64,000 nt of DNA, from assembly GCA_029213195.1 (NCBI GenBank), contig JARGNI010000005.1:1-64000 (forward strand). Direction: 5' to 3'. The stretch's first letter is position 1, and each line of letters begins with the position of its first letter. Source of the stretch: Verrucomicrobiales bacterium (GTDB lineage Bacteria > Verrucomicrobiota > Verrucomicrobiia > Verrucomicrobiales > DEV007). A model generated the notes under the pieces. The model made no database searches. It worked only from the letters and a program-made list of their open reading frames with translations, and was not told where the DNA came from. Positions 1 to 64,000 of the stretch are shown here, piece after piece. Position numbers and translations under genes: made by a program.

Positions 1-60
1 CTCTATCTCGGATGCGCACTGATCCTGCTCAGGCATTTATGAGATGGCTTCTAGTTTTGA

Positions 61-591
61 AGTGTCCCACCTCCAGGATCAGGTCACCTGGCTAGTATTT
101 TCGCTTTTACCTTCGGTGGAAGCCACGTAGCAGCTGAGCTGATCGTATATCCCAATACGCAACAGCCTCTCTTTTCGATTGAGGTTCCGAAGAACTGGAC
201 GCTAACGCCTGCTACCGTTAAGGATCAATTCTTCCTCGTTTCAGGTCCGGGTGGGGTCAAAATGTGGTTCCGGGCTAAGCCGATTTCTTCAGAAGGGCAA
301 TTGGAAGGAGCCATTGAGGCAGCGAAGAAATCGGGAAGAGAATGGTTGGCTCAGAGCTATTCGCCCATCGTCTTGGAAGAGGCCGTCATGGGAGATCGGG
401 ACGGAATGGCATACGTTTCCGTCAACGGCAACGGTACCTCCCGGGCAGATGGGAGTAAGGTCAAATTCGCAGTCGCATTTGTCGCGATGCCAAACGGTGC
501 GCTGGCTCAGATCTGGGCTATTCTCCCGCTCAAGGATCCTGCCGCAGAGCGCTATTTCAAAAAGGTGATCGAATCTTTTCAGGCTCGATAG
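61..591 (+). CDS. secreted protein of unknown function, N-terminus unresolved
   Basis: The reading frame is open from base 61 to the TAG at 589-591, and its only in-frame ATG is at 262, which would start inside the folded part. Residues upstream of that ATG look like a signal peptide (hydrophobic LASIFAFTFGG, then an A-A-E cleavage-like site) followed by secreted-protein-like sequence (YPNTQQPLFSIEVPKNW). No in-frame ATG, GTG or TTG precedes this; only CTG at 88 or ATT at 97 would serve. Upstream ATGs at 12 and 39 (one frame) and 44 (another) are out of frame. Either a single-base indel disrupts the start or a rare start codon is used. I do not recognise the family. It converges on the FAD oxidoreductase gene, overlapping its end by 13 bases. 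Confidence 0.5.
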   Translation, partial: SVPPPGSGHLASIFAFTFGGSHVAAELIVYPNTQQPLFSIEVPKNWTLTPATVKDQFFLVSGPGGVKMWFRAKPISSEGQLEGAIEAAKKSGREWLAQSYSPIVLEEAVMGDRDGMAYVSVNGNGTSRADGSKVKFAVAFVAMPNGALAQIWAILPLKDPAAERYFKKVIESFQAR

Positions 592-2030
592 GACATCACC
601 CCCTCCTCCTTCAACACCTCCTCCGCCGCCCAGTAGCCGCACATGCCGTGAACACCTCCGCCGGGAGGCGTCGAAGAAGAACAGAGAAAGATCTTTGGAT
701 GGGGCGTCGTATGTGGACGCCAGCGCGGCACGGGGCGAGTCAGGAGCTGTCGCCAGTCCGCGACACCACCGATGATGTCACCCCCGATGAGGTTGGGATT
801 GTAGCGCTCGTAGTCCCCGCAATTCATGGTGTGCCGGGCGAGAACGCAGTCGCGGAAACCGGGAGCAAAACGTTCGATCTGATCCTCGATCTTCTCGGTC
901 ATGTCAACGGTGGAGCCGCTCGGAACATGACAGTAGGCCCAGAAGGTATGCTTGCCTTCCGGGGCTCGACTGGGGTCGCAAAGACTCTGCTGCGCGGTGA
1001 GCACGAAGGGCCGCTCGCAATGACGCCCCTCCCACGCTTCCCGTTCCGAGACCGAGATTTCGTCGAGACTGGCACCGAGGTGGACGGTCCCTGCTTTCCC
1101 GCAAAGCTCAGAGTCCCAGGGGACGGCTTCGCTGAGGGCATAGTCGATCTTGAACACTCCGGGACCATGCCGATAACGGCGGAGTTGATCGCCATACTTC
1201 ACGGGAAGCTCCTCTTCGCAGATTCGAACCAGTTCGCTCGGCGAGGTATCGAAAAGGTAGGCCTTTGCCGAGGGCAGTTCTCCCAGGTTCTGAACCCGCC
1301 TACCGGTTTCGACGGTGCCCCCCTGCTGCCTGAGCAGGGAAAGCATCGCATCGATGATCTTTCCGGATCCGCCACGGGCTACCGGCCATCCATAGGCGTG
1401 CCCTACCAGCATCAGTATGAGACCGATCGCTCCGGTCGCGAGGTTGCGGTCGAGAGGGAGCACGGAATGCGCGGCATTTCCGGCATAGAGTCCTCGCGCC
1501 ATCTCATCGGGAAACCAGGCCCGAGCCAGTTCGAGGGCGGAAGGAAACGCTCGCATCCCGAAACGAGCGGCAAGGACCGGATGACTCGGAACTCCCGGCG
1601 GAGCGAGGAGGTCGCCGAGGAGGTCGGGCATACGATCCACGAGGGGAGAAAAGAGTCGTAGGTAGTTCTTCTCGGTCTCTGGATCGAACTGCGCTGCGGT
1701 CTCGGCTACGGACCGGAACATGGCAACAGCTTCGCCGTTCTCAAAGGGATGGGTGAGCGGAACGTCGGGATGGATCCACTCGAGCCCGTGCTCCTCCAGG
1801 GGAAGTCGAGAAAGGTAGGGAGATGCCAGACCCATCGGATGAATCGCAGAGCAGACATCGTGATGGAAGCCTGGGAGAGTCAACTCGGCGGTGCGAGCTC
1901 CCCCACCCGGTTGATCATGCGCTTCCACGACGAGAATCCGCTTTCCCGCCTCACTCAGGCGGATCGCCGCGCTCAGTCCATTGGGCCCCGATCCTACAAC
2001 GACCGCATCGTATTCCGGACTCGAACTCAT
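579..2030 (-). CDS. CrtI-type FAD-dependent oxidoreductase (phytoene dehydrogenase-like)
   Basis: 483 residues from the ATG at 2030. The N-terminus carries the FAD/NAD dinucleotide-binding fingerprint VVVGSGPNG at residues 10-18, followed by an acidic strand end and a PGGGARTAE segment typical of the phytoene desaturase and carotenoid isomerase superfamily. The C-terminus has the second FAD-contact motif, SSTPPGGGVHGMCG. The substrate cannot be named from sequence, and no carotenoid genes lie nearby. An in-frame ATG 39 bases upstream is less likely because the 2030 start gives an ATGA overlap with the stop of the upstream hydrolase, which indicates translational coupling. It is last in a four-gene minus-strand run. 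Confidence 0.85.
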   Translation of the reverse strand: MSSSPEYDAVVVGSGPNGLSAAIRLSEAGKRILVVEAHDQPGGGARTAELTLPGFHHDVCSAIHPMGLASPYLSRLPLEEHGLEWIHPDVPLTHPFENGEAVAMFRSVAETAAQFDPETEKNYLRLFSPLVDRMPDLLGDLLAPPGVPSHPVLAARFGMRAFPSALELARAWFPDEMARGLYAGNAAHSVLPLDRNLATGAIGLILMLVGHAYGWPVARGGSGKIIDAMLSLLRQQGGTVETGRRVQNLGELPSAKAYLFDTSPSELVRICEEELPVKYGDQLRRYRHGPGVFKIDYALSEAVPWDSELCGKAGTVHLGASLDEISVSEREAWEGRHCERPFVLTAQQSLCDPSRAPEGKHTFWAYCHVPSGSTVDMTEKIEDQIERFAPGFRDCVLARHTMNCGDYERYNPNLIGGDIIGGVADWRQLLTRPVPRWRPHTTPHPKIFLCSSSTPPGGGVHGMCGYWAAEEVLKEEGVMSYRA

Positions 2031-2800
2031 TCCTTCTTTCGCGTTCTCTCCCGAAGCCAGGCAAGCCATTCGGGATCTCGCCAGTTCATCCCAATCACGC
2101 TTCCATGCGTGCCTCCGGGAATGATCTTCATCTCGGCGTCTCCACCCAGCTCCCTGATTTTCTCAATCAACTCAACATGGTCCTTCATCGGAACGGCCTC
2201 GTCGGCGTCGCCGTGCCAGGCACGAATCGGGAGGTCGATCACCTTCTCTGCGACCCAGGGAGGTCCATGTGCGGTCACCGGGGTCAGAGAGGCAAAAGTC
2301 TCCGGGAAGCGCCCAGCGAGATTCCAGGCTCCCATTGCACCGAGACTGTCGCCGATGAGGTTCACCCGATCGGGATCGACGTGATATTTCTCGAGGCACT
2401 CATCGAGCAAACTCTTCAAGCCTTCCGCTGGCCACGCTCCATCGGGAAGTTGCGGGCAAATGACGACGTAGGGAAACTGCGCCCGCTTGGAAAGAAAGGA
2501 AGGAGGGCCGTAGCGCCGCAGCATCTCGAGATCGTCTCCTCGCAGGCTGCGCCCATGAAGCCAGAGAATCATCGGCCACTTCTTCTCGGCACCTCTCTCG
2601 TATCCTTCGGGCAGGAACAGGAAGTATCGCCAGGACTCGTCCTCTGCCGCGACGATGGCTTCCGCCGTAATTTTCTGGAGAACGTCCTCGCCTTGAATAA
2701 CCGGCGTGGCGAGAACCAAGAAGGCCAGGCCGACGACTCCGAAAACGAAAAAACGCTTCTCCCTTCTCATGCGAAAGCAGTAGAAGAGGAAGCGTTTCAT
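2027..2800 (-). CDS. secreted alpha/beta-hydrolase (esterase/peptidase-like)
   Basis: 257 residues. A basic start followed by FFVFGVVGLAFLVLATPV reads as a signal peptide or membrane anchor; the second Met (residue 11, base 2770) gives the better signal peptide. The hydrolase fold is shown by the oxyanion-side ILWLHG at about 78-83, the nucleophile elbow GDSLG with Ser152, a late Asp in HGDADEAVP (Asp200) and GGTHGS with His232. This arrangement matches the dienelactone-hydrolase or PHB-depolymerase-like esterases common in Verrucomicrobiota and Planctomycetes. The substrate is unknown. It lies 18 bases downstream of the cyclophilin gene and overlaps the next gene by 4 bases. Confidence 0.85.
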   Translation of the reverse strand: MKRFLFYCFRMRREKRFFVFGVVGLAFLVLATPVIQGEDVLQKITAEAIVAAEDESWRYFLFLPEGYERGAEKKWPMILWLHGRSLRGDDLEMLRRYGPPSFLSKRAQFPYVVICPQLPDGAWPAEGLKSLLDECLEKYHVDPDRVNLIGDSLGAMGAWNLAGRFPETFASLTPVTAHGPPWVAEKVIDLPIRAWHGDADEAVPMKDHVELIEKIRELGGDAEMKIIPGGTHGSVIGMNWRDPEWLAWLRERTRKKE

Positions 2801-2818
2801 TCCGAAATTCTGGAATCG

Positions 2819-3328
2819 CTAGAGCTGGCCGCAATCGGCGACCATGATCTCCTTGGAAGTTCGCCCACTGCGACTTCCGAGTCCCTCCAGGGTCTCGACG
2901 ACATCCATGCCTTCGACCACTTTCCCAAAGACGACGTGGGCTCCATCGAGCCAGTCCGTCTCGGCGGTGCAAATGAAGAACTGGGATCCATTCGTGTTGG
3001 GTCCTGCATTCGCCATGCTGAGAATACCAGGGCCGGTATGCTTCAGCTCGAAGTTTTCATCTTCGAACTTCTTTCCGTAGATCGACTGACCTCCGGTTCC
3101 ATCACCCCGGGTGATATCGCCACCCTGGCACATGAAATCGGGAATGACTCGATGAAAGGGGCTCCCCTTGTAGCTGACGCCTTTCTCTCCGGTGCACAGG
3201 GCACGGAAATTTTCGGCGGTTTTCGGGACGACATCGGGCCGCAACTCCATGACGATGCGTCCGACCTTTTCTCCGTCTGCCTCCATGTCGAAAAAGACAC
3301 GGGGCAACTCTTCGTTGTTTTCACTCAT
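2819..3328 (-). CDS. peptidyl-prolyl cis-trans isomerase, cyclophilin A-type
   Basis: 169 residues starting at MSENNEELP; an upstream in-frame Met would add 26 uncharacteristic residues. It is a single cyclophilin domain of the eukaryote-like type: [14 protein letters not shown] carries the catalytic Arg and the Phe/Gln pocket residues, [16 protein letters not shown] follows, and [15 protein letters not shown] closes the domain. No signal peptide is visible, so it is probably cytoplasmic. It lies 107 bases downstream of a lipoprotein cyclophilin, giving a tandem of one exported and one cytoplasmic isomerase. Confidence 0.95.
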
Positions 3329-3435
3329 AAATTCTTGGGTTGTGGAAAGGCACGATGCGCTCGTTCCCGACACCGCTCGTTCCCGAAGGATCGTGGTTCT
3401 CGGCACCAGCTTGGCGTCGGATCGAATGCCCCTGC

Positions 3436-4320
3436 CTATTCGGCGATCTTGACCGACTTGATCACGATCGTCTCATTGGGAACGTCATCCATCGGTCGAG
3501 GACCGACTTTCGTGACCAGCGACTGCGTGCTGGTTGGCTTAGCGGCGATGGCATCGACGACGTCCATCCCCTCGGTCACTTTTCCAAACACGGTGTATCC
3601 CCATCCATCAAAGGAGGGATAGTCGAGATTGGAATTGTCCGCGTGGTTGATGAAGAACTGCGAAGTAGCACTGTGAGGAGCGGAGGTCCGCGCCATCGCC
3701 ACGGTACCACGAGCATTCTTGACTCCATTCTTCGCTTCGTTCTGAACGGGGTCCTTGGTGTCCTTCTGCTTGATGACATCTCCCTCCAGTCCGAAGCCAC
3801 CTCCCTGGACCATGAAGCCCTCGATGACCCGGTGGAATACGGTGTTGTCGTAGTATCCCTCCTTGGCGTAGCTCAGGAAGTTGGCGACCGACTGGGGAGA
3901 TTCCTTGGCAAAAAGCTCGATCGTGATGTCTCCAGCCGAAGTGGACACGGTAACGACAGGATTCTCGTCCATGGCAGGATCCGCCTCGGCAGCGGCAACA
4001 GGCTCGTCAGGAGCGGAAGAACCGCTGGAAGCCTCGGAGGAAGCGCTGTCAGGGGCAGGAGCGGCAGAACCCGCAGGTGCGTCGCTCGAAGCAGGCGGGC
4101 TGGAAGAACCTTCTGAGGATTCCGTTGCAGCAGAACCCGTAGCCGACGAGTCGACTGCTGCATCATCCGCTCCGGCGGGTTTTGTCGCCTCATTTTCGGC
4201 AGGCGTCGACGCAACGGGTTCTTTCGGCGATTCTTGTTCAGGAGCTTCCTCTTTGGAGCCAAAGCAGGAAGAAAGAATCAGGGAAACGGTCAATAATGGG
4301 ATCAGATAGAGGGATTTCAT
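3436..4320 (-). CDS. lipoprotein peptidyl-prolyl isomerase (cyclophilin)
   Basis: 294 residues. The N-terminus is a lipoprotein signal with lipobox LSSC, the lipidated Cys being residue 19. Residues of about 20-120 are a low-complexity Ala/Ser/Glu/Pro linker. The rest is a bacterial-type cyclophilin domain ([18 protein letters not shown], then [10 protein letters not shown] and [15 protein letters not shown]). The isomerase is thus held on a long flexible tether at a membrane, probably facing the periplasm, where it would help fold exported proteins. It is first in the minus-strand run, with two stem-loops just upstream of its start. Confidence 0.93.
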
Positions 4321-4340
4321 AGGAACGGAAGCGGGTTAGG

Positions 4341-4382
4341 GCAACCGGGATCTATACCGGTTGCGCACCACCCAAGGTGCGC
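4341..4382. repeat. two adjacent stem-loops
   Basis: A perfect 8-bp stem (GCAACCGG/CCGGTTGC, loop 4349-4356) directly abuts a perfect 7-bp stem (GCGCACC/GGTGCGC, loop 4370-4375), sharing two bases. No T-run follows on either strand, so an intrinsic terminator is unlikely. On the minus strand the pair lies 20 bases upstream of the lipoprotein cyclophilin start, so it may be a 5' leader structure. Confidence 0.5.
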
Positions 4383-4502
4383 GATGCCCCCCCCAAAGTC
4401 AACCCGCAGACCTGTGTCCCAACCCCGGCCCGCAGCCTTTCCCCAACCTCGGCCGCCTGTATCCTTTTGGCCGAAGTCGACACATTACGCGACGCTTCCC
4501 TC

Positions 4503-4530
4503 TTGCCCTGATTGGGCGGTGTTGTATGCT
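4503..4530 (+). promoter_or_regulatory. candidate sigma-70 promoter for the sugar isomerase gene
   Basis: TTGCCC, a 16-base spacer and TATGCT lie about 50 bases upstream of the ATG at 4581. The match to consensus is moderate, and no other good candidate is seen in this gap. Confidence 0.35.
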
Positions 4531-4580
4531 AGCCCGCGCCTCTCACATGAGGCCTGTCTAAACCCTACCCCATCGATCTC

Positions 4581-5597
4581 ATGTCTTCTCTCAAATTGCA
4601 CAATGCCATGTGGCCCGGACTCGTCGGTAAAGGCGATGAAGAAGGTCAGGAACCCCCGATCTCACTGGAGCACATGCTCGAGCTCACTGCGGCTGCAGAA
4701 GTGAACGGACAGAAATACGATGGCATCGACTACTTTCTCTTTTTCCCTCACACGGATCCCTACGCAAGCGACGAAGATCTTCGCGGCATCGCCGATCAGA
4801 TCGCCGGATTCGGGTTCGATGTGGGTTCTCTCGTGGCGCCAATCTGGCCCGGAACCGTGGGGGACTCCGCCATGGGCGACGACGAGGCCCAGGGAAAGTT
4901 TCTCGAATCGGTCAAGGTCGCCTGCCGCATCGCGGGCATCTTCAATAATCACGGAGTTCGCAAGCGCGGTGTGATCCGGATCGACAGCGCCGAGTTTGGG
5001 GTCGAAAAGTGGAAGGAAAACTCCGTCGAGAACACCAAGCGAATCGCGGCCACCTTTCGCGAGGCGGCCAAGATCGCGGCCGATCACGGTGAGCGCCTTG
5101 CGGCCGAGGGGGAAATCTGCTGGGCCGGCATGCACAGTTGGAAAGACATGCTCGATCTCCTCGAAGAAGTCGGAATGCCAGAGACTCTCGGTTTCCAGGC
5201 GGACCTCGCCCACACCTACCTTTACCTCCTCGGCTACAACGCTCCCGAGCACGCTCTCCTCAAGGAAGGCTACACCGAAGAAGAGTTCTACGCCGCGTAC
5301 GAGGAAATGACCGATAAGCTTCGTCCCTGGACGATCGACTTTCACGTCGCCCAGAACGACGGAACCGTCCATGGTGCAGGAAGTCACGACAAGACTGGAA
5401 AGCACTGCCCTGCCGATGACCCCAACGGAAAGCTGGACATCGTTCGCTGCTCTCAGTACTGGCTGAAGGACTACGCAAGCCGTGGCATCGAGCATATCTG
5501 CTGGGATGGCTGCATGTTCCCGAACTCTGTCCTCGAGACTCCAGATACGTGGAACACCATCCTCAAGACAATGATCGACGTTCGCGACGCGGTCTAG
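4581..5597 (+). CDS. sugar phosphate isomerase/epimerase (TIM barrel, AP-endonuclease-2 fold)
   Basis: 338 residues with no signal peptide. The sequence reads as a xylose-isomerase-like TIM barrel. Conserved acidic and histidine positions that usually hold the divalent metal are seen in [35 protein letters not shown] and a final HICWDGCMF segment. The [14 protein letters not shown] segment is distinctive but I cannot tie it to a named subfamily. It probably interconverts a sugar or sugar phosphate. It is a single gene, with a candidate promoter upstream and a strong terminator downstream. Confidence 0.8.
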
Positions 5598-5623
5598 TCG
5601 GGAGCAGGGAAATCCTTTGAGAA

Positions 5624-5655
5624 ACGGCTGTCGGAGAAACCCGACGGCCGTTTTT
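5624..5655 (+). terminator. intrinsic terminator after the sugar isomerase gene
   Basis: An 11-bp stem (ACGGCTGTCGG with CCGACGGCCGT, one G-U wobble) with a 6-base loop is followed by five T residues. It begins 26 bases after the stop codon. Confidence 0.9.
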
Positions 5656-5958
5656 CATTTCGCGACAAGCTCATTCCCGCAGCGGGCCTCTGCGAGGCCG
5701 AAAAAGAGAAGGACCTTATTCCTGCTCTCCGGTGCTCAGAGGGCACACGGCTACAGTTTGAAAACCAACTCCAGCCCCATGCAGAAGGGTTTGCTCATGG
5801 ACTTCCCCTGTTTGGCCAGATGCCTCCATTCGGACCCAAGCGGACATCCGAGATAGGATCCCTCCGCTGTGTCTGGACCAATTTTCAAAAAACACGCCAA
5901 TTTTACCGTTTTCATTTCTGAAACGACTTGGTAGTTTCCGAGCCCATCAAATCGTGCC
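5656..5958. other. intergenic region upstream of acs
   Basis: About 300 bases between the terminator and the acetyl-CoA synthetase start. They presumably contain the acs promoter, but I see no convincing -35/-10 pair. A short GC hairpin (GGCCT ctgcg AGGCC) lies near 5684-5698. The minus strand has one possible 54-codon ORF, listed separately. Confidence 0.4.
5751..5915 (-). CDS. possible small protein (54 aa), weakly supported
   Basis: An ATG at 5915 opens a frame beginning MKTVKLACFLKIG and ending GLELVFKL. The start composition and the Lys/Gly-rich body look protein-like, and the space is otherwise empty. There is no Shine-Dalgarno sequence, no clear terminator and no family I recognise, and the codon choice is less GC-rich at third positions than neighbouring genes. 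It could be a real small protein, a degraded remnant or chance. Confidence 0.25.
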   Translation of the reverse strand: MKTVKLACFLKIGPDTAEGSYLGCPLGSEWRHLAKQGKSMSKPFCMGLELVFKL

Positions 5959-7908
<1,950 letters not shown>

Positions 7909-7929
7909 GAACGCATTTCTCTCATTCTC

Positions 7930-8076
7930 ATGAAAACGAAAATTAGTTTCTGGGTTGGCGTCGTCCTGCTCGCGATCGGCGCAATCGGCTTGCTCTTCAA
8001 ACGTGTCAGCCAGGACGATAGCTCTCTCCTTATCGCAGGCGCGATCTTGGTCGGGCTCTCCAGCTCCCGATCCTAG
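7930..8076 (+). CDS. small membrane protein, 48 aa
   Basis: ATG at 7930, TAG at 8074-8076. A short basic start (MKTKISFW) is followed by a hydrophobic segment (VGVVLLAIGAIGLLF), a polar turn (KRVSQDDSS) and a second hydrophobic segment (LLIAGAILVGLSS). This predicts a two-helix hairpin in the inner membrane. It lies 21 bases after acs on the same strand and may be co-transcribed. I do not recognise a family; the clean hairpin design supports a real gene. Confidence 0.6.
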   Translation: MKTKISFWVGVVLLAIGAIGLLFKRVSQDDSSLLIAGAILVGLSSSRS

Positions 8077-8106
8077 TCAAGAAGTGCGTCAGCCGCTTTC
8101 GGTCCC

Positions 8107-8454
8107 ATGAAAGGTTCTCGTATCATGTGGATCGAGGACAAGTCGGACAACGGACTCGCGGGGCCAGCCCGAATCGGAAGGGTCACCTTTTCCAAGACAG
8201 GACGGTCCGTCTACTACAAGGGGAAGCGGTATGCCTCGCTGGCAGGGTCTGGCTACAAGGCCAATTACATCGAGGTTCAAACCGGAAAGAGATTCTGGAT
8301 TTCAGGGTGCCACGAAGACGGCAAGGACGCCCTCTACAACACTTCCGTGGAAATCGATGAGGATGTCCGAGTCGAATATTGGACAGAAATTCGAAAACGC
8401 CCTGAAATGCTCGAAACACAATCGTTTCGGGCTCGGGGAAAATACAACCGATAA
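8107..8454 (+). CDS. small conserved-type protein of unknown function
   Basis: 115 residues from ATG 8107; a second Met at 8125 (MWIEDKSDN) is an equally possible start. It is a soluble, beta-rich-looking protein with RIGRVTFSKTGRSVYYKGK and a central KRFWISGCHEDGKDALY segment. I believe similar short proteins occur in many bacteria, sometimes carrying misleading transferred names, but I cannot assign a function. It lies 30 bases after the small membrane protein gene and 95 bases before rpsU. Confidence 0.65.
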   Translation: MKGSRIMWIEDKSDNGLAGPARIGRVTFSKTGRSVYYKGKRYASLAGSGYKANYIEVQTGKRFWISGCHEDGKDALYNTSVEIDEDVRVEYWTEIRKRPEMLETQSFRARGKYNR

Positions 8455-8549
8455 CTTGACGAATTGATCGATTGCCCCTAGATTCCGCGTCTCTCTCACG
8501 AGAGGCTGCCCGTCCAGGGAAATCCAGATCTGAAATACCCCACTCTACT

Positions 8550-8774
8550 ATGCCAGAAGTCGATATCAAAAAAGGCGAGCCGATTGAGCGTGCGTTGAAG
8601 CGCCTCAAGGGTAAGATGGAAGCCGAAGGCGTGATGGAAGAAATCCGCCGTCTTCGTGCCTTCGAAACTCCGGCAGAGAAGACCAAGCGCAAGGCTCGCG
8701 CCAATGCAAAGCGAAATCGGGGAAATCGTTTTCGTTTTACTCTCAAGGACAACAAGCCCGCCGAGAACGAGTAA
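8550..8774 (+). CDS. rpsU: 30S ribosomal protein S21
   Basis: 74 residues from ATG 8550 (MPEVDIKKGEPIERALKR); the frame extends 78 bases further upstream without S21-like sequence. The S21 signature is clear: GEPIERALKRLK, then an EGVMEEIRRLRAFETP segment and a highly basic KTKRKARANAKRNRG tail. S21 is a small subunit protein important for initiation. The C-terminal extension (FRFTLKDNKPAENE) is longer than in E. coli. A strong terminator lies 36 bases downstream. Confidence 0.93.
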   Translation: MPEVDIKKGEPIERALKRLKGKMEAEGVMEEIRRLRAFETPAEKTKRKARANAKRNRGNRFRFTLKDNKPAENE

Positions 8775-8810
8775 GACTCCCCTTTCCTTCAGATCTCTGG
8801 AAACGACGAA

Positions 8811-8836
8811 AGCCATCCGCGAGGATGGCTTTTTTT
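8811..8836 (+). terminator. intrinsic terminator of rpsU
   Basis: A perfect 8-bp stem AGCCATCC/GGATGGCT is closed by a GCGA (GNRA-type) tetraloop and followed by seven T residues. Confidence 0.93.
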
Positions 8837-8917
8837 GTGCCCGTTCGCGGCAAATAAAGCATCGCTCGAAAGAGCACCGACGGCTTCCCTGGTCACGACC
8901 CCACGAATCCGAGAAAC

Positions 8918-8946
8918 AAAAAAGGGCCGTCCGAAGACGACCCTTT
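8918..8946 (-). terminator. intrinsic terminator of the cytochrome c peroxidase gene
   Basis: On the minus strand, AAAGGG-T-CGTC pairs with GACG-G-CCCTTT around a TTCG tetraloop, followed by T-rich sequence. It lies about 30 bases after the peroxidase stop codon. Confidence 0.85.
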
Positions 8947-8978
8947 CACAACAACGGTGAAGTCAAGAACCGAGGGGA

Positions 8979-10001
8979 TCAGGACCCCGCCTTGGGCGTA
9001 TCCGGTCCGTCGGCTGGAAGTTCAGGCTTGGCAATGAACTCTTCATCGATCCGACCTTTGAGCGCCCCGAGGAAAGTGACGATTGATTTCACGTCCTCAT
9101 CGGAGAGTTCACGACCCATTTGGTACTCGGCCATCTTCGCGGTCATCTCTTCAAGAGACTCGATGGATCCATCGTGCATGTAAGGACCGGTCTCGGTGAT
9201 GTTCCGCAAACTGGGAACCTTGAAGAAATACTTGTCGGCTTCGTTGCCCGTTGCTTCGAAACGGCCCTTGTCCTCGGTCGGCCATTCTTTGACGAGACCG
9301 AGTTTCTGATAGAGGTGACCTCCGACTCCCATGCCATTGTGACAGGTGGTGCATCCGGTCGACATGAACAGGTTGAGACCATGCTTCTCATCATCCGTGA
9401 GAGCATCCTCTTTCCCTTTGAGAAAATCATCAAAGCGGGAAGGCGTCATCAGCTTTCGCTCGAACGCGCCAATCGCGTTTCCAATGTTTACATACGTGAT
9501 CGGCTCATCCTGCTCCGGGAATGCCTTCTTGAAGGCATCGACGTAACCCGGGATGGAATTGACGACTTTCAGGACATACTGCTCATCCGGCATTCCCATC
9601 TCGATCGGGTTGGTCACCGGACCGATGGCCTGCGCCTCGACGTCCTTGGCGCGTCCATCCCAGAACTGAGCGATGTGAATCGCTGCATTGTAAACCGTGG
9701 GAGCGGAACGACCACCCTCCTGATCATTGATCCCCTTGGAAACGGCCAGGCCATCATCGCCAAAGGAAGCGAGGTCGTGGCAGGTGTTGCAGGACACCGA
9801 GCGATTTTTCGACAGACGAGTGTCGTAGTAGAGCATTCGTCCCAGATCGACCTTGGCATCCGTCACCGGATTCTCGGAATTTTCGGCCACTTCAAGGATG
9901 GGCTGAAACATCCCCAACATGGCGCGGTTGACTTCGACTTCTGCACTGGCGCTGTAGGCCAGGGAAGAGACGGCAAGGACGGATAGTGCGATTCGTTTCA
10001 T
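8979..10001 (-). CDS. di-haem cytochrome c peroxidase (MauG/CCP family)
   Basis: 340 residues. A signal peptide (MKRIALSVLAVSSLAYSASA) directs it to the periplasm. There are two c-type haem sites, CNTCH (Cys71, Cys74, His75) and CTTCH (Cys217, Cys220, His221), at the usual spacing for bacterial di-haem peroxidases, plus FWDGRAKDVEAQA and TGPYMHDGSIESL. It reduces hydrogen peroxide with electrons from the respiratory chain; a MauG-like oxidative role is possible but less likely without an amine dehydrogenase nearby. An Irr/Fur-type palindrome lies about 50 bases upstream of the start. Confidence 0.93.
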   Translation of the reverse strand: MKRIALSVLAVSSLAYSASAEVEVNRAMLGMFQPILEVAENSENPVTDAKVDLGRMLYYDTRLSKNRSVSCNTCHDLASFGDDGLAVSKGINDQEGGRSAPTVYNAAIHIAQFWDGRAKDVEAQAIGPVTNPIEMGMPDEQYVLKVVNSIPGYVDAFKKAFPEQDEPITYVNIGNAIGAFERKLMTPSRFDDFLKGKEDALTDDEKHGLNLFMSTGCTTCHNGMGVGGHLYQKLGLVKEWPTEDKGRFEATGNEADKYFFKVPSLRNITETGPYMHDGSIESLEEMTAKMAEYQMGRELSDEDVKSIVTFLGALKGRIDEEFIAKPELPADGPDTPKAGS

Positions 10002-10051
10002 AAGACTTTGGAGGTTTTTAAGGGGCTACGATGGACCCCGACGAAAGGTTG

Positions 10052-10068
10052 TTTAGAACCATTCTAAA
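10052..10068. promoter_or_regulatory. candidate Irr/Fur-family operator upstream of the peroxidase gene
   Basis: A perfect 7-3-7 palindrome, TTTAGAA-cca-TTCTAAA, lies in the divergent region between the peroxidase and the membrane protein gene. The half-sites equal the iron-control-element form described for the Fur-family regulator Irr and resemble PerR boxes with a wider spacer. A TAGAAT hexamer inside it could be a -10 on the minus strand. Peroxide or iron control of the peroxidase is an inference. Confidence 0.5.
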
Positions 10069-10136
10069 TCAATCTTTTTTCTCCGAATCTCGGTCCGGTG
10101 TAACGTACCTTCCTCTCTCCCCGTCTAGCGTAATTG

Positions 10137-11318
10137 ATGCCCTCTTCAACGATGTCGCCAACCGTGGATCCCCCGCCTGTGGACTCATGGCTCCGGGAAT
10201 CAGCCACCCCCTCTCGAATTTCGAGATTCCGGAAGGGGTCGAAAAACCTCGCCGACTCGCTTTTCGGCTTCTTCGCAATGATCGGAGCCCTTGCGGTGAT
10301 TTCGGTCATACCCGTTCTCAACCTCCTCAGCCTGGGCTATATGCTGGAAGCTTCTGCGCGAGTCGCCCGATCGGGTCGCTGGAGAGATGGATTCATCGGG
10401 ATGCAAAGCTTTTCGAGCCTGGGGAAGATCGTCTTCGGCATCTGGATTTGGATGCTCCCGCTGAGATTGATCTACAGTTTCTGGATCGATGCTGAATTGA
10501 TCGATCCAGGAGGTGCGCGAGGTAAAGAGCTTCAAGGTTTGTTTGCCGTTTGCGCAAGCGTCGTCGGACTGCACTTGATCTGGGCGCTGATTCGAGGGGG
10601 AAGACTTCGGCACTTTTTCTGGCCCGCGCCGATTTCTTTCATTCGTTGGCTGGGAACGCCCCACCCTGTTCGCCCACTCTGGAACTCTTTCGTCAACCGG
10701 ATCAAGAGCCTCACCATCCTCAAGTATTTTCGAACCGGATTCTTCGGATTCGTGGTCGCCGCAGCATGGCTGGCTCTCCCGGTTCTCGTCCTCTTTCTCG
10801 GAGCAAGCGTGAAGCTGGATGGCCCCGCCTTCCTGATCTCCCTCCTTGGAGGGATCCTGCTAGGGACAGTCGCCCTGTTTCTTCCCTTTCTCCAAACCCG
10901 TCTCGCCATGACGAACTCTCTTCGCGAAGGCTTCTCGATTCGCTCGGTCCGAACCCTGTTCCGTCGCGCTCCGATTGCGTTCTGGCTGGCCTTGGTCATT
11001 ACCCTTCTTTTCTCCCTCCCGCTCTATTTGCTGAAAATCGAGCTGACGCCTCGGGAGGTTGCCTGGCTCCCGAATCTCCTGTTCGTGTTCTTTCTTTTCC
11101 CGGCGCGTATCCTCACGGGATGGGCGGTTCATCGAGGGGAAAAACGCGAAACATCCCGGATCTGGGTCTCACGCTGGCTGGCCCGTCTTGCTGCCCTACC
11201 CGTCGTCGCAACCTACGTTCTCGTCGTATGGCTGTCTCAATACCTGAGCTGGCATGGATCGCTCAGCCTGATCGAGCAACATGCCTTTCTCGTCCCTGCC
11301 CCCCTGCTGGGACTGTAG
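10137..11318 (+). CDS. polytopic membrane protein of unknown function
   Basis: 393 residues from ATG 10137; ATG 10152 (MSPTVDPPP) is also possible. After a cytoplasmic Pro/Ser-rich start there are about seven hydrophobic segments, including FFAMIGALAVISVIPVLNLL, FFGFVVAAAWLALPVLVLFL, GGILLGTVALFLPFL and FWLALVITLLFSLPLYLL. The LSLGYMLEASARVARSGRW segment resembles the DUF4013-like membrane proteins common in Planctomycetes and Verrucomicrobia, which have no known function. It is divergent from the peroxidase gene and converges with the NagB-like gene 43 bases away. Confidence 0.7.
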   Translation: MPSSTMSPTVDPPPVDSWLRESATPSRISRFRKGSKNLADSLFGFFAMIGALAVISVIPVLNLLSLGYMLEASARVARSGRWRDGFIGMQSFSSLGKIVFGIWIWMLPLRLIYSFWIDAELIDPGGARGKELQGLFAVCASVVGLHLIWALIRGGRLRHFFWPAPISFIRWLGTPHPVRPLWNSFVNRIKSLTILKYFRTGFFGFVVAAAWLALPVLVLFLGASVKLDGPAFLISLLGGILLGTVALFLPFLQTRLAMTNSLREGFSIRSVRTLFRRAPIAFWLALVITLLFSLPLYLLKIELTPREVAWLPNLLFVFFLFPARILTGWAVHRGEKRETSRIWVSRWLARLAALPVVATYVLVVWLSQYLSWHGSLSLIEQHAFLVPAPLLGL

Positions 11319-11361
11319 TAGGCGGAGGAAATACTCCGAGGCTGACGTCTATTCGGTTGAA

Positions 11362-13284
11362 CTACCCCTTCCAGATCTGAAAGGCTTCGATCGCTTCGTA
11401 TTCGGCGAGACCAAGCGAGTCATACTCTCCAGCGATCTCGCGATTTCGCTCTGGTTCGCCGGTATCGTCTGAGGTCGAAAGGAACTTCCGAATCGCATTG
11501 CTCTTTTCGTCAACCTGGTCCGGGCTCATCGGGACCGCCATATCGATTTCCTGGGCCTCATAGGCATGGTCCCTTCCCCGATGCAGCCAGACGTTGCATC
11601 CCGATTGCCACTCGGCATCAGAGAGCCCTTGGTAGGCCTCGGCTAAGGCTGCAAAGCAGATCGCCTGTGGGCTACTCGGATCGCCGGCGTCACCGGTGGC
11701 AAAAATGATGTCCGGGCACTGATCCGCAAGGACCTCCCTGATGAGGGCCGTGTCTTTCTCGCTCCGTTGGAAACGACGATATCGCCCTTCTTCATAAAAA
11801 GGCAGGTCGAGAAAAGAAATCCTGTCCGCATCCAGGCCACAGACGGAAGCCGCGTCCCGAGTTTCTCCCCGGAGAATCAACCCTTTCAATTTCCGAACGA
11901 GCTCCGGATCGACTCCGAACTCTCCTTTTTCTTCGAGCGCATCTAGAATGGACTGGGCATAGGCTACCTGGTTCTCCCATCCCTCCGCCTGGAGCGACTC
12001 CGCCATCTCGAGAATGACTCGAGCAAAATTCAGTGCCGCGACATCGGCGACCCGCAAGTTTCCTGAAGTCAGAAAGTAGATTTGAACATCGTGCCCCTGC
12101 TCCTTGAGTCGCTCGATGGTTCCTCCCATCCCGATGAAAGCATCCGCGGGTTCGGGGCTGAATATCAGCACTTTCTTCGGAAAGGGAATGGCGCGCTCTG
12201 GTCGATTGGTGTCGTCTGCACCCGGTTTCCCGCCGGGCCATCCCGTGATAGTGTGCTGAACGCGGTTGAAACTGTCGATATTGACCTCGTAGGCAGCCTC
12301 GGAAGTCGATGCGAGCAGTTCCCCCGCTCCGCTCTCGTTGTAGTCCTCGTCGACCAGCTTCAGGATGGGCTTCTCCAGCTTTTTCGAAAGCCAGACGACC
12401 GCGCGACGTTTCATCGCGGCATCCCAGTTCACCGGCCCGACGAGCCAGGGATAACGGAACCGGGTCAGCCGTGTCGAGGCGGCTTCATCGATCAGGAACA
12501 CGGCATTCTTGTGTGATTGCAGGAAACTGGCCGAAATCTGGTCGGTCATCAGCCCTTCCACCGCTTCCTGAACGATTTCGGCCTTGTTGCTTCCCCAGGC
12601 CATGAGGACGATGCGACGAGCTTCGAGAATGGTTCCCACCCCCATCGTGATCGCAGATCGAGGGACATTCGCCACCCCCATGAAATCGGCCGCGGCATCT
12701 TGCCGAGTCATTCGATCCAGGGTGATCATACGAGTGATCGAGTCGGCCGATGAGCCCGGTTCGTTGAAACCGATGTGTCCGGTCCGGCCGATACCAAGAA
12801 TCTGAAGATCCAGTCCGCCCGCCTCCCGGATGGATTCTTCGTATCCGAGACAGTAGTCATACACTTCCTCCATCGGAATCGTGCCGTCGGGGATGTGGAT
12901 CTGATCCTCCGGGATATCGACATGATCGAACAGCTGATCATGCATAAAGCGGTAGTAGCTCTCAGGGTGATCTCGGGGCAGGCCGTAATATTCGTCGAGA
13001 TTGAAGGTGATGACATTGTGAAAACTCAGTCCATCTTCCTGGTGAATCCGAATCAGCTCCCGATAGAAGGGAACGGGAGTCGAACCGGTAGCGAGCCCGA
13101 GGATCACCTTCTCTCCAGATTCCTGACGCCACCGAATGAGGTCGGCAGTCTCAGCCGCAAGCCTGGCACTGGCTTCCTGCGAGCCGGGGCAAACCAAGGT
13201 GCGAATCTTTTCAAATCGCTCCTGCTGAGAAGGATTGCGATCGTACTCGTCGAGAATGGCGCTGGTAAATGAGGGAACGGTCAT
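11362..13284 (-). CDS. long-form glucosamine-6-phosphate deaminase: NagB fused to a PIG-L/LmbE-like domain
   Basis: 640 residues from ATG 13284 (MTVPSFTSAI). Residues 25-310 are a NagB domain: TGSTP at 66-70, FNLDEYYGL at 94-102, GIGRTGHIGFNEP at 164-176 (His170, Glu175) and a GVANVPRSAITMG lid. It would convert glucosamine-6-phosphate to fructose-6-phosphate and ammonia. From about residue 370 a PIG-L-type deacetylase fold follows (KVLIFSPEPADAFIGMGGT), but its metal site is altered: the usual H-P-D-D is E-P-A-D at 378-381, and DPHGTH-like sequence is DPSSPQ at 535-540. The position of E. coli NagB Asp141 is Thr168, which I believe is usual in long-form proteins. Confidence 0.88.
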   Translation of the reverse strand: MTVPSFTSAILDEYDRNPSQQERFEKIRTLVCPGSQEASARLAAETADLIRWRQESGEKVILGLATGSTPVPFYRELIRIHQEDGLSFHNVITFNLDEYYGLPRDHPESYYRFMHDQLFDHVDIPEDQIHIPDGTIPMEEVYDYCLGYEESIREAGGLDLQILGIGRTGHIGFNEPGSSADSITRMITLDRMTRQDAAADFMGVANVPRSAITMGVGTILEARRIVLMAWGSNKAEIVQEAVEGLMTDQISASFLQSHKNAVFLIDEAASTRLTRFRYPWLVGPVNWDAAMKRRAVVWLSKKLEKPILKLVDEDYNESGAGELLASTSEAAYEVNIDSFNRVQHTITGWPGGKPGADDTNRPERAIPFPKKVLIFSPEPADAFIGMGGTIERLKEQGHDVQIYFLTSGNLRVADVAALNFARVILEMAESLQAEGWENQVAYAQSILDALEEKGEFGVDPELVRKLKGLILRGETRDAASVCGLDADRISFLDLPFYEEGRYRRFQRSEKDTALIREVLADQCPDIIFATGDAGDPSSPQAICFAALAEAYQGLSDAEWQSGCNVWLHRGRDHAYEAQEIDMAVPMSPDQVDEKSNAIRKFLSTSDDTGEPERNREIAGEYDSLGLAEYEAIEAFQIWKG

Positions 13285-13357
13285 GGTGATTTCGGTAATG
13301 CTGAAGGAGGAATCCAGGCGTGTCAACGACTGCCCCTGACATACCCAGCCTCTCTCA

Positions 13358-13387
13358 CCGAGAATCGCCGAGAATCGCCGAGAATCC
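13358..13387. repeat. three tandem copies of a 10-bp unit
   Basis: CCGAGAATCG is repeated at 13358-13367 and 13368-13377, then CCGAGAATCC at 13378-13387. It lies between the NagB-like start and the end of the pectate-lyase-like gene. The copies are in helical phase (10 bp), so a protein-binding role is possible, but slippage is the simpler explanation. Confidence 0.6.
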
Positions 13388-13390
13388 AGA

Positions 13391-14901
13391 TTACGGGGTC
13401 AATGAGTCCGCCAGGATAGTCAAGTTTCGGGCGAATATCGCACTGTCGAGATAAGGTTCGCCCTCCTGGAATTTGGGCTGCCCAACGAGCCGTTCGCCGG
13501 CAAAGATCGAAATCCAACGCCCCTCTTCGTCGAGAGACTCGAGCACTTCAAAAACGTTGGAGCCCTTTCTGATTCTGGTAAAACCGGGTCCGGAAGGGGC
13601 TTCCTCGCGAGGACATCCTGGTAGGCCTTGCGAAGCTCATCGACTCGGGAGGGAGTCTTCCATCCATAGTGAGAAGGAAGACGAGCGTCATCGTAGGAGA
13701 GCCGGTAGACCTTCCCCTCGCGCTCCATGTAGAGGGGGCGGTTCGTTTCCAGTTCATAGTAACGGGCCAGCATCCTTCCAGGCAACTCCGACTCCTCAAG
13801 GTAGCGAAGAGCATCAGGAATCGGACCGAGGTACTTGGCATCGCGGGTGTAAACTGCGGTCTCCAACAAGGCCGCGACCACCCCCTCGGTCTCTCGTCCC
13901 GAAACGGCAGGCGGCTCGAAGGCGCGCGCCCAGATAGGCATCAGATCCTGATTGTATTGCTGCGCCCATCCCGACTGAGGCGCCGGCATCTGCGATCGGA
14001 TGAGAAAGTCACCCAACCTCTTCAGCGCTTCGAGACAGTCCCCTCTCTCATATACCTGATGGGCAAGTATCAGCGTCGCAACAACGGTCGGCGCGATATC
14101 GTCATTCAGATTATACTGATCCCAGTATTCCTTGATCCTGCCCTCGGTCCGCCAATCGTATTCGGGGTAGTTCCCCTTCACCTGGGATGACGCTTCAGGT
14201 TGCACCAGGGTCTCATCCCATCCCTGAGGGAAAGCCCCGTTCGGAAACTGAGCCTCAAGCAGTGCGTCAAGAGCGTAGGTCACGCCTTCGTGAATCTCCC
14301 GATCCGAAAACTCGAGCACTTGATCGAGGCGCATGAGAAACTGAAGCGCGGCTTGAGAGATGTTGTCATCGAGGGTCGAAAAATTTCTCCCCCGGGGATT
14401 CCCCCGGCCCTCCCGATAACGTGCCGTTCGCGGCCCCTTGGGATCGAAGTCGATGGAATTGGTCCACGCCCCGGATTGCAGCTGCCCATGGAGCAAGGCC
14501 TCCGCGGCGTCCTGTGCCGCCTGCAAATACAGGGGGCGTTTCGTAGACTGGTAGGCCTTGAGGAATGCCTCTCCTACCATGGGAGTCCCGGGAGGTTGGA
14601 CCCAGATTTCCTGCTCCCCGGCGACTCCCTCTCCCAGACGGCGGGAAAAATCAGGAGAGGTGTAGTAGACGTAGCCTCCTTGGCGGGATACCGAACCGTG
14701 ATAGAAGCGCGCCGCTCTCTCCATTGCTTCCGCGACTTCCGCCGGATCGGCAGCTTGCGACGGAACACTCCCGAAACTGGTCAAAAGCGCGACCGGACTG
14801 GCAATAAAAAGCCCTCGCAAGAGCGAAAGGGACAATCGAGAAGACGATCCCTTCGTGCCCCCACAGAAAAGGTTGCGCAATGATCGAGGGCGAGTCTTCA
14901 T
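13391..14901 (-). pseudogene. pectate-lyase-like secreted enzyme (PL10/Pec_lyase type), frameshifted near its 3' end
   Basis: From ATG 14901 the frame encodes a basic N-terminus with a signal-like segment (LLRGLFIASPVALLTSFGS), then a helical-barrel enzyme with GGYVYYTSPDFSRRLGEG, STLDDNISQAALQFLMRLD and FPNGAFPQGWDE, as in family 10 pectic-acid lyases (subfamily uncertain). The undisturbed frame ends at 13420 with an unprotein-like tail. From about 13587 another frame instead reads RIRKGSNVFEVLESLDEEGR, then ERLVGQPKFQEGEPY and AIFARNLTILADSLTP, stopping at 13391, which is the expected C-terminus. Adding one C to the CCC run (plus-strand 13586-13588) restores one 503-residue frame. It is either a sequencing indel or a recent mutation. 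Confidence 0.75.
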
Positions 14902-14958
14902 GCCGGGATCGTATCGATGGGGGCTTGCGTCTTCAAGCCTCCCCCTGCACTTTCTCCC

Positions 14959-15639
14959 ATGGATTTTCCTCCGAGCCGTTCTCCTCAGACCAAGAATGAG
15001 TGGGGAATCCTCGTGATCCTGTCTTTCTTTTTCTTCCTCTTTCTCGTCCTTGAACTGGCTCGGCAGTTTACGGTCGAAAAACTGAGCGTGCCCTTTTTCC
15101 TGCTCTCGTATGCCGCACTTCTCGTGATCCATGAGTTGGGGCACGCGCTCGCATCCCGCATCGTTGGCTGGCGGGTGGAGAAGATCTCGATCGGCCTTGG
15201 CCCGGTGGTGAAGCAATCCCAGATATCCGGCTGTGAAATCGAGATCCGACTCGTGCCCCTGTCTGGGTATGTGCTTCCAACGCCGCGGAATCTGAACTTC
15301 CCCCAGGCCAAGAACTGCTTCATCTACTCGGCGGGACCGGGGATCGAACTCCTGCTCGTCCTGCTCATCGGTCTCGTAGTCGGGTTCGATGCCTTGCTCA
15401 CTCGCAGCACCGATGTCGTTCGAATCGCAGCCCAGAGTTTCTGCCTCGCAGCCCTCTGGGGCGCTCTCTTCAACCTGATCCCCTTCCCGCAGAAAGGGAA
15501 GGATGGAACCTCCTGGTCGGACGGCCTGGGAATGATCCTCTGCTGGAAACTCCCGGACGAGTGGTACGAGGAGAGGATCGAGAAATCCGCTCAGGAAGGA
15601 GACCCGCCCACTCGTGCCTTCTTTCCGAAAAGACGCTGA
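14959..15639 (+). CDS. M50-family membrane metalloprotease (site-2-protease type)
   Basis: 226 residues from ATG 14959 (MDFPPSRSPQ); the frame extends 42 bases upstream, less convincingly. The zinc motif HELGH lies in a hydrophobic segment (LLSYAALLVIHELGHALASRIVG), followed by GLGPVV and, in the C-terminal third, NLIPFPQKGKDGTSWSDGLG, matching the NPxPxxxxDG-like third zinc-ligand region of S2P enzymes. There are about four membrane segments and no PDZ domain, so it is a minimal form. The substrate is unknown. Its end overlaps the convergent VWA gene by 49 bases. Confidence 0.8.
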   Translation: MDFPPSRSPQTKNEWGILVILSFFFFLFLVLELARQFTVEKLSVPFFLLSYAALLVIHELGHALASRIVGWRVEKISIGLGPVVKQSQISGCEIEIRLVPLSGYVLPTPRNLNFPQAKNCFIYSAGPGIELLLVLLIGLVVGFDALLTRSTDVVRIAAQSFCLAALWGALFNLIPFPQKGKDGTSWSDGLGMILCWKLPDEWYEERIEKSAQEGDPPTRAFFPKRR

Positions 15640-18230
15640 ACCTGCTCCCAGACACCGAGCACATTCTCCCAGCGGCGAACGATGAGATCGGCCAGGAAGA
15701 CGGCGAGAAATACGAGCAACAGGAGCGGCCAGAACTCCCGGTGACGAGAAACGTCCCTGCCCTCGAGTTTCAGTTCGGCATCGATCGACTCAAGATACGT
15801 CCCGCCCGTCATTTCGCAGACCTCGCGAAGAAGCGCCTCATCGACCTGTCCGGTGGCGACCTCACTGGAAGGATTGTAGACGTGTCCTGCCGAGACGATC
15901 TGCGATCCGGTTCGACCTCTCACGAGGTAGACACCGGGATCGGAGGGGCGAAACTCCGCTCGATAAAGCCCCGGCCCCCGTTGCTCGAGATCGAGAGTCG
16001 CGACACTCTCCATCGTGGAGCCAAGGGCATTGGCCGCGACGAAAAAAACATCCGCCTCGACGGCAGCACCATTCCTGCGCGTCCCGGCATCTTCGGCAAG
16101 ATCGACATCGATGGAGACGACGTCTCCGCGCTGAGTCAGCCGGATGTCCATATTTCTGCCCTGGGGAGCTCGGGCCGTCTCTCTAAGAATCTGCGACCAG
16201 AGACGACTGTAACCATTCCAGTCATTGACCCAGAGCGCGGCCCACCTCGATTTGCAGTCGGAAGTGAATGCCGTGACCTTACCAAGACCAAATCGCCAGT
16301 GCGCCAGGAGCGGATCCCCCGTGTCGGTCACCAGGGGAATCTGGGACGTCGCTTTCCGGTTGGTTTTCACATAGCCGAGCAATGGCGGTGCCTCTCCCTC
16401 GTTCCATTCCTTGAGCATAGGATGCTCTTCGACGAGACGGGGTTCGAACGCATCTTCCCGGATCATCCGCCCCGTGTGGGTCATCGTGTCCTGAGTGAAA
16501 ATCCGGGTAATTGCGGTCGGGTCCATCGTGACATAGCTCTGACCTCCTCCGGCAGCCGCGATCGCCTGCAGCAACCCGACCTGCGCGCCAGCCCCTACAG
16601 CGACGGTGGAAATCGTGATTCCCTCGGCATGACACTGGGAGGCGAGTGCCTGGTATCCCTGGCCGGAGGTCTGGCCATCAGTCAAGACGATCATGTGCTT
16701 GATCTTGGTCTTCACGGCATTGAGTGACTCACGGGCTTTCATCATGCCCGGATAGATATTTGTCCCACCACCGGAACCAAGGAGGGAGATCTGGCTCGCG
16801 ATGGCGCTCGTCGAGGTCACCTTGGTCATGGGAACCACTTCGTGCACCTGCGAATCGAAAGCGTAGATGCCAATGTAATCCTGAACCGAGAGGAGCTCGG
16901 CTGTGGCGATGGCGGCCGACTTGCAGATTTCGATCTTTTGCCCGGCCATGGACCCGGATCGATCGATGATGAGTGCGAGGGCAGAAGATTGCTCCTCTTC
17001 CTGGTCAGGGGCCTTCAGCTTGACGGGTAAAATCTCTTCAATGGGCGTCCGGTAGTATCCTCCGACCCCGAAACTATGGATTCCCCCGATCATGACAAAA
17101 CCACCTCCGAGTTTCTCGACATAATCGCGAATCGCATTCATTCGCGGTTCCCCGACTCGGTGAGCGGCGATATCGGAAAAGATGATCCCATCATAGCCAG
17201 CGAGTTGCTGGAGCGACTCCGGAACCCCTTCCGGAGTCCGCAAGTCGAGACGAATTCCCTCTCGAGCCATGGCGTCGGAGAGATAGCGCCCTTCCCCTTC
17301 CTCACCTTCGACATAGAGAAGGAGCGGTTTCCCCCGAACATCGACGATACTCAAGGCCTCGTTGTTTTCTGGAATGGAATCTCGACCTTCGAAGCCCTCG
17401 ACCACGACGCGGTAGTTGTAGATGTTCCGTCGTTCAGGCACTCTCTCGAAGACGTGGGTAAAAAGTTCTCCCGCTGCGAGTTCGATCTCCAGCGACTCCA
17501 CCTCCACTCCATTTTCAAAAAGCCGGAGGCGTCCTGATCCGGCAATCGAGCTTTCCACCGTCGCTTCCAGTTCCAGGCTTGCGCCCTCGCTCAGTCGCGA
17601 CTGGGAACTGGCGAGGCGAATGACCCGAACATCGGGCTGAACCTTTCCCGCGATCCCGATGGCATGAATTCGAATCCCGGAAATGGCAGCTTCCCGGGCC
17701 GCATTGCGAAGATCGCCTGCCGTCTCCACCCCGTCGCCAACAAGCACGAGATGCTTCGAGGTACCGCTCGGGAAAAGCCCCCGGGCCAGGCGAATCGCCC
17801 TCTCGTAGTGCGAAGACGCTCCAATCTCGTCGAAGATTTCTTGTCTCTCCTTCGGCTCGAGATCGAGAGGCGCACTTCCCGGATACTGAAGAACACGTGC
17901 TTCTTCCCCGATGCCCAGGTAGCCGACCGAGGGGTCCCCCTCGAGTTGACTCCGGATGCTCTCTGCCGCTTCGTAGACCGCGTCGAGACCCTCAGCCCCC
18001 TCACTGCGACTGTGATCCATCAGAAAGAGAACTGCCTGCTCGCGACTGGTTTCAATCCTCGCCGGAGAAGCTATCGCGAGAAGCAAGAGAATGAGAAGAA
18101 TCGACCGGAGAAAGAGGAGAAGTCGACGTCGCGCCGATGACATGGGATGGGTCGTGCGCGCGTCGAACCAGATCAGCAACACGATTACTGGCAGAAGAAG
18201 AAAAAGAACCTGGGGAAACAACCAATCCAT
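15591..18230 (-). CDS. membrane protein with two VWA domains and a GATase1-like domain
   Basis: 879 residues from ATG 18230 (MDWLFPQVLF), 5 bases after the preceding stop. Two N-terminal membrane helices (about 7-22 and 37-54) precede a first VWA with a weak metal site (DHSRS, 72-76), a GATase1-like Rossmann segment (KPLLLYVEGEEGEG to GGGFVMIGGIHSFGVGG, about 301-391) and a second VWA with an intact MIDAS (DRSGS, Asp423). A final helix (PLLLLVFLAVFLADLIV) ends with a basic tail. This is the usual terminal member of MoxR-BatA-DUF58 clusters, predicted to act in assembly or stress responses at the envelope. It ends the eight-gene operon. Confidence 0.85.
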   Translation of the reverse strand: MDWLFPQVLFLLLPVIVLLIWFDARTTHPMSSARRRLLLFLRSILLILLLLAIASPARIETSREQAVLFLMDHSRSEGAEGLDAVYEAAESIRSQLEGDPSVGYLGIGEEARVLQYPGSAPLDLEPKERQEIFDEIGASSHYERAIRLARGLFPSGTSKHLVLVGDGVETAGDLRNAAREAAISGIRIHAIGIAGKVQPDVRVIRLASSQSRLSEGASLELEATVESSIAGSGRLRLFENGVEVESLEIELAAGELFTHVFERVPERRNIYNYRVVVEGFEGRDSIPENNEALSIVDVRGKPLLLYVEGEEGEGRYLSDAMAREGIRLDLRTPEGVPESLQQLAGYDGIIFSDIAAHRVGEPRMNAIRDYVEKLGGGFVMIGGIHSFGVGGYYRTPIEEILPVKLKAPDQEEEQSSALALIIDRSGSMAGQKIEICKSAAIATAELLSVQDYIGIYAFDSQVHEVVPMTKVTSTSAIASQISLLGSGGGTNIYPGMMKARESLNAVKTKIKHMIVLTDGQTSGQGYQALASQCHAEGITISTVAVGAGAQVGLLQAIAAAGGGQSYVTMDPTAITRIFTQDTMTHTGRMIREDAFEPRLVEEHPMLKEWNEGEAPPLLGYVKTNRKATSQIPLVTDTGDPLLAHWRFGLGKVTAFTSDCKSRWAALWVNDWNGYSRLWSQILRETARAPQGRNMDIRLTQRGDVVSIDVDLAEDAGTRRNGAAVEADVFFVAANALGSTMESVATLDLEQRGPGLYRAEFRPSDPGVYLVRGRTGSQIVSAGHVYNPSSEVATGQVDEALLREVCEMTGGTYLESIDAELKLEGRDVSRHREFWPLLLLVFLAVFLADLIVRRWENVLGVWEQVQRLFGKKARVGGSPS

Positions 18231-18235
18231 TTCAA

Positions 18236-20119
18236 TCAGTAGACGGCATAGCGATGAAAGAGAAAACTCTCGAGGAGGAGGAAAAAGCCGATCGCCCCGA
18301 GAATCCACCATCGAAGCGCACTCCCCGAACTCGCGCCTCCCGAAAAATATTCCCTATCTCTGGTGATCCCGGAAGTCGGGAGATCGCTTTCTCCCGCCGA
18401 CAGGAGGTAGGCCGAGCCTCTCTCAGTCTCTCCACTCTTCCAGAGCCCGACGCGATCCATCTCGATGACACCGGCTTCCGAAGAAACCCTCTCCGGCCGC
18501 CAGGTCTCACCATCGAAGGAACTCCATTCAACCGCCTCACTCGAGACCTCACTCAGCGCGCCGGTGGGAAGAACATCAAGTCTCGGATCGCCACCTTCTC
18601 GATCCACCGCCCAGAGCAAGGCATTTCCCATCAGGAGCGGAAAGGACGCCGTCAATGGAAGCCGCTCGGACATCCCTGGAGAAAACCCAAAGATGACGAG
18701 CCGTTGTCCCCCGATCTCTCCAGCTGAGAGAATGGGATCATTTCCGGCAATCCAGAGAGGTTCGAGAGCCCCAACGCTCTCGAAGACGGCTGTCTGCGTC
18801 AACGCGAGGCGCGTGCTCGCGATGCGAAAAAGGACAGGATGATCCTCATTGGCAACTCGAATCGAGTCGTAGGGAATCGGCTGCTCGAGTGCTCGTGCGA
18901 GGACTGGACCGACACTGCCGGGAGGATTGATCACAATCGCCGGTAGATCGGAAGGCCAGGTTTCGGGAAGCCAGCCATCAAAAATCACCGCATCCACTTT
19001 TTCATTGAAAGGCCATGCATCCGGCGTCCCTTTGAGCAGTTCGAATCTTCCAGATTCCTGGATCGAGGACAACGCGAATCGAGTGTAGGGATCTTCCCGA
19101 TCGTCAGGGCGAATCCACGCTGCGAGAACCGGTTGCTGAGCGGGCAGCAGGACTTTCAGCTCGTCATCGATTCCGAAGCGATCGCCCGCGGTCTTGAGTC
19201 GCAGGTGCATGATTTGTTCACTGCTCCCGGTCAGACGGAAAGTCATTCCGACTCGCTCTCCCGGTTCGAGGTCAATCTCGCGAAACTGATTGGGGATTCC
19301 TCCCACCGAGACTTCCAACCGGGTGGTCGTTCCCTCGGTTGCTGCCGCATTCAGCGCCACTTGGAGAAAAACCTCGTATCGAGAATATTCCAGGGGGACG
19401 GGACGGATCTGGAAGGAAGTGATTCCCACATTGAGCGTATCCTCCGCTGCCAGGAGAAGTTCTCGAATCGCAATCCCCTCTCCCCCTTCGGCTTCCGTTT
19501 CACCCGGCTCGGGATTCATGGAGGTGGAGAACGGGCGATCGCTGACGTGCCAGATCACCGCGGGCTTCTCGAGCCCGGCGATCAATTTTGCCGTTTCGAA
19601 TGCTTCCTGTCGATCATCCGAGATAGGACGCACCTCCACCGAGTCCAGTCGCGAAATCAACTCTCGACGGGTAAACGTCCGAGGCTGGACCACCTCGGGA
19701 CGGGAATCGTAAGCGATCAAGGCCGTTCCGATCTCGTTCGGAACCTTTTCGAGGCGCTCTCGCAACATCCGCTTTCCGGCTTCGAGCACGGTTTCCCCAT
19801 TCTCCCGGGTCATCCCCATCGAGGCCGACCGGTCGAGAAGGATTACGACCGTCTGATACTGATCCGGATCGTCCTGCCTGGCAATCAATCGAGCGAGGAC
19901 AAAGACGACGAGACTGAGAATCAACATTGTCATCAGGAAAGACAGCCATTTTTTCAGTCGTCTCAGCCATGCTGACTCCTGATGCTCCCTCGCAAGAGTT
20001 TTGAAGAACACGAGGGTCGAGACATTGACCGTCTTCGATTTCCTCCGGAAGAGATAGAGGGCAACCGGCAGGAGACCGAGGAGCAGGAACCACAGGAACT
20101 GGGGATTGAGAAACTGCAT
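18236..20119 (-). CDS. BatA-like membrane protein with VWA domain
   Basis: 627 residues. The N-terminus MQFLNPQFLWFLLLGLLPVA is the typical BatA/aerotolerance signature, followed by a second helix (about 59-80) and a VWA domain with MIDAS DRSAS at 96-100. The middle is a large extracytoplasmic region with beta-rich stretches and a GATase-like piece near LAAWIRPDD. The C-terminus has a last helix (RWWILGAIGFFLLLESFLF). In related clusters this protein partners MoxR and DUF58. It lies 6 bases after the DUF58 gene and 5 bases before the double-VWA gene. Confidence 0.87.
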   Translation of the reverse strand: MQFLNPQFLWFLLLGLLPVALYLFRRKSKTVNVSTLVFFKTLAREHQESAWLRRLKKWLSFLMTMLILSLVVFVLARLIARQDDPDQYQTVVILLDRSASMGMTRENGETVLEAGKRMLRERLEKVPNEIGTALIAYDSRPEVVQPRTFTRRELISRLDSVEVRPISDDRQEAFETAKLIAGLEKPAVIWHVSDRPFSTSMNPEPGETEAEGGEGIAIRELLLAAEDTLNVGITSFQIRPVPLEYSRYEVFLQVALNAAATEGTTTRLEVSVGGIPNQFREIDLEPGERVGMTFRLTGSSEQIMHLRLKTAGDRFGIDDELKVLLPAQQPVLAAWIRPDDREDPYTRFALSSIQESGRFELLKGTPDAWPFNEKVDAVIFDGWLPETWPSDLPAIVINPPGSVGPVLARALEQPIPYDSIRVANEDHPVLFRIASTRLALTQTAVFESVGALEPLWIAGNDPILSAGEIGGQRLVIFGFSPGMSERLPLTASFPLLMGNALLWAVDREGGDPRLDVLPTGALSEVSSEAVEWSSFDGETWRPERVSSEAGVIEMDRVGLWKSGETERGSAYLLSAGESDLPTSGITRDREYFSGGASSGSALRWWILGAIGFFLLLESFLFHRYAVY

Positions 20120-20125
20120 ACGTAT

Positions 20126-21052
20126 TCAACCAGAATTCCCGGATGCGAGGACGGACCCGCGGGACAGCAGTTCAAGAAACATTTCGTCGAAAGGAGCATC
20201 GGTCCGCCAGCGCTGGTAGTCGACCTGCTGATTGCGACAGCTCTGCTCGATCTCGCTGAGAAAGCGTTCGTAGCGTTTTTCGTATCGCTTGCGATCTCTT
20301 GGGGTGAACCAGAGCCGCCTCTGCTCATTCGTCTCGACATCGACCAGTTCGATCTCCCCCTCCAGGTCCGGTTTCTCTTCCCATGGATGAAAGACCTGGA
20401 TGAAGTGGACCTCGCCTGGCCACGCACAGGCATGACGAATCGCATCCTTGGCCTCGTCGACATCCTGCCCATACAAATCGGAGATCACGAAGATGACTCC
20501 GTATCTTCTGCGGGACGGTTGAAAATCTTCAAAACACCGATGCAAATCAGTCAGCCCTCCGAACTTCAATCCTCTCGCGTAATCGAGAACCCGCTGCAGG
20601 CTGCCCTGCCCCTTCAACGGAGGAGGAGGCTCGCCCACGGTTTCGCCAATCGAGTACAGGCTAACGCGGTGATGTCCGACCAGGCCCATATAAGCCAGAG
20701 CCACCATCAGTTTCAGCGCCGCCTGGCGTTTCTCTGGGAAAGGCTGTTCCATGGATCCACTGGTGTCGACGACGACGTGAACATGGAACTCCTGAATCTC
20801 CTCGTAGAGCCGAATGAAGAGTCGATCAAGACGAGCGTAAAGCCTCCAATCGATCGCTCGGTAGTCATCGCGAGGCGTGTAGTGGCGGAAGTCCTTGAAC
20901 TCACGAGTAAACCCGGTCGCGGGAGTGGATTGAAGCCCTTTCTTCTTCAACTGCTTCCGTTTGCGAAGCCGCAGGAAAAGGGCTCGTAATCGATCGAGGA
21001 ACTCCGGATCAAAGAGCTCTTCCTCGCTGGAATTGGGAGAGGCTTCTGGCAT
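20126..21052 (-). CDS. DUF58 protein (VWA-like)
   Basis: 308 residues with no membrane segment, unlike longer DUF58 proteins. The signature GFTREFKDFRHYTPRDDYR and AIDWRLYARLDRLFIRLYEE is followed by a VWA-like region, VVVDTSGSMEQP, with Asp96 as first metal ligand. DUF58 proteins are found with MoxR ATPases and are thought to be chaperone-delivered adaptors. It lies 5 bases after the TPR/PQQ gene and 6 bases before the BatA-like gene, so these genes are almost certainly co-translated. Confidence 0.92.
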   Translation of the reverse strand: MPEASPNSSEEELFDPEFLDRLRALFLRLRKRKQLKKKGLQSTPATGFTREFKDFRHYTPRDDYRAIDWRLYARLDRLFIRLYEEIQEFHVHVVVDTSGSMEQPFPEKRQAALKLMVALAYMGLVGHHRVSLYSIGETVGEPPPPLKGQGSLQRVLDYARGLKFGGLTDLHRCFEDFQPSRRRYGVIFVISDLYGQDVDEAKDAIRHACAWPGEVHFIQVFHPWEEKPDLEGEIELVDVETNEQRRLWFTPRDRKRYEKRYERFLSEIEQSCRNQQVDYQRWRTDAPFDEMFLELLSRGSVLASGNSG

Positions 21053-21057
21053 CCGAG

Positions 21058-24000
21058 TTATTCTGGGGTCGATGAAGAGGAAGCTCCGGAAACCGGAGGG
21101 CTGCTGATCTTGTCGGGAGCCCGGAGACAGACGAGAAGGTCATCCCGAAACTGGGTGACAAAGAATCCATCACCCAGCACATCGGAAACCGGGCGACAGT
21201 AGCTCGGACTCCCATCGGAGCTGATCCGGGCTTCACCTTGCCACAAGTGGCGCACTGGATCGAGAGAAGGTGCCTCCGCTCGATTCCCCAGGAAGCGGGT
21301 AAGACGCTCGGGAAGAACGGCTGTGCCAATGACATTCCCTGTTCGAGCATTCACGGCTCGAATCCCACGCTCTCCCCGAACCACGAGCTGGTTCCCGACG
21401 AGAGTTGCCCGTAAAGCGCCCCCTCCGATTTCTTCGAAGCTGATCCCAGTGCTACGATCGTGGTAGAAGTCGAGATGCTGCAGCATCCGTCCCTGGAGAA
21501 ACCAGGCATGATTCCCTTGCTGTCCCAGGTAGACGCCATCACCAGGAAGCGATCGAGAAGCCACCGGGAACCGAATCGAAATCCGGCGAACCCGCCCATC
21601 TCCCATCAACCAGAGATACCCATCCGAGAGTCGGCCAAGGGCATCCTCGGAGGTTTCGGTGCGGGCCACCGACCAGAACGAAGCAGGACCAATCAAAGCC
21701 GCGGCTTCCCGGGCCAGGGTATCCGCTCCGATTCCCTTTTCGGCGAGAGTCAGGAAATCCAAGACACGCAACGGTCGCCGAGCAGCGTCCCCTGCTCCCG
21801 CGCCTTGTTGCCAGCTTTCCGAATCCAGCGGCGCGGAAGTCTCCGCAGCCTCTTCCTTGAGAGCAAGCTCCAATTCAGCTCCCAGGGTCCGGCTCTTTCG
21901 AAGTTGGACGGGGAAGGTCAGTGAGACCTTGTCCGAGAAATACCAGAGCGGGCGACCCGTTGCGCCATCGAGCACGGTGGATTCCTCGCCATACGCAAAG
22001 ACAAGTCCACGATCGGCATCGATGCCCGAATTGAGAGAGTGAATTCGAGAAGCGGAGGAATTTCCGGTCGAAGCAGACAACGAAGATTCCCAGAGAAGTT
22101 TTCCACTGCTCCAATCGATTGCCACGATCTCTCCCGACTCCGGTTGGAAGAGGTAGACCCTCTCCGAATCTTTGGTCATGACAACGCCACTCCGAGAGTA
22201 GGTTGAATCGATCGATGGGGCTGATCTAGAGCAAGGAAGCGGGGCTGACCAAAGAAGATTTCCATTCTCGCTCTGAAACGCCTGCAAACTGTCTGCGGAA
22301 AGAAGAGCGACCTGTTTTTCATCGAGAACCCAGTCCTGCACCATCTTGATGCGTTGGGGCCCCGTGGAAGAGGCCAACGCGGAAACTTTGCTTCCGGGAA
22401 GGTCCACGAATAGATTGGGGCGACCCGAGCTCGCCGGGTAGTCGGATGGCATCACGGGCGAGTTGCCCGTCTGTTTCCAGATCAATTTTCCGGTAGCTTG
22501 GTCGACACCGGACAGACCGCCTTGGCTGTCGAGAATCAGGATCCGATCGCCACTGGAACCGAATCGATCGATCTTGGCCCCGCTCTCCGCCTCGAAGGCC
22601 CAGTCCATAACTGCTCCCGAGAAAAGAAAATCGGTTTCTTCCCCTGCGGTGTTTCCAGTCACCTCCTGGTTTCGCAGGAGAAAACGACGCGCTCCTGGAC
22701 GAGAGAGAACCAGTCCGTCGGGAAAGATAATTTCTTCATTCTCAAGTTCGTCGAGCAGTTTCTTGAGACGCCCCACGGAAGCTTCGACCTCTTCGGACCG
22801 CCCCAGGGCCTGCAAAACCATGGCACGAGACCATTCCGTCCACGCTCCGTCGGCAGCCACTTTCGACTCTCGCTCCACCGAGGCGAGAAGAGGCAGGATC
22901 TCTTCGAATCGTTGCGCATTTCCGCTGGAGAAAAGACGAGAGACCGATCGCCAGTGGGAGGCGATCATGTGACGATCCAGTGCCGCGAGAGAATCGGATC
23001 GGAATCCCTCTCCCAATTCGCCGTTACGAAGCTGACGAATCAGAGCCCGAAACTCATTCTCTTGCTTTAGGAGAGCAAGCAAGGTGAGGCGCTTTTCCCA
23101 GGAGAAAAGATCCTCCGGAGAAAGACGATTCACGGCAGCGAGGGCACGCTCGGCCTCCGAAAAATAGCGATACGACAGCAGGACATCGACAGCTTCCTGC
23201 ACCATTCCGACGTCGTTGACGCTCGCGAGATCGAGTCCCAGCAGGAGTTCCTGTGAGAGGTCGATCCGAGAAGCCCGATGATAAACGAGGGCCAATTGCA
23301 GTTCATAGCGAGTTTGCGACTCGGGATCTTCCTTGATGAGAAGCTTGATCTGCTCCTCCACCTCCGCCATCGAATTCGGATCGGATTGCAAGACTCCCAC
23401 AAGAAAATTCCGGAGCCGGATCTGCAGAGCCGAATCGAAATTCCCGGTTTCGAGTTGCTCTCGGACCATCTGAACCACGCGCCCAGCCAGCTGGCGCTGG
23501 CGCCCGATTTCGCAAAGCATCACGAATTTCTCCACCCGATCTTCCGGCCAGTCTCCATCGGTGAAGGAAAACCGAGCACGCTCCATTTCAAAGAATCGAT
23601 CAAGTGATTCGAAGTCCTCGTTTGCCGCCACCGCGGTTTCGAGCCACCTGGCATAACGTTCCGGAGTATCCGCCAGCTCCCTCATCCTCGAGATGAGCCG
23701 ATCCCCATTGACGGAATCGCCGAGTTCCCCAAGGGACTCGATGAGGAGGAGCCCGGAAGCGAAGTCCTCACCATTTGTTGCCAGCGAGGCAGAAAGAATC
23801 TGTTTCGCCTGCACGAAGAAATCGTTTTGGAGAAGAAAATCGGAGAGGTCCAGCACCTCCTCGACCGGGGTGTCCTTCACGACGAGGCTGGGGACGAGTT
23901 CTTCGATCTCCTGATCTCGCTCGAGAGCGAGATAGACCTCTGCAAGTTCCCGCGCAATGCTCAACCGCCCCGGGTTCCGCTTCACAAACCGTTCCAAGTA

Positions 24001-25302
24001 CATCCCCGCCGCCTCGATCCGGTCGATGGAACGAAGATAACGCTGCAGTTCGAGGATGCTGTTGGAAATCACTTCGGGCTCCTGTCCGGCAATGACAGCC
24101 TGAAATTCCTGGGCCGCATCCGCATCCCGCTTGAGGGCATACAACGCTTTGACCAACCGAAAACGAAGGTCGACCCGCTCGGGATCGAGTTCGAGTCGGG
24201 CACTGAGAAACAGCTCCATTGCAGAGGGATCCTGTAGCGACTCCAGCAAGCTCAGGGCACGTCCCTCGACGAGAACGGTCTGAGGCAGGATCGACGCATA
24301 CTCCACGAGAAGCTTCGAAGCCTCACTCTGAAGATCACTCGCGATGAGCAGATCTATGTAGTCCAGGAGGGCTGACTCGTTCTTCGGATCCTTCTCGAAG
24401 GCTTCCCGAAACTCGGTGAGAAGCTTCTCCCGCTCTTCAGCCGAAGCGACAACCGAGAAACGGAGATTCATCACCTCTCTTCGCCGCCAATGATCCGCGG
24501 CCAGCTTGGAAAGAAGCGAATCAAGGATCGCTGCGGAAGCCGCGGCATTCCCGATCTGGAGTTCCGCCTTTGCTCGCAGAATCGACCGCGAGACCGTCCC
24601 TTCTGGATCGAGAGAGCCGGCCGGAATCTTCCCGAGGGCTTCCCGGCTGAGCTCCCAGAACTCATAGCGCTGCATCAGCTTGGCCAGGGCGAGGAGATTC
24701 GGCCCCGTCTGGTCCTCGATCTCGAGGAGTTTGTTCAGTTGGGCCTCGGCCGCCCCCCGAGCCTCCACTCCCTCGGAAATCTGGAGAAGCTCCTCCAGCC
24801 ACTCGCTGCGGCGAGCGGCGCGTTCCTCAAGGTCAATGGCTTTCGAAAGTGCGTCGATCGCCCTCACGTCACCCTTTCCCCGAAGAAACTGATAAAGGAG
24901 ATACTGCAGGGGAGCGAACTCGGGGTGTCGTGGAACGGCGGTGGCTATCAACTCTCCCGCTCCCGGACGCTTCAACTTCTGCAACAAACGGATCAGGACC
25001 GTCTTCGCCCCAGCGTCGTCTGGATATTTCTCGATATGGCTTCGATAGAGCCCGATCAACTCGTCGATCCGCTCCGACTCCGAATAGAGCCGAACCAGGG
25101 AATCCAGGGGAAGAGGCAGGAGCGGATCGTAGTGCAACGCGGTCCGATACTGGAGAGACGTATCAGCGAACTTCTCCGCAGCCATCTCCTGGCCGGAGAG
25201 CGGGAGGGAAAGAAAAAGGATCGCCAGCAAGCCGAGAGTAGCACTCCAGTAGGAATCCCCACGGGAGCGTCTCTGCGACTTCGAATGCGATTTCCGATTC
25301 AT
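21058..25302 (-). CDS. very large secreted TPR plus PQQ beta-propeller protein
   Basis: 1414 residues from ATG 25302 (MNRKSHSKSQ); an in-frame Met 189 bases upstream lies in the MoxR gene and is rejected. A basic start and LGLLAILFLSLPLSG form a signal peptide. Residues of about 40-850 are TPR-like helical repeats (for example LPLDSLVRLYSESERIDELI and IEKYPDDAGAKTVLIRLLQK). The last 500 residues are a PQQ/WD40-type propeller with GDRILILDSQGGLSGVDQAT, GSKVSALASSTGPQ and VYLFQPESGEIVAIDW. It is probably a periplasmic scaffold. Its position inside a MoxR-DUF58 operon suggests it organises the complex or binds its client. It lies 17 bases after moxR. Confidence 0.85.
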   Translation of the reverse strand: MNRKSHSKSQRRSRGDSYWSATLGLLAILFLSLPLSGQEMAAEKFADTSLQYRTALHYDPLLPLPLDSLVRLYSESERIDELIGLYRSHIEKYPDDAGAKTVLIRLLQKLKRPGAGELIATAVPRHPEFAPLQYLLYQFLRGKGDVRAIDALSKAIDLEERAARRSEWLEELLQISEGVEARGAAEAQLNKLLEIEDQTGPNLLALAKLMQRYEFWELSREALGKIPAGSLDPEGTVSRSILRAKAELQIGNAAASAAILDSLLSKLAADHWRRREVMNLRFSVVASAEEREKLLTEFREAFEKDPKNESALLDYIDLLIASDLQSEASKLLVEYASILPQTVLVEGRALSLLESLQDPSAMELFLSARLELDPERVDLRFRLVKALYALKRDADAAQEFQAVIAGQEPEVISNSILELQRYLRSIDRIEAAGMYLERFVKRNPGRLSIARELAEVYLALERDQEIEELVPSLVVKDTPVEEVLDLSDFLLQNDFFVQAKQILSASLATNGEDFASGLLLIESLGELGDSVNGDRLISRMRELADTPERYARWLETAVAANEDFESLDRFFEMERARFSFTDGDWPEDRVEKFVMLCEIGRQRQLAGRVVQMVREQLETGNFDSALQIRLRNFLVGVLQSDPNSMAEVEEQIKLLIKEDPESQTRYELQLALVYHRASRIDLSQELLLGLDLASVNDVGMVQEAVDVLLSYRYFSEAERALAAVNRLSPEDLFSWEKRLTLLALLKQENEFRALIRQLRNGELGEGFRSDSLAALDRHMIASHWRSVSRLFSSGNAQRFEEILPLLASVERESKVAADGAWTEWSRAMVLQALGRSEEVEASVGRLKKLLDELENEEIIFPDGLVLSRPGARRFLLRNQEVTGNTAGEETDFLFSGAVMDWAFEAESGAKIDRFGSSGDRILILDSQGGLSGVDQATGKLIWKQTGNSPVMPSDYPASSGRPNLFVDLPGSKVSALASSTGPQRIKMVQDWVLDEKQVALLSADSLQAFQSENGNLLWSAPLPCSRSAPSIDSTYSRSGVVMTKDSERVYLFQPESGEIVAIDWSSGKLLWESSLSASTGNSSASRIHSLNSGIDADRGLVFAYGEESTVLDGATGRPLWYFSDKVSLTFPVQLRKSRTLGAELELALKEEAAETSAPLDSESWQQGAGAGDAARRPLRVLDFLTLAEKGIGADTLAREAAALIGPASFWSVARTETSEDALGRLSDGYLWLMGDGRVRRISIRFPVASRSLPGDGVYLGQQGNHAWFLQGRMLQHLDFYHDRSTGISFEEIGGGALRATLVGNQLVVRGERGIRAVNARTGNVIGTAVLPERLTRFLGNRAEAPSLDPVRHLWQGEARISSDGSPSYCRPVSDVLGDGFFVTQFRDDLLVCLRAPDKISSPPVSGASSSSTPE

Positions 25303-25319
25303 GCACTTATCTCCGCGCC

Positions 25320-26324
25320 TTAGGCAAATCCCCCAGTAGGGACCGAGTCGATGACTTCCTGCACCAGCCCATCGATATCGACCGATTCGGCCTCTCCCTG
25401 AAAATTCAGGATAACTCGATGTCTCAAAGCTGGGAGAGCCACCCGCCGGACATCCTCGGTCGAGACCGCCGTTCGCCCATCCAAAGCGCAAAGGACGCGA
25501 GCGCCTCGAATGAGGGACTGCATTCCTCGTGGGCTTGCCCCGTAGCTGACATATTCCCCAACCTGATCAATGCCCCCCTCCTGCTCCGGATGGGTCGCGA
25601 GAACGACACGCGCAGCATACTCGGTGACATGATCGGCCACGGGAACTCCAGCGACAATTCCCTGAAACTCGAGGAGCTCCTCCCCGGAAATGACCCGGGA
25701 CAACTCGGGCTGGTCGAAAGCAGAAGTCCGTCTCGAGATTTCAACCAGCGTCTCCTGGTCGGGAAACGGCACTTTAAGTTTGAAAAGGAATCGGTCGGCC
25801 TGGGCCTCGGGAAGCGGATAGGTGCCCTCCATCTCCATGGGATTCTGAGTCGCCATCACGAAGAATGGCTTGGGCAAAGGCATCGTTTCTCCTCCCGAAG
25901 TGACCGCGCCTTCCTGCATCACTTCCAGCAAGGCAGCTTGGGTTTTCGGGGTCGCTCGATTGATCTCATCAACCAGGATCAGGTTTGCAAATACCGGTCC
26001 CTGCTCGAAGTGCATGACGCGACGCCCTTCCTCATTCTCGTTGACGATATGCGTCCCGAGGATGTCTGCAGGCATCAGGTCGGGAGTGCACTGAATACGC
26101 CCCGGAGCGAGCCCCATCGCCTTGGAGAGAGTCTGAACGAGATAGGTCTTCCCGAGTCCCGGCACCCCTTCCAGCAGGATATGCCCCTTGGAAAACACAG
26201 CGACCAGGGTGTTGGTCAGAAGTTCATCGTAGCCGACGATGGCTTTCTGGATTTCGGACTTCATCTCCCCGAATTTCTTCTGAAACCGGTCGAGATTTTC
26301 TTCGAGTTCGCTGTTGTTACTCAT
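25320..26324 (-). CDS. MoxR-type AAA+ ATPase
   Basis: 334 residues, the normal MoxR length. Walker A is GVPGLGKT (53-60), Walker B is LILVDE (115-120), then NRATPKTQAALLEVMQEG, FVMATQNPMEMEGTYPLPEAQADRF with sensor 1, and the lid region GASPRGMQSLIRGARVLCAL. MoxR ATPases act as chaperones that insert cofactors or remodel partners bearing VWA domains. Here the partners are presumably the DUF58 and two VWA membrane proteins downstream. It lies 20 bases after the coiled-coil membrane protein gene. Confidence 0.96.
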   Translation of the reverse strand: MSNNSELEENLDRFQKKFGEMKSEIQKAIVGYDELLTNTLVAVFSKGHILLEGVPGLGKTYLVQTLSKAMGLAPGRIQCTPDLMPADILGTHIVNENEEGRRVMHFEQGPVFANLILVDEINRATPKTQAALLEVMQEGAVTSGGETMPLPKPFFVMATQNPMEMEGTYPLPEAQADRFLFKLKVPFPDQETLVEISRRTSAFDQPELSRVISGEELLEFQGIVAGVPVADHVTEYAARVVLATHPEQEGGIDQVGEYVSYGASPRGMQSLIRGARVLCALDGRTAVSTEDVRRVALPALRHRVILNFQGEAESVDIDGLVQEVIDSVPTGGFA

Positions 26325-26344
26325 GAATAGGAATGGAAAAAAGT

Positions 26345-28312
26345 TTAGGGAGCCGTTTCGCTTTCTTCGAACTGCTTACGGATCGCCGAGAAATACCGGA
26401 TGATATGCTCACGTCGAGAAAGCGGAATGGATTTTCCATCGAGGGCCTGCTCCTCGGCAGAGAGAAACTCGGCGACGATCTCCTGTCTCGACCTCGTCGC
26501 GTTCCCGGCACGAGCCTGGCCTTCCACCGCGCGCACAGAGGACTCCCCATCTTCATTGATCTGAGCAACGACCTCGCCATCCTGGGCTGCCGCGATGGCC
26601 TCGGTTTCGTTATCGATCATCGAAGCGGTGCCCGTGCCAGCCTGATCGCCACCCTGGCCTTGGCTCGCTCCCGGATTTCCTGCAAGGCTCATGCCGGCGC
26701 CTCCATCGCCCTGTTCCCCGGGGGCTTCGCCCGGGATCGGTGCACTGAGAATTCCTCCTTCGCCCTGCCCGTCCTGAGCTTGATCTGAGGCTCCAGTCCC
26801 CTGTCCGCTCGCACCGCTGGGGCCAGAGGGGGGTGCCTCACCAGGCACGGGGGCGGTCAGGGCCATTGAACCCTCACCTTCCTCCGAACCGGAGGGCTCG
26901 GGAGCACCTTCGGCCATTCCCGGCACGGGCGCTTTTTGATCGCTTCCTTCCGGGGCTTCTCCGTTCTGACCTGGCAAAGGGGCCGGTTGTGCCCCGCTGG
27001 AACCCATCTGGGGAGCCAGCATCTTTTGCAGATCCTCGGGAAGGTCTCCCGCCTCGATGGCCTCGAGACCGGACGGCGTGGCCCGCTGCGTGGCACTTTC
27101 GCTCGCGATCTGCTCCATGCGCTCAAGCTCGCTGCCACTGACTTCGGCACCAGCTTCACGAAGGTTCGAGGCAAGCTCTTCGAGTTTTTCCTGTGCCTCA
27201 AGGCGTTCTGCCAGGAATCGAAAGTGACGCGCCAATTCTTCGAACTCCCGAGCCGCAGTCAGCACCTGCCCATCGGAGAGTTTTCGCGAAGCATTGCCAA
27301 ATCGCTCTCCCACAGGTTTTTCCTCATCGATTTCGGTGGCTGCGGCCACGACCTGTTCAAGGGTGGAGGTGAGCCGATCCTGTGTATCCGCAGTGAGCGC
27401 CTCCTGATCGAGAACCCCTTGCAGACGCATCGATTCAGCGGCAGCGGCCTCGGCTTCCTTGTCCTTGATCGTCAAAGCAAGATCGACCGTGTCGGCATGC
27501 TGGGCCATTTCGGCGAGCATCTCTGCAGAAGCCCACTCATCCTGGGAAAGCCCCAGCTTCTCAGCCAGTTTCTCCGCCGATCGAGCCCGGCTCTCCAGCG
27601 ATTCCAGCATTTCACCAGCCGTAAGCCCATCCGCCTCGGCAAGAGACTCAGCGACATCCTCGACTGCCACCCGAAGTTCCTCCAACTCTGCTCGCTCTTC
27701 CTCGGAAAGCGAGTCGCCCCCCTTCATTTTTTCGGCTTCGGCCTGCAATCCCTCTGCCTGTTGAGCAGCGACCTCCTGCATCTTTGGAGTCAGAACCAAC
27801 TCTGATACCTCGGGAGCAACCCGGGCAACAGGAATCAACGCAAGGACAACGACCCCCACCATCACGAGAACGGCCCCGATCATCCTTGGAGAGGTGTAGT
27901 TCTCCGGAAACTGTCGCACCGCCTTCTCCAGACGTGGAACCGAGGAAAGAACGTGTGCTTGTTCCTCACCGGTAGGGGCTTCCTTAACCGCGAACTCCCA
28001 GGCCGAAGAGAACCGATCACGCCATCCCCCACTCTCATCGAGAAGCAGAAGACACTGCAAATTCGTCGGCAGCCCCAAAGCGGCTCGGATCATTCCTGCG
28101 ATGATCCAGAGCGCAAGCAATCCAACCGTTGCTTTCCATTCGCCTCCGCTCCATTCCAGTCCCAACCGCAAAAAAAGGATCATCCCAACCCCAAGAACTC
28201 CAACGATCCAAGCGGTGGCTCGAAGAAACTCGAACAGTTTCGTCTGAAATACCCGTCTTCGGACGGGATTCCAGGCTTTCTCAAACTGATGCTGGTGAAT
28301 GGAGGATTCCAA
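26345..28312 (-). CDS. coiled-coil membrane protein of the MoxR operon (DUF4175-like)
   Basis: 655 residues. There are three membrane segments, at about 31-50 (ATAWIVGVLGVGMILFL), 63-80 and 145-165 (MIGAVLVMVGVVVLALIPV). A long Glu/Ala-rich coiled-coil region follows (about 170-400), then a low-complexity Gly/Pro/Ala/Gln segment (about 410-585) with the recurring phrase PVPGEAP or PIPGEAP. It ends with an acidic helix after SRREHIIRYFSAIRKQFEE. The plan resembles DUF4175-type proteins that precede MoxR genes in Bacteroidota, Planctomycetes and Verrucomicrobia. Function unknown; probably a periplasm-facing scaffold for the cluster. Confidence 0.75.
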   Translation of the reverse strand: MESSIHQHQFEKAWNPVRRRVFQTKLFEFLRATAWIVGVLGVGMILFLRLGLEWSGGEWKATVGLLALWIIAGMIRAALGLPTNLQCLLLLDESGGWRDRFSSAWEFAVKEAPTGEEQAHVLSSVPRLEKAVRQFPENYTSPRMIGAVLVMVGVVVLALIPVARVAPEVSELVLTPKMQEVAAQQAEGLQAEAEKMKGGDSLSEEERAELEELRVAVEDVAESLAEADGLTAGEMLESLESRARSAEKLAEKLGLSQDEWASAEMLAEMAQHADTVDLALTIKDKEAEAAAAESMRLQGVLDQEALTADTQDRLTSTLEQVVAAATEIDEEKPVGERFGNASRKLSDGQVLTAAREFEELARHFRFLAERLEAQEKLEELASNLREAGAEVSGSELERMEQIASESATQRATPSGLEAIEAGDLPEDLQKMLAPQMGSSGAQPAPLPGQNGEAPEGSDQKAPVPGMAEGAPEPSGSEEGEGSMALTAPVPGEAPPSGPSGASGQGTGASDQAQDGQGEGGILSAPIPGEAPGEQGDGGAGMSLAGNPGASQGQGGDQAGTGTASMIDNETEAIAAAQDGEVVAQINEDGESSVRAVEGQARAGNATRSRQEIVAEFLSAEEQALDGKSIPLSRREHIIRYFSAIRKQFEESETAP

Positions 28313-28401
28313 AATATTCGCTGATTTGTTTTCCCACTGGATGGGCCGGGCCGATTGAGGAGCAGGCTAAACCTTGAAGATTGAACTTTGACGGTTCGAC
28401 C

Positions 28402-30462
28402 TCAATTCAATTCTGCCAGGATTCGCTCCAGCCTCCTCTTGACCTCTGGGTCATCGGTGACCTGAAGATGCTTTTTGAGAAAGGGGGCCGCAAGGTAACC
28501 AAATGCGCCCAACTCTCTGGAGGCACTCTCCCGTTCCTCCCACGAATCACTACCGAGCAAAAGCAAAAAACGGTCGATCTCAGACCGAACCTCGTCGGTA
28601 AGTTGGGGGGAAGCCGTCTCGACTCTCTCCAGATCCCGCAGAGGAACTCGCCAGACATTTTCACCAACACGAAACGACAGAACGCTCTGGGTGGAGACCC
28701 CGGAAACCAGGCCACCATCCCACCGGTCGATCTGTATCTTCTTGTCCGCTCCGTTGCTCGAGGAAATCGAGAGAGACCGAATCTGGGCGAACTCGGTATC
28801 GATCGTTGTCTCCCCCGTCTGGACTGAGACAATCGGACTCGTGGGTTCCCCAGCCAGGATCTGATCGCCGAGAAGGTAGAGCAGGGTTCCGGCAGCGCTC
28901 GCGGCACCCCAGCGATCTCGACTCTCAGAAAAGGGAGTAAAAACAGATCGTATCCAATTGGAGTCCAACGAAATACTTCCGAAGCGAACTGATTGAAAAG
29001 CCAGTTCTCCATCTTCAAATCGGCCGAAGCAGCGGGTTCCGTTTTTGAGCTCGATTTCAAGAACGCCACCAGAATGTTGTGTCGCTCCAATCCAGACGAC
29101 ATTCTCCATCGAAGTTTCCAGGAGTCCCCACGCGGTGACAAACCGAAGCTTCTCTTGCACTGGATTCCTGATGGCAATGCGCTCGCCCTGGTAGGTATCA
29201 ATGACCGCGGCGACTTCGTCCCCCCACGGATCCAACTCTTTCTTCTCGGCAAAGACCAGTCGATCAAGGGAAGCCCCATCGATCTCAATCTCACCACCTC
29301 CAGAAGGAACCAGTACTAGCTGATCTGCAGAGATTTCTCCCAACAGGATTTCCCCGTTGCGGAAATAGCTCCGAGTCAGACCCGAGTCTCCCTCCCCCTG
29401 CAGTCCATAGAGTTCATCCGTATCAATTGGCGTCTTACCGAAAAGACTTTTCAATTCCAGTGAACTGGACTCGACTTTCCCAAGAAGACGGGTTTCCCCA
29501 CCGATCAACAACAAGTCCTGTTTCACGGGCTCCACTCCCAACGAAGCTCTTCCCGGCTCGAGTTGAAAGAGAGAACGGCCCATTCCTTCGCTGCCCCCGG
29601 CATTCCGAAGGTACTTTTGCCATTCGGCGGGCAGCTGGTCACCCGCCGTCTTCAGATCATGGGGAGAAAACAATGACAATAGCCGACGCCGTTCGAAACT
29701 TTGCGGGATAACAGTCTGCGCAACTTGATGAAGGAGGATGGCGGTCTCTCCCGGAGCAAGCGTCAGGGCATACTGAAAAGTCATTGCGTAGCGGTTCCTC
29801 GCGGAGATGGTGGGCTTGATCGGCGCATCCTCTTCGGCGAGACTGAAAAGGAAAGCCCTCGTCGACTGGGTCGCCCCCGGCAGGACGATGACCCCACTTT
29901 CCTCGGCCCCCAGGAGAACGGGCTCGGTTCGACCGCGATCGGTCATGAAGGTCTTGTAGTTCCCGGAAAAATTCGAGACCAACGCCACGTTGATCGAAAG
30001 GGTATCCGTCGATCCATTGAAAAACATCTCGGCATACCTCAAGCCACCTGTTTCTCCGAGAATCCGAATTCTTCGCTGCACCTGCAAGCCAGGCAGGGAA
30101 TCAATCGGACGTCCCTGCAACACGATTGCTTCCCCGTCGGCTGTCATCATGGGCTGATAGGCGACAAACTTTTCTCCATTCACTTCCAGGACCAGCCCTG
30201 TGTTCACCATGGTTGTGCCAACACGCCCGATGGAACCGTTCTGCTCCAGGTTCCAGGTATTTCCCCGCCCGTCCGTCCTCACACCGAGAGCACCCGGAAC
30301 GAGACGATGATCCTCCCCGGCCGGATCGGCGGACCATGCCGACTGAATCCCAAAGAGAACCAGGAGCGTCAAGATGCCGAGGCTCCGGAAACTCTCCCGA
30401 ACTGCGGGGCTCGCGTGAGATGGGTCAGGACGATGAAGATCGGTAGGCATAGATTTTCTCAA
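28402..30462 (-). CDS. secreted protein A of a paralogous pair, HEAT-like C-terminus
   Basis: 686 residues from ATG 30462 (MRKSMPTDLH; a second Met at 30450 is possible). A long n-region and LGILTLLVLFGIQSAWSA form a signal peptide. The N-terminal half shares the plan of the upstream gene: a beta-sandwich-like region ending in YALTLAPGETAILLHQVAQ, where the upstream gene has YSLSLVPGETISLLHWVLQ. The middle carries Sm/SHD1-like beta pieces (NGTRCFGRFEDGELAFQS). The C-terminus (SWEERESASRELGAFGYLAA) looks like a HEAT-type repeat seen in many Planctomycetes proteins. Function unknown. The start overlaps the end of its paralogue by 38 bases, indicating coupling. Confidence 0.75.
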   Translation of the reverse strand: MRKSMPTDLHRPDPSHASPAVRESFRSLGILTLLVLFGIQSAWSADPAGEDHRLVPGALGVRTDGRGNTWNLEQNGSIGRVGTTMVNTGLVLEVNGEKFVAYQPMMTADGEAIVLQGRPIDSLPGLQVQRRIRILGETGGLRYAEMFFNGSTDTLSINVALVSNFSGNYKTFMTDRGRTEPVLLGAEESGVIVLPGATQSTRAFLFSLAEEDAPIKPTISARNRYAMTFQYALTLAPGETAILLHQVAQTVIPQSFERRRLLSLFSPHDLKTAGDQLPAEWQKYLRNAGGSEGMGRSLFQLEPGRASLGVEPVKQDLLLIGGETRLLGKVESSSLELKSLFGKTPIDTDELYGLQGEGDSGLTRSYFRNGEILLGEISADQLVLVPSGGGEIEIDGASLDRLVFAEKKELDPWGDEVAAVIDTYQGERIAIRNPVQEKLRFVTAWGLLETSMENVVWIGATQHSGGVLEIELKNGTRCFGRFEDGELAFQSVRFGSISLDSNWIRSVFTPFSESRDRWGAASAAGTLLYLLGDQILAGEPTSPIVSVQTGETTIDTEFAQIRSLSISSSNGADKKIQIDRWDGGLVSGVSTQSVLSFRVGENVWRVPLRDLERVETASPQLTDEVRSEIDRFLLLLGSDSWEERESASRELGAFGYLAAPFLKKHLQVTDDPEVKRRLERILAELN

Positions 30463-32347
30463 CAGGTAGGAGGCGAGGAATTTCGCCGAGAAGGATATTC
30501 AAGACACGGTGAACAGGTCTACCGCCCAGGACTTCCCCTGATTTCAGGGTCAACTCAAAGACTCCCGACTCCTTCGAGGTCACTCTCCGCATCCGGGTAA
30601 TGGCTTCGGTTTCAATTTTCACGGTCTGCGCCCCCTTTTTCCACAAGAGCGTTTCTTCGGCAAAGGTTCCGGCACGGATTCCACCCGACTCGAGTAGAAA
30701 CCCCTGCTCGGGAACCCAATCGTCCGGGACTTCCTCGAAATCGATCCACGAGTCTCCGCTTCCATCGACGGTCAATTCTTTCAGCCCATTCCTTCCGAAC
30801 CGGGAAACAAAGGCGGTTGGAATCTCGACAGGAGCTTCTTCTGCCCTCATCACCTTCAAGGCTCCAACTGCGAGGAATCCCGAAAAACGATCCCCGGAGC
30901 GCCCCACCCATCGAAAGTGAGGAATCGGCTCAGCCAGGTATTGCATTTCCGCGACCTGCTCCGCGCTCCAGGCTTCCTGTCCCAGGAGGGTCACCGCTAG
31001 AAACTCGAGGCCGTCCTTCGCGTTCACTTGAAGAACCGCACCGTCGATCAATTCCAAAAATCCAACCACCTCGTCCGATGCATTCCCGTCCTGCTCTCCG
31101 ACCGGAAAGAGCAAAGCCGAAAAGCCACCCGGGGCCAGGGTCTGAGAAGTTTCCGAACCCTCTGGGAGAAAGGAGAGATCCAACGTTTCCACCTTTCCGA
31201 CGAGGACTCTCCCATCACGCAAAAAGACTTGGCAGACCTGCCCCCCGACGCCTGGGTCGAGAATGGCCGCGACTTCGCTCCGCGCAACGGATTGTGGACC
31301 GCGGTAGGTATCATCGATCTCGATGACTTCGGTTCCGGCAATCTTTCCGGTCAATTGGTTGCTCGAGTCAAGCCAGAGAATCGCTGACGACCGCCTCTGC
31401 GCTCCAATGCGCTCCAACGCGCTGTTCAAGGAGATCAATTGTCGCAATTCCCCCGCCGAAGCCCGCGGTTGGGGAAAAGAGTCGGTCGAGAAGTTGACCA
31501 CCGAGGGGACCTGCTCTCGGCTGATCCGGGGTTCCACCAACTCGCCGTTCTGAAAAAGCGTTTTCCCGGTTTTTTCAATATCCTCCACCCCTTGGAGTCC
31601 GACCTGGAGAACCCAGTGCAGGAGGGATATCGTTTCCCCAGGAACCAGGGAGAGTGAGTATCCCAAAGTCAGTTCCCTACGATTGCTCGAGGCATTCAAC
31701 TTAGGGCCTGGAGCGCCATCTCCCGAATTGGCCAGGAGAAAGGTATCGTGGCGGCCCTCTGCCGGACTGAAATGAACAAGGATTCCCGTGTCACCTTCCT
31801 TCATCATGAGAGCGGGATCTTTCGAGAGCACTCCTCCCGACTGATTGTGCAGGCTCTGCCAGGCAAAGGGATAAGTCGTCCTCAGGTCAATGTCGATCAC
31901 GACGGCCTCCTTGCCGAGATTGGTGAAGGAATCGAAAACTCTCACACCACCACGGTCCAGGTCGTAGGCCAGGGATCGTTCGATCCGCAGCGATTCGCGA
32001 TTCTCCTCGAGACTCAGGGAAATCGCTCCCGCCTCCCGAGAGGCTTCGGTGGGCACGATCTGTGTTCCCTTCTCTGGAGCAAAGACCGCCCCTTCCACCA
32101 GCAAATTCAGACCCGACTGCAAGTATTGCGTTTCACCGGACGTCAAAGCGCCGTTTTCAGCCGCCTGCCAGAAATATCCAGAGGCATCCTGCACCTGGAA
32201 AAACCGCCCCTCGATCGCGTCGAACGGCTTGGGTTCCAACGGCTCCGAGTCGTCCTGGCCGCGGAGCTCGGCCATCGCAATAAAGCCCCATGCCGCTACC
32301 CCGATCAGGGCAGGAAAGTTCCGGAAAGCCGAGGAAAAACGAGGCAT
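30425..32347 (-). CDS. secreted protein B of a paralogous pair
   Basis: 640 residues from ATG 32347 (MPRFSSAFRN), chosen because a candidate promoter overlaps the longer start at 32398. The signal peptide includes FPALIGVAAWGFIAMAELRG. The N-terminal half matches the downstream paralogue in order and spacing. The rest is beta-rich, with repeated short units of the type DGRVLVGKVETLDLSFLP, SGDRFSGFLAVGALKVM and SGEVLGGRPVHRVLNILLGE, reminiscent of Sm-like or SHD1 strands. No catalytic motif is seen. It is the first gene of the eight-gene operon and probably supplies periplasmic or surface components. Confidence 0.75.
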   Translation of the reverse strand: MPRFSSAFRNFPALIGVAAWGFIAMAELRGQDDSEPLEPKPFDAIEGRFFQVQDASGYFWQAAENGALTSGETQYLQSGLNLLVEGAVFAPEKGTQIVPTEASREAGAISLSLEENRESLRIERSLAYDLDRGGVRVFDSFTNLGKEAVVIDIDLRTTYPFAWQSLHNQSGGVLSKDPALMMKEGDTGILVHFSPAEGRHDTFLLANSGDGAPGPKLNASSNRRELTLGYSLSLVPGETISLLHWVLQVGLQGVEDIEKTGKTLFQNGELVEPRISREQVPSVVNFSTDSFPQPRASAGELRQLISLNSALERIGAQRRSSAILWLDSSNQLTGKIAGTEVIEIDDTYRGPQSVARSEVAAILDPGVGGQVCQVFLRDGRVLVGKVETLDLSFLPEGSETSQTLAPGGFSALLFPVGEQDGNASDEVVGFLELIDGAVLQVNAKDGLEFLAVTLLGQEAWSAEQVAEMQYLAEPIPHFRWVGRSGDRFSGFLAVGALKVMRAEEAPVEIPTAFVSRFGRNGLKELTVDGSGDSWIDFEEVPDDWVPEQGFLLESGGIRAGTFAEETLLWKKGAQTVKIETEAITRMRRVTSKESGVFELTLKSGEVLGGRPVHRVLNILLGEIPRLLPVEKIYAYRSSSS

Positions 32348-32374
32348 CGATAAAGGTAGCGAAAATTGCGTGAT

Positions 32375-32403
32375 TGGAAACCGATTTTCCGACTCCATGT
32401 CAA
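32375..32403 (-). promoter_or_regulatory. candidate promoter of the MoxR-type operon
   Basis: A perfect -35 hexamer TTGACA lies at 32403-32398 on the minus strand, with a weak TTTCCA at -10 spacing of 17 bases (32380-32375). It would start transcription about 20 bases upstream of ATG 32347 and is incompatible with translation from 32398. Confidence 0.4.
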
Positions 32404-32534
32404 CCAGCTAGGATTACGGACCAAAACGGCGTTGTTGCGTTAAATTCGGTAGAAAATTCAGTTTGAATCCGCCCGCTCCCGATTCGACGCTCTCGCAGGC
32501 ATTTTCAAGATGTCACATCCCCAGGAATTCCACA

Positions 32535-32879
32535 TTGAGCGCTTCTCCCAAGAAAATCCTTTACTGTCGCTGCGCCTTTGCGCAAGTCGTACCTACCGAG
32601 GTAAAGAATCAGGTTCTCGAAAAGCTGACGGAGTCCGAAATTTCCTTCGAATGCGTCTCCGATCTTTGTGAAATGTCGGCCCGAAAAGACGAGCGCCTCA
32701 CCCACTTGCTCGGAGATGAAGAACCTGTGCAGATTGCTGCCTGCTATCCTCGAGCCGTTCGGTGGCTTTTTCATGCCGCGGGAGTCCCTTTCCCGGAAGA
32801 TGATCGCGTCGAGGTTCTGAACATGCGTGAACAAGACGCCGAAACCATTGTAGACAAGCTCCTGAAAGATGAAAACTGA
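32535..32879 (+). CDS. stand-alone HdrA-N-terminus-like cysteine protein
   Basis: 114 residues from TTG 32535 (SASPKKILYC), preceded by an AGGA at 32523-32526; an upstream in-frame TTG at 32463 adds unlikely sequence. Conserved-looking cysteines occur in ILYCRCAF, ECVSDLCEMS and VQIAACYPRAVRWLF. The pattern and the AACxPR-x-LF motif resemble the N-terminal region of heterodisulfide reductase subunit A (AACSPRTHEPLF). An Fe-S or electron-transfer role is therefore plausible. The stop overlaps the start of the ferredoxin gene by 11 bases, so the two are translationally coupled and probably partners. Confidence 0.6.
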   Translation: MSASPKKILYCRCAFAQVVPTEVKNQVLEKLTESEISFECVSDLCEMSARKDERLTHLLGDEEPVQIAACYPRAVRWLFHAAGVPFPEDDRVEVLNMREQDAETIVDKLLKDEN

Positions 32880-33747
32880 GATCCATCCACTCCAAGTGAT
32901 CGTTTACGAAGGGACCGGCGCCTCCCCTTGGGCCGATGCGACCCGATTCCAGGTGACGACCGACCTGCTCGATCAGGGATATGCCGTCCTCCACGTGAGG
33001 GAAAACGCCTCCGCTTCTTCCCTGGAGACAAAGACCACCGAGACACCGATCATTGTTCTCGGTCAGTTTGCAGAGGGTGCACCCGTCGTCGAATCCCAAT
33101 CCTCGACCGTTACGATTTCCACCCATGACACCTCTGGCATGGATGCCGAATCCATCGTCTCCCTTGTCACCAAGACTCGAGCCGAGACTGGCACAGAACT
33201 CAATTCCCCCGGACAGCAGGGAGCGTGGAAGCCCTGGTTTCCCGTAATCGACTACGACCGCTGCACGAATTGCATGCAGTGTTTGAGCTTTTGTCTCTTC
33301 GACGTCTACGGAGTGGACGAGGAAAAGCAGATCCAGGTCCAAAACAACGACAACTGCAAGACGAACTGCCCAGCGTGCTCTCGAGTGTGTCCTGAGGTCG
33401 CCATCATGTTTCCCAAGTATACCTCCGGTCCCATCAACGGCGAGCCGGTGCGTCAGCAGGATGTCGAGCGGGAGAGCATGAAGGTCGACATCACCGCGCT
33501 CCTGGGAGGTGACATCTATTCCAGCCTTCGCACTCGCAGCGAAAAAGCAAAGTCCCGTTTCTCAAAGGAAAGGAGTCCCGACAAAGCCCTCAATGAACGG
33601 AAGCGTTGCCTGACGAAGCTGCAGCAATCGGGAATCATCCCCGCCGAAGTTCTCGCCGAACTGGATCTCGAATCCCTGCCCTCTGCCGAGGCGATCCAGG
33701 AAAAAGCGGCTCAGCTCGCCAAGCTGCAACAGGAAAACGAAGGCTGA
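32869..33747 (+). CDS. 4Fe-4S dicluster ferredoxin-like protein
   Basis: 292 residues. The N-terminal 115 residues form an unassigned alpha/beta region. Then come two cluster motifs: CTNCMQCLSFCLF (spaced as CxxCxxCxxxC) and CKTNCPACSRVCP, giving two 4Fe-4S sites. The C-terminal 110 residues are helical and charged (EKAKSRFSKERSPDKALNER). It would carry electrons, probably with the HdrA-like protein whose gene overlaps it. No obvious oxidoreductase partner is adjacent, so the pathway is unknown. The next gene starts 145 bases later. Confidence 0.85.
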   Translation: MKTEIHPLQVIVYEGTGASPWADATRFQVTTDLLDQGYAVLHVRENASASSLETKTTETPIIVLGQFAEGAPVVESQSSTVTISTHDTSGMDAESIVSLVTKTRAETGTELNSPGQQGAWKPWFPVIDYDRCTNCMQCLSFCLFDVYGVDEEKQIQVQNNDNCKTNCPACSRVCPEVAIMFPKYTSGPINGEPVRQQDVERESMKVDITALLGGDIYSSLRTRSEKAKSRFSKERSPDKALNERKRCLTKLQQSGIIPAEVLAELDLESLPSAEAIQEKAAQLAKLQQENEG

Positions 33748-33892
33748 ATTTGCGGAGTCAGTCTTCCTGCATACTCCATCGATCCCGGGTTTGAGCTCGT
33801 TCCGAATTGGAGAGTGATGTGCCACCCTCGGCATACCGAAAAATAGTGGTCGAAACTCGATCGATTTTACCCGACCTTACGCGCAGAAAAAT

Positions 33893-35593
33893 ATGGAAGA
33901 GCCGCGCGAAGAACCCACGACCTGGGTCATTGGACACAAAAACCCGGATACAGACGCGATCTGCTCCGCCATTGCCTACGCCAATTTCCTCCAGCAGACC
34001 CGGATACCGGGGGCACTTGCAGCCTGCTGTGGACCGCCCAACAGCCGGACGGAGTGGGTTCTCGCGCAAGCCGGACTCCATCGCCCTCCCTTGAAGAGCG
34101 ACGTCTACCTGAGAGCGATCGACATCTGTCATTCCGACGTCACTTTCGCAAAGACTTCCGACACGGTGATCGAGGCCTATCGTCTCATGACGGACCGCGG
34201 CTACCGAAGTCTTCCCGTCGTGGATGAAAATGATTGCTTCAACGGGATGATTTCCCTCCAGAATCTTCTCGAGCTGCTGATTCCCGCTTCCGACCAGGGC
34301 GATCACGCCCGGCAAGTCACGACAAGTACTCACAACATCGCGCGTATCCTCGAGGCCGAAATGGTCCATCTCACCGAGAACTGCGATCAAGAGCAGGATT
34401 TCCTGATGATGGTTGCTGGCTCGAGTGAACCGGTGATGCAGGACCGAATCGCCCGCCTCCCGAGTGACGAGCTCCTCATCATCACGGGAGACCGTGTCGG
34501 AGTCCAACTCCACGCCGTCGAGGCGGGGGTGAGGGCGCTCGTGATCACGAGTGGATTTCGCCCATCCGAAGCCATCATTCATGCAGCAAAGGCGCACAAT
34601 ACAGCGATCCTTGTCACCGATCGGGACACCGCCTCGACCACCCAGTTGATCCGCGGTGCCCGCTCGATCAAGAATGCGATCTCGCACCAGTTCATCTCTT
34701 TCTCGCCCGAAGCCCGCATCCAGAACATCAAGGAGAAGATCAAGTCCGAGCGCCGTCAGGCCTTGTTCCCAGTCTGCGATCCAGAATCCAAGTCTCTTCT
34801 TGGAGTCTTCTCGCGAACGGACCTGGTGAATCCGGAGCGCCCGCGTCTCATCCTCGTGGACCACAACGAATTTTCCCAGGCCGTCTCCGGGGCAGAGGAA
34901 GCGCAGATTATCGAGGTGATGGATCACCACCGACTCAGTGGCAACCTGATCACCAAGGAGCCGATCCAGTTCATCAACAAAACCGTGGGTTCGACCTGTA
35001 CGATCGTTGGCAATGCCTTCCGGGATCACCAGATCGAGCCCGACCGTGAAATCGCCCTCTGCATCTGTGCCGGGATCATCTCGGACACCTTGAACCTGAC
35101 ATCACCCACAACAACCGACGAGGACAGGAAGATCCTGGAGTGGGCCAGTGCGATCGCGCACATCGACGTCAACAAGTTCAAGGAGTTTTTCTTCTCTGCT
35201 GGTTCCGTCCTGCGATCGAGCGATTTTGCAGAGGCAGTCAATTCCGATCGCAAGGAGTTCGAAGAGAGTGGATACCGCCTGAGTATCTCACAGGTAGAAG
35301 AGATTGGATTCGACCACTTCTGGCCTTCCCGAGAGAGCCTTCAGGAGGAGTTGCAGAAACTGATCGCAGAACGGGATCTGGATTTCGCCTGCCTCATGGT
35401 TACGGACATCACACTGAACGACAGCATGCTTCTGATTGAAGCGCCGGACGAAATCCGGAAGAGAATCTCCTACCCAAAGAAGGATTCTCATCTCTTCAAC
35501 CTCAAGGGAGTCGTGAGCCGAAAGAAGCAGCTCTTCCCCTACCTCAGTTCAGTACTTTCGGAGATCCCCAAGGACTCCGAGGAGAACGCCTGA
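33893..35593 (+). CDS. ppaC: family II (Mn-dependent) inorganic pyrophosphatase with CBS-DRTGG insert
   Basis: 566 residues, the size of CBS-containing family II enzymes. The DHH domain carries VIGHKNPDTDAICSA at 12-26, a later VDHNEF, the MDHHRLSG motif and CAGIISDTLNL. The C-terminal DHHA2 domain ends with the substrate-binding SRKKQLFP. Between the two halves of the DHH domain lie CBS modules and a DRTGG domain (VMQDRIARLPSDELLIITGD). It hydrolyses pyrophosphate in the cytoplasm, and family members are controlled by adenine nucleotides through the CBS domains. No neighbour suggests another role. Confidence 0.94.
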   Translation: MEEPREEPTTWVIGHKNPDTDAICSAIAYANFLQQTRIPGALAACCGPPNSRTEWVLAQAGLHRPPLKSDVYLRAIDICHSDVTFAKTSDTVIEAYRLMTDRGYRSLPVVDENDCFNGMISLQNLLELLIPASDQGDHARQVTTSTHNIARILEAEMVHLTENCDQEQDFLMMVAGSSEPVMQDRIARLPSDELLIITGDRVGVQLHAVEAGVRALVITSGFRPSEAIIHAAKAHNTAILVTDRDTASTTQLIRGARSIKNAISHQFISFSPEARIQNIKEKIKSERRQALFPVCDPESKSLLGVFSRTDLVNPERPRLILVDHNEFSQAVSGAEEAQIIEVMDHHRLSGNLITKEPIQFINKTVGSTCTIVGNAFRDHQIEPDREIALCICAGIISDTLNLTSPTTTDEDRKILEWASAIAHIDVNKFKEFFFSAGSVLRSSDFAEAVNSDRKEFEESGYRLSISQVEEIGFDHFWPSRESLQEELQKLIAERDLDFACLMVTDITLNDSMLLIEAPDEIRKRISYPKKDSHLFNLKGVVSRKKQLFPYLSSVLSEIPKDSEENA

Positions 35594-35682
35594 ACCGAAT
35601 CGTTTTCGCAGAGACCACCCCGGTAGAATCATCGGGCGAGATTGTAACTCGTATCGAGGAAGCATTCCGGTAGTATGCTTTC

Positions 35683-36410
35683 ATGAAACCTGCCTATTTC
35701 CTCGTGCTCTGTGCCCTTTGCCTTGCGTCCCTGGCCCAAGGTTCGATCACGGTATCGGATCTCAAAGGGAGAACAATGGAGGTCGACGTCCTCTCGTATA
35801 TTCCCAATACACGGATGACCACAAGCGAGTCGACGGGCAGGTGTTCGAAGTGAAGATCGATGTCTTCGATCTGGAATCCCAGAAAAGCATCATCGAAAAC
35901 GCCCCGAAACCGAAAGCAGAGCTGTTGATTCAGACTTCGGTAGGAAAGAGGAACAAGCGCCAGTCAGGCAGCTCCTACATGAAGGACCAGACTATTTCCG
36001 CATCGGTCAAAATCGAAAACGATTCACGGAACATCGATTTTTCCGAAGGAAAAGGGACCCTTTTCTTGATTGCCCGCCAAACCCGTCGCTATTCAGATCG
36101 AGACTCCGACTACGGAAAAGTCCTCTCGAAACAGACTTTCAATATCAGCGTCAAGGCAAGCGAAGAAAGAAAGTTCGAAGCCCAGCCCATCGTAACTTCT
36201 TATGATTCGGACCGCGATGAGACCAATATCGGGGGATGGGCCTACTATGGCTACCTTTTCATCCTTCAGGACAAAGATGGGGAGATACACTCTGTCGATT
36301 GTTCGATCGGAAACCTGAAAAAGGATGTCGAATCCGATCCCACCCTCGCCAAAAAGATTCTTCCTCTCACGAAGGAAAGCCTCGTGGAGAAGAACCTCGA
36401 GAAGCTCTAG
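35683..36410 (+). pseudogene. secreted SHD1-type protein, frameshifted near the N-terminus
   Basis: ATG 35683 opens a clear signal peptide (MKPAYFLVLCALCLASLAQG) and TVSDLKGRTMEVDVLSY, but this frame stops at 35853. A second frame, open to 36410, resumes with HKRVDGQVFEVKIDVFDLES. Joined, the two parts give the strand pattern of an SLA1-homology-domain-1 type module (GR-x-xE...x-KR-x-DG-x-xF-x-V). Adding one C at ACCAC (about 35817-35821) restores a single 243-residue frame. The remainder is beta-rich and ends KESLVEKNLEKL. Either a sequencing indel or a real lesion; no function known. It converges on the AP2-like gene 12 bases away. Confidence 0.7.
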
Positions 36411-36422
36411 GGCTCTGGCGTC

Positions 36423-36866
36423 TCAACCCATCGCTTCCCGGCGGGCTCGACAGGCAAGGGTGAACGCCCTGTCCTCGCCATGTTCGAGGACGGAAAAGCG
36501 GACCGACTTCCGAATCCCGTCTGCGGTCGTCCAGTTTGCCTGCCAAAAACGATAGATCATACCGTTGGTGCCACGCTGCACGATTTCGCAAACGCCTACG
36601 ACACCCGATCGATTGCGAGCGGCAGGCCCTTTGTGAGAGCGCCTCGAGGATTCGCTCTCGAGCTCCCTTCGTCGTCCACTGGCGAGGATGCGGTCTCGAA
36701 ACCGCAGCGCCTTGAGAAGGGCTTTCTCTTTCCCGCCCCAGGCCGAATCCGAAAAAAAGCGTCCGTAGCGGACGCCTTTCCGTTGCAGGCGAACCTGCCA
36801 CCCGTGAGTGCCGACGGATTCCTGATCCAGCCGGCTGATTCCACGATGATGATCGGGAGAACTCAC
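36423..36866 (-). CDS. small protein with two AP2-like domains
   Basis: 147 residues from GTG 36866; no ATG is available in frame. Two AP2/ERF-like units can be read. Residues of about 9-60 have GISRLDQ, GWQVRLQRKG, RFFSDSAWGGKEKALLKAL and RFRDRIL. Residues of about 86-146 have SGVVGVCEI, RFWQANWTTADG and RFSVLEHGEDRAFTLACRAR. Bacterial AP2 domains bind DNA and are usually attached to HNH nucleases; here they stand alone, suggesting a small DNA-binding protein. It lies 20 bases after the htrA-like stop on the same strand. A terminator-like hairpin lies inside the gene. Confidence 0.55.
   Translation of the reverse strand: MSSPDHHRGISRLDQESVGTHGWQVRLQRKGVRYGRFFSDSAWGGKEKALLKALRFRDRILASGRRRELESESSRRSHKGPAARNRSGVVGVCEIVQRGTNGMIYRFWQANWTTADGIRKSVRFSVLEHGEDRAFTLACRARREAMG
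36752..36775 (-). terminator. terminator-like hairpin inside the AP2-like gene
   Basis: On the minus strand, GCGTCCG pairs perfectly with CGGACGC around a CTA loop and is followed by seven T residues, about 90 bases into the AP2-like gene. It has the complete form of an intrinsic terminator but lies in coding sequence, so transcription from the htrA-like gene may be attenuated here. Confidence 0.55.
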
Positions 36867-36886
36867 GGGTGTGAGGGAGAATATTT

Positions 36887-38404
36887 CTATTCGTTGAGTG
36901 GAACTGCAAGGATGTTGCGACGCCCACCCGCATATGTCTGCAGAAGGAGAACATCGCCCTCGAATTTCTCCACGACCTCGTAGGCATCTTCCACACTCTC
37001 GACGTCGACTTGGTCGACCATGGTAATGACCGTTCCGGGACGAAGACCCGCGCGAGCAGCCGCCACGTTGTCCTTAACGCTCTCGACGAGGATCCCCTCG
37101 ATGGAGTCGTCCAACTCGAGAGACTCACGGGTGTCGTCATCCAGGTTCTTAACCCGAACCCCCTCGATCAGCTCCTCGACCTTGGGAGCTACCGGGCGAG
37201 TGCCAGGGACCATCGCGACACGATCGTCATCGAGTTCACCGAGTTTCACATCCACAGTCTTCGCCTTCCCTTTACGGTAGACTTCAAACTCAACTTCCGA
37301 GTTGGGAGCCGTGTTCGAAATATCGAGACGAAGACGCTGCACGCTGTCGACCGGCTTCCCATTGTATTTGAGAATGAGATCTCCAATCCGGAGTCCGGCC
37401 TGCTCGGCTGGGGTATTCGCTACGACTTCCCGGATCAAAACTCCGCTGAGGTCATCCCGACCCAGGGCTTTCGCAAAGTTGGTATCGAGCTCATCGAGTA
37501 AAACCCCAAGGAAGCCACGCTTCACGACACCTCCGCCATCGAGGAGACGTTCCACGATGTTGAGTGCCATGTTGGAAGGAATCGCGAACCCGATCCCGAT
37601 GTTTCCACCGGTAAAATTCGACTGGATCGCCGTATTGATACCGATAAGGCGTCCAGTAGCATCGACGAGAGCGCCCCCGGAATTCCCGCGGTTGATCGCT
37701 GCATCCGTCTGGATGAAGTTCTCATAACCGCCGTTGGTAATGTTGAGTTCACTGCGCCCGACCGCACTGATGATTCCCAACGTGGCAGTTTGCTCAAGTC
37801 CCAGCGGATTTCCAACGGCCATCGCGACATCCCCGATACGCAGCTTGGAACTGTCTCCGATCGTGACCGGGGTGAGTCCCTTCGCATCGATCTTGATCAG
37901 GGCGATATCGGTCCGGGGATCGGCACCAATCAGCTCGGCTTCGTATTCTTTTTTCTGGTCGGAGAGCTCGACCGTGATCTTGTCGGCACCCCCCACCACG
38001 TGATTGTTGGTCAGGATGTAGCCGTCAGGAGAAACAATCACCCCCGAGCCAAGGCCTTCCTGGCGGCGTTCGGGAGTTTCCTCACCTTGTCCGAATCGCT
38101 CAAAAAAGTCGTCGGGAACATCCGGAAACATCCGGCGGAAGAGCTCTTCCTGCTGTGGATTCCTCTGCGACGTCATCTGGATCGATTTCGAAGAGGAAAT
38201 CGTGACGACAGCAGGCATCACCTTCTCGAGTGCATCCGCATAGCTGACCACCGCGCCCTTGGCGTTGGCAATCGGGGCCTTGTCGATCGTAATCTTACTC
38301 TTGAGGTCGGAGAATTTGATTTCGTCGCTGAAACCGTTGGAGATTCCCGCGGCTGCAATCACAGCAAACGCGAGAAACGAGTGGAGGAGTTTTTTTCGTA
38401 TCAT
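36887..38404 (-). CDS. HtrA/DegP-type periplasmic serine protease (Do-like)
   Basis: 505 residues from ATG 38404 (MIRKKLLHSF); the frame extends 51 bases upstream without signal-like sequence. The signal peptide is FLAFAVIAAAGISNG. The trypsin-like domain has the full triad: His135 (TNNHVVGG), Asp166 (DPRTDIALIKI) and Ser242 (GNSGGALVD). Two PDZ domains follow, with RGFLGVLLDEL and IEGILVESVKDNVAAARAG. The length and a flexible loop before His135 match DegP-type proteases, which degrade or refold damaged envelope proteins. It is divergent from moeB with 150 bases between, and probably continues into the AP2-like gene. Confidence 0.94.
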   Translation of the reverse strand: MIRKKLLHSFLAFAVIAAAGISNGFSDEIKFSDLKSKITIDKAPIANAKGAVVSYADALEKVMPAVVTISSSKSIQMTSQRNPQQEELFRRMFPDVPDDFFERFGQGEETPERRQEGLGSGVIVSPDGYILTNNHVVGGADKITVELSDQKKEYEAELIGADPRTDIALIKIDAKGLTPVTIGDSSKLRIGDVAMAVGNPLGLEQTATLGIISAVGRSELNITNGGYENFIQTDAAINRGNSGGALVDATGRLIGINTAIQSNFTGGNIGIGFAIPSNMALNIVERLLDGGGVVKRGFLGVLLDELDTNFAKALGRDDLSGVLIREVVANTPAEQAGLRIGDLILKYNGKPVDSVQRLRLDISNTAPNSEVEFEVYRKGKAKTVDVKLGELDDDRVAMVPGTRPVAPKVEELIEGVRVKNLDDDTRESLELDDSIEGILVESVKDNVAAARAGLRPGTVITMVDQVDVESVEDAYEVVEKFEGDVLLLQTYAGGRRNILAVPLNE

Positions 38405-38554
38405 CTGAATTCGTTTGGTTGTTCGAAGTAGAGTGCAGCCGCTGGCGATTCCCAATCAGGAGGAGTTTTCCAGGGAGAGACTACAATCTCATTTGCAAGT
38501 AGAGCGACTCGTTGTTGTGTTCCTGTCTATCTTTCTTTTTCCCTCCCTCACTTC

Positions 38555-39718
38555 ATGGATCCTCTCATCTCTCCCGAACGAGTCGCCGAGGTCAACCTCT
38601 CCGTTGCCGAGCGGCAGCGATATGCGCGACATCTGACGATCCCCGAGGTTGGTATCGAGGGCCAGAAAAGGCTCCGCTCAGCCAAGGTCCTCTGCATCGG
38701 TGCGGGAGGCCTAGGATCACCTGTGGCCATGTATCTCGCCGCCGCCGGAATCGGAGAACTCGGCATTGTCGACTTCGATCATGTCGACTTTTCGAACCTG
38801 CAGAGGCAACTCCTCCATCGCACCGAGGATGTTGGCAGAAAGAAAATCGAGAGCGCCCGCGAAAGACTCCAGGAGATCAACCCGGAAGTCGAGATCCGAA
38901 CCTTCGAGGAGCGTCTTGGAGCCACCAATGCCGAAGAAATCAGCAAGGATTACGATCTCATTATCGATGGAACCGACAACTTCGAGACCCGGTATCTCAG
39001 CAATGATCTGGCCGTTCTGACCGGCAAGCCGAATGTCTATGGCTCGATTTTTCGCTTCGAGGGACAAGTCTCCGTATTTGCTCCCCATCTCGGCGGCCCC
39101 TGTTACCGCTGCCTCTTCCCCACCCCACCCGAGCCTGGGCAGGTTCCCAGTTGTGCCGAAGGGGGAGTTCTCGGAGTCCTTCCGGGGATCGTTGGATCAC
39201 TCCAGGCGAGCGAGGCGATCAAGTTGATCCTCGGAATCGGGGATCCTCTCATTGGGAGACTGGTTCACTTTGACGCTCTCTCCTTTCGGTTTCGAGAAAT
39301 CAAATTGCGACGCGATCCGGAATGCCTATTGTGCGGCGAGAATCCTACCATTCGGCAACTCGAGGATCTCCAATTTTCCTGTGATATGATCGACTCTCCC
39401 CTACGCGAAATCACTGTCCATGACCTCAAGACTCGCATGGAGCAACCCGACGAATTTGTCCTCCTCGACGTTCGGGAACACACCGAAGTCGAGGTGGCAA
39501 GACTCCCGGGTTCCATCATCATCCCTTTGGCCGAACTGCCCCAGCGTCTCAGCGAGCTGGACTCCGGAGCCGAGACGATTATCCACTGCAAGGCAGGTGG
39601 ACGCAGCGCGAAGGCGCTCGCCGTCCTGATCGAGGCCGGGTTCTCCGATGCCTGCCATGTCCAGGGTGGAATCAATGCCTGGTCGCAGGAGATTGATTCC
39701 TCCGTCCCTCTTTACTGA
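38555..39718 (+). CDS. moeB: MoeB/ThiF-type adenylyltransferase with rhodanese domain
   Basis: 387 residues. The E1-like domain (about 15-250) shows RYARHLTIPEVG, the nucleotide-binding CIGAGGLGSPVAMYLAAAG, DVGRKKIES and IIDGTDNFETRY, plus zinc-ligand pairs CYRCLFP and CLLCGEN. The PSCAEGGVLGVLPG segment carries the usual conserved Cys. The C-terminal rhodanese domain (about 280-387) has the active-site loop IIHCKAGGRSAKAL. This fused form adenylates and sulfurates a ThiS/MoaD-like carrier for molybdopterin, thiamine or tRNA thiolation; the carrier is not in this window. The stop overlaps the next start by one base (TGATG). Confidence 0.93.
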   Translation: MDPLISPERVAEVNLSVAERQRYARHLTIPEVGIEGQKRLRSAKVLCIGAGGLGSPVAMYLAAAGIGELGIVDFDHVDFSNLQRQLLHRTEDVGRKKIESARERLQEINPEVEIRTFEERLGATNAEEISKDYDLIIDGTDNFETRYLSNDLAVLTGKPNVYGSIFRFEGQVSVFAPHLGGPCYRCLFPTPPEPGQVPSCAEGGVLGVLPGIVGSLQASEAIKLILGIGDPLIGRLVHFDALSFRFREIKLRRDPECLLCGENPTIRQLEDLQFSCDMIDSPLREITVHDLKTRMEQPDEFVLLDVREHTEVEVARLPGSIIIPLAELPQRLSELDSGAETIIHCKAGGRSAKALAVLIEAGFSDACHVQGGINAWSQEIDSSVPLY

Positions 39719-39966
39719 TGTCAGATCTCAGCGAGACTTCCTCGGATCTGGCGCCGCTTCTGCGCTGTCCGATCAGTGGGCTGCCCCTGCGGGAAGTCGC
39801 TTCAGAGGAGTGCCTGAAATTCCCGGGCGAATGGGATGAGGGTGGCTTCCTCTCGGAAGACGGCCAGATCCTCTACCCGATTCGGAACGGCTTCCCTCTC
39901 CTCGTTCCTTCCGAGGCGACTCGGCTGGATTCGAATTTCACTTCTGGTTCGACTCCTTCCGACTAG
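39718..39966 (+). CDS. Trm112-like small protein (UPF0434 type)
   Basis: 82 residues. LLRCPISGLPL near the start and ILYPIRNGFPLLVPSEA later are the signature of Trm112p-like proteins. Only one Cys remains of the zinc-ribbon ligands found in some members, which is common in bacterial forms. These proteins are small partners of methyltransferases or of cell-wall precursor enzymes; the role here is not defined. It is translationally coupled to moeB by a one-base overlap and overlaps the end of the convergent gene by 4 bases. Confidence 0.8.
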   Translation: MSDLSETSSDLAPLLRCPISGLPLREVASEECLKFPGEWDEGGFLSEDGQILYPIRNGFPLLVPSEATRLDSNFTSGSTPSD

Positions 39967-40853
39967 CGAACTTCGCTCAACTCCCCGATATGCTGGATCC
40001 AGCGACCAGGAAGCGACTTCCAAAAACGGCGGTCTGACTGATCATATTCGTGAGCAAACACCTCGCGAACGGCTTCATAAGTCAGTCTCCGCCGGATTTC
40101 ATTTTCCCAGGACAGGATCAAGTCCATGTCCTGAAGGAATGGATCGTAGTCCTTCTCTTCGATCGAAAAACAAAGATCGATCGATTCGAGGATCGGATTG
40201 GGCAGTATTTCCGGCTTTAGTTTTCGGACCTCCGCCTTCGCAACCTTTTCGGTCCGCTTGTCCTCCTTCTTCTGCGCCGCCTTCCGCAATTTCGTCCCCG
40301 CAAGCTCCATTCCATTCTTCAGGGCGCTGGAGGAAACAGAAGGAAGCAGGGAACTTGCCGCAAGCGCCGCACCCGCGAGTGGATTGATGAAAGCAACGGC
40401 TCCCCCGATCAAGAGGAGTCCCCCACTCACATTCTTGGACTCCTCATCGACCGACTCTGCAAAAGCCTCCAACTTCTCCGCGAGATCCGAACCCGTCTCG
40501 CGCATCTCCTCGGAGCGTTTCTGGTCGAACATCCAACGTTCAAGAAACTCGACCCCACGGGGATCCGGAACGTGAAAGACGCGTGCTCGAGGAAGGGAAT
40601 TGAGAGCCCCGACCCCCTCCGGCAGGACGCGTTTTGAAAAGACAACATAGTCCTCGTGCCGAACCGGGATAAGAAAGTAATGCGTTTCATCGCGCTCGGA
40701 ATCCTTGTCTCCGAGATAGACCGAGAGCGAACCGAGGATCTTGTTACCATCCAGGAACGACTCGATGCTACTGAGCCCAGCCTTGCCGAGATCCCCCGCG
40801 AGCCTGGCGGGTTCGCGGGTCGCCTTCAGCAGTTTCTCAAGAGTCTCATTCAT
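39963..40853 (-). CDS. protein of unknown function with a central hydrophobic hairpin
   Basis: 296 residues. The N-terminal half is soluble, with a YFLIPVRHEDYVVFSKR segment. Residues of about 142-170 are strongly hydrophobic and Gly/Ala-rich (GGLLLIGGAVAFINPLAGAA), suggesting membrane contact or a helical hairpin. The next region is very basic (KLRKAAQKKEDKRTEKVAKA), followed by a C-terminal domain ending in Trp/Arg-rich sequence (RRFWKSLPGRWIQHIGE). I do not recognise a family. It starts 15 bases after nadK and is probably the last gene of the tlyA-nadK run. Confidence 0.6.
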   Translation of the reverse strand: MNETLEKLLKATREPARLAGDLGKAGLSSIESFLDGNKILGSLSVYLGDKDSERDETHYFLIPVRHEDYVVFSKRVLPEGVGALNSLPRARVFHVPDPRGVEFLERWMFDQKRSEEMRETGSDLAEKLEAFAESVDEESKNVSGGLLLIGGAVAFINPLAGAALAASSLLPSVSSSALKNGMELAGTKLRKAAQKKEDKRTEKVAKAEVRKLKPEILPNPILESIDLCFSIEEKDYDPFLQDMDLILSWENEIRRRLTYEAVREVFAHEYDQSDRRFWKSLPGRWIQHIGELSEVR

Positions 40854-40868
40854 TCTCGCCCCACTGGA

Positions 40869-41744
40869 TTACCGAATGGCACTGCCAGTCCAACCCAACT
40901 TTTGATGCAGCACGTCATAGAAGTCCTGACCCGATATCGAAATGAGAGGGAGACAGAAATCTGCTCGCTTCATCTTGATCGAAGCCCGATCGGAAATGGT
41001 CGCCACCAGTTGCCCGTCCACGAGGAGAGAAAGATCATCCCGCTGGTCTAGCGCCCGGAATTCCACCTCGTTGGAGGCATCGATTACGAGGGGGCGATTC
41101 GCGAGAGTATGCGGACAAATCGGGGTAATCGCGAACACATCGGAGCCGGGCTGAACGAGGGGGCCGCCGGCCGAAAGCGAATAGGCCGTCGAACCCGTCG
41201 GAGTGGCCAGGATCAAGCCATCGCCCGAATAGAGATTGGCCACCTTCCCATTGATCCAGGCCTCGACGTGCACGACCCGCGAATCGACTCCACGACAGAC
41301 AGTCGCTTCATTCAGCCCCACAAAGTTGATCGGATCTCCCGATTCCGGGAGGAAGACTCCCTCGATGACGATGCGATCCGTCTGTTCGTAAGTCCCGGAA
41401 GCGATTGCATCGACCAGTTTCTCACTTTCCTCCTGCGTCGCGCAGGTCAGAAAGCCGAGAGTCCCCGTGTTGATGGCCGCGATCGGCTTAATTTTCTCGC
41501 GAAGCTGACGCAGGACCCAGAGGATGGTGCCGTCTCCTCCCAGGACAACGAGGAGATCGGCTTCTTCGCCGAGGTGTTCGAATGGTACACTCTTCTCTGC
41601 TCCGATGAGCTTTCCGGATTCTCGCTCGAGAATCACGTCCATAGACCGTTCCTCGAACAGGCGAAGGAGGTCACGCAGCAACTCCTTCGCTCCGGTTTTC
41701 GACGGATTCGCGACAATACCTACTCGGGGGGATGCTTCAGCCAT
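40869..41744 (-). CDS. nadK: NAD kinase
   Basis: 291 residues, the typical size. It phosphorylates NAD to NADP using ATP or polyphosphate. Family signatures are in order: the GGDGT motif in VVLGGDGTILW, NTGTLGFLT, the conserved NE pair in LNEATVCRG, and the Gly-rich ATPTGSTAYSLSAGGP. No signal peptide. The start overlaps the end of tlyA by 25 bases. The tlyA-nadK order is a common arrangement in bacteria. Confidence 0.97.
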   Translation of the reverse strand: MAEASPRVGIVANPSKTGAKELLRDLLRLFEERSMDVILERESGKLIGAEKSVPFEHLGEEADLLVVLGGDGTILWVLRQLREKIKPIAAINTGTLGFLTCATQEESEKLVDAIASGTYEQTDRIVIEGVFLPESGDPINFVGLNEATVCRGVDSRVVHVEAWINGKVANLYSGDGLILATPTGSTAYSLSAGGPLVQPGSDVFAITPICPHTLANRPLVIDASNEVEFRALDQRDDLSLLVDGQLVATISDRASIKMKRADFCLPLISISGQDFYDVLHQKLGWTGSAIR

Positions 41745-42463
41745 GCGAGAAATTCGACGTTTCCGTCGGTGCCATTGATAGGGGACTCCGTAAAACCTTG
41801 CCAGCTTTTTCCCATTTCATCGACGACAAAGCTCCGGATTTTCTCGATCGCCTCCTCGTGCAAAGCAGGCTCGCGAACGATCCCTCCCTTTCCCACTTGC
41901 TCTTTTCGGAGTTCGAATTGTGGCTTGATCAAGCATAGGACATCTCCATTGGGCTTGAGAACATCAAACACCGGCCCAAGGATCAAGGTGAGCGAAATAA
42001 AGGAAACATCGATCACCACGAGATCGACCGATTCCGGCAGATCGGAGGGTTTCATGTGTCGAATGTTGAATCCTTCCCGCGAAACCACTCTTGGGTCCTG
42101 GCGAATCTTCCAGGCAAGCTGGTTCTTTCCCACATCGAAGGCATAGACTTTCTCGGCGCCATGCTGGAGCACGCAATCGGTAAAGCCACCCGTCGAAGCG
42201 CCTGCATCGAGGACCACTTTACCGGATGGCGAGATTCCAAAGTGCTCGATCGCCTTCTCGATTTTCAAGCCACCACGGCTGACATATCGAGGGCGATTCT
42301 TGATCACAACTTCGGCATCCTCCTCGACCTTCTGGCCGGGTTTGAGATTCCCCTGCAAGCCTTCGACGCGAACCTCCCCTGCAAGGATGAGCCTCTTCGC
42401 CATCTCGCGGGAATCGCACAGCCCCCGTCGATGGAGGAGTTGATCGAGTCGTTCTTTTGCCAT
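41720..42463 (-). CDS. tlyA: TlyA-family rRNA (cytidine-2'-O)-methyltransferase
   Basis: 247 residues from ATG 42463 (MAKERLDQLLHRRGLC), with 54 bases of upstream frame rejected because they lack family sequence. An N-terminal S4 RNA-binding domain (about 1-60) is followed by a Rossmann methyltransferase with VVLDAGASTGGFTDCVL, then VDLVVIDVSFISLTLIL and LIKPQFELRKEQVGKGGIV. TlyA enzymes 2'-O-methylate 16S and/or 23S rRNA; the old hemolysin name is misleading. It is coupled to nadK and divergent from the SRPBCC gene. Confidence 0.95.
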   Translation of the reverse strand: MAKERLDQLLHRRGLCDSREMAKRLILAGEVRVEGLQGNLKPGQKVEEDAEVVIKNRPRYVSRGGLKIEKAIEHFGISPSGKVVLDAGASTGGFTDCVLQHGAEKVYAFDVGKNQLAWKIRQDPRVVSREGFNIRHMKPSDLPESVDLVVIDVSFISLTLILGPVFDVLKPNGDVLCLIKPQFELRKEQVGKGGIVREPALHEEAIEKIRSFVVDEMGKSWQGFTESPINGTDGNVEFLAWLKHPPE

Positions 42464-42568
42464 GCCTGCCCAATCGCTTCGCCAGTCCCATGCAACGGTT
42501 TTGTTAAGAAAAGTCAAAGGACTTTCTTCGTCATGCGTTCAGACTATGTTAATCCCCTCCTCCTTACG

Positions 42569-43189
42569 ATGCCCGCTAACCGCCTCTGTGCCTTTCTTTT
42601 CTGTCTCCCCCTCACCCTTGCCGCAGCGGATTCTGAATCCGCTTCACACTGGATCAAGACGGAGAAACAGTGGAGCGAACTCCAGACAGGTAAGGTCATT
42701 CTTCTCGATTCGACCCTTTCAGCCGAGGAAGACGTCAAGTCCCACAGTGCCACCGCAGCCATCATCGTGGATGCAGTTCCCGATGTGGTGAGGAATGTCG
42801 TCGAGGACGGAAACAAGGCAGCCGGATTTCAAGAGTCCCTGGTTTCTTCCGAGATCCTGGAGCGCTCCGGAGACACGACCCTCGTCAAACAGGTCGCAAA
42901 AGTGGGGTTTCACAAGGTCAGCTACATCGTCTGCCAGACTGCTGAGAACCCCTCGTTTATGAGCTTCAAGCTGGTCGAAGGGGACCTGAAGCAGATGGAC
43001 GGTTTCTGGCGCTTCCTTCCGATCTCATCGGATTCCGGAACCAAGACGCTTCTCGTCTATCGACTGAGTCTCGAGCCGAACATTCCCATCCCCGGATTCA
43101 TGATTCGAAAATCGATCGCCAACAACCTCCCGAACACCCTCGTTTCGGTGAAGGAAGAAACCCTTCGGCGGGCTGACGGGAGTTCATAG
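42569..43189 (+). CDS. exported SRPBCC/START-like lipid-binding protein
   Basis: 206 residues from ATG 42569; ATG 42533 with an AAAGGA upstream would add 12 residues. The signal peptide is RLCAFLFCLPLTLAAA. The rest fits a START/SRPBCC fold: an early strand SHSATAAIIVDAVPDVVRNVV, a FHKVSYIVCQ strand, FRFLP-like sequence (FWRFLPISSD) and a long final helix (IRKSIANNLPNTLVSVKEET). Such proteins bind hydrophobic ligands in a groove. No neighbour indicates the ligand. Confidence 0.75.
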   Translation: MPANRLCAFLFCLPLTLAAADSESASHWIKTEKQWSELQTGKVILLDSTLSAEEDVKSHSATAAIIVDAVPDVVRNVVEDGNKAAGFQESLVSSEILERSGDTTLVKQVAKVGFHKVSYIVCQTAENPSFMSFKLVEGDLKQMDGFWRFLPISSDSGTKTLLVYRLSLEPNIPIPGFMIRKSIANNLPNTLVSVKEETLRRADGSS

Positions 43190-43257
43190 CGTTTTTTCGG
43201 CGAATTCGTCAGCTTTGATGTAACCGGCAGGGAGAGGACGGCATCTCTCTTTGCCGA

Positions 43258-44928
43258 ATGGAAAGTTCTCCTCCGCCTCTGCCTTCCCAGCGATTCCGTT
43301 GGTTGCGCGCTTTTCTTTCCCTGGGGCTTCTTGTCATAGCCCTCGTTCTTTCCTCCGTGGTGATCTCTCGGTCGCTCAATCGGATCGAACCGGAGCCGCT
43401 ACCTTCCCGCGTGATCCCAGCAGAGGGTCTATCCATCCTCGAACGAATTGATCGAGAGTTCGAAACAGCATGGGAAAAAGACCAGATCGAATCTGCGCCC
43501 GAGGCAGATGAACTGACCCTGATTCGTCGTCTCTCCCTGGCTCTGACAGGCGCCCCTCCCTCACTCGAAGAAATCCAGCAGTTTCAACAGCTCCCGGAGC
43601 TGGCTGATCCGGTTCAGTCGTGGCTCGACCATCTCTTCGACGATCCTCGCTACCATCAATACTTCGCGGAACGTCTCGCTCGCGCCTACGTAGGAGTCGA
43701 ACCCGGTCCCTTTCTCGTGTATCGACGACGAAGGCTCGTCAATTGGCTCGCCGAAGAACTGGCCGTCAACCGTCCCTACGACGAGATCGTGCGAAGTCTC
43801 GTTGCTTCCGAGGGGCTTTGGACTACGCACCCCGAGGCCAACTTTGTCACCGTTGCCATCGTGGACGGCGATGGGAAAAATCGCCCCGACCCTATCAAGC
43901 TCGCAGCACGTACTTCCCGGGCCTTTCTCGGAGTCAGCCTCGATTGCATGCAGTGTCACGATGACAAGTTCGGAGACCACTGGAAGCAAGAGCACTTCCA
44001 CGAACTGGCAGCCTTCTACGCCCAAACCGAGATGGGACTGACGGGGCTGCGGGAAGCCCGGTCGCGAGAGTACGAGATCGAGTTGCTCGGTGATACCGAA
44101 CCGACCCAGATGAGCCCCCGCCCTCCGTTTCGTACTGAGTTGCTACCCGACATAGGATCGCGCAGAGAACGACTCGCCCAATGGATCACCCACGAAGAGA
44201 ACGAAGCGTTCGCCCGCGCCACCGTGAACCGCGTCTGGGGGCTTCTGCTCGGCCGCCCCCTCACCAGCCCGGTCGACGACATCGCCCTCGAGGGTCCCTA
44301 TCCCGTTGGGTTGGAGAAAATGGCGAACCTTTTCCGTCGAGAAAACCACAATCTACAGGGACTGATCCGGGTCATTGCCGGGTCGACAGCCTTCCATCGG
44401 GCAAGTGCCTCCGACCTTCCCGAATCGCCCATCACCCAGGCGCAGGAACAGGCCTGGGCTGCCTTTCCCATCACGCCCCTCCGATCCGAGCAGGTCGCAG
44501 GAGCGGTCATCCAGTCGTCCTCGCTCCAGGCGATCGACCACAGCAGCCATATCATCCACAGGATCCGGAGATTCGGTGAAACCCAGGATTTCGTAAAGCG
44601 ATACGGAGACCAGGGAGAAGCGGAGTTTCTCGAAACCGCAGGCACGATCCCGCAGCGGCTGCTCCTCATGAATGGCAAGTTCGTCGCCGAGCGCACCCAG
44701 CCCAACCCGATCATGAACAGTGCCACCCGCCTCGCCAACTACTCCCCCAGCGACGAGGCCGCCATTGATGCTGCATTTCTTGCTACCCTCACTCGCAAGC
44801 CCACCCTAGCGGAGAAAGCCCACTTCGCATCGCTACTCTCTGACAAAAAGGGGAAAGCTCGGGAACGGGCCATGGAAGATGTCTACTGGGCGCTGATCAA
44901 CTCGACGGAATTCTCATGGAATCGATGA
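43258..44928 (+). CDS. DUF1549/DUF1553 protein (PSCyt2/PSD1 type), membrane-anchored
   Basis: 556 residues. One N-terminal membrane helix (FLSLGLLVIALVLSSVVIS) precedes a DUF1549 region (LIRRLSLALTGAPPSLEEI, YFAERLARAYVGVE) with FLGVSLDCMQCHDDKFGDHW, and a DUF1553 C-terminal region (RATVNRVWGLLLGRPL). The CMQCHDDK motif recalls a c-type cytochrome or metal site. It lacks the cytochrome domain found at the start of the long Planctomycetes forms. These proteins always pair with DUF1501 and are linked to polysaccharide or sulfatase loci elsewhere; function unknown. It overlaps the DUF1501 gene by 13 bases. Confidence 0.88.
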   Translation: MESSPPPLPSQRFRWLRAFLSLGLLVIALVLSSVVISRSLNRIEPEPLPSRVIPAEGLSILERIDREFETAWEKDQIESAPEADELTLIRRLSLALTGAPPSLEEIQQFQQLPELADPVQSWLDHLFDDPRYHQYFAERLARAYVGVEPGPFLVYRRRRLVNWLAEELAVNRPYDEIVRSLVASEGLWTTHPEANFVTVAIVDGDGKNRPDPIKLAARTSRAFLGVSLDCMQCHDDKFGDHWKQEHFHELAAFYAQTEMGLTGLREARSREYEIELLGDTEPTQMSPRPPFRTELLPDIGSRRERLAQWITHEENEAFARATVNRVWGLLLGRPLTSPVDDIALEGPYPVGLEKMANLFRRENHNLQGLIRVIAGSTAFHRASASDLPESPITQAQEQAWAAFPITPLRSEQVAGAVIQSSSLQAIDHSSHIIHRIRRFGETQDFVKRYGDQGEAEFLETAGTIPQRLLLMNGKFVAERTQPNPIMNSATRLANYSPSDEAAIDAAFLATLTRKPTLAEKAHFASLLSDKKGKARERAMEDVYWALINSTEFSWNR

Positions 44929-46232
44929 AACCCTCCTCTCTTTTCGGTGACTGCGGGACCACCGCCCACCTGACTCGGCGGCACCTTTTCCGCTCTGCCG
45001 GGCTCGCCGGCCTCAGTTGGCTGACACCCCTGTCACAGCAACTCGCCCTGGGTGCCGAGAAAACGGGCAAACGACCTCGCTCCCTCATCGTCCTCTGGTT
45101 GCAGGGCGGTGCCAGCCAGCTCGAAACCTTCGACCCGCATCCCGGTGGAGCTGTTTCCTACGGGTCGAGCGCGATTGCGACCGCCGCGAAAGGCGTTCAA
45201 ATCGGAAGCGGACTTCCCCTCACCGCGGAAAGAATGGACCAGGTATCTGTCATTCGCTCCGTAACGAGTAAGGAGGGAGATCACGCTCGAGCCATTTACA
45301 ACACGAAGACAGGGTATCGCCCCTTCCCCGGCATCGTGCATCCTTCCATCGGAGCCGTCCTCAGCCACGAGCTTCCGACGCCTGTCACCGGTGGACAGCC
45401 GCTGGATATTCCCACCCACATTTCGATTCTCCCCTCCGCCTTCCCCGCGAGAGGAGGATACCTGGGGGCCCGCTTCGATGCCTTCCAGGTCGGTGATCCC
45501 GTCAACCCCGTCGCCGATGTTCGCTCCCGCGTCGACGACGACCGAGCTCAGCGGCGGATGGAGTCCCTTGATGTTCTCGAGAACTCCTTTGCCCGGGGAC
45601 GATTGCCCGATCTCGAAGCGAAACGAACCCTGCATCGGGCTGCGATTGCCAATGCGCAGAAAATGATGACCTCCGACCAGCTCTCCGCCTTCAACATTGA
45701 GGAGCGGCCCGAGGGAGAAAGAAAAGCGTATGGGGATTCTCCCTTTGGCCGTGGCTGCCTCGCCGCGCTTGGGCTGATCGAGAACGGCGTTCGTTGTGTC
45801 GAAGTCACCCTGAATGGCTGGGATACTCACATCAACAATCACGAGGGGCATGCGAAACAGAATGCCATTCTCGATCCTGCTCTGTCCGCCCTGATCGATG
45901 GCTTGAAGGAGCGCGATCTCTACGATGACACGATCCTTCTTGTAGGCACGGAGTTTGGCCGGACTCCGAAACTCAACGTCACCGAGGGGCGGGATCATTG
46001 GCCCCACGGATTCAGCGTGCTCCTCGGAGGAGGTGGGCTGCGCAGCGGAATCGCGATCGGAGAAACGGACCCGAGCGGAGAAAAAGACGATCCTGCCGAG
46101 CCCGTCCGGGTCGAGGACATTCACGCGACGGTGCTCCACCAGCTCGGAGTCGACTACGAATACGAACTCGATACCCCGATCGGGCGTCCCTTGCCAATCA
46201 GCGAAGGGCGTCGAATTCATCAGCTCCTTTAA
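44916..46232 (+). CDS. DUF1501 family protein (exported, Tat-like start)
   Basis: 438 residues. The N-terminus TRRHLFRSAGLAGLSWL contains a twin-Arg motif, consistent with Tat export of a folded protein. The body follows the DUF1501/alkaline-phosphatase-like plan: VLWLQGGASQLETFDPHPG, GDHARAIYNTKTG, VEVTLNGWDTHINN, LVGTEFGRTPKLNV and GRDHWPHGFSVLLGG, with Asp/His positions that could hold metals. Usual length. It pairs with the DUF1549 protein as in most Planctomycetes and Verrucomicrobia genomes. It converges with the helicase gene, overlapping by 4 bases. Confidence 0.92.
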   Translation: MESMKPSSLFGDCGTTAHLTRRHLFRSAGLAGLSWLTPLSQQLALGAEKTGKRPRSLIVLWLQGGASQLETFDPHPGGAVSYGSSAIATAAKGVQIGSGLPLTAERMDQVSVIRSVTSKEGDHARAIYNTKTGYRPFPGIVHPSIGAVLSHELPTPVTGGQPLDIPTHISILPSAFPARGGYLGARFDAFQVGDPVNPVADVRSRVDDDRAQRRMESLDVLENSFARGRLPDLEAKRTLHRAAIANAQKMMTSDQLSAFNIEERPEGERKAYGDSPFGRGCLAALGLIENGVRCVEVTLNGWDTHINNHEGHAKQNAILDPALSALIDGLKERDLYDDTILLVGTEFGRTPKLNVTEGRDHWPHGFSVLLGGGGLRSGIAIGETDPSGEKDDPAEPVRVEDIHATVLHQLGVDYEYELDTPIGRPLPISEGRRIHQLL

Positions 46233-49039
46233 GCCACGTCCCCGCCATCCGGACGCAACCGCGCACGGATCTCTCCGAGTATCGCCTCGCGCTGCATTTC
46301 CCACTCCGCCAATCCGATGGGGAGCAGAACGATGCCCGCTCTTCGAAGGGCGAGGTGACGATCAAAGGTCAACGCCTCCGACTGTGCCCCGGGGAAGCCG
46401 ATGACGTCGATCCCGACGCTTCGCTTCTGAAAACTGCAGAGCAAGTCGACCCGGTAGCCTCCAATCTCGAAATCGAGAGCCACCTCGATCCCTTCTTTTT
46501 CCAATGCATCGATCAGCTCCCCCGCAGGAGAGGAGATCCAAGAGGGTCGGCTCCCTGGTCCAACCCTGTTGGGTCCTTCCCTCGAAGCAGCGGAAGCGTC
46601 CGACAATGCCGCCACCCGGGAGAGATAGCGCCCGAGCAGCCCGTCCCCTCTGCGCACGGACTGGAAGGACGTGAAAATGCGATTTTCCAACCGAGCTCTC
46701 GTGATCGCGACATTAAACACATCCTCCCGCTCGAGAAACCGGTAGCTCGCCGATGGACTCTCATCATCGAGAGCCAGAGAAAGAAACATGACGTCCCTCT
46801 CCTCTCCCTGGAAGGAATGAGCCGTGCCGACAAGGAGCTCATTCTCCTCCATCAAGGCCATCGCCCTGGGATGATTTTCGATCCGTTTCTGAAATGCTTC
46901 CACCTGGGCGCGAAAGGGCGAAAGAATCCCGATCGAAAGTGGAGGCTTCTGCTCGGAGAGTTCGAGAATCTGCCTCAGCACTTCTTCCAGCTCGCATGCA
47001 TTCACCCCCTGCTCATTTCTCGTCCCATCGAGCGCATATCGCCGGAGAGCGAGTCCGCCATGACGGTCGATCTCCCGATGCCCCGTCATAATGGCAAGAC
47101 GCTGATCGTAAAAGGCCTCGTTGCTGAATGCGATGATCTCCGGGCGACTGCGAAAATGTTCGTTCAGGAAATGCACCTGCTCCTGGCTCTCGATCCGATC
47201 CGAAAGCAGGTCGACAAGGCTGACTCTTCGGAAATGAAATCGCTCCGCATCCTCAGGCGAAAGACGTTCCTGATCCGCGAAGTCGCGTTGCCTCGACAGT
47301 GGGAGAAAGGAAATATGCCGGAGTTGCTTGGGGTCCCCCGTAATCACTGCGCGCTTCCCCCGCGCCAGCGCGGGTAGGGCCGAGGCGATATCACATTGGG
47401 AGGCCTCGTCCACGATGACGAGGTCGAACATTTCGCTCTGCATCGGAAGAATGCGGTGGAGATCGCTGACCTTGGACAACCAGACCGGCAAGGCCGAGAG
47501 GAGCCCGGTCCAGTCGACTCCTCGAAAATACTCATCCTTCTTGTGAGTCGTCCTCGCCCGAATCCCTTTCGAGAACGCCTGAAAGGTCGGCCGATAGTGG
47601 TCCAGCGCGCTTCGCAGATAGTAGCTGCGCACCATCTTGAGGTGAGAAACCGTTCGTGACACCCTCTTATCGAGAAAGCTCCCCATCTGGATCGCGATCT
47701 CGAGGGAGAGCCGATCCTTCGCCGCGTGCTTTCGAATGCGCTTCTGCCTCCACCGCGTCAACCAGCCGGGATCCGGACGAGAGAGAATCTCTCCGGTTCT
47801 TTCGGCGGTTTCGCAGCGCTTCTCGAGGCAACGTTCGAGGTGCACCACACGCTCTCGAATCTTGCGAAGCTCTCGCGCATCCCTGACGACTTCCTTTCTT
47901 CCGACCGAAGTCCCGGCGTAGAGGCCGCAAAGCAGGTTCTCGATGAATTTCTTGAGCTGAGTAAGATAGCTCTTTCTCCCGGCCCGGACACAGACGCCTT
48001 CCAAATCGAGCCCCTGCTCGATCTTGTCGGCAACGACATCGACGGCATGATCCATTTTCGACACGATGAGAACGGACTCCCCCCGACTCATCGCCTCGAT
48101 GGCAAGAGAAGCAATTGTGAACGACTTCCCGGTTCCAGGAGGACCGACCGCGAGAGTCAGCGGGTGGCGTTTGGAGGATTGCAGAATCTCTTCCTGGGCA
48201 GGGCTGAGAATCGCCGGAAGGTGGCCTCCCAGCGAACCTTTCGCAGTCTTACCCGGGTTCTTCGCTGGCAGATCGAAGAGCGATCGGAGTGGAGCTGAAA
48301 GCGTCTCGGACTGGCAAGCCAACTCCTCGAGGTCATTGAGCACCCCACGCATTTCGGTCGACTTCTCCCCCAGGAAAAGCACCGCACCGGAAGCCAGGGC
48401 GAGCCCGGATTCTTTTTCCTCCCGTTCCCTCAAAACCCCATGAAGCCCTTTATCACTCAGCAGTTTTGGATAGCCTTCAAGCGGGCCGACCTCGAGGTCG
48501 GGCAGCTGTTCCACCAGAATCCGCTGCACCTCGGAAACACAGAATTCCGAGTGGCCAGTACCATCGACCGCATCCTCGATCCGGTTGATGAATTCATCGT
48601 CTCCCAACTGCTCAAGAAGCGAAAAGTTGAGGACGTTTCGCGAGGTATCGATGAGAAACTCGGCACCGCCCTCATCCTCCATGACCTGGGACACGGAAAC
48701 GGAGTAAAGCAACAAGGGAGCAAACACCGTGTTGCGACGTTTTCGGGAAGTCGGCTCCCCTTCCCATCGACCGACAAGGAAAACGGATCCATAGATCAAA
48801 TCTCGATCCTTCTCGTAAAGCTTCGCTTTGGTTGCGAGATCGGCCGCCCTCTTGCCAGGCACGAAGATCTGCCCCTCCAAGGTCGCCGAGGAAACGATCT
48901 CATCTTCCCCCGTCAGAAAGAGATGTCCATGAATCCGACTCGAGTCGAGATGAGAAAGCCCCACGCGACTCCCGTTCTCCCGGTAACAGGAGGCAAGATA
49001 ACGAAGAATCCCTGCCACTCGATTCTCTTCCTCCGGCAT
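46229..49039 (-). CDS. SF1 helicase fused to a DUF559/Vsr-like nuclease domain
   Basis: 936 residues from ATG 49039 (a GTG two codons upstream is also possible). The N-terminal ~250 residues are unassigned. The motor is UPF1/DNA2-like SF1: LSPAQEEILQSS (Q motif), GPPGTGKS (Walker A), VIVDEASQCDIASALPAL (Walker B), ITGDPKQLRHISF (motif III), NEHFRSRPEII (motif IV), LSPFRAQVEAF, GTAHSFQGEERDVMFLS and FNVAITRAR (motif VI). The last ~75 residues have LDFEIGGYRVDLLC, GIDVIGF and LTFDRHLALRRAGI, the E-x-D-type pattern of DUF559/Vsr-fold endonucleases. Such fusions occur in phage-defence and repair. It is coupled to nnrS (6 bases). Confidence 0.85.
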   Translation of the reverse strand: MPEEENRVAGILRYLASCYRENGSRVGLSHLDSSRIHGHLFLTGEDEIVSSATLEGQIFVPGKRAADLATKAKLYEKDRDLIYGSVFLVGRWEGEPTSRKRRNTVFAPLLLYSVSVSQVMEDEGGAEFLIDTSRNVLNFSLLEQLGDDEFINRIEDAVDGTGHSEFCVSEVQRILVEQLPDLEVGPLEGYPKLLSDKGLHGVLREREEKESGLALASGAVLFLGEKSTEMRGVLNDLEELACQSETLSAPLRSLFDLPAKNPGKTAKGSLGGHLPAILSPAQEEILQSSKRHPLTLAVGPPGTGKSFTIASLAIEAMSRGESVLIVSKMDHAVDVVADKIEQGLDLEGVCVRAGRKSYLTQLKKFIENLLCGLYAGTSVGRKEVVRDARELRKIRERVVHLERCLEKRCETAERTGEILSRPDPGWLTRWRQKRIRKHAAKDRLSLEIAIQMGSFLDKRVSRTVSHLKMVRSYYLRSALDHYRPTFQAFSKGIRARTTHKKDEYFRGVDWTGLLSALPVWLSKVSDLHRILPMQSEMFDLVIVDEASQCDIASALPALARGKRAVITGDPKQLRHISFLPLSRQRDFADQERLSPEDAERFHFRRVSLVDLLSDRIESQEQVHFLNEHFRSRPEIIAFSNEAFYDQRLAIMTGHREIDRHGGLALRRYALDGTRNEQGVNACELEEVLRQILELSEQKPPLSIGILSPFRAQVEAFQKRIENHPRAMALMEENELLVGTAHSFQGEERDVMFLSLALDDESPSASYRFLEREDVFNVAITRARLENRIFTSFQSVRRGDGLLGRYLSRVAALSDASAASREGPNRVGPGSRPSWISSPAGELIDALEKEGIEVALDFEIGGYRVDLLCSFQKRSVGIDVIGFPGAQSEALTFDRHLALRRAGIVLLPIGLAEWEMQREAILGEIRARLRPDGGDVA

Positions 49040-49045
49040 AAGCAC

Positions 49046-50242
49046 TTACCCTCCTCCCTCCTCGGGCGGTCGATTCCAGAGACACTTTCCGTTCTGCCAC
49101 CACCAAAGAACAAAAATCCCTACCAGCATGACGGCCGCATAGATGTGATGGGAAACTCTTGTCGTCGGGACAAGGTCGGCTGTCGCCCTCGTCGCCGCCG
49201 TAAGCAGAAGCAACCAGACAATCCAGCGCCAACGCAGGCTCTTCGGGGGAAGCCCTTTGAGATCTCCCCCGTGACCATGGGCGACACGATCTGCGACCAG
49301 CAACATGAGTTGGGTAAAGCCACAGAGAAAAAGCAGATGCTCGAAGGCAAACTCCTCCAGGGGCCAGGCTACACGGCAGAGAAACGACAGCACGATCAAA
49401 CCCAATCCGAAACGAAGGGTCCAGGCTCGAGTCGAGGGACTTCTAGCAGAGAGGAGAGCCGGAACCGCTCCAAAGCACCAGGCGAGAACCCCGGCGACTC
49501 GAAGAAGGTTCCCGAATCGGGTCGAGACGAAGGCCTCCACAAAGAACGAAACCAGGATGATCCCCGAAGAAATCCAGACCCAGCGAGCCCGGCGCGAGGC
49601 CCCGGCGGATTCGGGTTTTCCAGCTCCGCCTGGAGAGACGAAAAATCGAGGAAAGAGATAGGATCCCACCCCAAGGAGCGGCAGGAGGAGGAAGCCCTGG
49701 TAGCCAAGGAGACGATGAAGGTGAAACCACTCCGGCGACTTTTGAGCCCATCCCACCCCCCACCCAAGGAGCGTTATCGCAGCGAGAAGAACGGAGAGAA
49801 AAGCTACCGCAAAGCCGGGAGGAGGAAACTCGCGCTCCGCTTGGAACAGTCGCCGCCCGAGGATGACGAGGAGAAAAACAAAGGTCGAACAGAGAATGAG
49901 ATCCCCCTCTCCAATTGCCGCTCGCGCATAGGAAACCTGCCCGATCAACCAGAGGGAGCCGAGCAGGAACACCTCCCAGGCGCGAAGCGCTTCCGCTTCG
50001 AGGAAGCGAGGCCAGGCGGTCCCGAGGAACCCAAAAACAAAGGCAGCACCGAACCCGAAAATAAGCAGTCTCGGATGCTGGATCGCGGGATAAATCGGCC
50101 ACCAGCCGAAGTAGTGCATCGGCCAGAGAACGAGGCCGAACACCGCAGCAATCAGCCCAAGCGGAAAGAAGACCCGAAACGGTTCCGAAGCCCACAGAGG
50201 TCCCTCCGTGGGTCGGGTTTCGTATCGGGGGGGACGGCTCAT
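49046..50242 (-). CDS. nnrS: NnrS family haem-copper membrane protein
   Basis: 398 residues from ATG 50242 (MSRPPRYETRP). It has about twelve hydrophobic segments. NnrS-type features include PFRVFFPLGLIAAVFGL, the HPRLLIFGFGAAFVFGFLGTAWPRF segment, LGYQGFLLLPLLGVGSYLFPRFF and SHHIYAAVMLVG, with several membrane-embedded His residues. NnrS proteins bind haem and copper and protect against nitric-oxide-related stress. No nitrite or nitric oxide reductase is nearby. It lies upstream of the helicase gene, with a terminator on its upstream side. Confidence 0.85.
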   Translation of the reverse strand: MSRPPRYETRPTEGPLWASEPFRVFFPLGLIAAVFGLVLWPMHYFGWWPIYPAIQHPRLLIFGFGAAFVFGFLGTAWPRFLEAEALRAWEVFLLGSLWLIGQVSYARAAIGEGDLILCSTFVFLLVILGRRLFQAEREFPPPGFAVAFLSVLLAAITLLGWGVGWAQKSPEWFHLHRLLGYQGFLLLPLLGVGSYLFPRFFVSPGGAGKPESAGASRRARWVWISSGIILVSFFVEAFVSTRFGNLLRVAGVLAWCFGAVPALLSARSPSTRAWTLRFGLGLIVLSFLCRVAWPLEEFAFEHLLFLCGFTQLMLLVADRVAHGHGGDLKGLPPKSLRWRWIVWLLLLTAATRATADLVPTTRVSHHIYAAVMLVGIFVLWWWQNGKCLWNRPPEEGGG

Positions 50243-50245
50243 CAA

Positions 50246-50275
50246 CGAAAAGACCCACCCGGGTCAGGGTGGGTC
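50246..50275 (-). terminator. intrinsic terminator of the Gfo/Idh/MocA gene
   Basis: On the minus strand, GACCCACCC pairs perfectly with GGGTGGGTC (9 bp) around a 6-base loop, followed by TTTT. It separates the oxidoreductase transcript from nnrS, whose start is 4 bases further on. Confidence 0.85.
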
Positions 50276-50308
50276 ACAACGTAGACTCGGATGTTTTCCG
50301 AGGCGAGC

Positions 50309-51472
50309 TTAGACCTCGGGAAATTTGATCCACTTCTGATCCGAAGCAGAGCTTTCCACCGTGGCCTTGATGAAAGCGACGCCGGCCACTCCATCGTCGA
50401 CGTCGGGGAAATCGTAGCCACCTTCGGGGGCAGGATTTCCATCGATCTTGTCCGATATCGCCTGCGCGGCGGCGAGGTAGATATTGGCGAAAGCTTCGAT
50501 GAATCCTTCCGGGTGCGCGAAAGGAGTCCGGGTGAAGCCATGACCGGCGGCGGCTTCACTGATGTAGTCATTCCCCCGCCGGTAGATCTTCCGGGGAGCA
50601 TTCGCGTATTTCACGATCAACTCATTCGGATCTTCCTGGTGCCACTCGAGCGAAGCCTTGGTTCCGTAGACGCGGATATTGAGAGCATTCTCATCCCCGT
50701 TGGAAATCTGGGAAGCGTAGATGATTCCTTTGGCTCCCCCTTCGAAACGCACGAGATTGTTGCCATCGTCGTCGAGTTCCCGGCCTGGAATGAACGCGGT
50801 CAGCTCCGAGCAGATCTCGTCGATCTCGAGCCCCGTGATGTAACGGATGAGGTTGTGAGCATGGGTCCCAATGTCTCCCATGCAGTTCGAGATCCCTGCG
50901 ATCTTGGGATCAGAACGCCAGTTGTTGATTTTGCCCTGTCCTTCTCCTTCGACATCGCCGACCGCATAGCCCTGGGGATACTCAGCCACGATCTTGAGGA
51001 TTCGCCCGAGGTCTCCATCCTCGACCATCCGCTTGGCCTCCTTGACCATCGGATAGCCCGTGTAGTTGTGAGTCAGCGCAAAGATCTGGTCGCTGTTGTT
51101 CACGATCTCACGAAGCTCGAGAGCCTGCTCGTAAGTCTGCGTCATCGGCTTATCGCAAATGACATTGAACCCTGCCTCGATGAAACATTTCGCGACATCG
51201 AAGTGAAGGTGATTCTGAACCACGATGGAAACGAAATCGATCTTGTCCTCCCGAGCGGCCTCCTTCTCTGCCATCTCCTGGTAACTGGCGTAGACGCGAT
51301 CCGGATCGAGAAAAAAGTCCTCACCAGAGAGCTTGGATTTCTCCGGATCTGAAGAAAAGCAGCCCGCTACGAGCTCAATTTTGCCATCGAGGTTGGCAGC
51401 CATCCGGTGGACCTGGCCAATGAAGGCTCCACGGCCGCCACCGACCATTCCCATGCGTAGTTTTCGATTCAT
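50309..51472 (-). CDS. Gfo/Idh/MocA-family oxidoreductase
   Basis: 387 residues. The N-terminal Rossmann domain has GMVGGGRGAFIGQVHRMAA and, after a VSIVVQNHLH strand, the conserved CDKPMTQ (EKP-like) motif. The C-terminal alpha/beta domain includes NWRSDPKIAGISNCMGDIGTHAHN, typical of the inositol dehydrogenase group. It oxidises or isomerises a sugar or inositol with NAD(P). No signal peptide. The substrate cannot be named. It is a single-gene unit ended by a strong terminator. Confidence 0.92.
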   Translation of the reverse strand: MNRKLRMGMVGGGRGAFIGQVHRMAANLDGKIELVAGCFSSDPEKSKLSGEDFFLDPDRVYASYQEMAEKEAAREDKIDFVSIVVQNHLHFDVAKCFIEAGFNVICDKPMTQTYEQALELREIVNNSDQIFALTHNYTGYPMVKEAKRMVEDGDLGRILKIVAEYPQGYAVGDVEGEGQGKINNWRSDPKIAGISNCMGDIGTHAHNLIRYITGLEIDEICSELTAFIPGRELDDDGNNLVRFEGGAKGIIYASQISNGDENALNIRVYGTKASLEWHQEDPNELIVKYANAPRKIYRRGNDYISEAAAGHGFTRTPFAHPEGFIEAFANIYLAAAQAISDKIDGNPAPEGGYDFPDVDDGVAGVAFIKATVESSASDQKWIKFPEV

Positions 51473-51636
51473 AAGGTTGATTCCAGTGTGTCAGAAAAGG
51501 TGAGCGGAAGCCTAGCAAACCGGACTGGAAAAGCAAGGTGAGGGATCACCCGCCTGCGGCAAACTCTCTCGATGAAAAAAACCGAGATATGTCCTCCTCG
51601 CCGATATTTCAGCGGCAAGCCCGTGGATTCGACACC

Positions 51637-52554
51637 CTAGGCGGTCGCTACGGCGAGTTCTTCGTCTGGCGTCTCGGCGAGAAAGTTCATCGCCTTGCAA
51701 AGCTTCGCCATAACAAAAGGATGAAGCAGCGGGCCAAAGGCCAGGAAACAACCGATACAGAAGGCAAGAAAAAGCCCACTTGGCACTTCGGGAGCGCCCT
51801 GGACTTGAGACTGCTCCTTCAGAAGATTGTAGTCCTGCGCCCAGCCGTGATAGCAGACGAAAATCCAGTAGTAGTTGAAGAAAGGAATGAAGAGAAATCC
51901 GATCGCCTTTCCTGGCGTGCTCCGAACTCCGGGCAGGATCTGCAAGAGGGTCCAGCCCCGATGAAGATAGATCAGGGTGAAAATTGCATAGAGGATCAAC
52001 CCGATGGGATAGAGAATCATCCCCCCAAACATCAAGCCCATGGCAAGAGGGCTCGGCTCGGTAGGAACAAAGTCTTCGCTCGCCATTTCTTCAAACGAAG
52101 GAGCCGTGGCCCCGACCAGAGCTCCCGCGACCATAAACATGACGATCCCGAGGGCAAAGATCCCAAGAGACCATCCCAATGTGGAGAATTTCCCGCCTTT
52201 CTTTCCGCCAACGCCAGCGGAGGCATGGGCCGCACCACGCCGGGCTGGAGCGGCCTTGCGACTTGCGGGCCCTTTGCGTGCCGCCATACCGGGTCTCGCG
52301 ATCTTCGTGCTGGCGACCCTAGGGTTACCCGTCGCCACAGCAGGAACAGCTGCCTGCGGCGCGGCGGCAGCAAAGATCGGTGCCAATTGGTTGAAGGATT
52401 GAGCTGGGGTCCACTCGGCCATGCCCTCGCACCAGAGATGATCTGTAGGCAAGACTTGTTGGTTCTGCGCCATCTGCACCAGCTGTTCGCCCGGATATGG
52501 ACCATACTGCTGACCGTCGCGTGACAATTGATAGGATGTAGTAGTCAGGTCCAT
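51637..52554 (-). CDS. GYF_2 (DUF4339) domain membrane protein
   Basis: 305 residues from ATG 52554 (MDLTTTSYQLSRDG). Residues 5-60 form a GYF_2 domain (QYGPYPGEQLVQMAQNQQV, LWCEGMAEWTPAQ), thought to bind proline-rich peptides. A basic Ala/Arg/Lys linker (about 85-125) precedes four hydrophobic segments: GIFALGIVMFMVAGALVG, MFGGMILYPIGLILYAIF, IGFLFIPFFNYYWIFVCYHG and LAFCIGCFLAFGPLLHPF. The fusion is frequent in Planctomycetes and Verrucomicrobia; function unknown. Upstream lie 120 bases shared with the end of the MFS gene. Confidence 0.85.
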   Translation of the reverse strand: MDLTTTSYQLSRDGQQYGPYPGEQLVQMAQNQQVLPTDHLWCEGMAEWTPAQSFNQLAPIFAAAAPQAAVPAVATGNPRVASTKIARPGMAARKGPASRKAAPARRGAAHASAGVGGKKGGKFSTLGWSLGIFALGIVMFMVAGALVGATAPSFEEMASEDFVPTEPSPLAMGLMFGGMILYPIGLILYAIFTLIYLHRGWTLLQILPGVRSTPGKAIGFLFIPFFNYYWIFVCYHGWAQDYNLLKEQSQVQGAPEVPSGLFLAFCIGCFLAFGPLLHPFVMAKLCKAMNFLAETPDEELAVATA

Positions 52555-52674
52555 AAGTCGATAGAGCAGTTGATTCCAACCTGCATGAGAAGTCAAGATA
52601 GAGAATTGTTACCCATCCCTCCTATCGGCTTGGTTCCATCCACGAAAACAGAAGCTTAGCATATTGTGCCTAGG

Positions 52675-53901
52675 TCAATCTGTAGATTTCTCCGGATCCA
52701 CTGCCCGAGCCGGATTCAGCAGCATCAGTCCCGTCGCCAGGACTCCAAGAACCGCCATTCCCCACCAGAGAAGGGATGGATTCGATTCGTAGAGCACCAG
52801 TCCGAGACCAGGAGCCACGGCGTGATTCAGGCTCCAGGTGAACCCGACTGCTGCACTGTATCGTCCCCGCATCTTCTCCGGAGCCAGCTCGGCAAGATAG
52901 GCACTTGAAACCGGCATCGAAATCATCTCGCCCACCGTGAAAACGACTAGAGCGATCGCGACGACGATCCAGCCGCTCGCGAGTCCGTTGATCGACACCC
53001 CGATTCCGCAGAGCAGGTATCCGACGCCAATGAAGCCCCGTGTCGGGAGCCGCCTTCCGAGTTGGCTGATCGGGATCTCGAAGATCGCGATGACGAAACC
53101 GCTTCCGGCCATGAGCAGGCCATATACAGTTTTGGGATACCCAAGATCTGTTATCAGCCGAGCAACGGAACCGCCCCACTGGAAGAAGGCGCCCACCGCG
53201 AGCAACTGGGCAAAGAAGAAGGCGACGAACGCACGGTTCTCGATCATGTGCTGAAGCGCAGGCTTCCATCGGCTTTTGCGACTGGAAGTTCTCACTCCAT
53301 GAGGCAGCGTCACCATCGCAAGCACGCCATAAATCGTCGAGGTCACGAAATCGCCAATGAAGAGCCAGGCAAAGTTCTTCTCGGCAAGAAATCCGGCCAC
53401 TGCCATTCCACAGGCAAAACCCAGGTTCACCGCCCACCGCACAATCGCATAGGCCGTCACTCGTCGTTCCCCCGGAACCACATCCGTAATCAGCGAATTC
53501 GCTGCGGGATGATAAACCCCATGGGTCGCACCGACGAGGAACCCGGCCCAGAGGTAGCCGAAAAACGAATCGACCTGCCAGAGGAAGAGCATCGAGATAC
53601 CTCCCCCGATCAGACCAATGCCCATGGTGTACTTCCGCCCGATCAGATCGGAAAGACGCCCACCCGCGACCATCGCGAGAAGACCTCCTCCCGCGATCGA
53701 AGCAAAGACCCAGGCGATCTGCCCTGCGGAATATCCCCCCTCGTCGAGATAGAGAGTCAGGAAAGGAACCACGAAGGTTCCGAAGCGGTTGATAAAAACT
53801 CCCGCAAACAGGATCCAGACGACACGTGGAAGCGCTCGGACCTGCTCGACGAGCGTTTCCGATGACCGGTGTTTCACGTTGTTGCCTGGTTCTGTCTCCA
53901 T
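52675..53901 (-). CDS. MFS transporter
   Basis: 408 residues with twelve predicted membrane segments. The loop 2-3 signature of the major facilitator superfamily is visible as GGRLSDLIGRKYTMGIG, following WVFASIAGGGLLAMVAG. Other membrane stretches include FLVGATHGVYHPAANSLI and IVVAIALVVFTVGEMISMP. It resembles drug:H+ antiporter-1 type exporters, but the substrate is unknown. It follows the 43-residue gene and its terminator on the same strand, so it probably has its own promoter near 53910-53970. Confidence 0.9.
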   Translation of the reverse strand: METEPGNNVKHRSSETLVEQVRALPRVVWILFAGVFINRFGTFVVPFLTLYLDEGGYSAGQIAWVFASIAGGGLLAMVAGGRLSDLIGRKYTMGIGLIGGGISMLFLWQVDSFFGYLWAGFLVGATHGVYHPAANSLITDVVPGERRVTAYAIVRWAVNLGFACGMAVAGFLAEKNFAWLFIGDFVTSTIYGVLAMVTLPHGVRTSSRKSRWKPALQHMIENRAFVAFFFAQLLAVGAFFQWGGSVARLITDLGYPKTVYGLLMAGSGFVIAIFEIPISQLGRRLPTRGFIGVGYLLCGIGVSINGLASGWIVVAIALVVFTVGEMISMPVSSAYLAELAPEKMRGRYSAAVGFTWSLNHAVAPGLGLVLYESNPSLLWWGMAVLGVLATGLMLLNPARAVDPEKSTD

Positions 53902-53974
53902 GGGATCTGGTGTTGGCGGATGGATTCTGGACTCCGCTCACAGAACCCCTGCCTTCCGAAATTCTTTCACGGGC

Positions 53975-54008
53975 AAAAAAAAACCCGCTCGAGTTTCGAG
54001 CAGGGTTT
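53975..54008 (-). terminator. intrinsic terminator of the 43-aa gene
   Basis: On the minus strand, AAACCC-t-GCTCGA pairs with TCGAGC-GGGTTT around an AAC loop (12 pairs, one bulge), followed by nine T residues. It lies 43 bases after the small gene's stop and shows that a separate transcript ends here. Confidence 0.9.
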
Positions 54009-54050
54009 CGTGAGAAAAGATCGGATTGTCCGAAGGTGTTCAGGAAAACT

Positions 54051-54182
54051 CTACTCGCTGCTTAAGAATGGTCGAAAAGCTCGCGCTTGAATCGCAGATG
54101 CAGGGGCATACCACATCGCTTTCCCATCCGAGAATAGCTCGGTGGAAGGCGCGTTGAAAAGGTGGTTCCCAATGGAGGTCAT
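54051..54182 (-). CDS. small protein, 43 aa, between two terminators
   Basis: ATG 54182 to TAG 54051. The product begins MTSIGNHLFNAPSTELF, has KAMWYAPASAIQARAF in the middle and ends RPFLSSE. It has no membrane segment or signal peptide. Support comes from context: the gene is flanked by a terminator upstream (end of the Gfo/Idh/MocA gene, 54260-54288) and its own strong terminator downstream, and the interval has no other use. A purine-rich ACGGAAA lies about 10 bases before the start. I do not know a family; it may be lineage-restricted. A small RNA is the alternative. Confidence 0.55.
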   Translation of the reverse strand: MTSIGNHLFNAPSTELFSDGKAMWYAPASAIQARAFRPFLSSE

Positions 54183-54259
54183 GAGATTTTCCGTCGTGCA
54201 AACTGCTCTACCCCAGCAGATTGGCAAGGAAATTTCTTCAAGACGCTACCCACCAAACG

Positions 54260-54288
54260 AAAAAAGGCGCGGGGATCTCCCGCGCCTT
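54260..54288 (-). terminator. intrinsic terminator of the second Gfo/Idh/MocA gene
   Basis: On the minus strand, AAGGCGCGGG pairs perfectly with CCCGCGCCTT (10 bp) around a 5-base loop, followed by a run of six T residues (the last two stem T's and four more). It lies 27 bases after the stop codon. Confidence 0.93.
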
Positions 54289-54314
54289 CTCCGAAGAAAA
54301 CAAATCCTCAGCGG

Positions 54315-55391
54315 TCAGATTGCAACTGGCTTTCCGGTCGCGGCAGCTTCATACACTGCGTCGATGATCTGCATCAGAGCAAGCCCCTGTTCCGCATTGT
54401 TGAGAGGCTCTGCCTTGCCCTCGATAGCATCGACAAAATTGGCTGCGGAGTTGATCCGCCCCATGTCTTCGCATTCCTCCACCTCGATAACCTTGTCGAC
54501 AGACTTTCCGTCCTCCTGGACATAAAGTTCGCAAGTGTCGATCGCAGTTTCATCATCACCATCGGAACCAAAAAGACGCTCGACCTTGCCGCCGGCAGTG
54601 ACACCCTGGAAGACCACAGAGACTTCCTCGCGCTTCACCATCTCAGCCCAGGACATCTGGAAGCTGAGGGTCTGCCCCGTTTCAAACATCACGAAACCGT
54701 GAGCGGCCGACTCCACGTCGGTGACACCGCCCTCGCGATCAGGGATTCCCCAGGGCCCCTTGAAATCCTTGTTCGTAATGTGATCGTCAAAGGTTTGCCC
54801 CATCACATAGCTGGGCTTGGGATTGCCCATGAAATACATCGCAAGATCCAGCATGTGGAGCAGGTCAATCACGGGACCGCCGCCGGAAAGCGCCTTGGTC
54901 GTGAACCAGCCCCCAAAGCCGGGGATTCCCGTGCGTCGGCACCACTTGGCCTGTGCCGAGTTGATCTTCCCAACCGTGCCATCATCGATGAATTTCTTCA
55001 TCTCCCGTGACTCGGGGCGAGCCCGATTGTTGAAGTTGAACATGAGATGCTTGCCGCTGGCATCCCGAGCCGCAATCATGTCGTGCACCTCCGCAGCCGA
55101 GATCGCAGGAGGTTTCTCACAGAAGACGTGCTTTCCCGCCTCGAGCGCCTGGATTGCGAGAGGAGCATGAAACTTATTGGGAACGATGATACTGACCGCA
55201 TCGATATCGCTGGCGAGCATTTCTGCGACATCGCCGTAAGCGTTGGGAATGTCATTCGCGGCCGCGGAACTTTTTGCCGCTTCGAGATTCACATCCGCCA
55301 TGGCGACGACTTCAGCGCCTGCCTGTCGAAATCCTTGAATATGATAATGGGCCATTCCGCCCGCTCCGATCACTCCTACTTTTGTTGCCAT
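54315..55391 (-). CDS. Gfo/Idh/MocA-family oxidoreductase
   Basis: 358 residues. The Rossmann fingerprint GVIGAGGMAHYHIQGF is at the N-terminus, VSIIVPNKFHAPLAIQALEA follows, and the catalytic-region motif is CEKPPAIS. The second domain includes KWCRRTGIPGFGGWFTTKAL and GGPVIDLLHMLD, where the Asp and His of the usual active site lie. A sugar or cyclitol dehydrogenase is likely, with unknown substrate. It is a single-gene unit with its own terminator. Confidence 0.92.
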   Translation of the reverse strand: MATKVGVIGAGGMAHYHIQGFRQAGAEVVAMADVNLEAAKSSAAANDIPNAYGDVAEMLASDIDAVSIIVPNKFHAPLAIQALEAGKHVFCEKPPAISAAEVHDMIAARDASGKHLMFNFNNRARPESREMKKFIDDGTVGKINSAQAKWCRRTGIPGFGGWFTTKALSGGGPVIDLLHMLDLAMYFMGNPKPSYVMGQTFDDHITNKDFKGPWGIPDREGGVTDVESAAHGFVMFETGQTLSFQMSWAEMVKREEVSVVFQGVTAGGKVERLFGSDGDDETAIDTCELYVQEDGKSVDKVIEVEECEDMGRINSAANFVDAIEGKAEPLNNAEQGLALMQIIDAVYEAAATGKPVAI

Positions 55392-55442
55392 GTTATTTTG
55401 ATGATACCCCGAAATGACTCGGGAAATGGATTGGTTTGAAAT

Positions 55443-56063
55443 TTACTCTGGATCCCCCGCCGACTCTGCTGGAGCTTCCCCGCCCTCCTCGCCGGCAGCG
55501 CCCTCCTCAGGCTTCGAACCGGGAGCGCTCGTTGCGGCAGGCTTGACTTGCATCCCCGCTTCGACAGCCAGCTTGTAGGTGGCCTCGGTGATATCGACAT
55601 TCGAAGAAAACGTAAACACAGGAGGAGTCACTTTCATGATCACGACATCGAGACCCCGCTCGGCGGCCGCATCCTTCGCGATGGGCTCCAGCTTGATTCG
55701 AAACTCGTTGATCATTCTCACTCTCTCTTGGGCCAGAGACTGCTCGGCCTGGGTTTTCAGCCTCGCAAACTCGGAATTGAGTTGCTGACTCGTAGCCCGG
55801 ATCTGGCGGAGCTGCTGCTCGGAAGGATTTTCACCCGCTGCCCGCTGGACTCCATTCATTTCCGTCTGAAGCTGAGCCTGGGTTTTCTGAAGATCCTGGG
55901 CCAATCGTTTTTGCAAAGCTGCCAGCTCGACGCGAACCTGTTCTTCGATTCCAAGTTGTCGAGCCACTGCATCGATATCGAGGATGGCCACGCCCCCTCC
56001 TTCAGAAAAGGCGACCTGGTGAAAAGCGAAAACAAGAGCGAGGACGAAAAAAACAGATTTCAT
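55443..56063 (-). CDS. OmpH/Skp-family periplasmic chaperone
   Basis: 206 residues from ATG 56063 (MKSVFFVLALVFAF); an upstream Met adds 7 residues of non-signal sequence. The signal peptide ends near VAFSEGG. The mature part starts with the strand VAILDIDAVARQLG, then a long charged coiled coil (about 45-125, ELAALQKRLAQDLQKTQAQL) and the closing YKLAVEAGM segment. This is the Skp jellyfish plan, which holds unfolded outer-membrane proteins. The acidic Ala/Glu/Pro tail after residue 180 is extra. It is divergent from the FIST gene. Confidence 0.85.
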   Translation of the reverse strand: MKSVFFVLALVFAFHQVAFSEGGGVAILDIDAVARQLGIEEQVRVELAALQKRLAQDLQKTQAQLQTEMNGVQRAAGENPSEQQLRQIRATSQQLNSEFARLKTQAEQSLAQERVRMINEFRIKLEPIAKDAAAERGLDVVIMKVTPPVFTFSSNVDITEATYKLAVEAGMQVKPAATSAPGSKPEEGAAGEEGGEAPAESAGDPE

Positions 56064-56248
56064 AACCATAGCGGACCAAAGCAATCCGGGGCCGGGACGG
56101 TAGAACAGAAACCCTTGTCGCGTCCAGTGATTTCAAATCCCTTTTCAGCGCCGATATTCCTGCGCTTCTTCCCTCCATAGTCCCCAGCCTCGAAACGTCT
56201 ATCCTTGGGAGACTCCTCTTTCCCTGCTCCCCTTTCCCTCTCCAATCG

Positions 56249-57406
56249 ATGACTGAATCTCCCCCATCTGCCGTTTCCTGCCTGCTTCCCGGCCCTCTGG
56301 ATTCTGGGCTGATGAAGGAAGCGCTCGAGGATGCGAGGGAGAAGCTCGCCGCCCCGCCTGATCTCGCGATCTGTTTTGTCAGCTCCGATTTCCGAAAATC
56401 CCTGCCCGACCTCATCGAGCACTTCCAGATCGATGGACACGCCACCACCCTCGTCGGGGCTTCGGCATCCGGGCTCCTTGGTGTGGGTCAGGAATCGGAA
56501 AATCAAACGGGGATCAGCTTCCTGCTCCTGCGCCTTCCTGGCGTCGAGATCACGCGAGAGAGCGATTTCTCCTCGAGGCCACGCCGCTCGACTCCGCCCC
56601 CTGCAGGTGCGATCGTGCTGGCGCATCCATTTCGAAGTTCCGCAGGTGAAATGACGACCTCGCTCCAGGAGAGGTTTCCTCGAACTCCGGTCCTCGGAGG
56701 ACAGATTTCCGGAGGTCCCGAGCTCGATGACCTGTTTCTTTTCACCGAAGAAGGAATCTCGCGCGAACCCATGCTGACGATCACCTTCTCCGGTGCGATC
56801 CGAATGGAGCCACTCGTCGCTCAAGCCTGCCGCCCGATCGGAGAGCCCCTCATTGTCACCGGAGCGCAGGGAACTTCCCTGACGTCTATCGCATCACGGA
56901 AACCACTTCAGGTTCTCGAAGACGCCTTCACCGAATTGACTCTCCGCGATCAGGAAACAGCCCAGGGAAACATCTTTGCCGGCGTTGCGATCGAGGAAGA
57001 ACGGGAAGAGTTTACTTCCGGCGACTTCCTGATCCGCCCGATTCTCAGCGCCGATCTGGATCGCGGCGAGCTGGAACTCTCCTCCCCTACCCGAGTGGGT
57101 CAGACGCTTCAGTTTCAACTTCGTTCTCCTGCCGTCGCGACGGAAACGCTGAAAGCGGAATGCGATCACCTCTTCGAAGCTCATGGAAAGCCATTCGCCT
57201 CACTTCTCTTTGCGGGTCGAGAACGCGGGGTCGAGCTGTTTGGGGAAGACAATCACGACATCAACATCTTCGAAAACAACTTCGGGTCCCTTCCCGTTGC
57301 GGGGATCTTCGGGAGTGGCGAGATCGGTCCCGCTGGAAATCGGCTTTTCCATCATGACCATTCGTTCTGCGGGGCGCTCTTCTATCCGCAGGAAAACGCC
57401 GACTAG
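56249..57406 (+). CDS. FIST domain protein (putative small-ligand sensor)
   Basis: 385 residues with no membrane segment. The FIST N-terminal domain covers about 20-200 (LAICFVSSDF, TTLVGASASGLLG, VLGGQISGG) and the FIST C-terminal domain about 215-375, with an ACRPIGEPLIVTGAQG start and a SLLFAGRERGVELFGEDNHD segment near the end, closed by GIFGSGEIGP. FIST domains are predicted to sense small ligands such as amino acids. No histidine kinase or chemoreceptor is attached, so it acts alone or with partners encoded elsewhere. Confidence 0.9.
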   Translation: MTESPPSAVSCLLPGPLDSGLMKEALEDAREKLAAPPDLAICFVSSDFRKSLPDLIEHFQIDGHATTLVGASASGLLGVGQESENQTGISFLLLRLPGVEITRESDFSSRPRRSTPPPAGAIVLAHPFRSSAGEMTTSLQERFPRTPVLGGQISGGPELDDLFLFTEEGISREPMLTITFSGAIRMEPLVAQACRPIGEPLIVTGAQGTSLTSIASRKPLQVLEDAFTELTLRDQETAQGNIFAGVAIEEEREEFTSGDFLIRPILSADLDRGELELSSPTRVGQTLQFQLRSPAVATETLKAECDHLFEAHGKPFASLLFAGRERGVELFGEDNHDINIFENNFGSLPVAGIFGSGEIGPAGNRLFHHDHSFCGALFYPQENAD

Positions 57407-57454
57407 GTTCTTGCTCTTCTCAGAGGAGGACCGGTATCCTTCGTCGGATTGATC

Positions 57455-58174
57455 ATGCTGACCGATACCGTGCGCCCCCAGACCGATGCCGAAGCGTGGC
57501 AGTTTCGGAATCGTGTGGAGGCGCTCACTCAATCGATTGAAGAAGCAAAACCGGAAACCAGGCTGGCCGCCTGCGCCTGCATGATCGTTTTCGCCCTCTT
57601 GCTCGTAGCCGGGGCGATCGCCCTCAAGTCGCCGCTCTGGTGGCTGGAGGGGACCACGCCTATCCTCATCGCCCTGGTCGTTTTCAATCTTGCGATCGCC
57701 TATTCCCCGAAGAGTCGATACGAACGCCTGGTCGAGCCTTTCCGAAAGCAGACGGCAGAGGATGCCGAGACAGGGAAGGTCCGCTCGATTCGCGTGCAGG
57801 CGGTCCGTGTCCTCGTGCGCCAATGGCCCCTGGACGGGATCCATTGCCTGATCTTCGACGGGGGGAAAGGACGATACCTTGCCGTCGTCGGCCAACAGTT
57901 CCCAGAAACCCATCGATTCCCTTCGACCGACATCGAAATTCTCTTGGGGACCCGCCATGGAACCCTTCTTACGGTCCTTCATCGAGGCGAGAAATTCGAG
58001 TCGGTGGAGTATGTATCGAGTGAGGACATCCCCCTCGGACCATTGCCCGACCAACCATTCACGGTCTTCGAAGCGGCTGAAAACGCGACGGTCGCACAGT
58101 TGATCGGAACGATCTCGGTCGACACCTATCGGCCCGCGCAAACTACGATGCTAGCTTCGCAAGAGCGGTCTTGA
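57455..58174 (+). CDS. two-helix membrane protein of unknown function
   Basis: 239 residues from ATG 57455 (MLTDTVRPQTD). A helical N-terminus is followed by two membrane segments, CACMIVFALLLVAGAIAL and TTPILIALVVFNLAIAY, and a cytoplasmic C-terminal domain of about 150 residues with a beta-rich look (GIHCLIFDGGKGRYLAVVG). I do not recognise a family. It lies 48 bases after the FIST gene on the same strand. Its last 32 bases overlap the end of the convergent protease gene of the RiPP cluster, so it borders the cluster but is probably not part of it. Confidence 0.65.
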   Translation: MLTDTVRPQTDAEAWQFRNRVEALTQSIEEAKPETRLAACACMIVFALLLVAGAIALKSPLWWLEGTTPILIALVVFNLAIAYSPKSRYERLVEPFRKQTAEDAETGKVRSIRVQAVRVLVRQWPLDGIHCLIFDGGKGRYLAVVGQQFPETHRFPSTDIEILLGTRHGTLLTVLHRGEKFESVEYVSSEDIPLGPLPDQPFTVFEAAENATVAQLIGTISVDTYRPAQTTMLASQERS

Positions 58175-58943
58175 ATTGAGAGGTATTCATCTCCGGAAAG
58201 ACGCTGCGCAAGCGTGCGGCCATGCCCGTGACCTGGGGGCAGGCAAAACTGGTGCCGGTGAAGTTCCTGTTTCCCCCATGGATACTGGGAGCCTCGAGGT
58301 AAATCCCGGAAGCTTCGACCTCGATGCAGTGAAGAGGAGAGAACCGAAACTGCTCCGGGCTTTCGAAATGTTCGAGATCGACCCCGACGACGGAGGAAAG
58401 TCCGGCGGGAAAACCGATGGCATCGGGACGGTTCGCTTTGGCCGCCACGAGAATGACACCCGAATAGTAGGCCCGGTCGGCGATATCGGCGAACTTGTCG
58501 AAATTGAGTTCGGTTCCGAGGCTGAGATTGATGACATCCCATTCCTGGTCAATCGCAAAGTCGAGGGCCGCGAGCAGCCTCTCGGAGCTGGTGTTGTGTT
58601 GAGGACCGAGGACCTGCACACTGTGAATCTCCGCCTCGGGAGCCTGTTGATGAATGAGAAAGGCGTTGGCCGTCCCGTGATCGAGCACATCCTCGCCCTG
58701 AGCGCGCTCGACGACACGGGCGTCGTTTCCCGATCCGATCACTTCGTAGTTGGCGACCACCTTCCCGTCGAGATCGGGATGATGAGACGCCACTCCGGAA
58801 TCAAGCAGACCGACTTTGACGCCGTTGCCGTTGCCTTTTGAAAAGCACTCACGCAGGCGCCCTCCATCGATGAGATCGAGGAAGCGGATCGGCTCCCTGC
58901 TGGGAGTTTGAGGAGGAAAAACAGCCGCGGGATCAGCCTGCAT
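58143..58943 (-). CDS. subtilisin-like (S8) protease of the RiPP cluster
   Basis: 266 residues from ATG 58943, overlapping the preceding TAA by one base (TAATG). The triad is in order: Asp48 in VKVGLLDSG, His89 in VLDHGTANAF, Ser232 in FTGTSFACPQVTGMAA, with Asn171 in AKANRPDAIGFPAG as oxyanion residue. The domain is compact, with no signal peptide, prodomain or membrane anchor, so it should work in the cytoplasm. In a RiPP operon a stand-alone S8 protease most likely removes the leader from the precursor, which fits the exporter's lack of a C39 peptidase domain. It is the last gene of the operon. Confidence 0.85.
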   Translation of the reverse strand: MQADPAAVFPPQTPSREPIRFLDLIDGGRLRECFSKGNGNGVKVGLLDSGVASHHPDLDGKVVANYEVIGSGNDARVVERAQGEDVLDHGTANAFLIHQQAPEAEIHSVQVLGPQHNTSSERLLAALDFAIDQEWDVINLSLGTELNFDKFADIADRAYYSGVILVAAKANRPDAIGFPAGLSSVVGVDLEHFESPEQFRFSPLHCIEVEASGIYLEAPSIHGGNRNFTGTSFACPQVTGMAARLRSVFPEMNTSQFKTALAKLAS

Positions 58944-60148
58944 TACCAACCTCCCGTTCCGAGTTGATTCGCCCAGGCCGCCCACTCGCGCTGTTCGTAC
59001 TCCTTTTCGATCTCCTTGTCCTCCTTGCGGAAGTAGTCCCAGGCTTCCTCGAACTCGTGGATGTGCTTCCCTGGGCAATCGAGGAGTTTCTGAAACCATT
59101 CCGGATCCGTGAGCTCGTAGCGACGAACCGCGCGGGGGGCATTTTCACGAAATTCCTTTCGAAAGGAGGGGTCTGCGATCCGCCCCATCAAGGCTCTTTG
59201 GAAGCTGCGGAATCCGGCGAACTCGGGTGCCATCGGGTCGGGAGCCGGCACGGTCCGGGAAGGGCTCTCGACGGGGAGATACTCGGGGGCCTCGGCCGGG
59301 CGATGGGTGTAGAAGATCTCGCGGGCTTTTCGGATGTCCGTCATGACCGAGGAAAAAGGATTGAGCTTGCTGTCTCGCTCGAGAATCACGATCCGCGTGT
59401 TCTCCGCTCGCCGGACCGCTTCGTCGAAGAGCGGCCAGACCTCGTCCATGACGGGCGCGGAGTGACTGTCTTCCCACCGTCCATCCGGCAACTGGTGCCC
59501 TCCCGCGAGATGCATCTGCGAGACTCGATCCATGGGAAGTCGGTCAAAGAACTCGATGGGATCGTATCCGTGGTTCCGGGAATTGTTGAAGACGTTCGTA
59601 ACATCGAGGAGGAGCGTGCAATCGGTTTCCTCGCAGATTCGCCGGAGAAAGTCGGCCTCGCTCAGGGTGCCATGAGGGACGGGAAAGGCATAGGTCACAT
59701 TCTCCAGGGCAAAAGGTCGCCCGAGACGGCGACGGGTTTCATAGTAGTTCCGTTTCACCCATTGCACCGCGACCTCTTCGAAAGGGAGGGAGAGAAACAT
59801 GGTCAGATCGTTCCCGTCGACCCGATGAAAGGCGAGATGCTCGGAGAAAACCTCGATAGCATGTTCGCGAAGAAAGCGATCCGTCGCCTTCAGATAGACG
59901 TCGTCGAGCTCTCCCACGGTCCCGATCGAGAGGCTGAGTCCATGGGCGACACAGGGAAAGCGGGCCAGAGCGTTGTGGAGCAATCGCTCGTCAGGATCGC
60001 TGTAAATGCGACGTTCGCGGACGATGTAGTCTTCGGTGGAGAGTTCGAGCAGATCGATTTCGGATCGATGAGCCACCGCCTCCTCGTGCACGTTGAAACG
60101 GTAGGCCAGGCCTACGCCGTAGGGGGTTTGATGCAGAGAGGATGCCAT
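58943..60148 (-). CDS. DUF692/MNIO iron enzyme with C-terminal extension
   Basis: 401 residues from ATG 60148 (MASSLHQTPYGVGLAYR); the upstream frame lacks family sequence. Residues of about 10-285 follow the DUF692 TIM-barrel plan with metal ligands in order: VAHGLSLSIG, VFSEHLAFHRVDGND, ENVTYAFP, LLLDVTNVFNNSRNHGYDP, QMHLAGGHQ, EDSHSAPVMDEVWPLF and IVILERDSK. MNIO enzymes use two or three non-haem irons to modify RiPP precursors, mainly at Cys, also at Asn or Asp. Residues of about 310-375 add a helical domain (FQRALMGRIADPSFRKEF, ELTDPEWFQKLLD) resembling separate partner proteins. It lies 208 bases after the precursor gene. Confidence 0.85.
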   Translation of the reverse strand: MASSLHQTPYGVGLAYRFNVHEEAVAHRSEIDLLELSTEDYIVRERRIYSDPDERLLHNALARFPCVAHGLSLSIGTVGELDDVYLKATDRFLREHAIEVFSEHLAFHRVDGNDLTMFLSLPFEEVAVQWVKRNYYETRRRLGRPFALENVTYAFPVPHGTLSEADFLRRICEETDCTLLLDVTNVFNNSRNHGYDPIEFFDRLPMDRVSQMHLAGGHQLPDGRWEDSHSAPVMDEVWPLFDEAVRRAENTRIVILERDSKLNPFSSVMTDIRKAREIFYTHRPAEAPEYLPVESPSRTVPAPDPMAPEFAGFRSFQRALMGRIADPSFRKEFRENAPRAVRRYELTDPEWFQKLLDCPGKHIHEFEEAWDYFRKEDKEIEKEYEQREWAAWANQLGTGGW

Positions 60149-60181
60149 GACAGAAAAGGAAGGAGGGGAAAAGGGATAGGA

Positions 60182-60237
60182 CAGGGTCAGGTGTTCGACC
60201 CAACAGGGTGACGCGGGGCAGCAGACAGGGTCAGGTG
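60182..60237. repeat. 14-bp direct repeat in the RiPP operon leader of the MNIO gene
   Basis: GACAGGGTCAGGTG occurs at 60180-60193 and again near 60222-60235, with a partial third copy (ACAGGGTGA) between. The repeats lie in the long untranslated stretch between the precursor stop and the MNIO start. Function unknown. Confidence 0.5.
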
Positions 60238-60356
60238 AGCGATCAAACCGGGTGGTCGACAGCAATCGAGGAGAGAAAGAGATCCGAACCGCCGAGGGTG
60301 CACCAGGGAAACAGCACCAAGGCGATCGGATGAAACCTTCTGACAGCGTTCATCGA

Positions 60357-60695
60357 TTACCAGCGACGGCAGGAGTTGCGCCAGCAATTGCGTCTCCAGC
60401 AGTTGCTGAAGTAATTACGTCGCCAGCACCAACCGTGGGCTTCGACATCGGCGCGCTCTTCAGTCGGTGTTTCGCAGCTGCCACTTTCGTTTCCGGAAGT
60501 GTAGATTTGAATCACGACCTGACCACCCGTTCCCGGGACCGTCATTTGCGGCGCAGGGCCAACGGGTGATGGGGCTGGGCCGACTCCGACCTCCCCGAGC
60601 TTTTGTTTAATCTCCTCTGCCGGGATCATCTTGTCATCAAGCTGATCGTCCGCGACATCGTAGAACTTTCCGTCACTACTTCTTAGTATTGCCAT
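60357..60695 (-). CDS. RiPP precursor peptide with Trp/Arg/Asn/Cys-repeat core
   Basis: 112 residues from ATG 60695. The leader (about 1-65) begins MAILRSSDGKFYDVADDQLD and has an amphipathic PAEEIKQKLGEVG helix, then a Gly/Pro-rich hinge and a hydrophobic VVIQIYTSGN strand. An acidic stretch (about 70-86) precedes the C-terminal core, residues 88-112. The core contains repeated units: WCWRRN, YFSNCWRRN, CWRNS and CRRW, with four Cys, five Trp and seven Arg in 25 residues. This composition cannot be a normal folded domain and matches a peptide awaiting modification. The genes around it are a radical SAM maturase, an MNIO and a protease. The frame extends 78 bases upstream, less credibly. Confidence 0.82.
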   Translation of the reverse strand: MAILRSSDGKFYDVADDQLDDKMIPAEEIKQKLGEVGVGPAPSPVGPAPQMTVPGTGGQVVIQIYTSGNESGSCETPTEERADVEAHGWCWRRNYFSNCWRRNCWRNSCRRW

Positions 60696-60731
60696 TGGTT
60701 TTCTTGGTTTAGTTTTGGTTTGGGTTCTTGT

Positions 60732-60763
60732 CAGGGCACAGCAAGGCACCAGGCCTCGCCCTG
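60732..60763. repeat. hairpin between the radical SAM and precursor genes
   Basis: CAGGGC at 60732-60737 pairs with GCCCTG at 60758-60763, with an inner AGGC/GCCT pairing. No T-run follows, so it is not a terminator. It lies between the maturase stop (60780) and the precursor start (60695) and could stabilise a precursor-specific mRNA. Confidence 0.45.
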
Positions 60764-60779
60764 CGACCGACAAAAGGGA

Positions 60780-62066
60780 TTAAAGGGATCTACCGTCCTC
60801 GGCTGGGTGCGCTTGCTCGAGAATGGGGGAGATCCGGTCGTGGAGTTCGAGGTCGCTCTCCATGTCTTCGAGAACGATCTGCATCGGCATTTGCACCGTC
60901 GAGATGCACTGGTGTGTTTCGGTAGAATCGAAGCTGCCGTTTTCGTAGTACTTGTTGGAGGGCGAAGCCCCCCCGCAGTAGTCGTAGAACTCACAGGTCT
61001 CGGCACACTTGCGGTTTCCTGCTTCGATATCGGTGAGCACCTTTTGAAAGGCCTCGTTCACCGTGGCATCGAAGAGGGACCCACTGATCAAGTTTCCGAA
61101 ATTGAAGGATCCATACTTCTCGGTAGGCTGCCCGAGAAGTTCCGGAGAGAATGAAGAGAAATTCCCGAAGCAATCGACATTGACCATCCCGAAAGGATCG
61201 GCCTCCTGGTTGTAGTAGTTGCCGCTGGGATCCGAGCACCAACCAGGCTCGAGGATATTGCGTTCGGCATTCTGGAACTCTCGAACATTCAGGGGAAAGC
61301 CGTCGGCCTTGTTTCTCTCGTAGAAGCGTTTCAGGAAAGAGTAGACTCGTTCGTGTCCCCCTTCCTTCCCGAGAGAGGAGGTTTCGTTGGCGCCTTCGAC
61401 CTCCTCGATGTTGAAGCCAATCCCAGTGATCCCGTTCTCTCGATAGAAGTCGTAGATCTCGTCGGGATGATCGATGGAGACATCGGAAATCACCGTGATC
61501 ACCCCGAAAGGAACTTCGTTCCGCTTCAGCGTTTCAAGACCTCGCATTGTCTTGTCGAAGGTCCCCTCCCCTTTCCGCGTCTTGCGATGGTGATCGTGAA
61601 TCGCCTGAGGACCGTCGACGCTGAGACCGACTTCGACTTCGTGCTCTTTCAGGAAGTCGCACCACTTGTCGGTAAGTAGTGTTCCATTGGTTTGGACCGA
61701 GTGGATCACGTAGTCCTTTGCCTGAGGATTGCGGTTGATGATTTCAAACGCCTTTTCGTACCACGAGATCGGAACCGCGAGCGGTTCGCCGGCATGCCAA
61801 AGGAGACTGAACGGCGACTGGACAAGGCCACTGTCCCAAACCTTGTCCATGATCGTTTCGAGAACCTCGAAATCCATCCGCCGGGTGTCGGTTCGGTTCG
61901 GCAAATAGCAGTAGTCGCAATTGATGTTGCAGAACGGACTCGGTTGGATCACGAGCAGACCGAGAGCGAGTCTGTCCGAGTTCTGGGGAGTGAGCTTCGG
62001 AATATCGGAAGGCGCTCCGCGAAGCGAGGCGGAAGAGGTCGAGATGGGGTCGATGGCGAGGGTCAT
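60780..62066 (-). CDS. radical SAM/SPASM peptide maturase (GrrM-like)
   Basis: 428 residues. The radical SAM cluster is CNINCDYC (Cys46, Cys50, Cys53) inside VIQPSPFCNINCDYCYLPNR, followed by LLWHAGEPLAVP, SVQTNGTLLTDKW and VGLSVDGPQAIHDHHRKTR. The C-terminal SPASM region supplies further Cys ligands in EPGWCSDP, NVDCFGNFSS and KCAETCEFYDYCGG, then ETHQC. The CYLPNR and WHAGEPL context matches maturases of the GRRM/cyclophane-forming group, which link an aromatic ring to a side chain two residues later. The adjacent precursor has W-R-N, F-S-N and W-R-R triplets. It overlaps no neighbour; the precursor follows after 84 bases. Confidence 0.9.
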   Translation of the reverse strand: MTLAIDPISTSSASLRGAPSDIPKLTPQNSDRLALGLLVIQPSPFCNINCDYCYLPNRTDTRRMDFEVLETIMDKVWDSGLVQSPFSLLWHAGEPLAVPISWYEKAFEIINRNPQAKDYVIHSVQTNGTLLTDKWCDFLKEHEVEVGLSVDGPQAIHDHHRKTRKGEGTFDKTMRGLETLKRNEVPFGVITVISDVSIDHPDEIYDFYRENGITGIGFNIEEVEGANETSSLGKEGGHERVYSFLKRFYERNKADGFPLNVREFQNAERNILEPGWCSDPSGNYYNQEADPFGMVNVDCFGNFSSFSPELLGQPTEKYGSFNFGNLISGSLFDATVNEAFQKVLTDIEAGNRKCAETCEFYDYCGGASPSNKYYENGSFDSTETHQCISTVQMPMQIVLEDMESDLELHDRISPILEQAHPAEDGRSL

Positions 62067-62119
62067 GATGAAGGTCCGACGATTAGCATTTCTAATGTAT
62101 GGAAACTTTCGGAATCTTT

Positions 62120-62287
62120 TTACTTATCCAGATCCGAGTGGACTTCGAATCGCCGGGGAGTGGTTTTTTCCTGCTCGGCGAGCTTGCGATATTTCCGAGC
62201 CACCTCGATGCGATGAGCGATCGGGAGGCGAGCACGGAGAGCTTTTCGAACCGACTGGATTCGATAATCGAGAGGAGAGGATTTCAT
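62120..62287 (-). CDS. small basic protein at the head of the RiPP operon, 55 aa
   Basis: ATG 62287 to TAA 62120. The product begins MKSSPLDYRIQSVRKAL, continues LPIAHRIEVARKYRKLAEQE and ends PRRFEVHSDLDK. It is highly basic and helical, with no Cys or Trp, so it is not a second precursor of the same kind. It lies 53 bases upstream of the maturase with no terminator between, so it is probably the first gene of the operon. It might be a regulator, an immunity factor or a maturation partner; I cannot choose. No family recognised. Confidence 0.55.
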   Translation of the reverse strand: MKSSPLDYRIQSVRKALRARLPIAHRIEVARKYRKLAEQEKTTPRRFEVHSDLDK

Positions 62288-62438
62288 GATTTGTCAGGAG
62301 GTTGAGGATCTGGAGGGCTCCCTCGGAAAGTCGAATCGAACTGAATAAACACTGGCTCTGATTCGTTTCTCCGAAGACGCTATGTAGAGAAGGACGCGCC
62401 TCTCCTGCGGCTTATGCGAAACGAAACGACAATCCTTG
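62288..62438. promoter_or_regulatory. divergent promoter region of the RiPP cluster
   Basis: The 151 bases separate the operon on the minus strand from the ABC exporter on the plus strand. Both promoters should lie here. A TATGTA near 62382-62387 could be a plus-strand -10, but I see no clear -35 element and no known operator. Confidence 0.4.
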
Positions 62439-64000
62439 ATGCCACACCCCTCTCATCCTGACATTCTTTCCACGGGGGATCCGTTTCCCGACCCCATCGA
62501 GGAAGGGGCAGGCGGATTCGAAGATGGCGAGGACGAACTCGATCCCCGAGAGATGCGTCGCCATTGCTTCCGACTGATCCGGGAGGTCACTGGGAAACTC
62601 GGATGGAAATACAAGGCCTGGATTCCCGCCGCGATCCTCCTCTCAGCAGTCCACCTTCTCCCGCAACGCTTCCTCCAGTTCTTTACCGAGGGGACCCAGA
62701 CTCTCGAAGAGACCGGAGCCTCGGAGTTCCTGACCTTGCTCGTGATCTTCGGAATCGCCGTGGGAGTCTGCCAGTGGGTTTCTCTCGTCCTCGACAGCAT
62801 CCTCAGTGAATGGCTTCGGCTCACGGTCAGCATCGGGCTGAAACGCGATGCGGTCGAAAGCCTCAGCCGGACCCGGATCGATGCCCTCGATTCCGCGGAA
62901 CGCGGCGACTGGATGACGAGACTCTCAAGTGACCTCTACAACGCCGAGGAATTCCTCACCGCCTCCCTCCCCGAGCAGGTCACAAATGCGACGATGATGA
63001 TCGGCGCGGCAGCCCTGTTTTTTTATCACAGCGGCCCAATCGCTTTCATCCCGATCGGCGCGGCGCTCTTCCTGGGATGGTTCAATATCGTCGTGCAGCG
63101 ACGCATGGCTCCCACCCTGAGTGCCGCCCGACAACTGGAAGGAGGCGTCTTCCAGGCCATGATCGAAACCTTCGAGGGCTTGCGAACAATCCGGAGTTTC
63201 GGAGGAGAGAAATTCACTTTTTGGCGACTCAATCAGCAGTTGAAAGATCTCTTCTCGGCTGGAATGCGGATCACCAAGTCGATGGCGCTGCTGATGGGCG
63301 TCAATGAACTCGTCGGTCAACTTGTCATCACCGGTGTGCTGACCCTCGTCGCCTACCAGATCCGCGGCGACGAGCTCACGGCGAGCGATGCCTTGGTTTA
63401 CCCGTTCTTCATTCACCTCTTCCTTGGTGCCGCGAAAGGTCTCGTCGCCTCCGCCTACGATTGGAATCGATTCTTTATCGAGGGGGGACGCCTCGCCTCC
63501 TTGCTCTACGACGAGGAAAACAAGGAAGCGGATCGAGCCGAGACCTTTGGCACACTGGAATCTCGCATACACGATGTCCAAACCTGGGAGGCGGAGGGAG
63601 TCTCGATTCGATATGGAGACGGCCCGCTCGTCGTGGAGAACCGGGACCTTTCCCTTTCACGAGGAGAACTCGTCGCCCTCATGGGCGAATCGGGATGCGG
63701 TAAATCGACTTTCGCGGAAGTCTTCGCGGGGTTGCGGAGATCCGAGAACGGGACCTTTACCGCCCACTTCGAGGAAGAGGACCCGCTCACCTACTCCGCA
63801 GCGCCCCCTTTCCTGGTCGCCTTTGTCGAGCAGCAACCCTATCTCTTCGTGGGCTCGGTGCGGGAGAATATCCGACTGGGAAATGACGAGGTGGAGGACG
63901 ACAGGATCCTTCGAGTTCTGGACGAAGTGGGTCTCTCGGAAATGATCGAGAGTCGTGGCGGCCTCGACCAGGTTCTCACCGACCGAGGCCGAAATCTCAG
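62439..64000 (+). CDS. ABC exporter of the RiPP cluster (fused membrane and ATPase domains), truncated by the window end
   Basis: 520 residues are visible from ATG 62439; no stop occurs before the window edge. An acidic cytoplasmic start (about 1-50) leads into the exporter membrane domain (segments near 61-76, 96-115, 186-200, 202-218 and 291-306), with the coupling-helix-like EGLRTIRSFGGEKFTF. The nucleotide-binding domain begins near 385; Walker A is GESGCGKST (416-424) and the Q-loop is VEQQPYLFVGSVRENI. The signature motif would follow the last visible residues (GRNLS). There is no N-terminal C39 peptidase. It would export the finished peptide after cytoplasmic leader removal. Confidence 0.88.
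   Translation, partial: MPHPSHPDILSTGDPFPDPIEEGAGGFEDGEDELDPREMRRHCFRLIREVTGKLGWKYKAWIPAAILLSAVHLLPQRFLQFFTEGTQTLEETGASEFLTLLVIFGIAVGVCQWVSLVLDSILSEWLRLTVSIGLKRDAVESLSRTRIDALDSAERGDWMTRLSSDLYNAEEFLTASLPEQVTNATMMIGAAALFFYHSGPIAFIPIGAALFLGWFNIVVQRRMAPTLSAARQLEGGVFQAMIETFEGLRTIRSFGGEKFTFWRLNQQLKDLFSAGMRITKSMALLMGVNELVGQLVITGVLTLVAYQIRGDELTASDALVYPFFIHLFLGAAKGLVASAYDWNRFFIEGGRLASLLYDEENKEADRAETFGTLESRIHDVQTWEAEGVSIRYGDGPLVVENRDLSLSRGELVALMGESGCGKSTFAEVFAGLRRSENGTFTAHFEEEDPLTYSAAPPFLVAFVEQQPYLFVGSVRENIRLGNDEVEDDRILRVLDEVGLSEMIESRGGLDQVLTDRGRNL

Follow-up and report, generated by a model that had tools for sequence, protein, structure and literature searches.

The precursor gene and its neighbours

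In the window, i.e. the whole 64,000-nucleotide stretch analysed here, a short precursor peptide gene on the minus strand follows orf55 and a radical SAM/SPASM gene and precedes the genes of an MNIO and an S8 subtilase; an ABC transporter gene is divergently oriented (Table 1). Rfam returned no match within 58000-64000, and promoter and terminator scans yielded predictions about as frequent as in shuffles. Distances between the cassette genes were correlated (r 0.86-0.95, calculated without an unlinked control gene and leaving out the second L031 precursor and incomplete ORFs). These correlations fit common descent; alone, they do not demonstrate cooperation.

Table 1. Coordinates of the cassette features in the window and the evidence behind each assignment
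Feature	Position	Strand	Evidence
Precursor peptide gene, 112 aa	60357..60695	-	translation; 17-row and 19-row alignments
Precursor start (ATG) and stop	60695 (ATG); 60359-60357 (stop)	-	translation
Core GWCWRRNYFSNCWRRNCWRNSCRRW, last 25 residues	codons 60434-60360	-	translation, alignment
Radical SAM/SPASM, GrrM/OscB family, 428 aa	60780..62066	-	TIGR04261
MNIO (DUF692) enzyme, 401 aa	58943..60148	-	PF05114, residues 11-278
C-terminal domain of MNIO, residues 303-401	58943..59242	-	weak Os1348/LigA/borosin-precursor likeness
Small S8 subtilase, 266 aa, candidate leader peptidase	58143..58943	-	PF00082, E 9.7e-26
ABC transporter (TMD + NBD), 601 aa whole, to contig position 64244	62439..64000, leaves window	+	PF00664, PF00005
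orf55, small Arg-rich conserved ORF, 5' of radical SAM gene	62120..62287	-	9-row alignment

The precursor comprises a conserved leader (residues 1-35) that begins with MAILRSSDGKFYDV, a variable Gly/Pro-rich linker (36-86) and the core (88-112). It shows no Sec signal apparent by eye and matched neither NCBIfam (E <= 1; again at E <= 10) nor any Pfam model, DUF2282 included (E <= 1). Translation bore out the original prediction of a precursor that ends in repeated Trp-Arg-Arg-Asn / Cys units, and its count of four Cys, five Trp and seven Arg agrees with the window core. Its placement of the core was likewise right as a reading, except that the end coordinate of 60432 falls two bases short of 60434. 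The units are W91-R-R-N94, F96-S-N98, W100-R-R-N103 and W105-R-N107, with Cys at 90, 99, 104 and 109.

Taken singly, the window core holds two [W/F]-X-N triplets against a shuffle mean of 0.91 (reached in 1059/5000 shuffles), four [W/F]-X-[N/R] triplets against 2.53 (922/5000) and three Cys directly before W/F against 0.97 (160/5000). Given its composition, the triplets of this one core are thus not beyond chance. Pooling 18 distinct cores gave 71 [W/F]-X-[N/R] triplets (mean 32.0) and 54 Cys directly before W/F (14.8), each reached in 0/5000 shuffles, a figure that does not equal 18 independent tests as the pooled cores share descent. Conservation by position is the stronger evidence.

Conservation of the core among relatives

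Nine residues (H87, W91, N98, W100, R102, N103, C104, R106 and N107) are invariant in all 19 precursors of the 19-row alignment, in which the placement of the first two units is uncertain for three distant cores. One further precursor of the same genus, whose core reads N, was omitted from the 17- and 19-row alignments, and its locus was kept for gene order. Sixteen cores follow a layout A, roughly xC-WRRN-xFxN-xWRRN-C[W/F]RN-tail, and three (L038, L055 and L056) a layout B, x-WxN-CWRRN-CWRN-CWHN-CW. Together the 19 cores contain 76 aromatic-X(X)-Asn units, in which the aromatic residue is preceded 54 times by Cys, 12 times by Tyr, 9 times by His and once by Ser. At least two W/F-X-N units occur in each core. 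The [W/F]-X-[N/R] triplets number four in every core except that of L027, which has His in place of Arg at i+2 of its first unit and three triplets in all. Four Asn are present in 18/19 cores and six in the remaining one. In W100-X-R102-N103, Arg and Asn are both kept throughout and the residue between Trp and Arg is R, Q or S.

The cysteines are less uniform, numbering from 2 to 5 per core. C104 is the only one invariant in 19/19 cores, C90 is missing in one (L038), and position C99 is taken by Cys in 10, His in 6 and Tyr in 3. A further Cys follows C[W/F]RN in 17/19 cores and is absent after CWRN in both cores of L031. In this last genome, two precursor genes stand in tandem (8316-8669 and 8815-9165); their tails are rich in Tyr, and one core has three Cys, the other two.

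The original prediction had expected the aromatic-X-Asn/Arg triplets to persist in related precursors, and 19 precursors keep them; the refuting outcome it had named, a core motif without conservation among relatives, did not occur. That Cys would be conserved alongside, with variable spacers between, came true for the aromatics, the Asn and the linker (mean pairwise identity 0.57 over residues 36-86, versus 0.80 for the core and 0.73 for the leader), and only in part for Cys. Similarly, the claim that each unit brings a Cys describes the window, by the division into units used there, as well as L055 and L056, but not the family as a whole. Raw nonsynonymous/synonymous codon differences were 1.01 for the core, 0.85 for the leader and 1.45 for the linker; by this measure, constraint is greatest in the leader, and the core does not exceed it.

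The radical SAM enzyme belongs to the GrrM/OscB family

The radical SAM protein scored 454.9 bits against TIGR04261 (GrrM/OscB; cut-off 310), the next model being AmcB with 310 bits (cut-off 425), and all 19 aligned members, window included, matched TIGR04261 at E <= 1e-60. A CxxxCxxC motif lies at C46/C50/C53, its cysteines invariant in the aligned members, and Pfam gave no B12-domain match (E <= 1). It shares 38-41% identity with the GrrM enzymes found on plasmids. Those of a Phaeobacter and a Nostoc plasmid adjoin likely precursors that end in WLNSWSNWNNWSNWYKPWHNFSNYSWGNW and NWDNSFLQWNDSWGNGGNGH, respectively, each a string of W/F-X-N/D and hence with Asn/Asp at i+2. In three plasmid GrrM loci (Phaeobacter, Nostoc and Streptomyces; 7 to 9 kb each, a small sample), tblastn found no MNIO, S8 or ABC match at E <= 0.01. 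On the Streptomyces plasmid (L094:1428-9095), GrrM stands beside genes annotated as lanthionine synthetase C family, thiopeptide-type bacteriocin biosynthesis and lantibiotic dehydratase.

According to excerpts of PMC11002830, the bonds that OscB forms reach the beta-carbon at i+2, from C7 of Trp to Asn/Asp and from C4 of Phe to Asn; with XncB, the partner of Trp is either Arg or Asn. Because of these reported joins, F96-S-N98 and W105-R-N107 would by analogy be textbook cyclophane sites, and W-R-R-N the unusual one; the literature searched yielded no description of a W-X-R-N ring type for the GrrM-type enzyme family.

An MNIO with a fused helical domain

The MNIO matched PF05114 at E 8.8e-71 and scored below the cut-off of every NCBIfam MNIO model matched, the nearest being HvfB (202 bits, cut-off 360) and BufB (189.6 bits, cut-off 310). 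Its AF2 model (mean pLDDT 86.2) matches TglH, 3bww and MbnB, and a fold search in BFVD returned generic matches, TIM-barrel-like ones among them. Ten residues (H69, H104, E149, D182, N185, H213, D227, H229, E257 and D259) align with solved MNIOs and are invariant in 18/18 members, window included; they presumably comprise the iron ligands. In FonB, Asp249 is the proposed catalytic base, and its neighbour Phe250 adjusts which substrate is chosen; the residue after the catalytic Asp is described as Phe in Lys-Cys captophorin enzymes and as Asp in Cys-Lys ones (excerpts of PMC12668002). Via the 3bww alignment, to which FonB was matched by inference, D259 and Ser260 of the window MNIO occupy the places of these two FonB residues. 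As Ser260 stands where FonB has Phe250, it would speak against a substrate of the Lys-Cys type. Neither KC nor CK occurs in the window core, and among the 19 cores only that of L033 has one KC.

In the predicted model, residues 308-398 form a fused helical C-terminal domain. It resembled NF038399 weakly (E 0.0012, below cut-off) and LigA at a best E of 0.0045, with 2/18 members matching; VIA-align gave Z 5.6 to 6lk7 over 65 residues and 4.6 to SonA over 46, in a list that also held unrelated rows, and Foldseek returned nothing at E <= 0.001. These helical matches lie under the level at which a helical match is trustworthy, so that a role as recognition or partner domain, similar to Os1348, LigA or borosin precursors, is a proposal for which the likeness is suggestive only. 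DUF2063 was considered for the fused domain and rejected: no Pfam match appeared at E <= 0.1 in 18 members, and TglI and NGO1945 were absent from the VIA-align list. Nor did any other window cassette protein scanned against Pfam match DUF2063, the PME-type 1 partner. As regards a PME-type 2 partner, which has a DUF2063-like fold, structural comparison of the fused domain listed just the low-Z Os1348- and borosin-precursor-like matches amid the unrelated rows.

Subtilase, transporter and neighbouring genes

The subtilase start overlaps the MNIO stop (TAATG), and the protein has no signal peptide apparent by eye. Its nearest NCBIfam model is QhpE (NF049966), at 123.4 bits and below the cut-off of 165. 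D48, H89 and S232, which we take to be the catalytic triad, are conserved in the 11 complete rows of 12 aligned. The gene was found in 13 of the 18 loci that could be checked for it (excluding L032), and for this reason removal of the leader by the subtilase cannot be general. The divergent ABC gene is present in 18/18 loci with that side in view, L033 and L038 being uncheckable.

Two tandem RI..VR motifs characterize orf55. Its alignment covers nine loci, where it precedes the radical SAM gene, and it had no NCBIfam or Pfam match at or above cut-off. As its start resembled that of the Nostoc precursor, orf55 was considered as a separated GrrA-type leader; the idea was dropped when BLASTP gave no alignment.

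Near the subtilase, the window contains a FIST-domain gene (56249-57406, plus strand) and, between the two, a 241-residue ORF (57449-58174, plus strand) with likely membrane stretches by eye and no Pfam match at E <= 0.01. A GAF-domain gene adjoins the subtilase on the MNIO side in six of the loci scanned (L022, at 8750-9487, L023, L024, L025, L027 and L029); the L022 GAF protein had no match in the window's own genome at E <= 1e-5. No copper or resistance genes were recognized among ten neighbouring proteins scanned, and no DoxX or metal genes among the proteins scanned.

Distribution and gene order

The radical SAM gene occurs in 18 of 95 genomes (window's own included; E <= 1e-40): 15/33 in the genus, 3/25 in the rest of the family and 0/37 in the rest of the order sampled. 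A precursor was found in 14 of the 33 genomes of the genus, all 14 of which carry the radical SAM gene. L036 is the sole genus genome with a radical SAM gene and no precursor; there the radical SAM gene lies at a contig edge, which makes the locus uncheckable for precursor, MNIO and subtilase. Public genomes scanned with the precursor profile gave 18 loci, all assigned to Verrucomicrobia, Verrucomicrobiia, Verrucomicrobiales or Akkermansiaceae, two of them (L055 and L056) new. The viral contigs, plasmids and phages searched held no precursor relatives. Among 288 sampled genomes of the phylum, only the window's own contained the MNIO of the cassette at E <= 1e-80, and it was also the only one with a TIGR04261 match at E <= 1e-60; the range of the cassette therefore looks narrow. 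Its carriers are a group of uncultured Verrucomicrobia. DUF692 clusters, and verrucomicrobial clusters in Antarctic soil, have been described (PMC8692599), and a cluster of the window type is not in that description, as far as the excerpts of that paper go.

Wherever this could be checked (19/19 loci), the precursor lies between the gene of a cyclophane-type radical SAM enzyme and that of an MNIO. The MNIO gene follows on the same strand in all 19, window included, and directly in 18, with a gap of 95 to 352 bases in the direct loci (judged, not measured, for the locus whose core reads N). In L022 alone, a threonine-dehydratase-like gene (10905-12485, minus strand) separates precursor and MNIO.

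A proposed maturation route and its alternatives

From the observed gene order, protein families and conservation we infer every chemical step of the following route, as well as the step order and export. The cassette probably encodes a triceptide-type RiPP, in which cross-links at W/F-X-N (and W-X-R or W-X-R-N) would be followed by MNIO oxidation, likely of Cys, and by leader cleavage and export. The conserved leader of the 112-residue precursor would be bound, upon which the GrrM/OscB-type enzyme may link Trp/Phe rings to the beta-carbon two residues on and so form as many as four small cyclophanes. At F-S-N and W-R-N the join would be that of known OscB substrates, and in the two W-R-R-N it would lie at Arg i+2 or Asn i+3. 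The MNIO, aided by its fused C-terminal domain, might then oxidize the peptide; the invariant Cys104 would be the likeliest site, with Cys90 as a further candidate. Where it is encoded, the subtilase would act in the cytoplasm to remove the leader, and export of the rigid cationic product would fall to the ABC transporter; these last two steps lean on the precedent of QhpE, which cuts the cross-linked QhpC subunit, and QhpF, which exports it (excerpts of PMC7876137).

A more specific version, which we put forward tentatively, has two metalloenzymes working in register on a [Cys/His/Tyr]-aromatic-X-(X)-Asn repeat. The GrrM-type enzyme would staple each aromatic residue to Asn/Arg, W-X-R-N ring included, and the MNIO with its built-in RiPP-leader-like domain would convert the Cys between rings; the outcome would be a rigid, cationic ribbon, one face of which is lined with metal-binding groups.

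Only one of the four Cys is strictly conserved, so Cys may not be what the MNIO modifies. It could instead hydroxylate side chains of Phe, Trp, Asn or Arg, or target the four conserved Asn, with Cys left unmodified in disulfides or binding metal, a scenario to which we assign a minor share of the probability. The Asn are better conserved than the Cys, MNIOs are reported to act also on Phe, Asn, Asp and homocitrulline (excerpts of PMC12452194, PMC12257519 and PMC13174530), and Ser260 takes the place of the Phe of Lys-Cys captophorin enzymes and the Asp of Cys-Lys ones; yet the nearest profiles are those of HvfB and BufB, families reported to form thiooxazoles on Cys (excerpts of PMC12668002 and PMC12452194), and C104 is invariant. 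That same proximity to HvfB and BufB would suit a product that is chiefly metal-binding, captophorin- or bufferin-like, rather than antimicrobial, as would the Cys, Tyr and His that precede the aromatic residue in nearly all of the 76 units. Against this stand the precursor, which has neither a Pfam match such as DUF2282 nor a visible Sec signal, the variable Cys number, and the proteins scanned, among which no DUF2063, DoxX or metal gene was recognized; we consider a chiefly metal-binding product rather unlikely.

The ring size at W-R-R-N allows for a comparable divergence. These units could form four-residue cyclophanes (Trp to Asn at i+3) or stay uncrosslinked, three-residue rings then being confined to F-X-N, W-R-N and W-H-N. 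Both GrrM comparator precursors place Asn/Asp at i+2, Asn ends the units in layouts A and B alike, and L027 replaces the i+2 Arg of its first unit by His, all of which would favour this reading. R102 is nevertheless as invariant as N103, with a changeable residue before it, which is the pattern expected of an i+2 link, and XncB is reported to join Trp to Arg (PMC11002830, excerpts), so that the four-residue or uncrosslinked form seems possible but doubtful. Finally, the core could be a chance low-complexity tail of an unrelated protein. The triplets of the single window core, being not beyond shuffles, would allow for this; nearly fixed spacing and residues in 19 conserved precursors beside the same enzyme genes refute it, and we rule it out as chance or artefact with hardly any reservation.

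Relation to known systems

Cyclophane enzymes and MNIOs are each already known; what is new is that a single cassette combines a triceptide enzyme with an MNIO, the latter having a fused C-terminal helical domain. With GrrM/OscB triceptides the cassette shares a radical SAM/SPASM enzyme above the curated cut-off, encoded next to the precursor, and W/F-X-N core units. It differs from them in its Arg-rich W-X-R-N, its regularly placed Cys and its MNIO, as well as in a precursor without NCBIfam match. MNIO RiPPs (captophorins, bufferins, oxazolin) likewise have a PF05114 MNIO adjoining the precursor and Cys in the core, and the window MNIO, nearest HvfB/BufB, keeps the residues that align with solved MNIOs. 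In contrast to these systems, it scores below the HvfB/BufB cut-offs and carries the fused helical domain, the core lacks Lys-Cys/Cys-Lys, no DUF2063 partner was recognized among the cassette proteins scanned, and a cyclophane enzyme is added.

The biphenomycin-like pbs pathway comes close in that its MNIO and radical SAM enzyme share one precursor, which ends up with a three-residue ring; however, the radical SAM enzyme there depends on B12 and couples two ortho-Tyr (PMC12257519, excerpts), while that of the window is a SPASM-type GrrM/OscB relative. Maturation by QhpD, QhpE and QhpF also combines a radical SAM cross-linker, a leader subtilase and an efflux ABC transporter (PMC7876137, excerpts). 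Unlike there, the window subtilase falls below the QhpE cut-off, the radical SAM family is a different one, and the substrate is a peptide, not an enzyme subunit.

No title or abstract start in the literature searched pointed to a cluster that combines an MNIO with a GrrM/OscB-type enzyme. The main text of an MNIO landscape (PMC12452194; figures excluded) does not contain "Verrucomicrob", "rSAM" or "SPASM", and has "radical SAM" in the reference list only; a table footnote there states that one MNIO requires "an SAM radical". No such pairing of a probable stapling metal enzyme with a probable oxidizing one was seen in the few related clusters used for comparison.

Three-residue cyclophane synthases and MNIOs are two fast-growing enzyme families, which the cassette brings together on a single short substrate, and its 19 natural precursor variants point to positions that each enzyme may need. 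Should the proposed chemistry hold true, it would provide a new peptide scaffold and a test of how an MNIO can do with a fused domain instead of a separate partner protein.

In a set of 384 genomes, 8 others (L079-L088, from two other families of the class) have tandem precursors that begin with the leader type of the window precursor. Where read, the cores of these precursors are rich in Tyr and Asn, with YNNYYNYQNYMNHYGW as an example. In 8 of the 10 stretches there is a distant radical SAM match nearby, and in 0/10 an MNIO match; the two radical SAM proteins scanned were nearest PapB, under its cut-off. Set beside the window cassette, these loci present a leader type common to two cyclophane-like systems.
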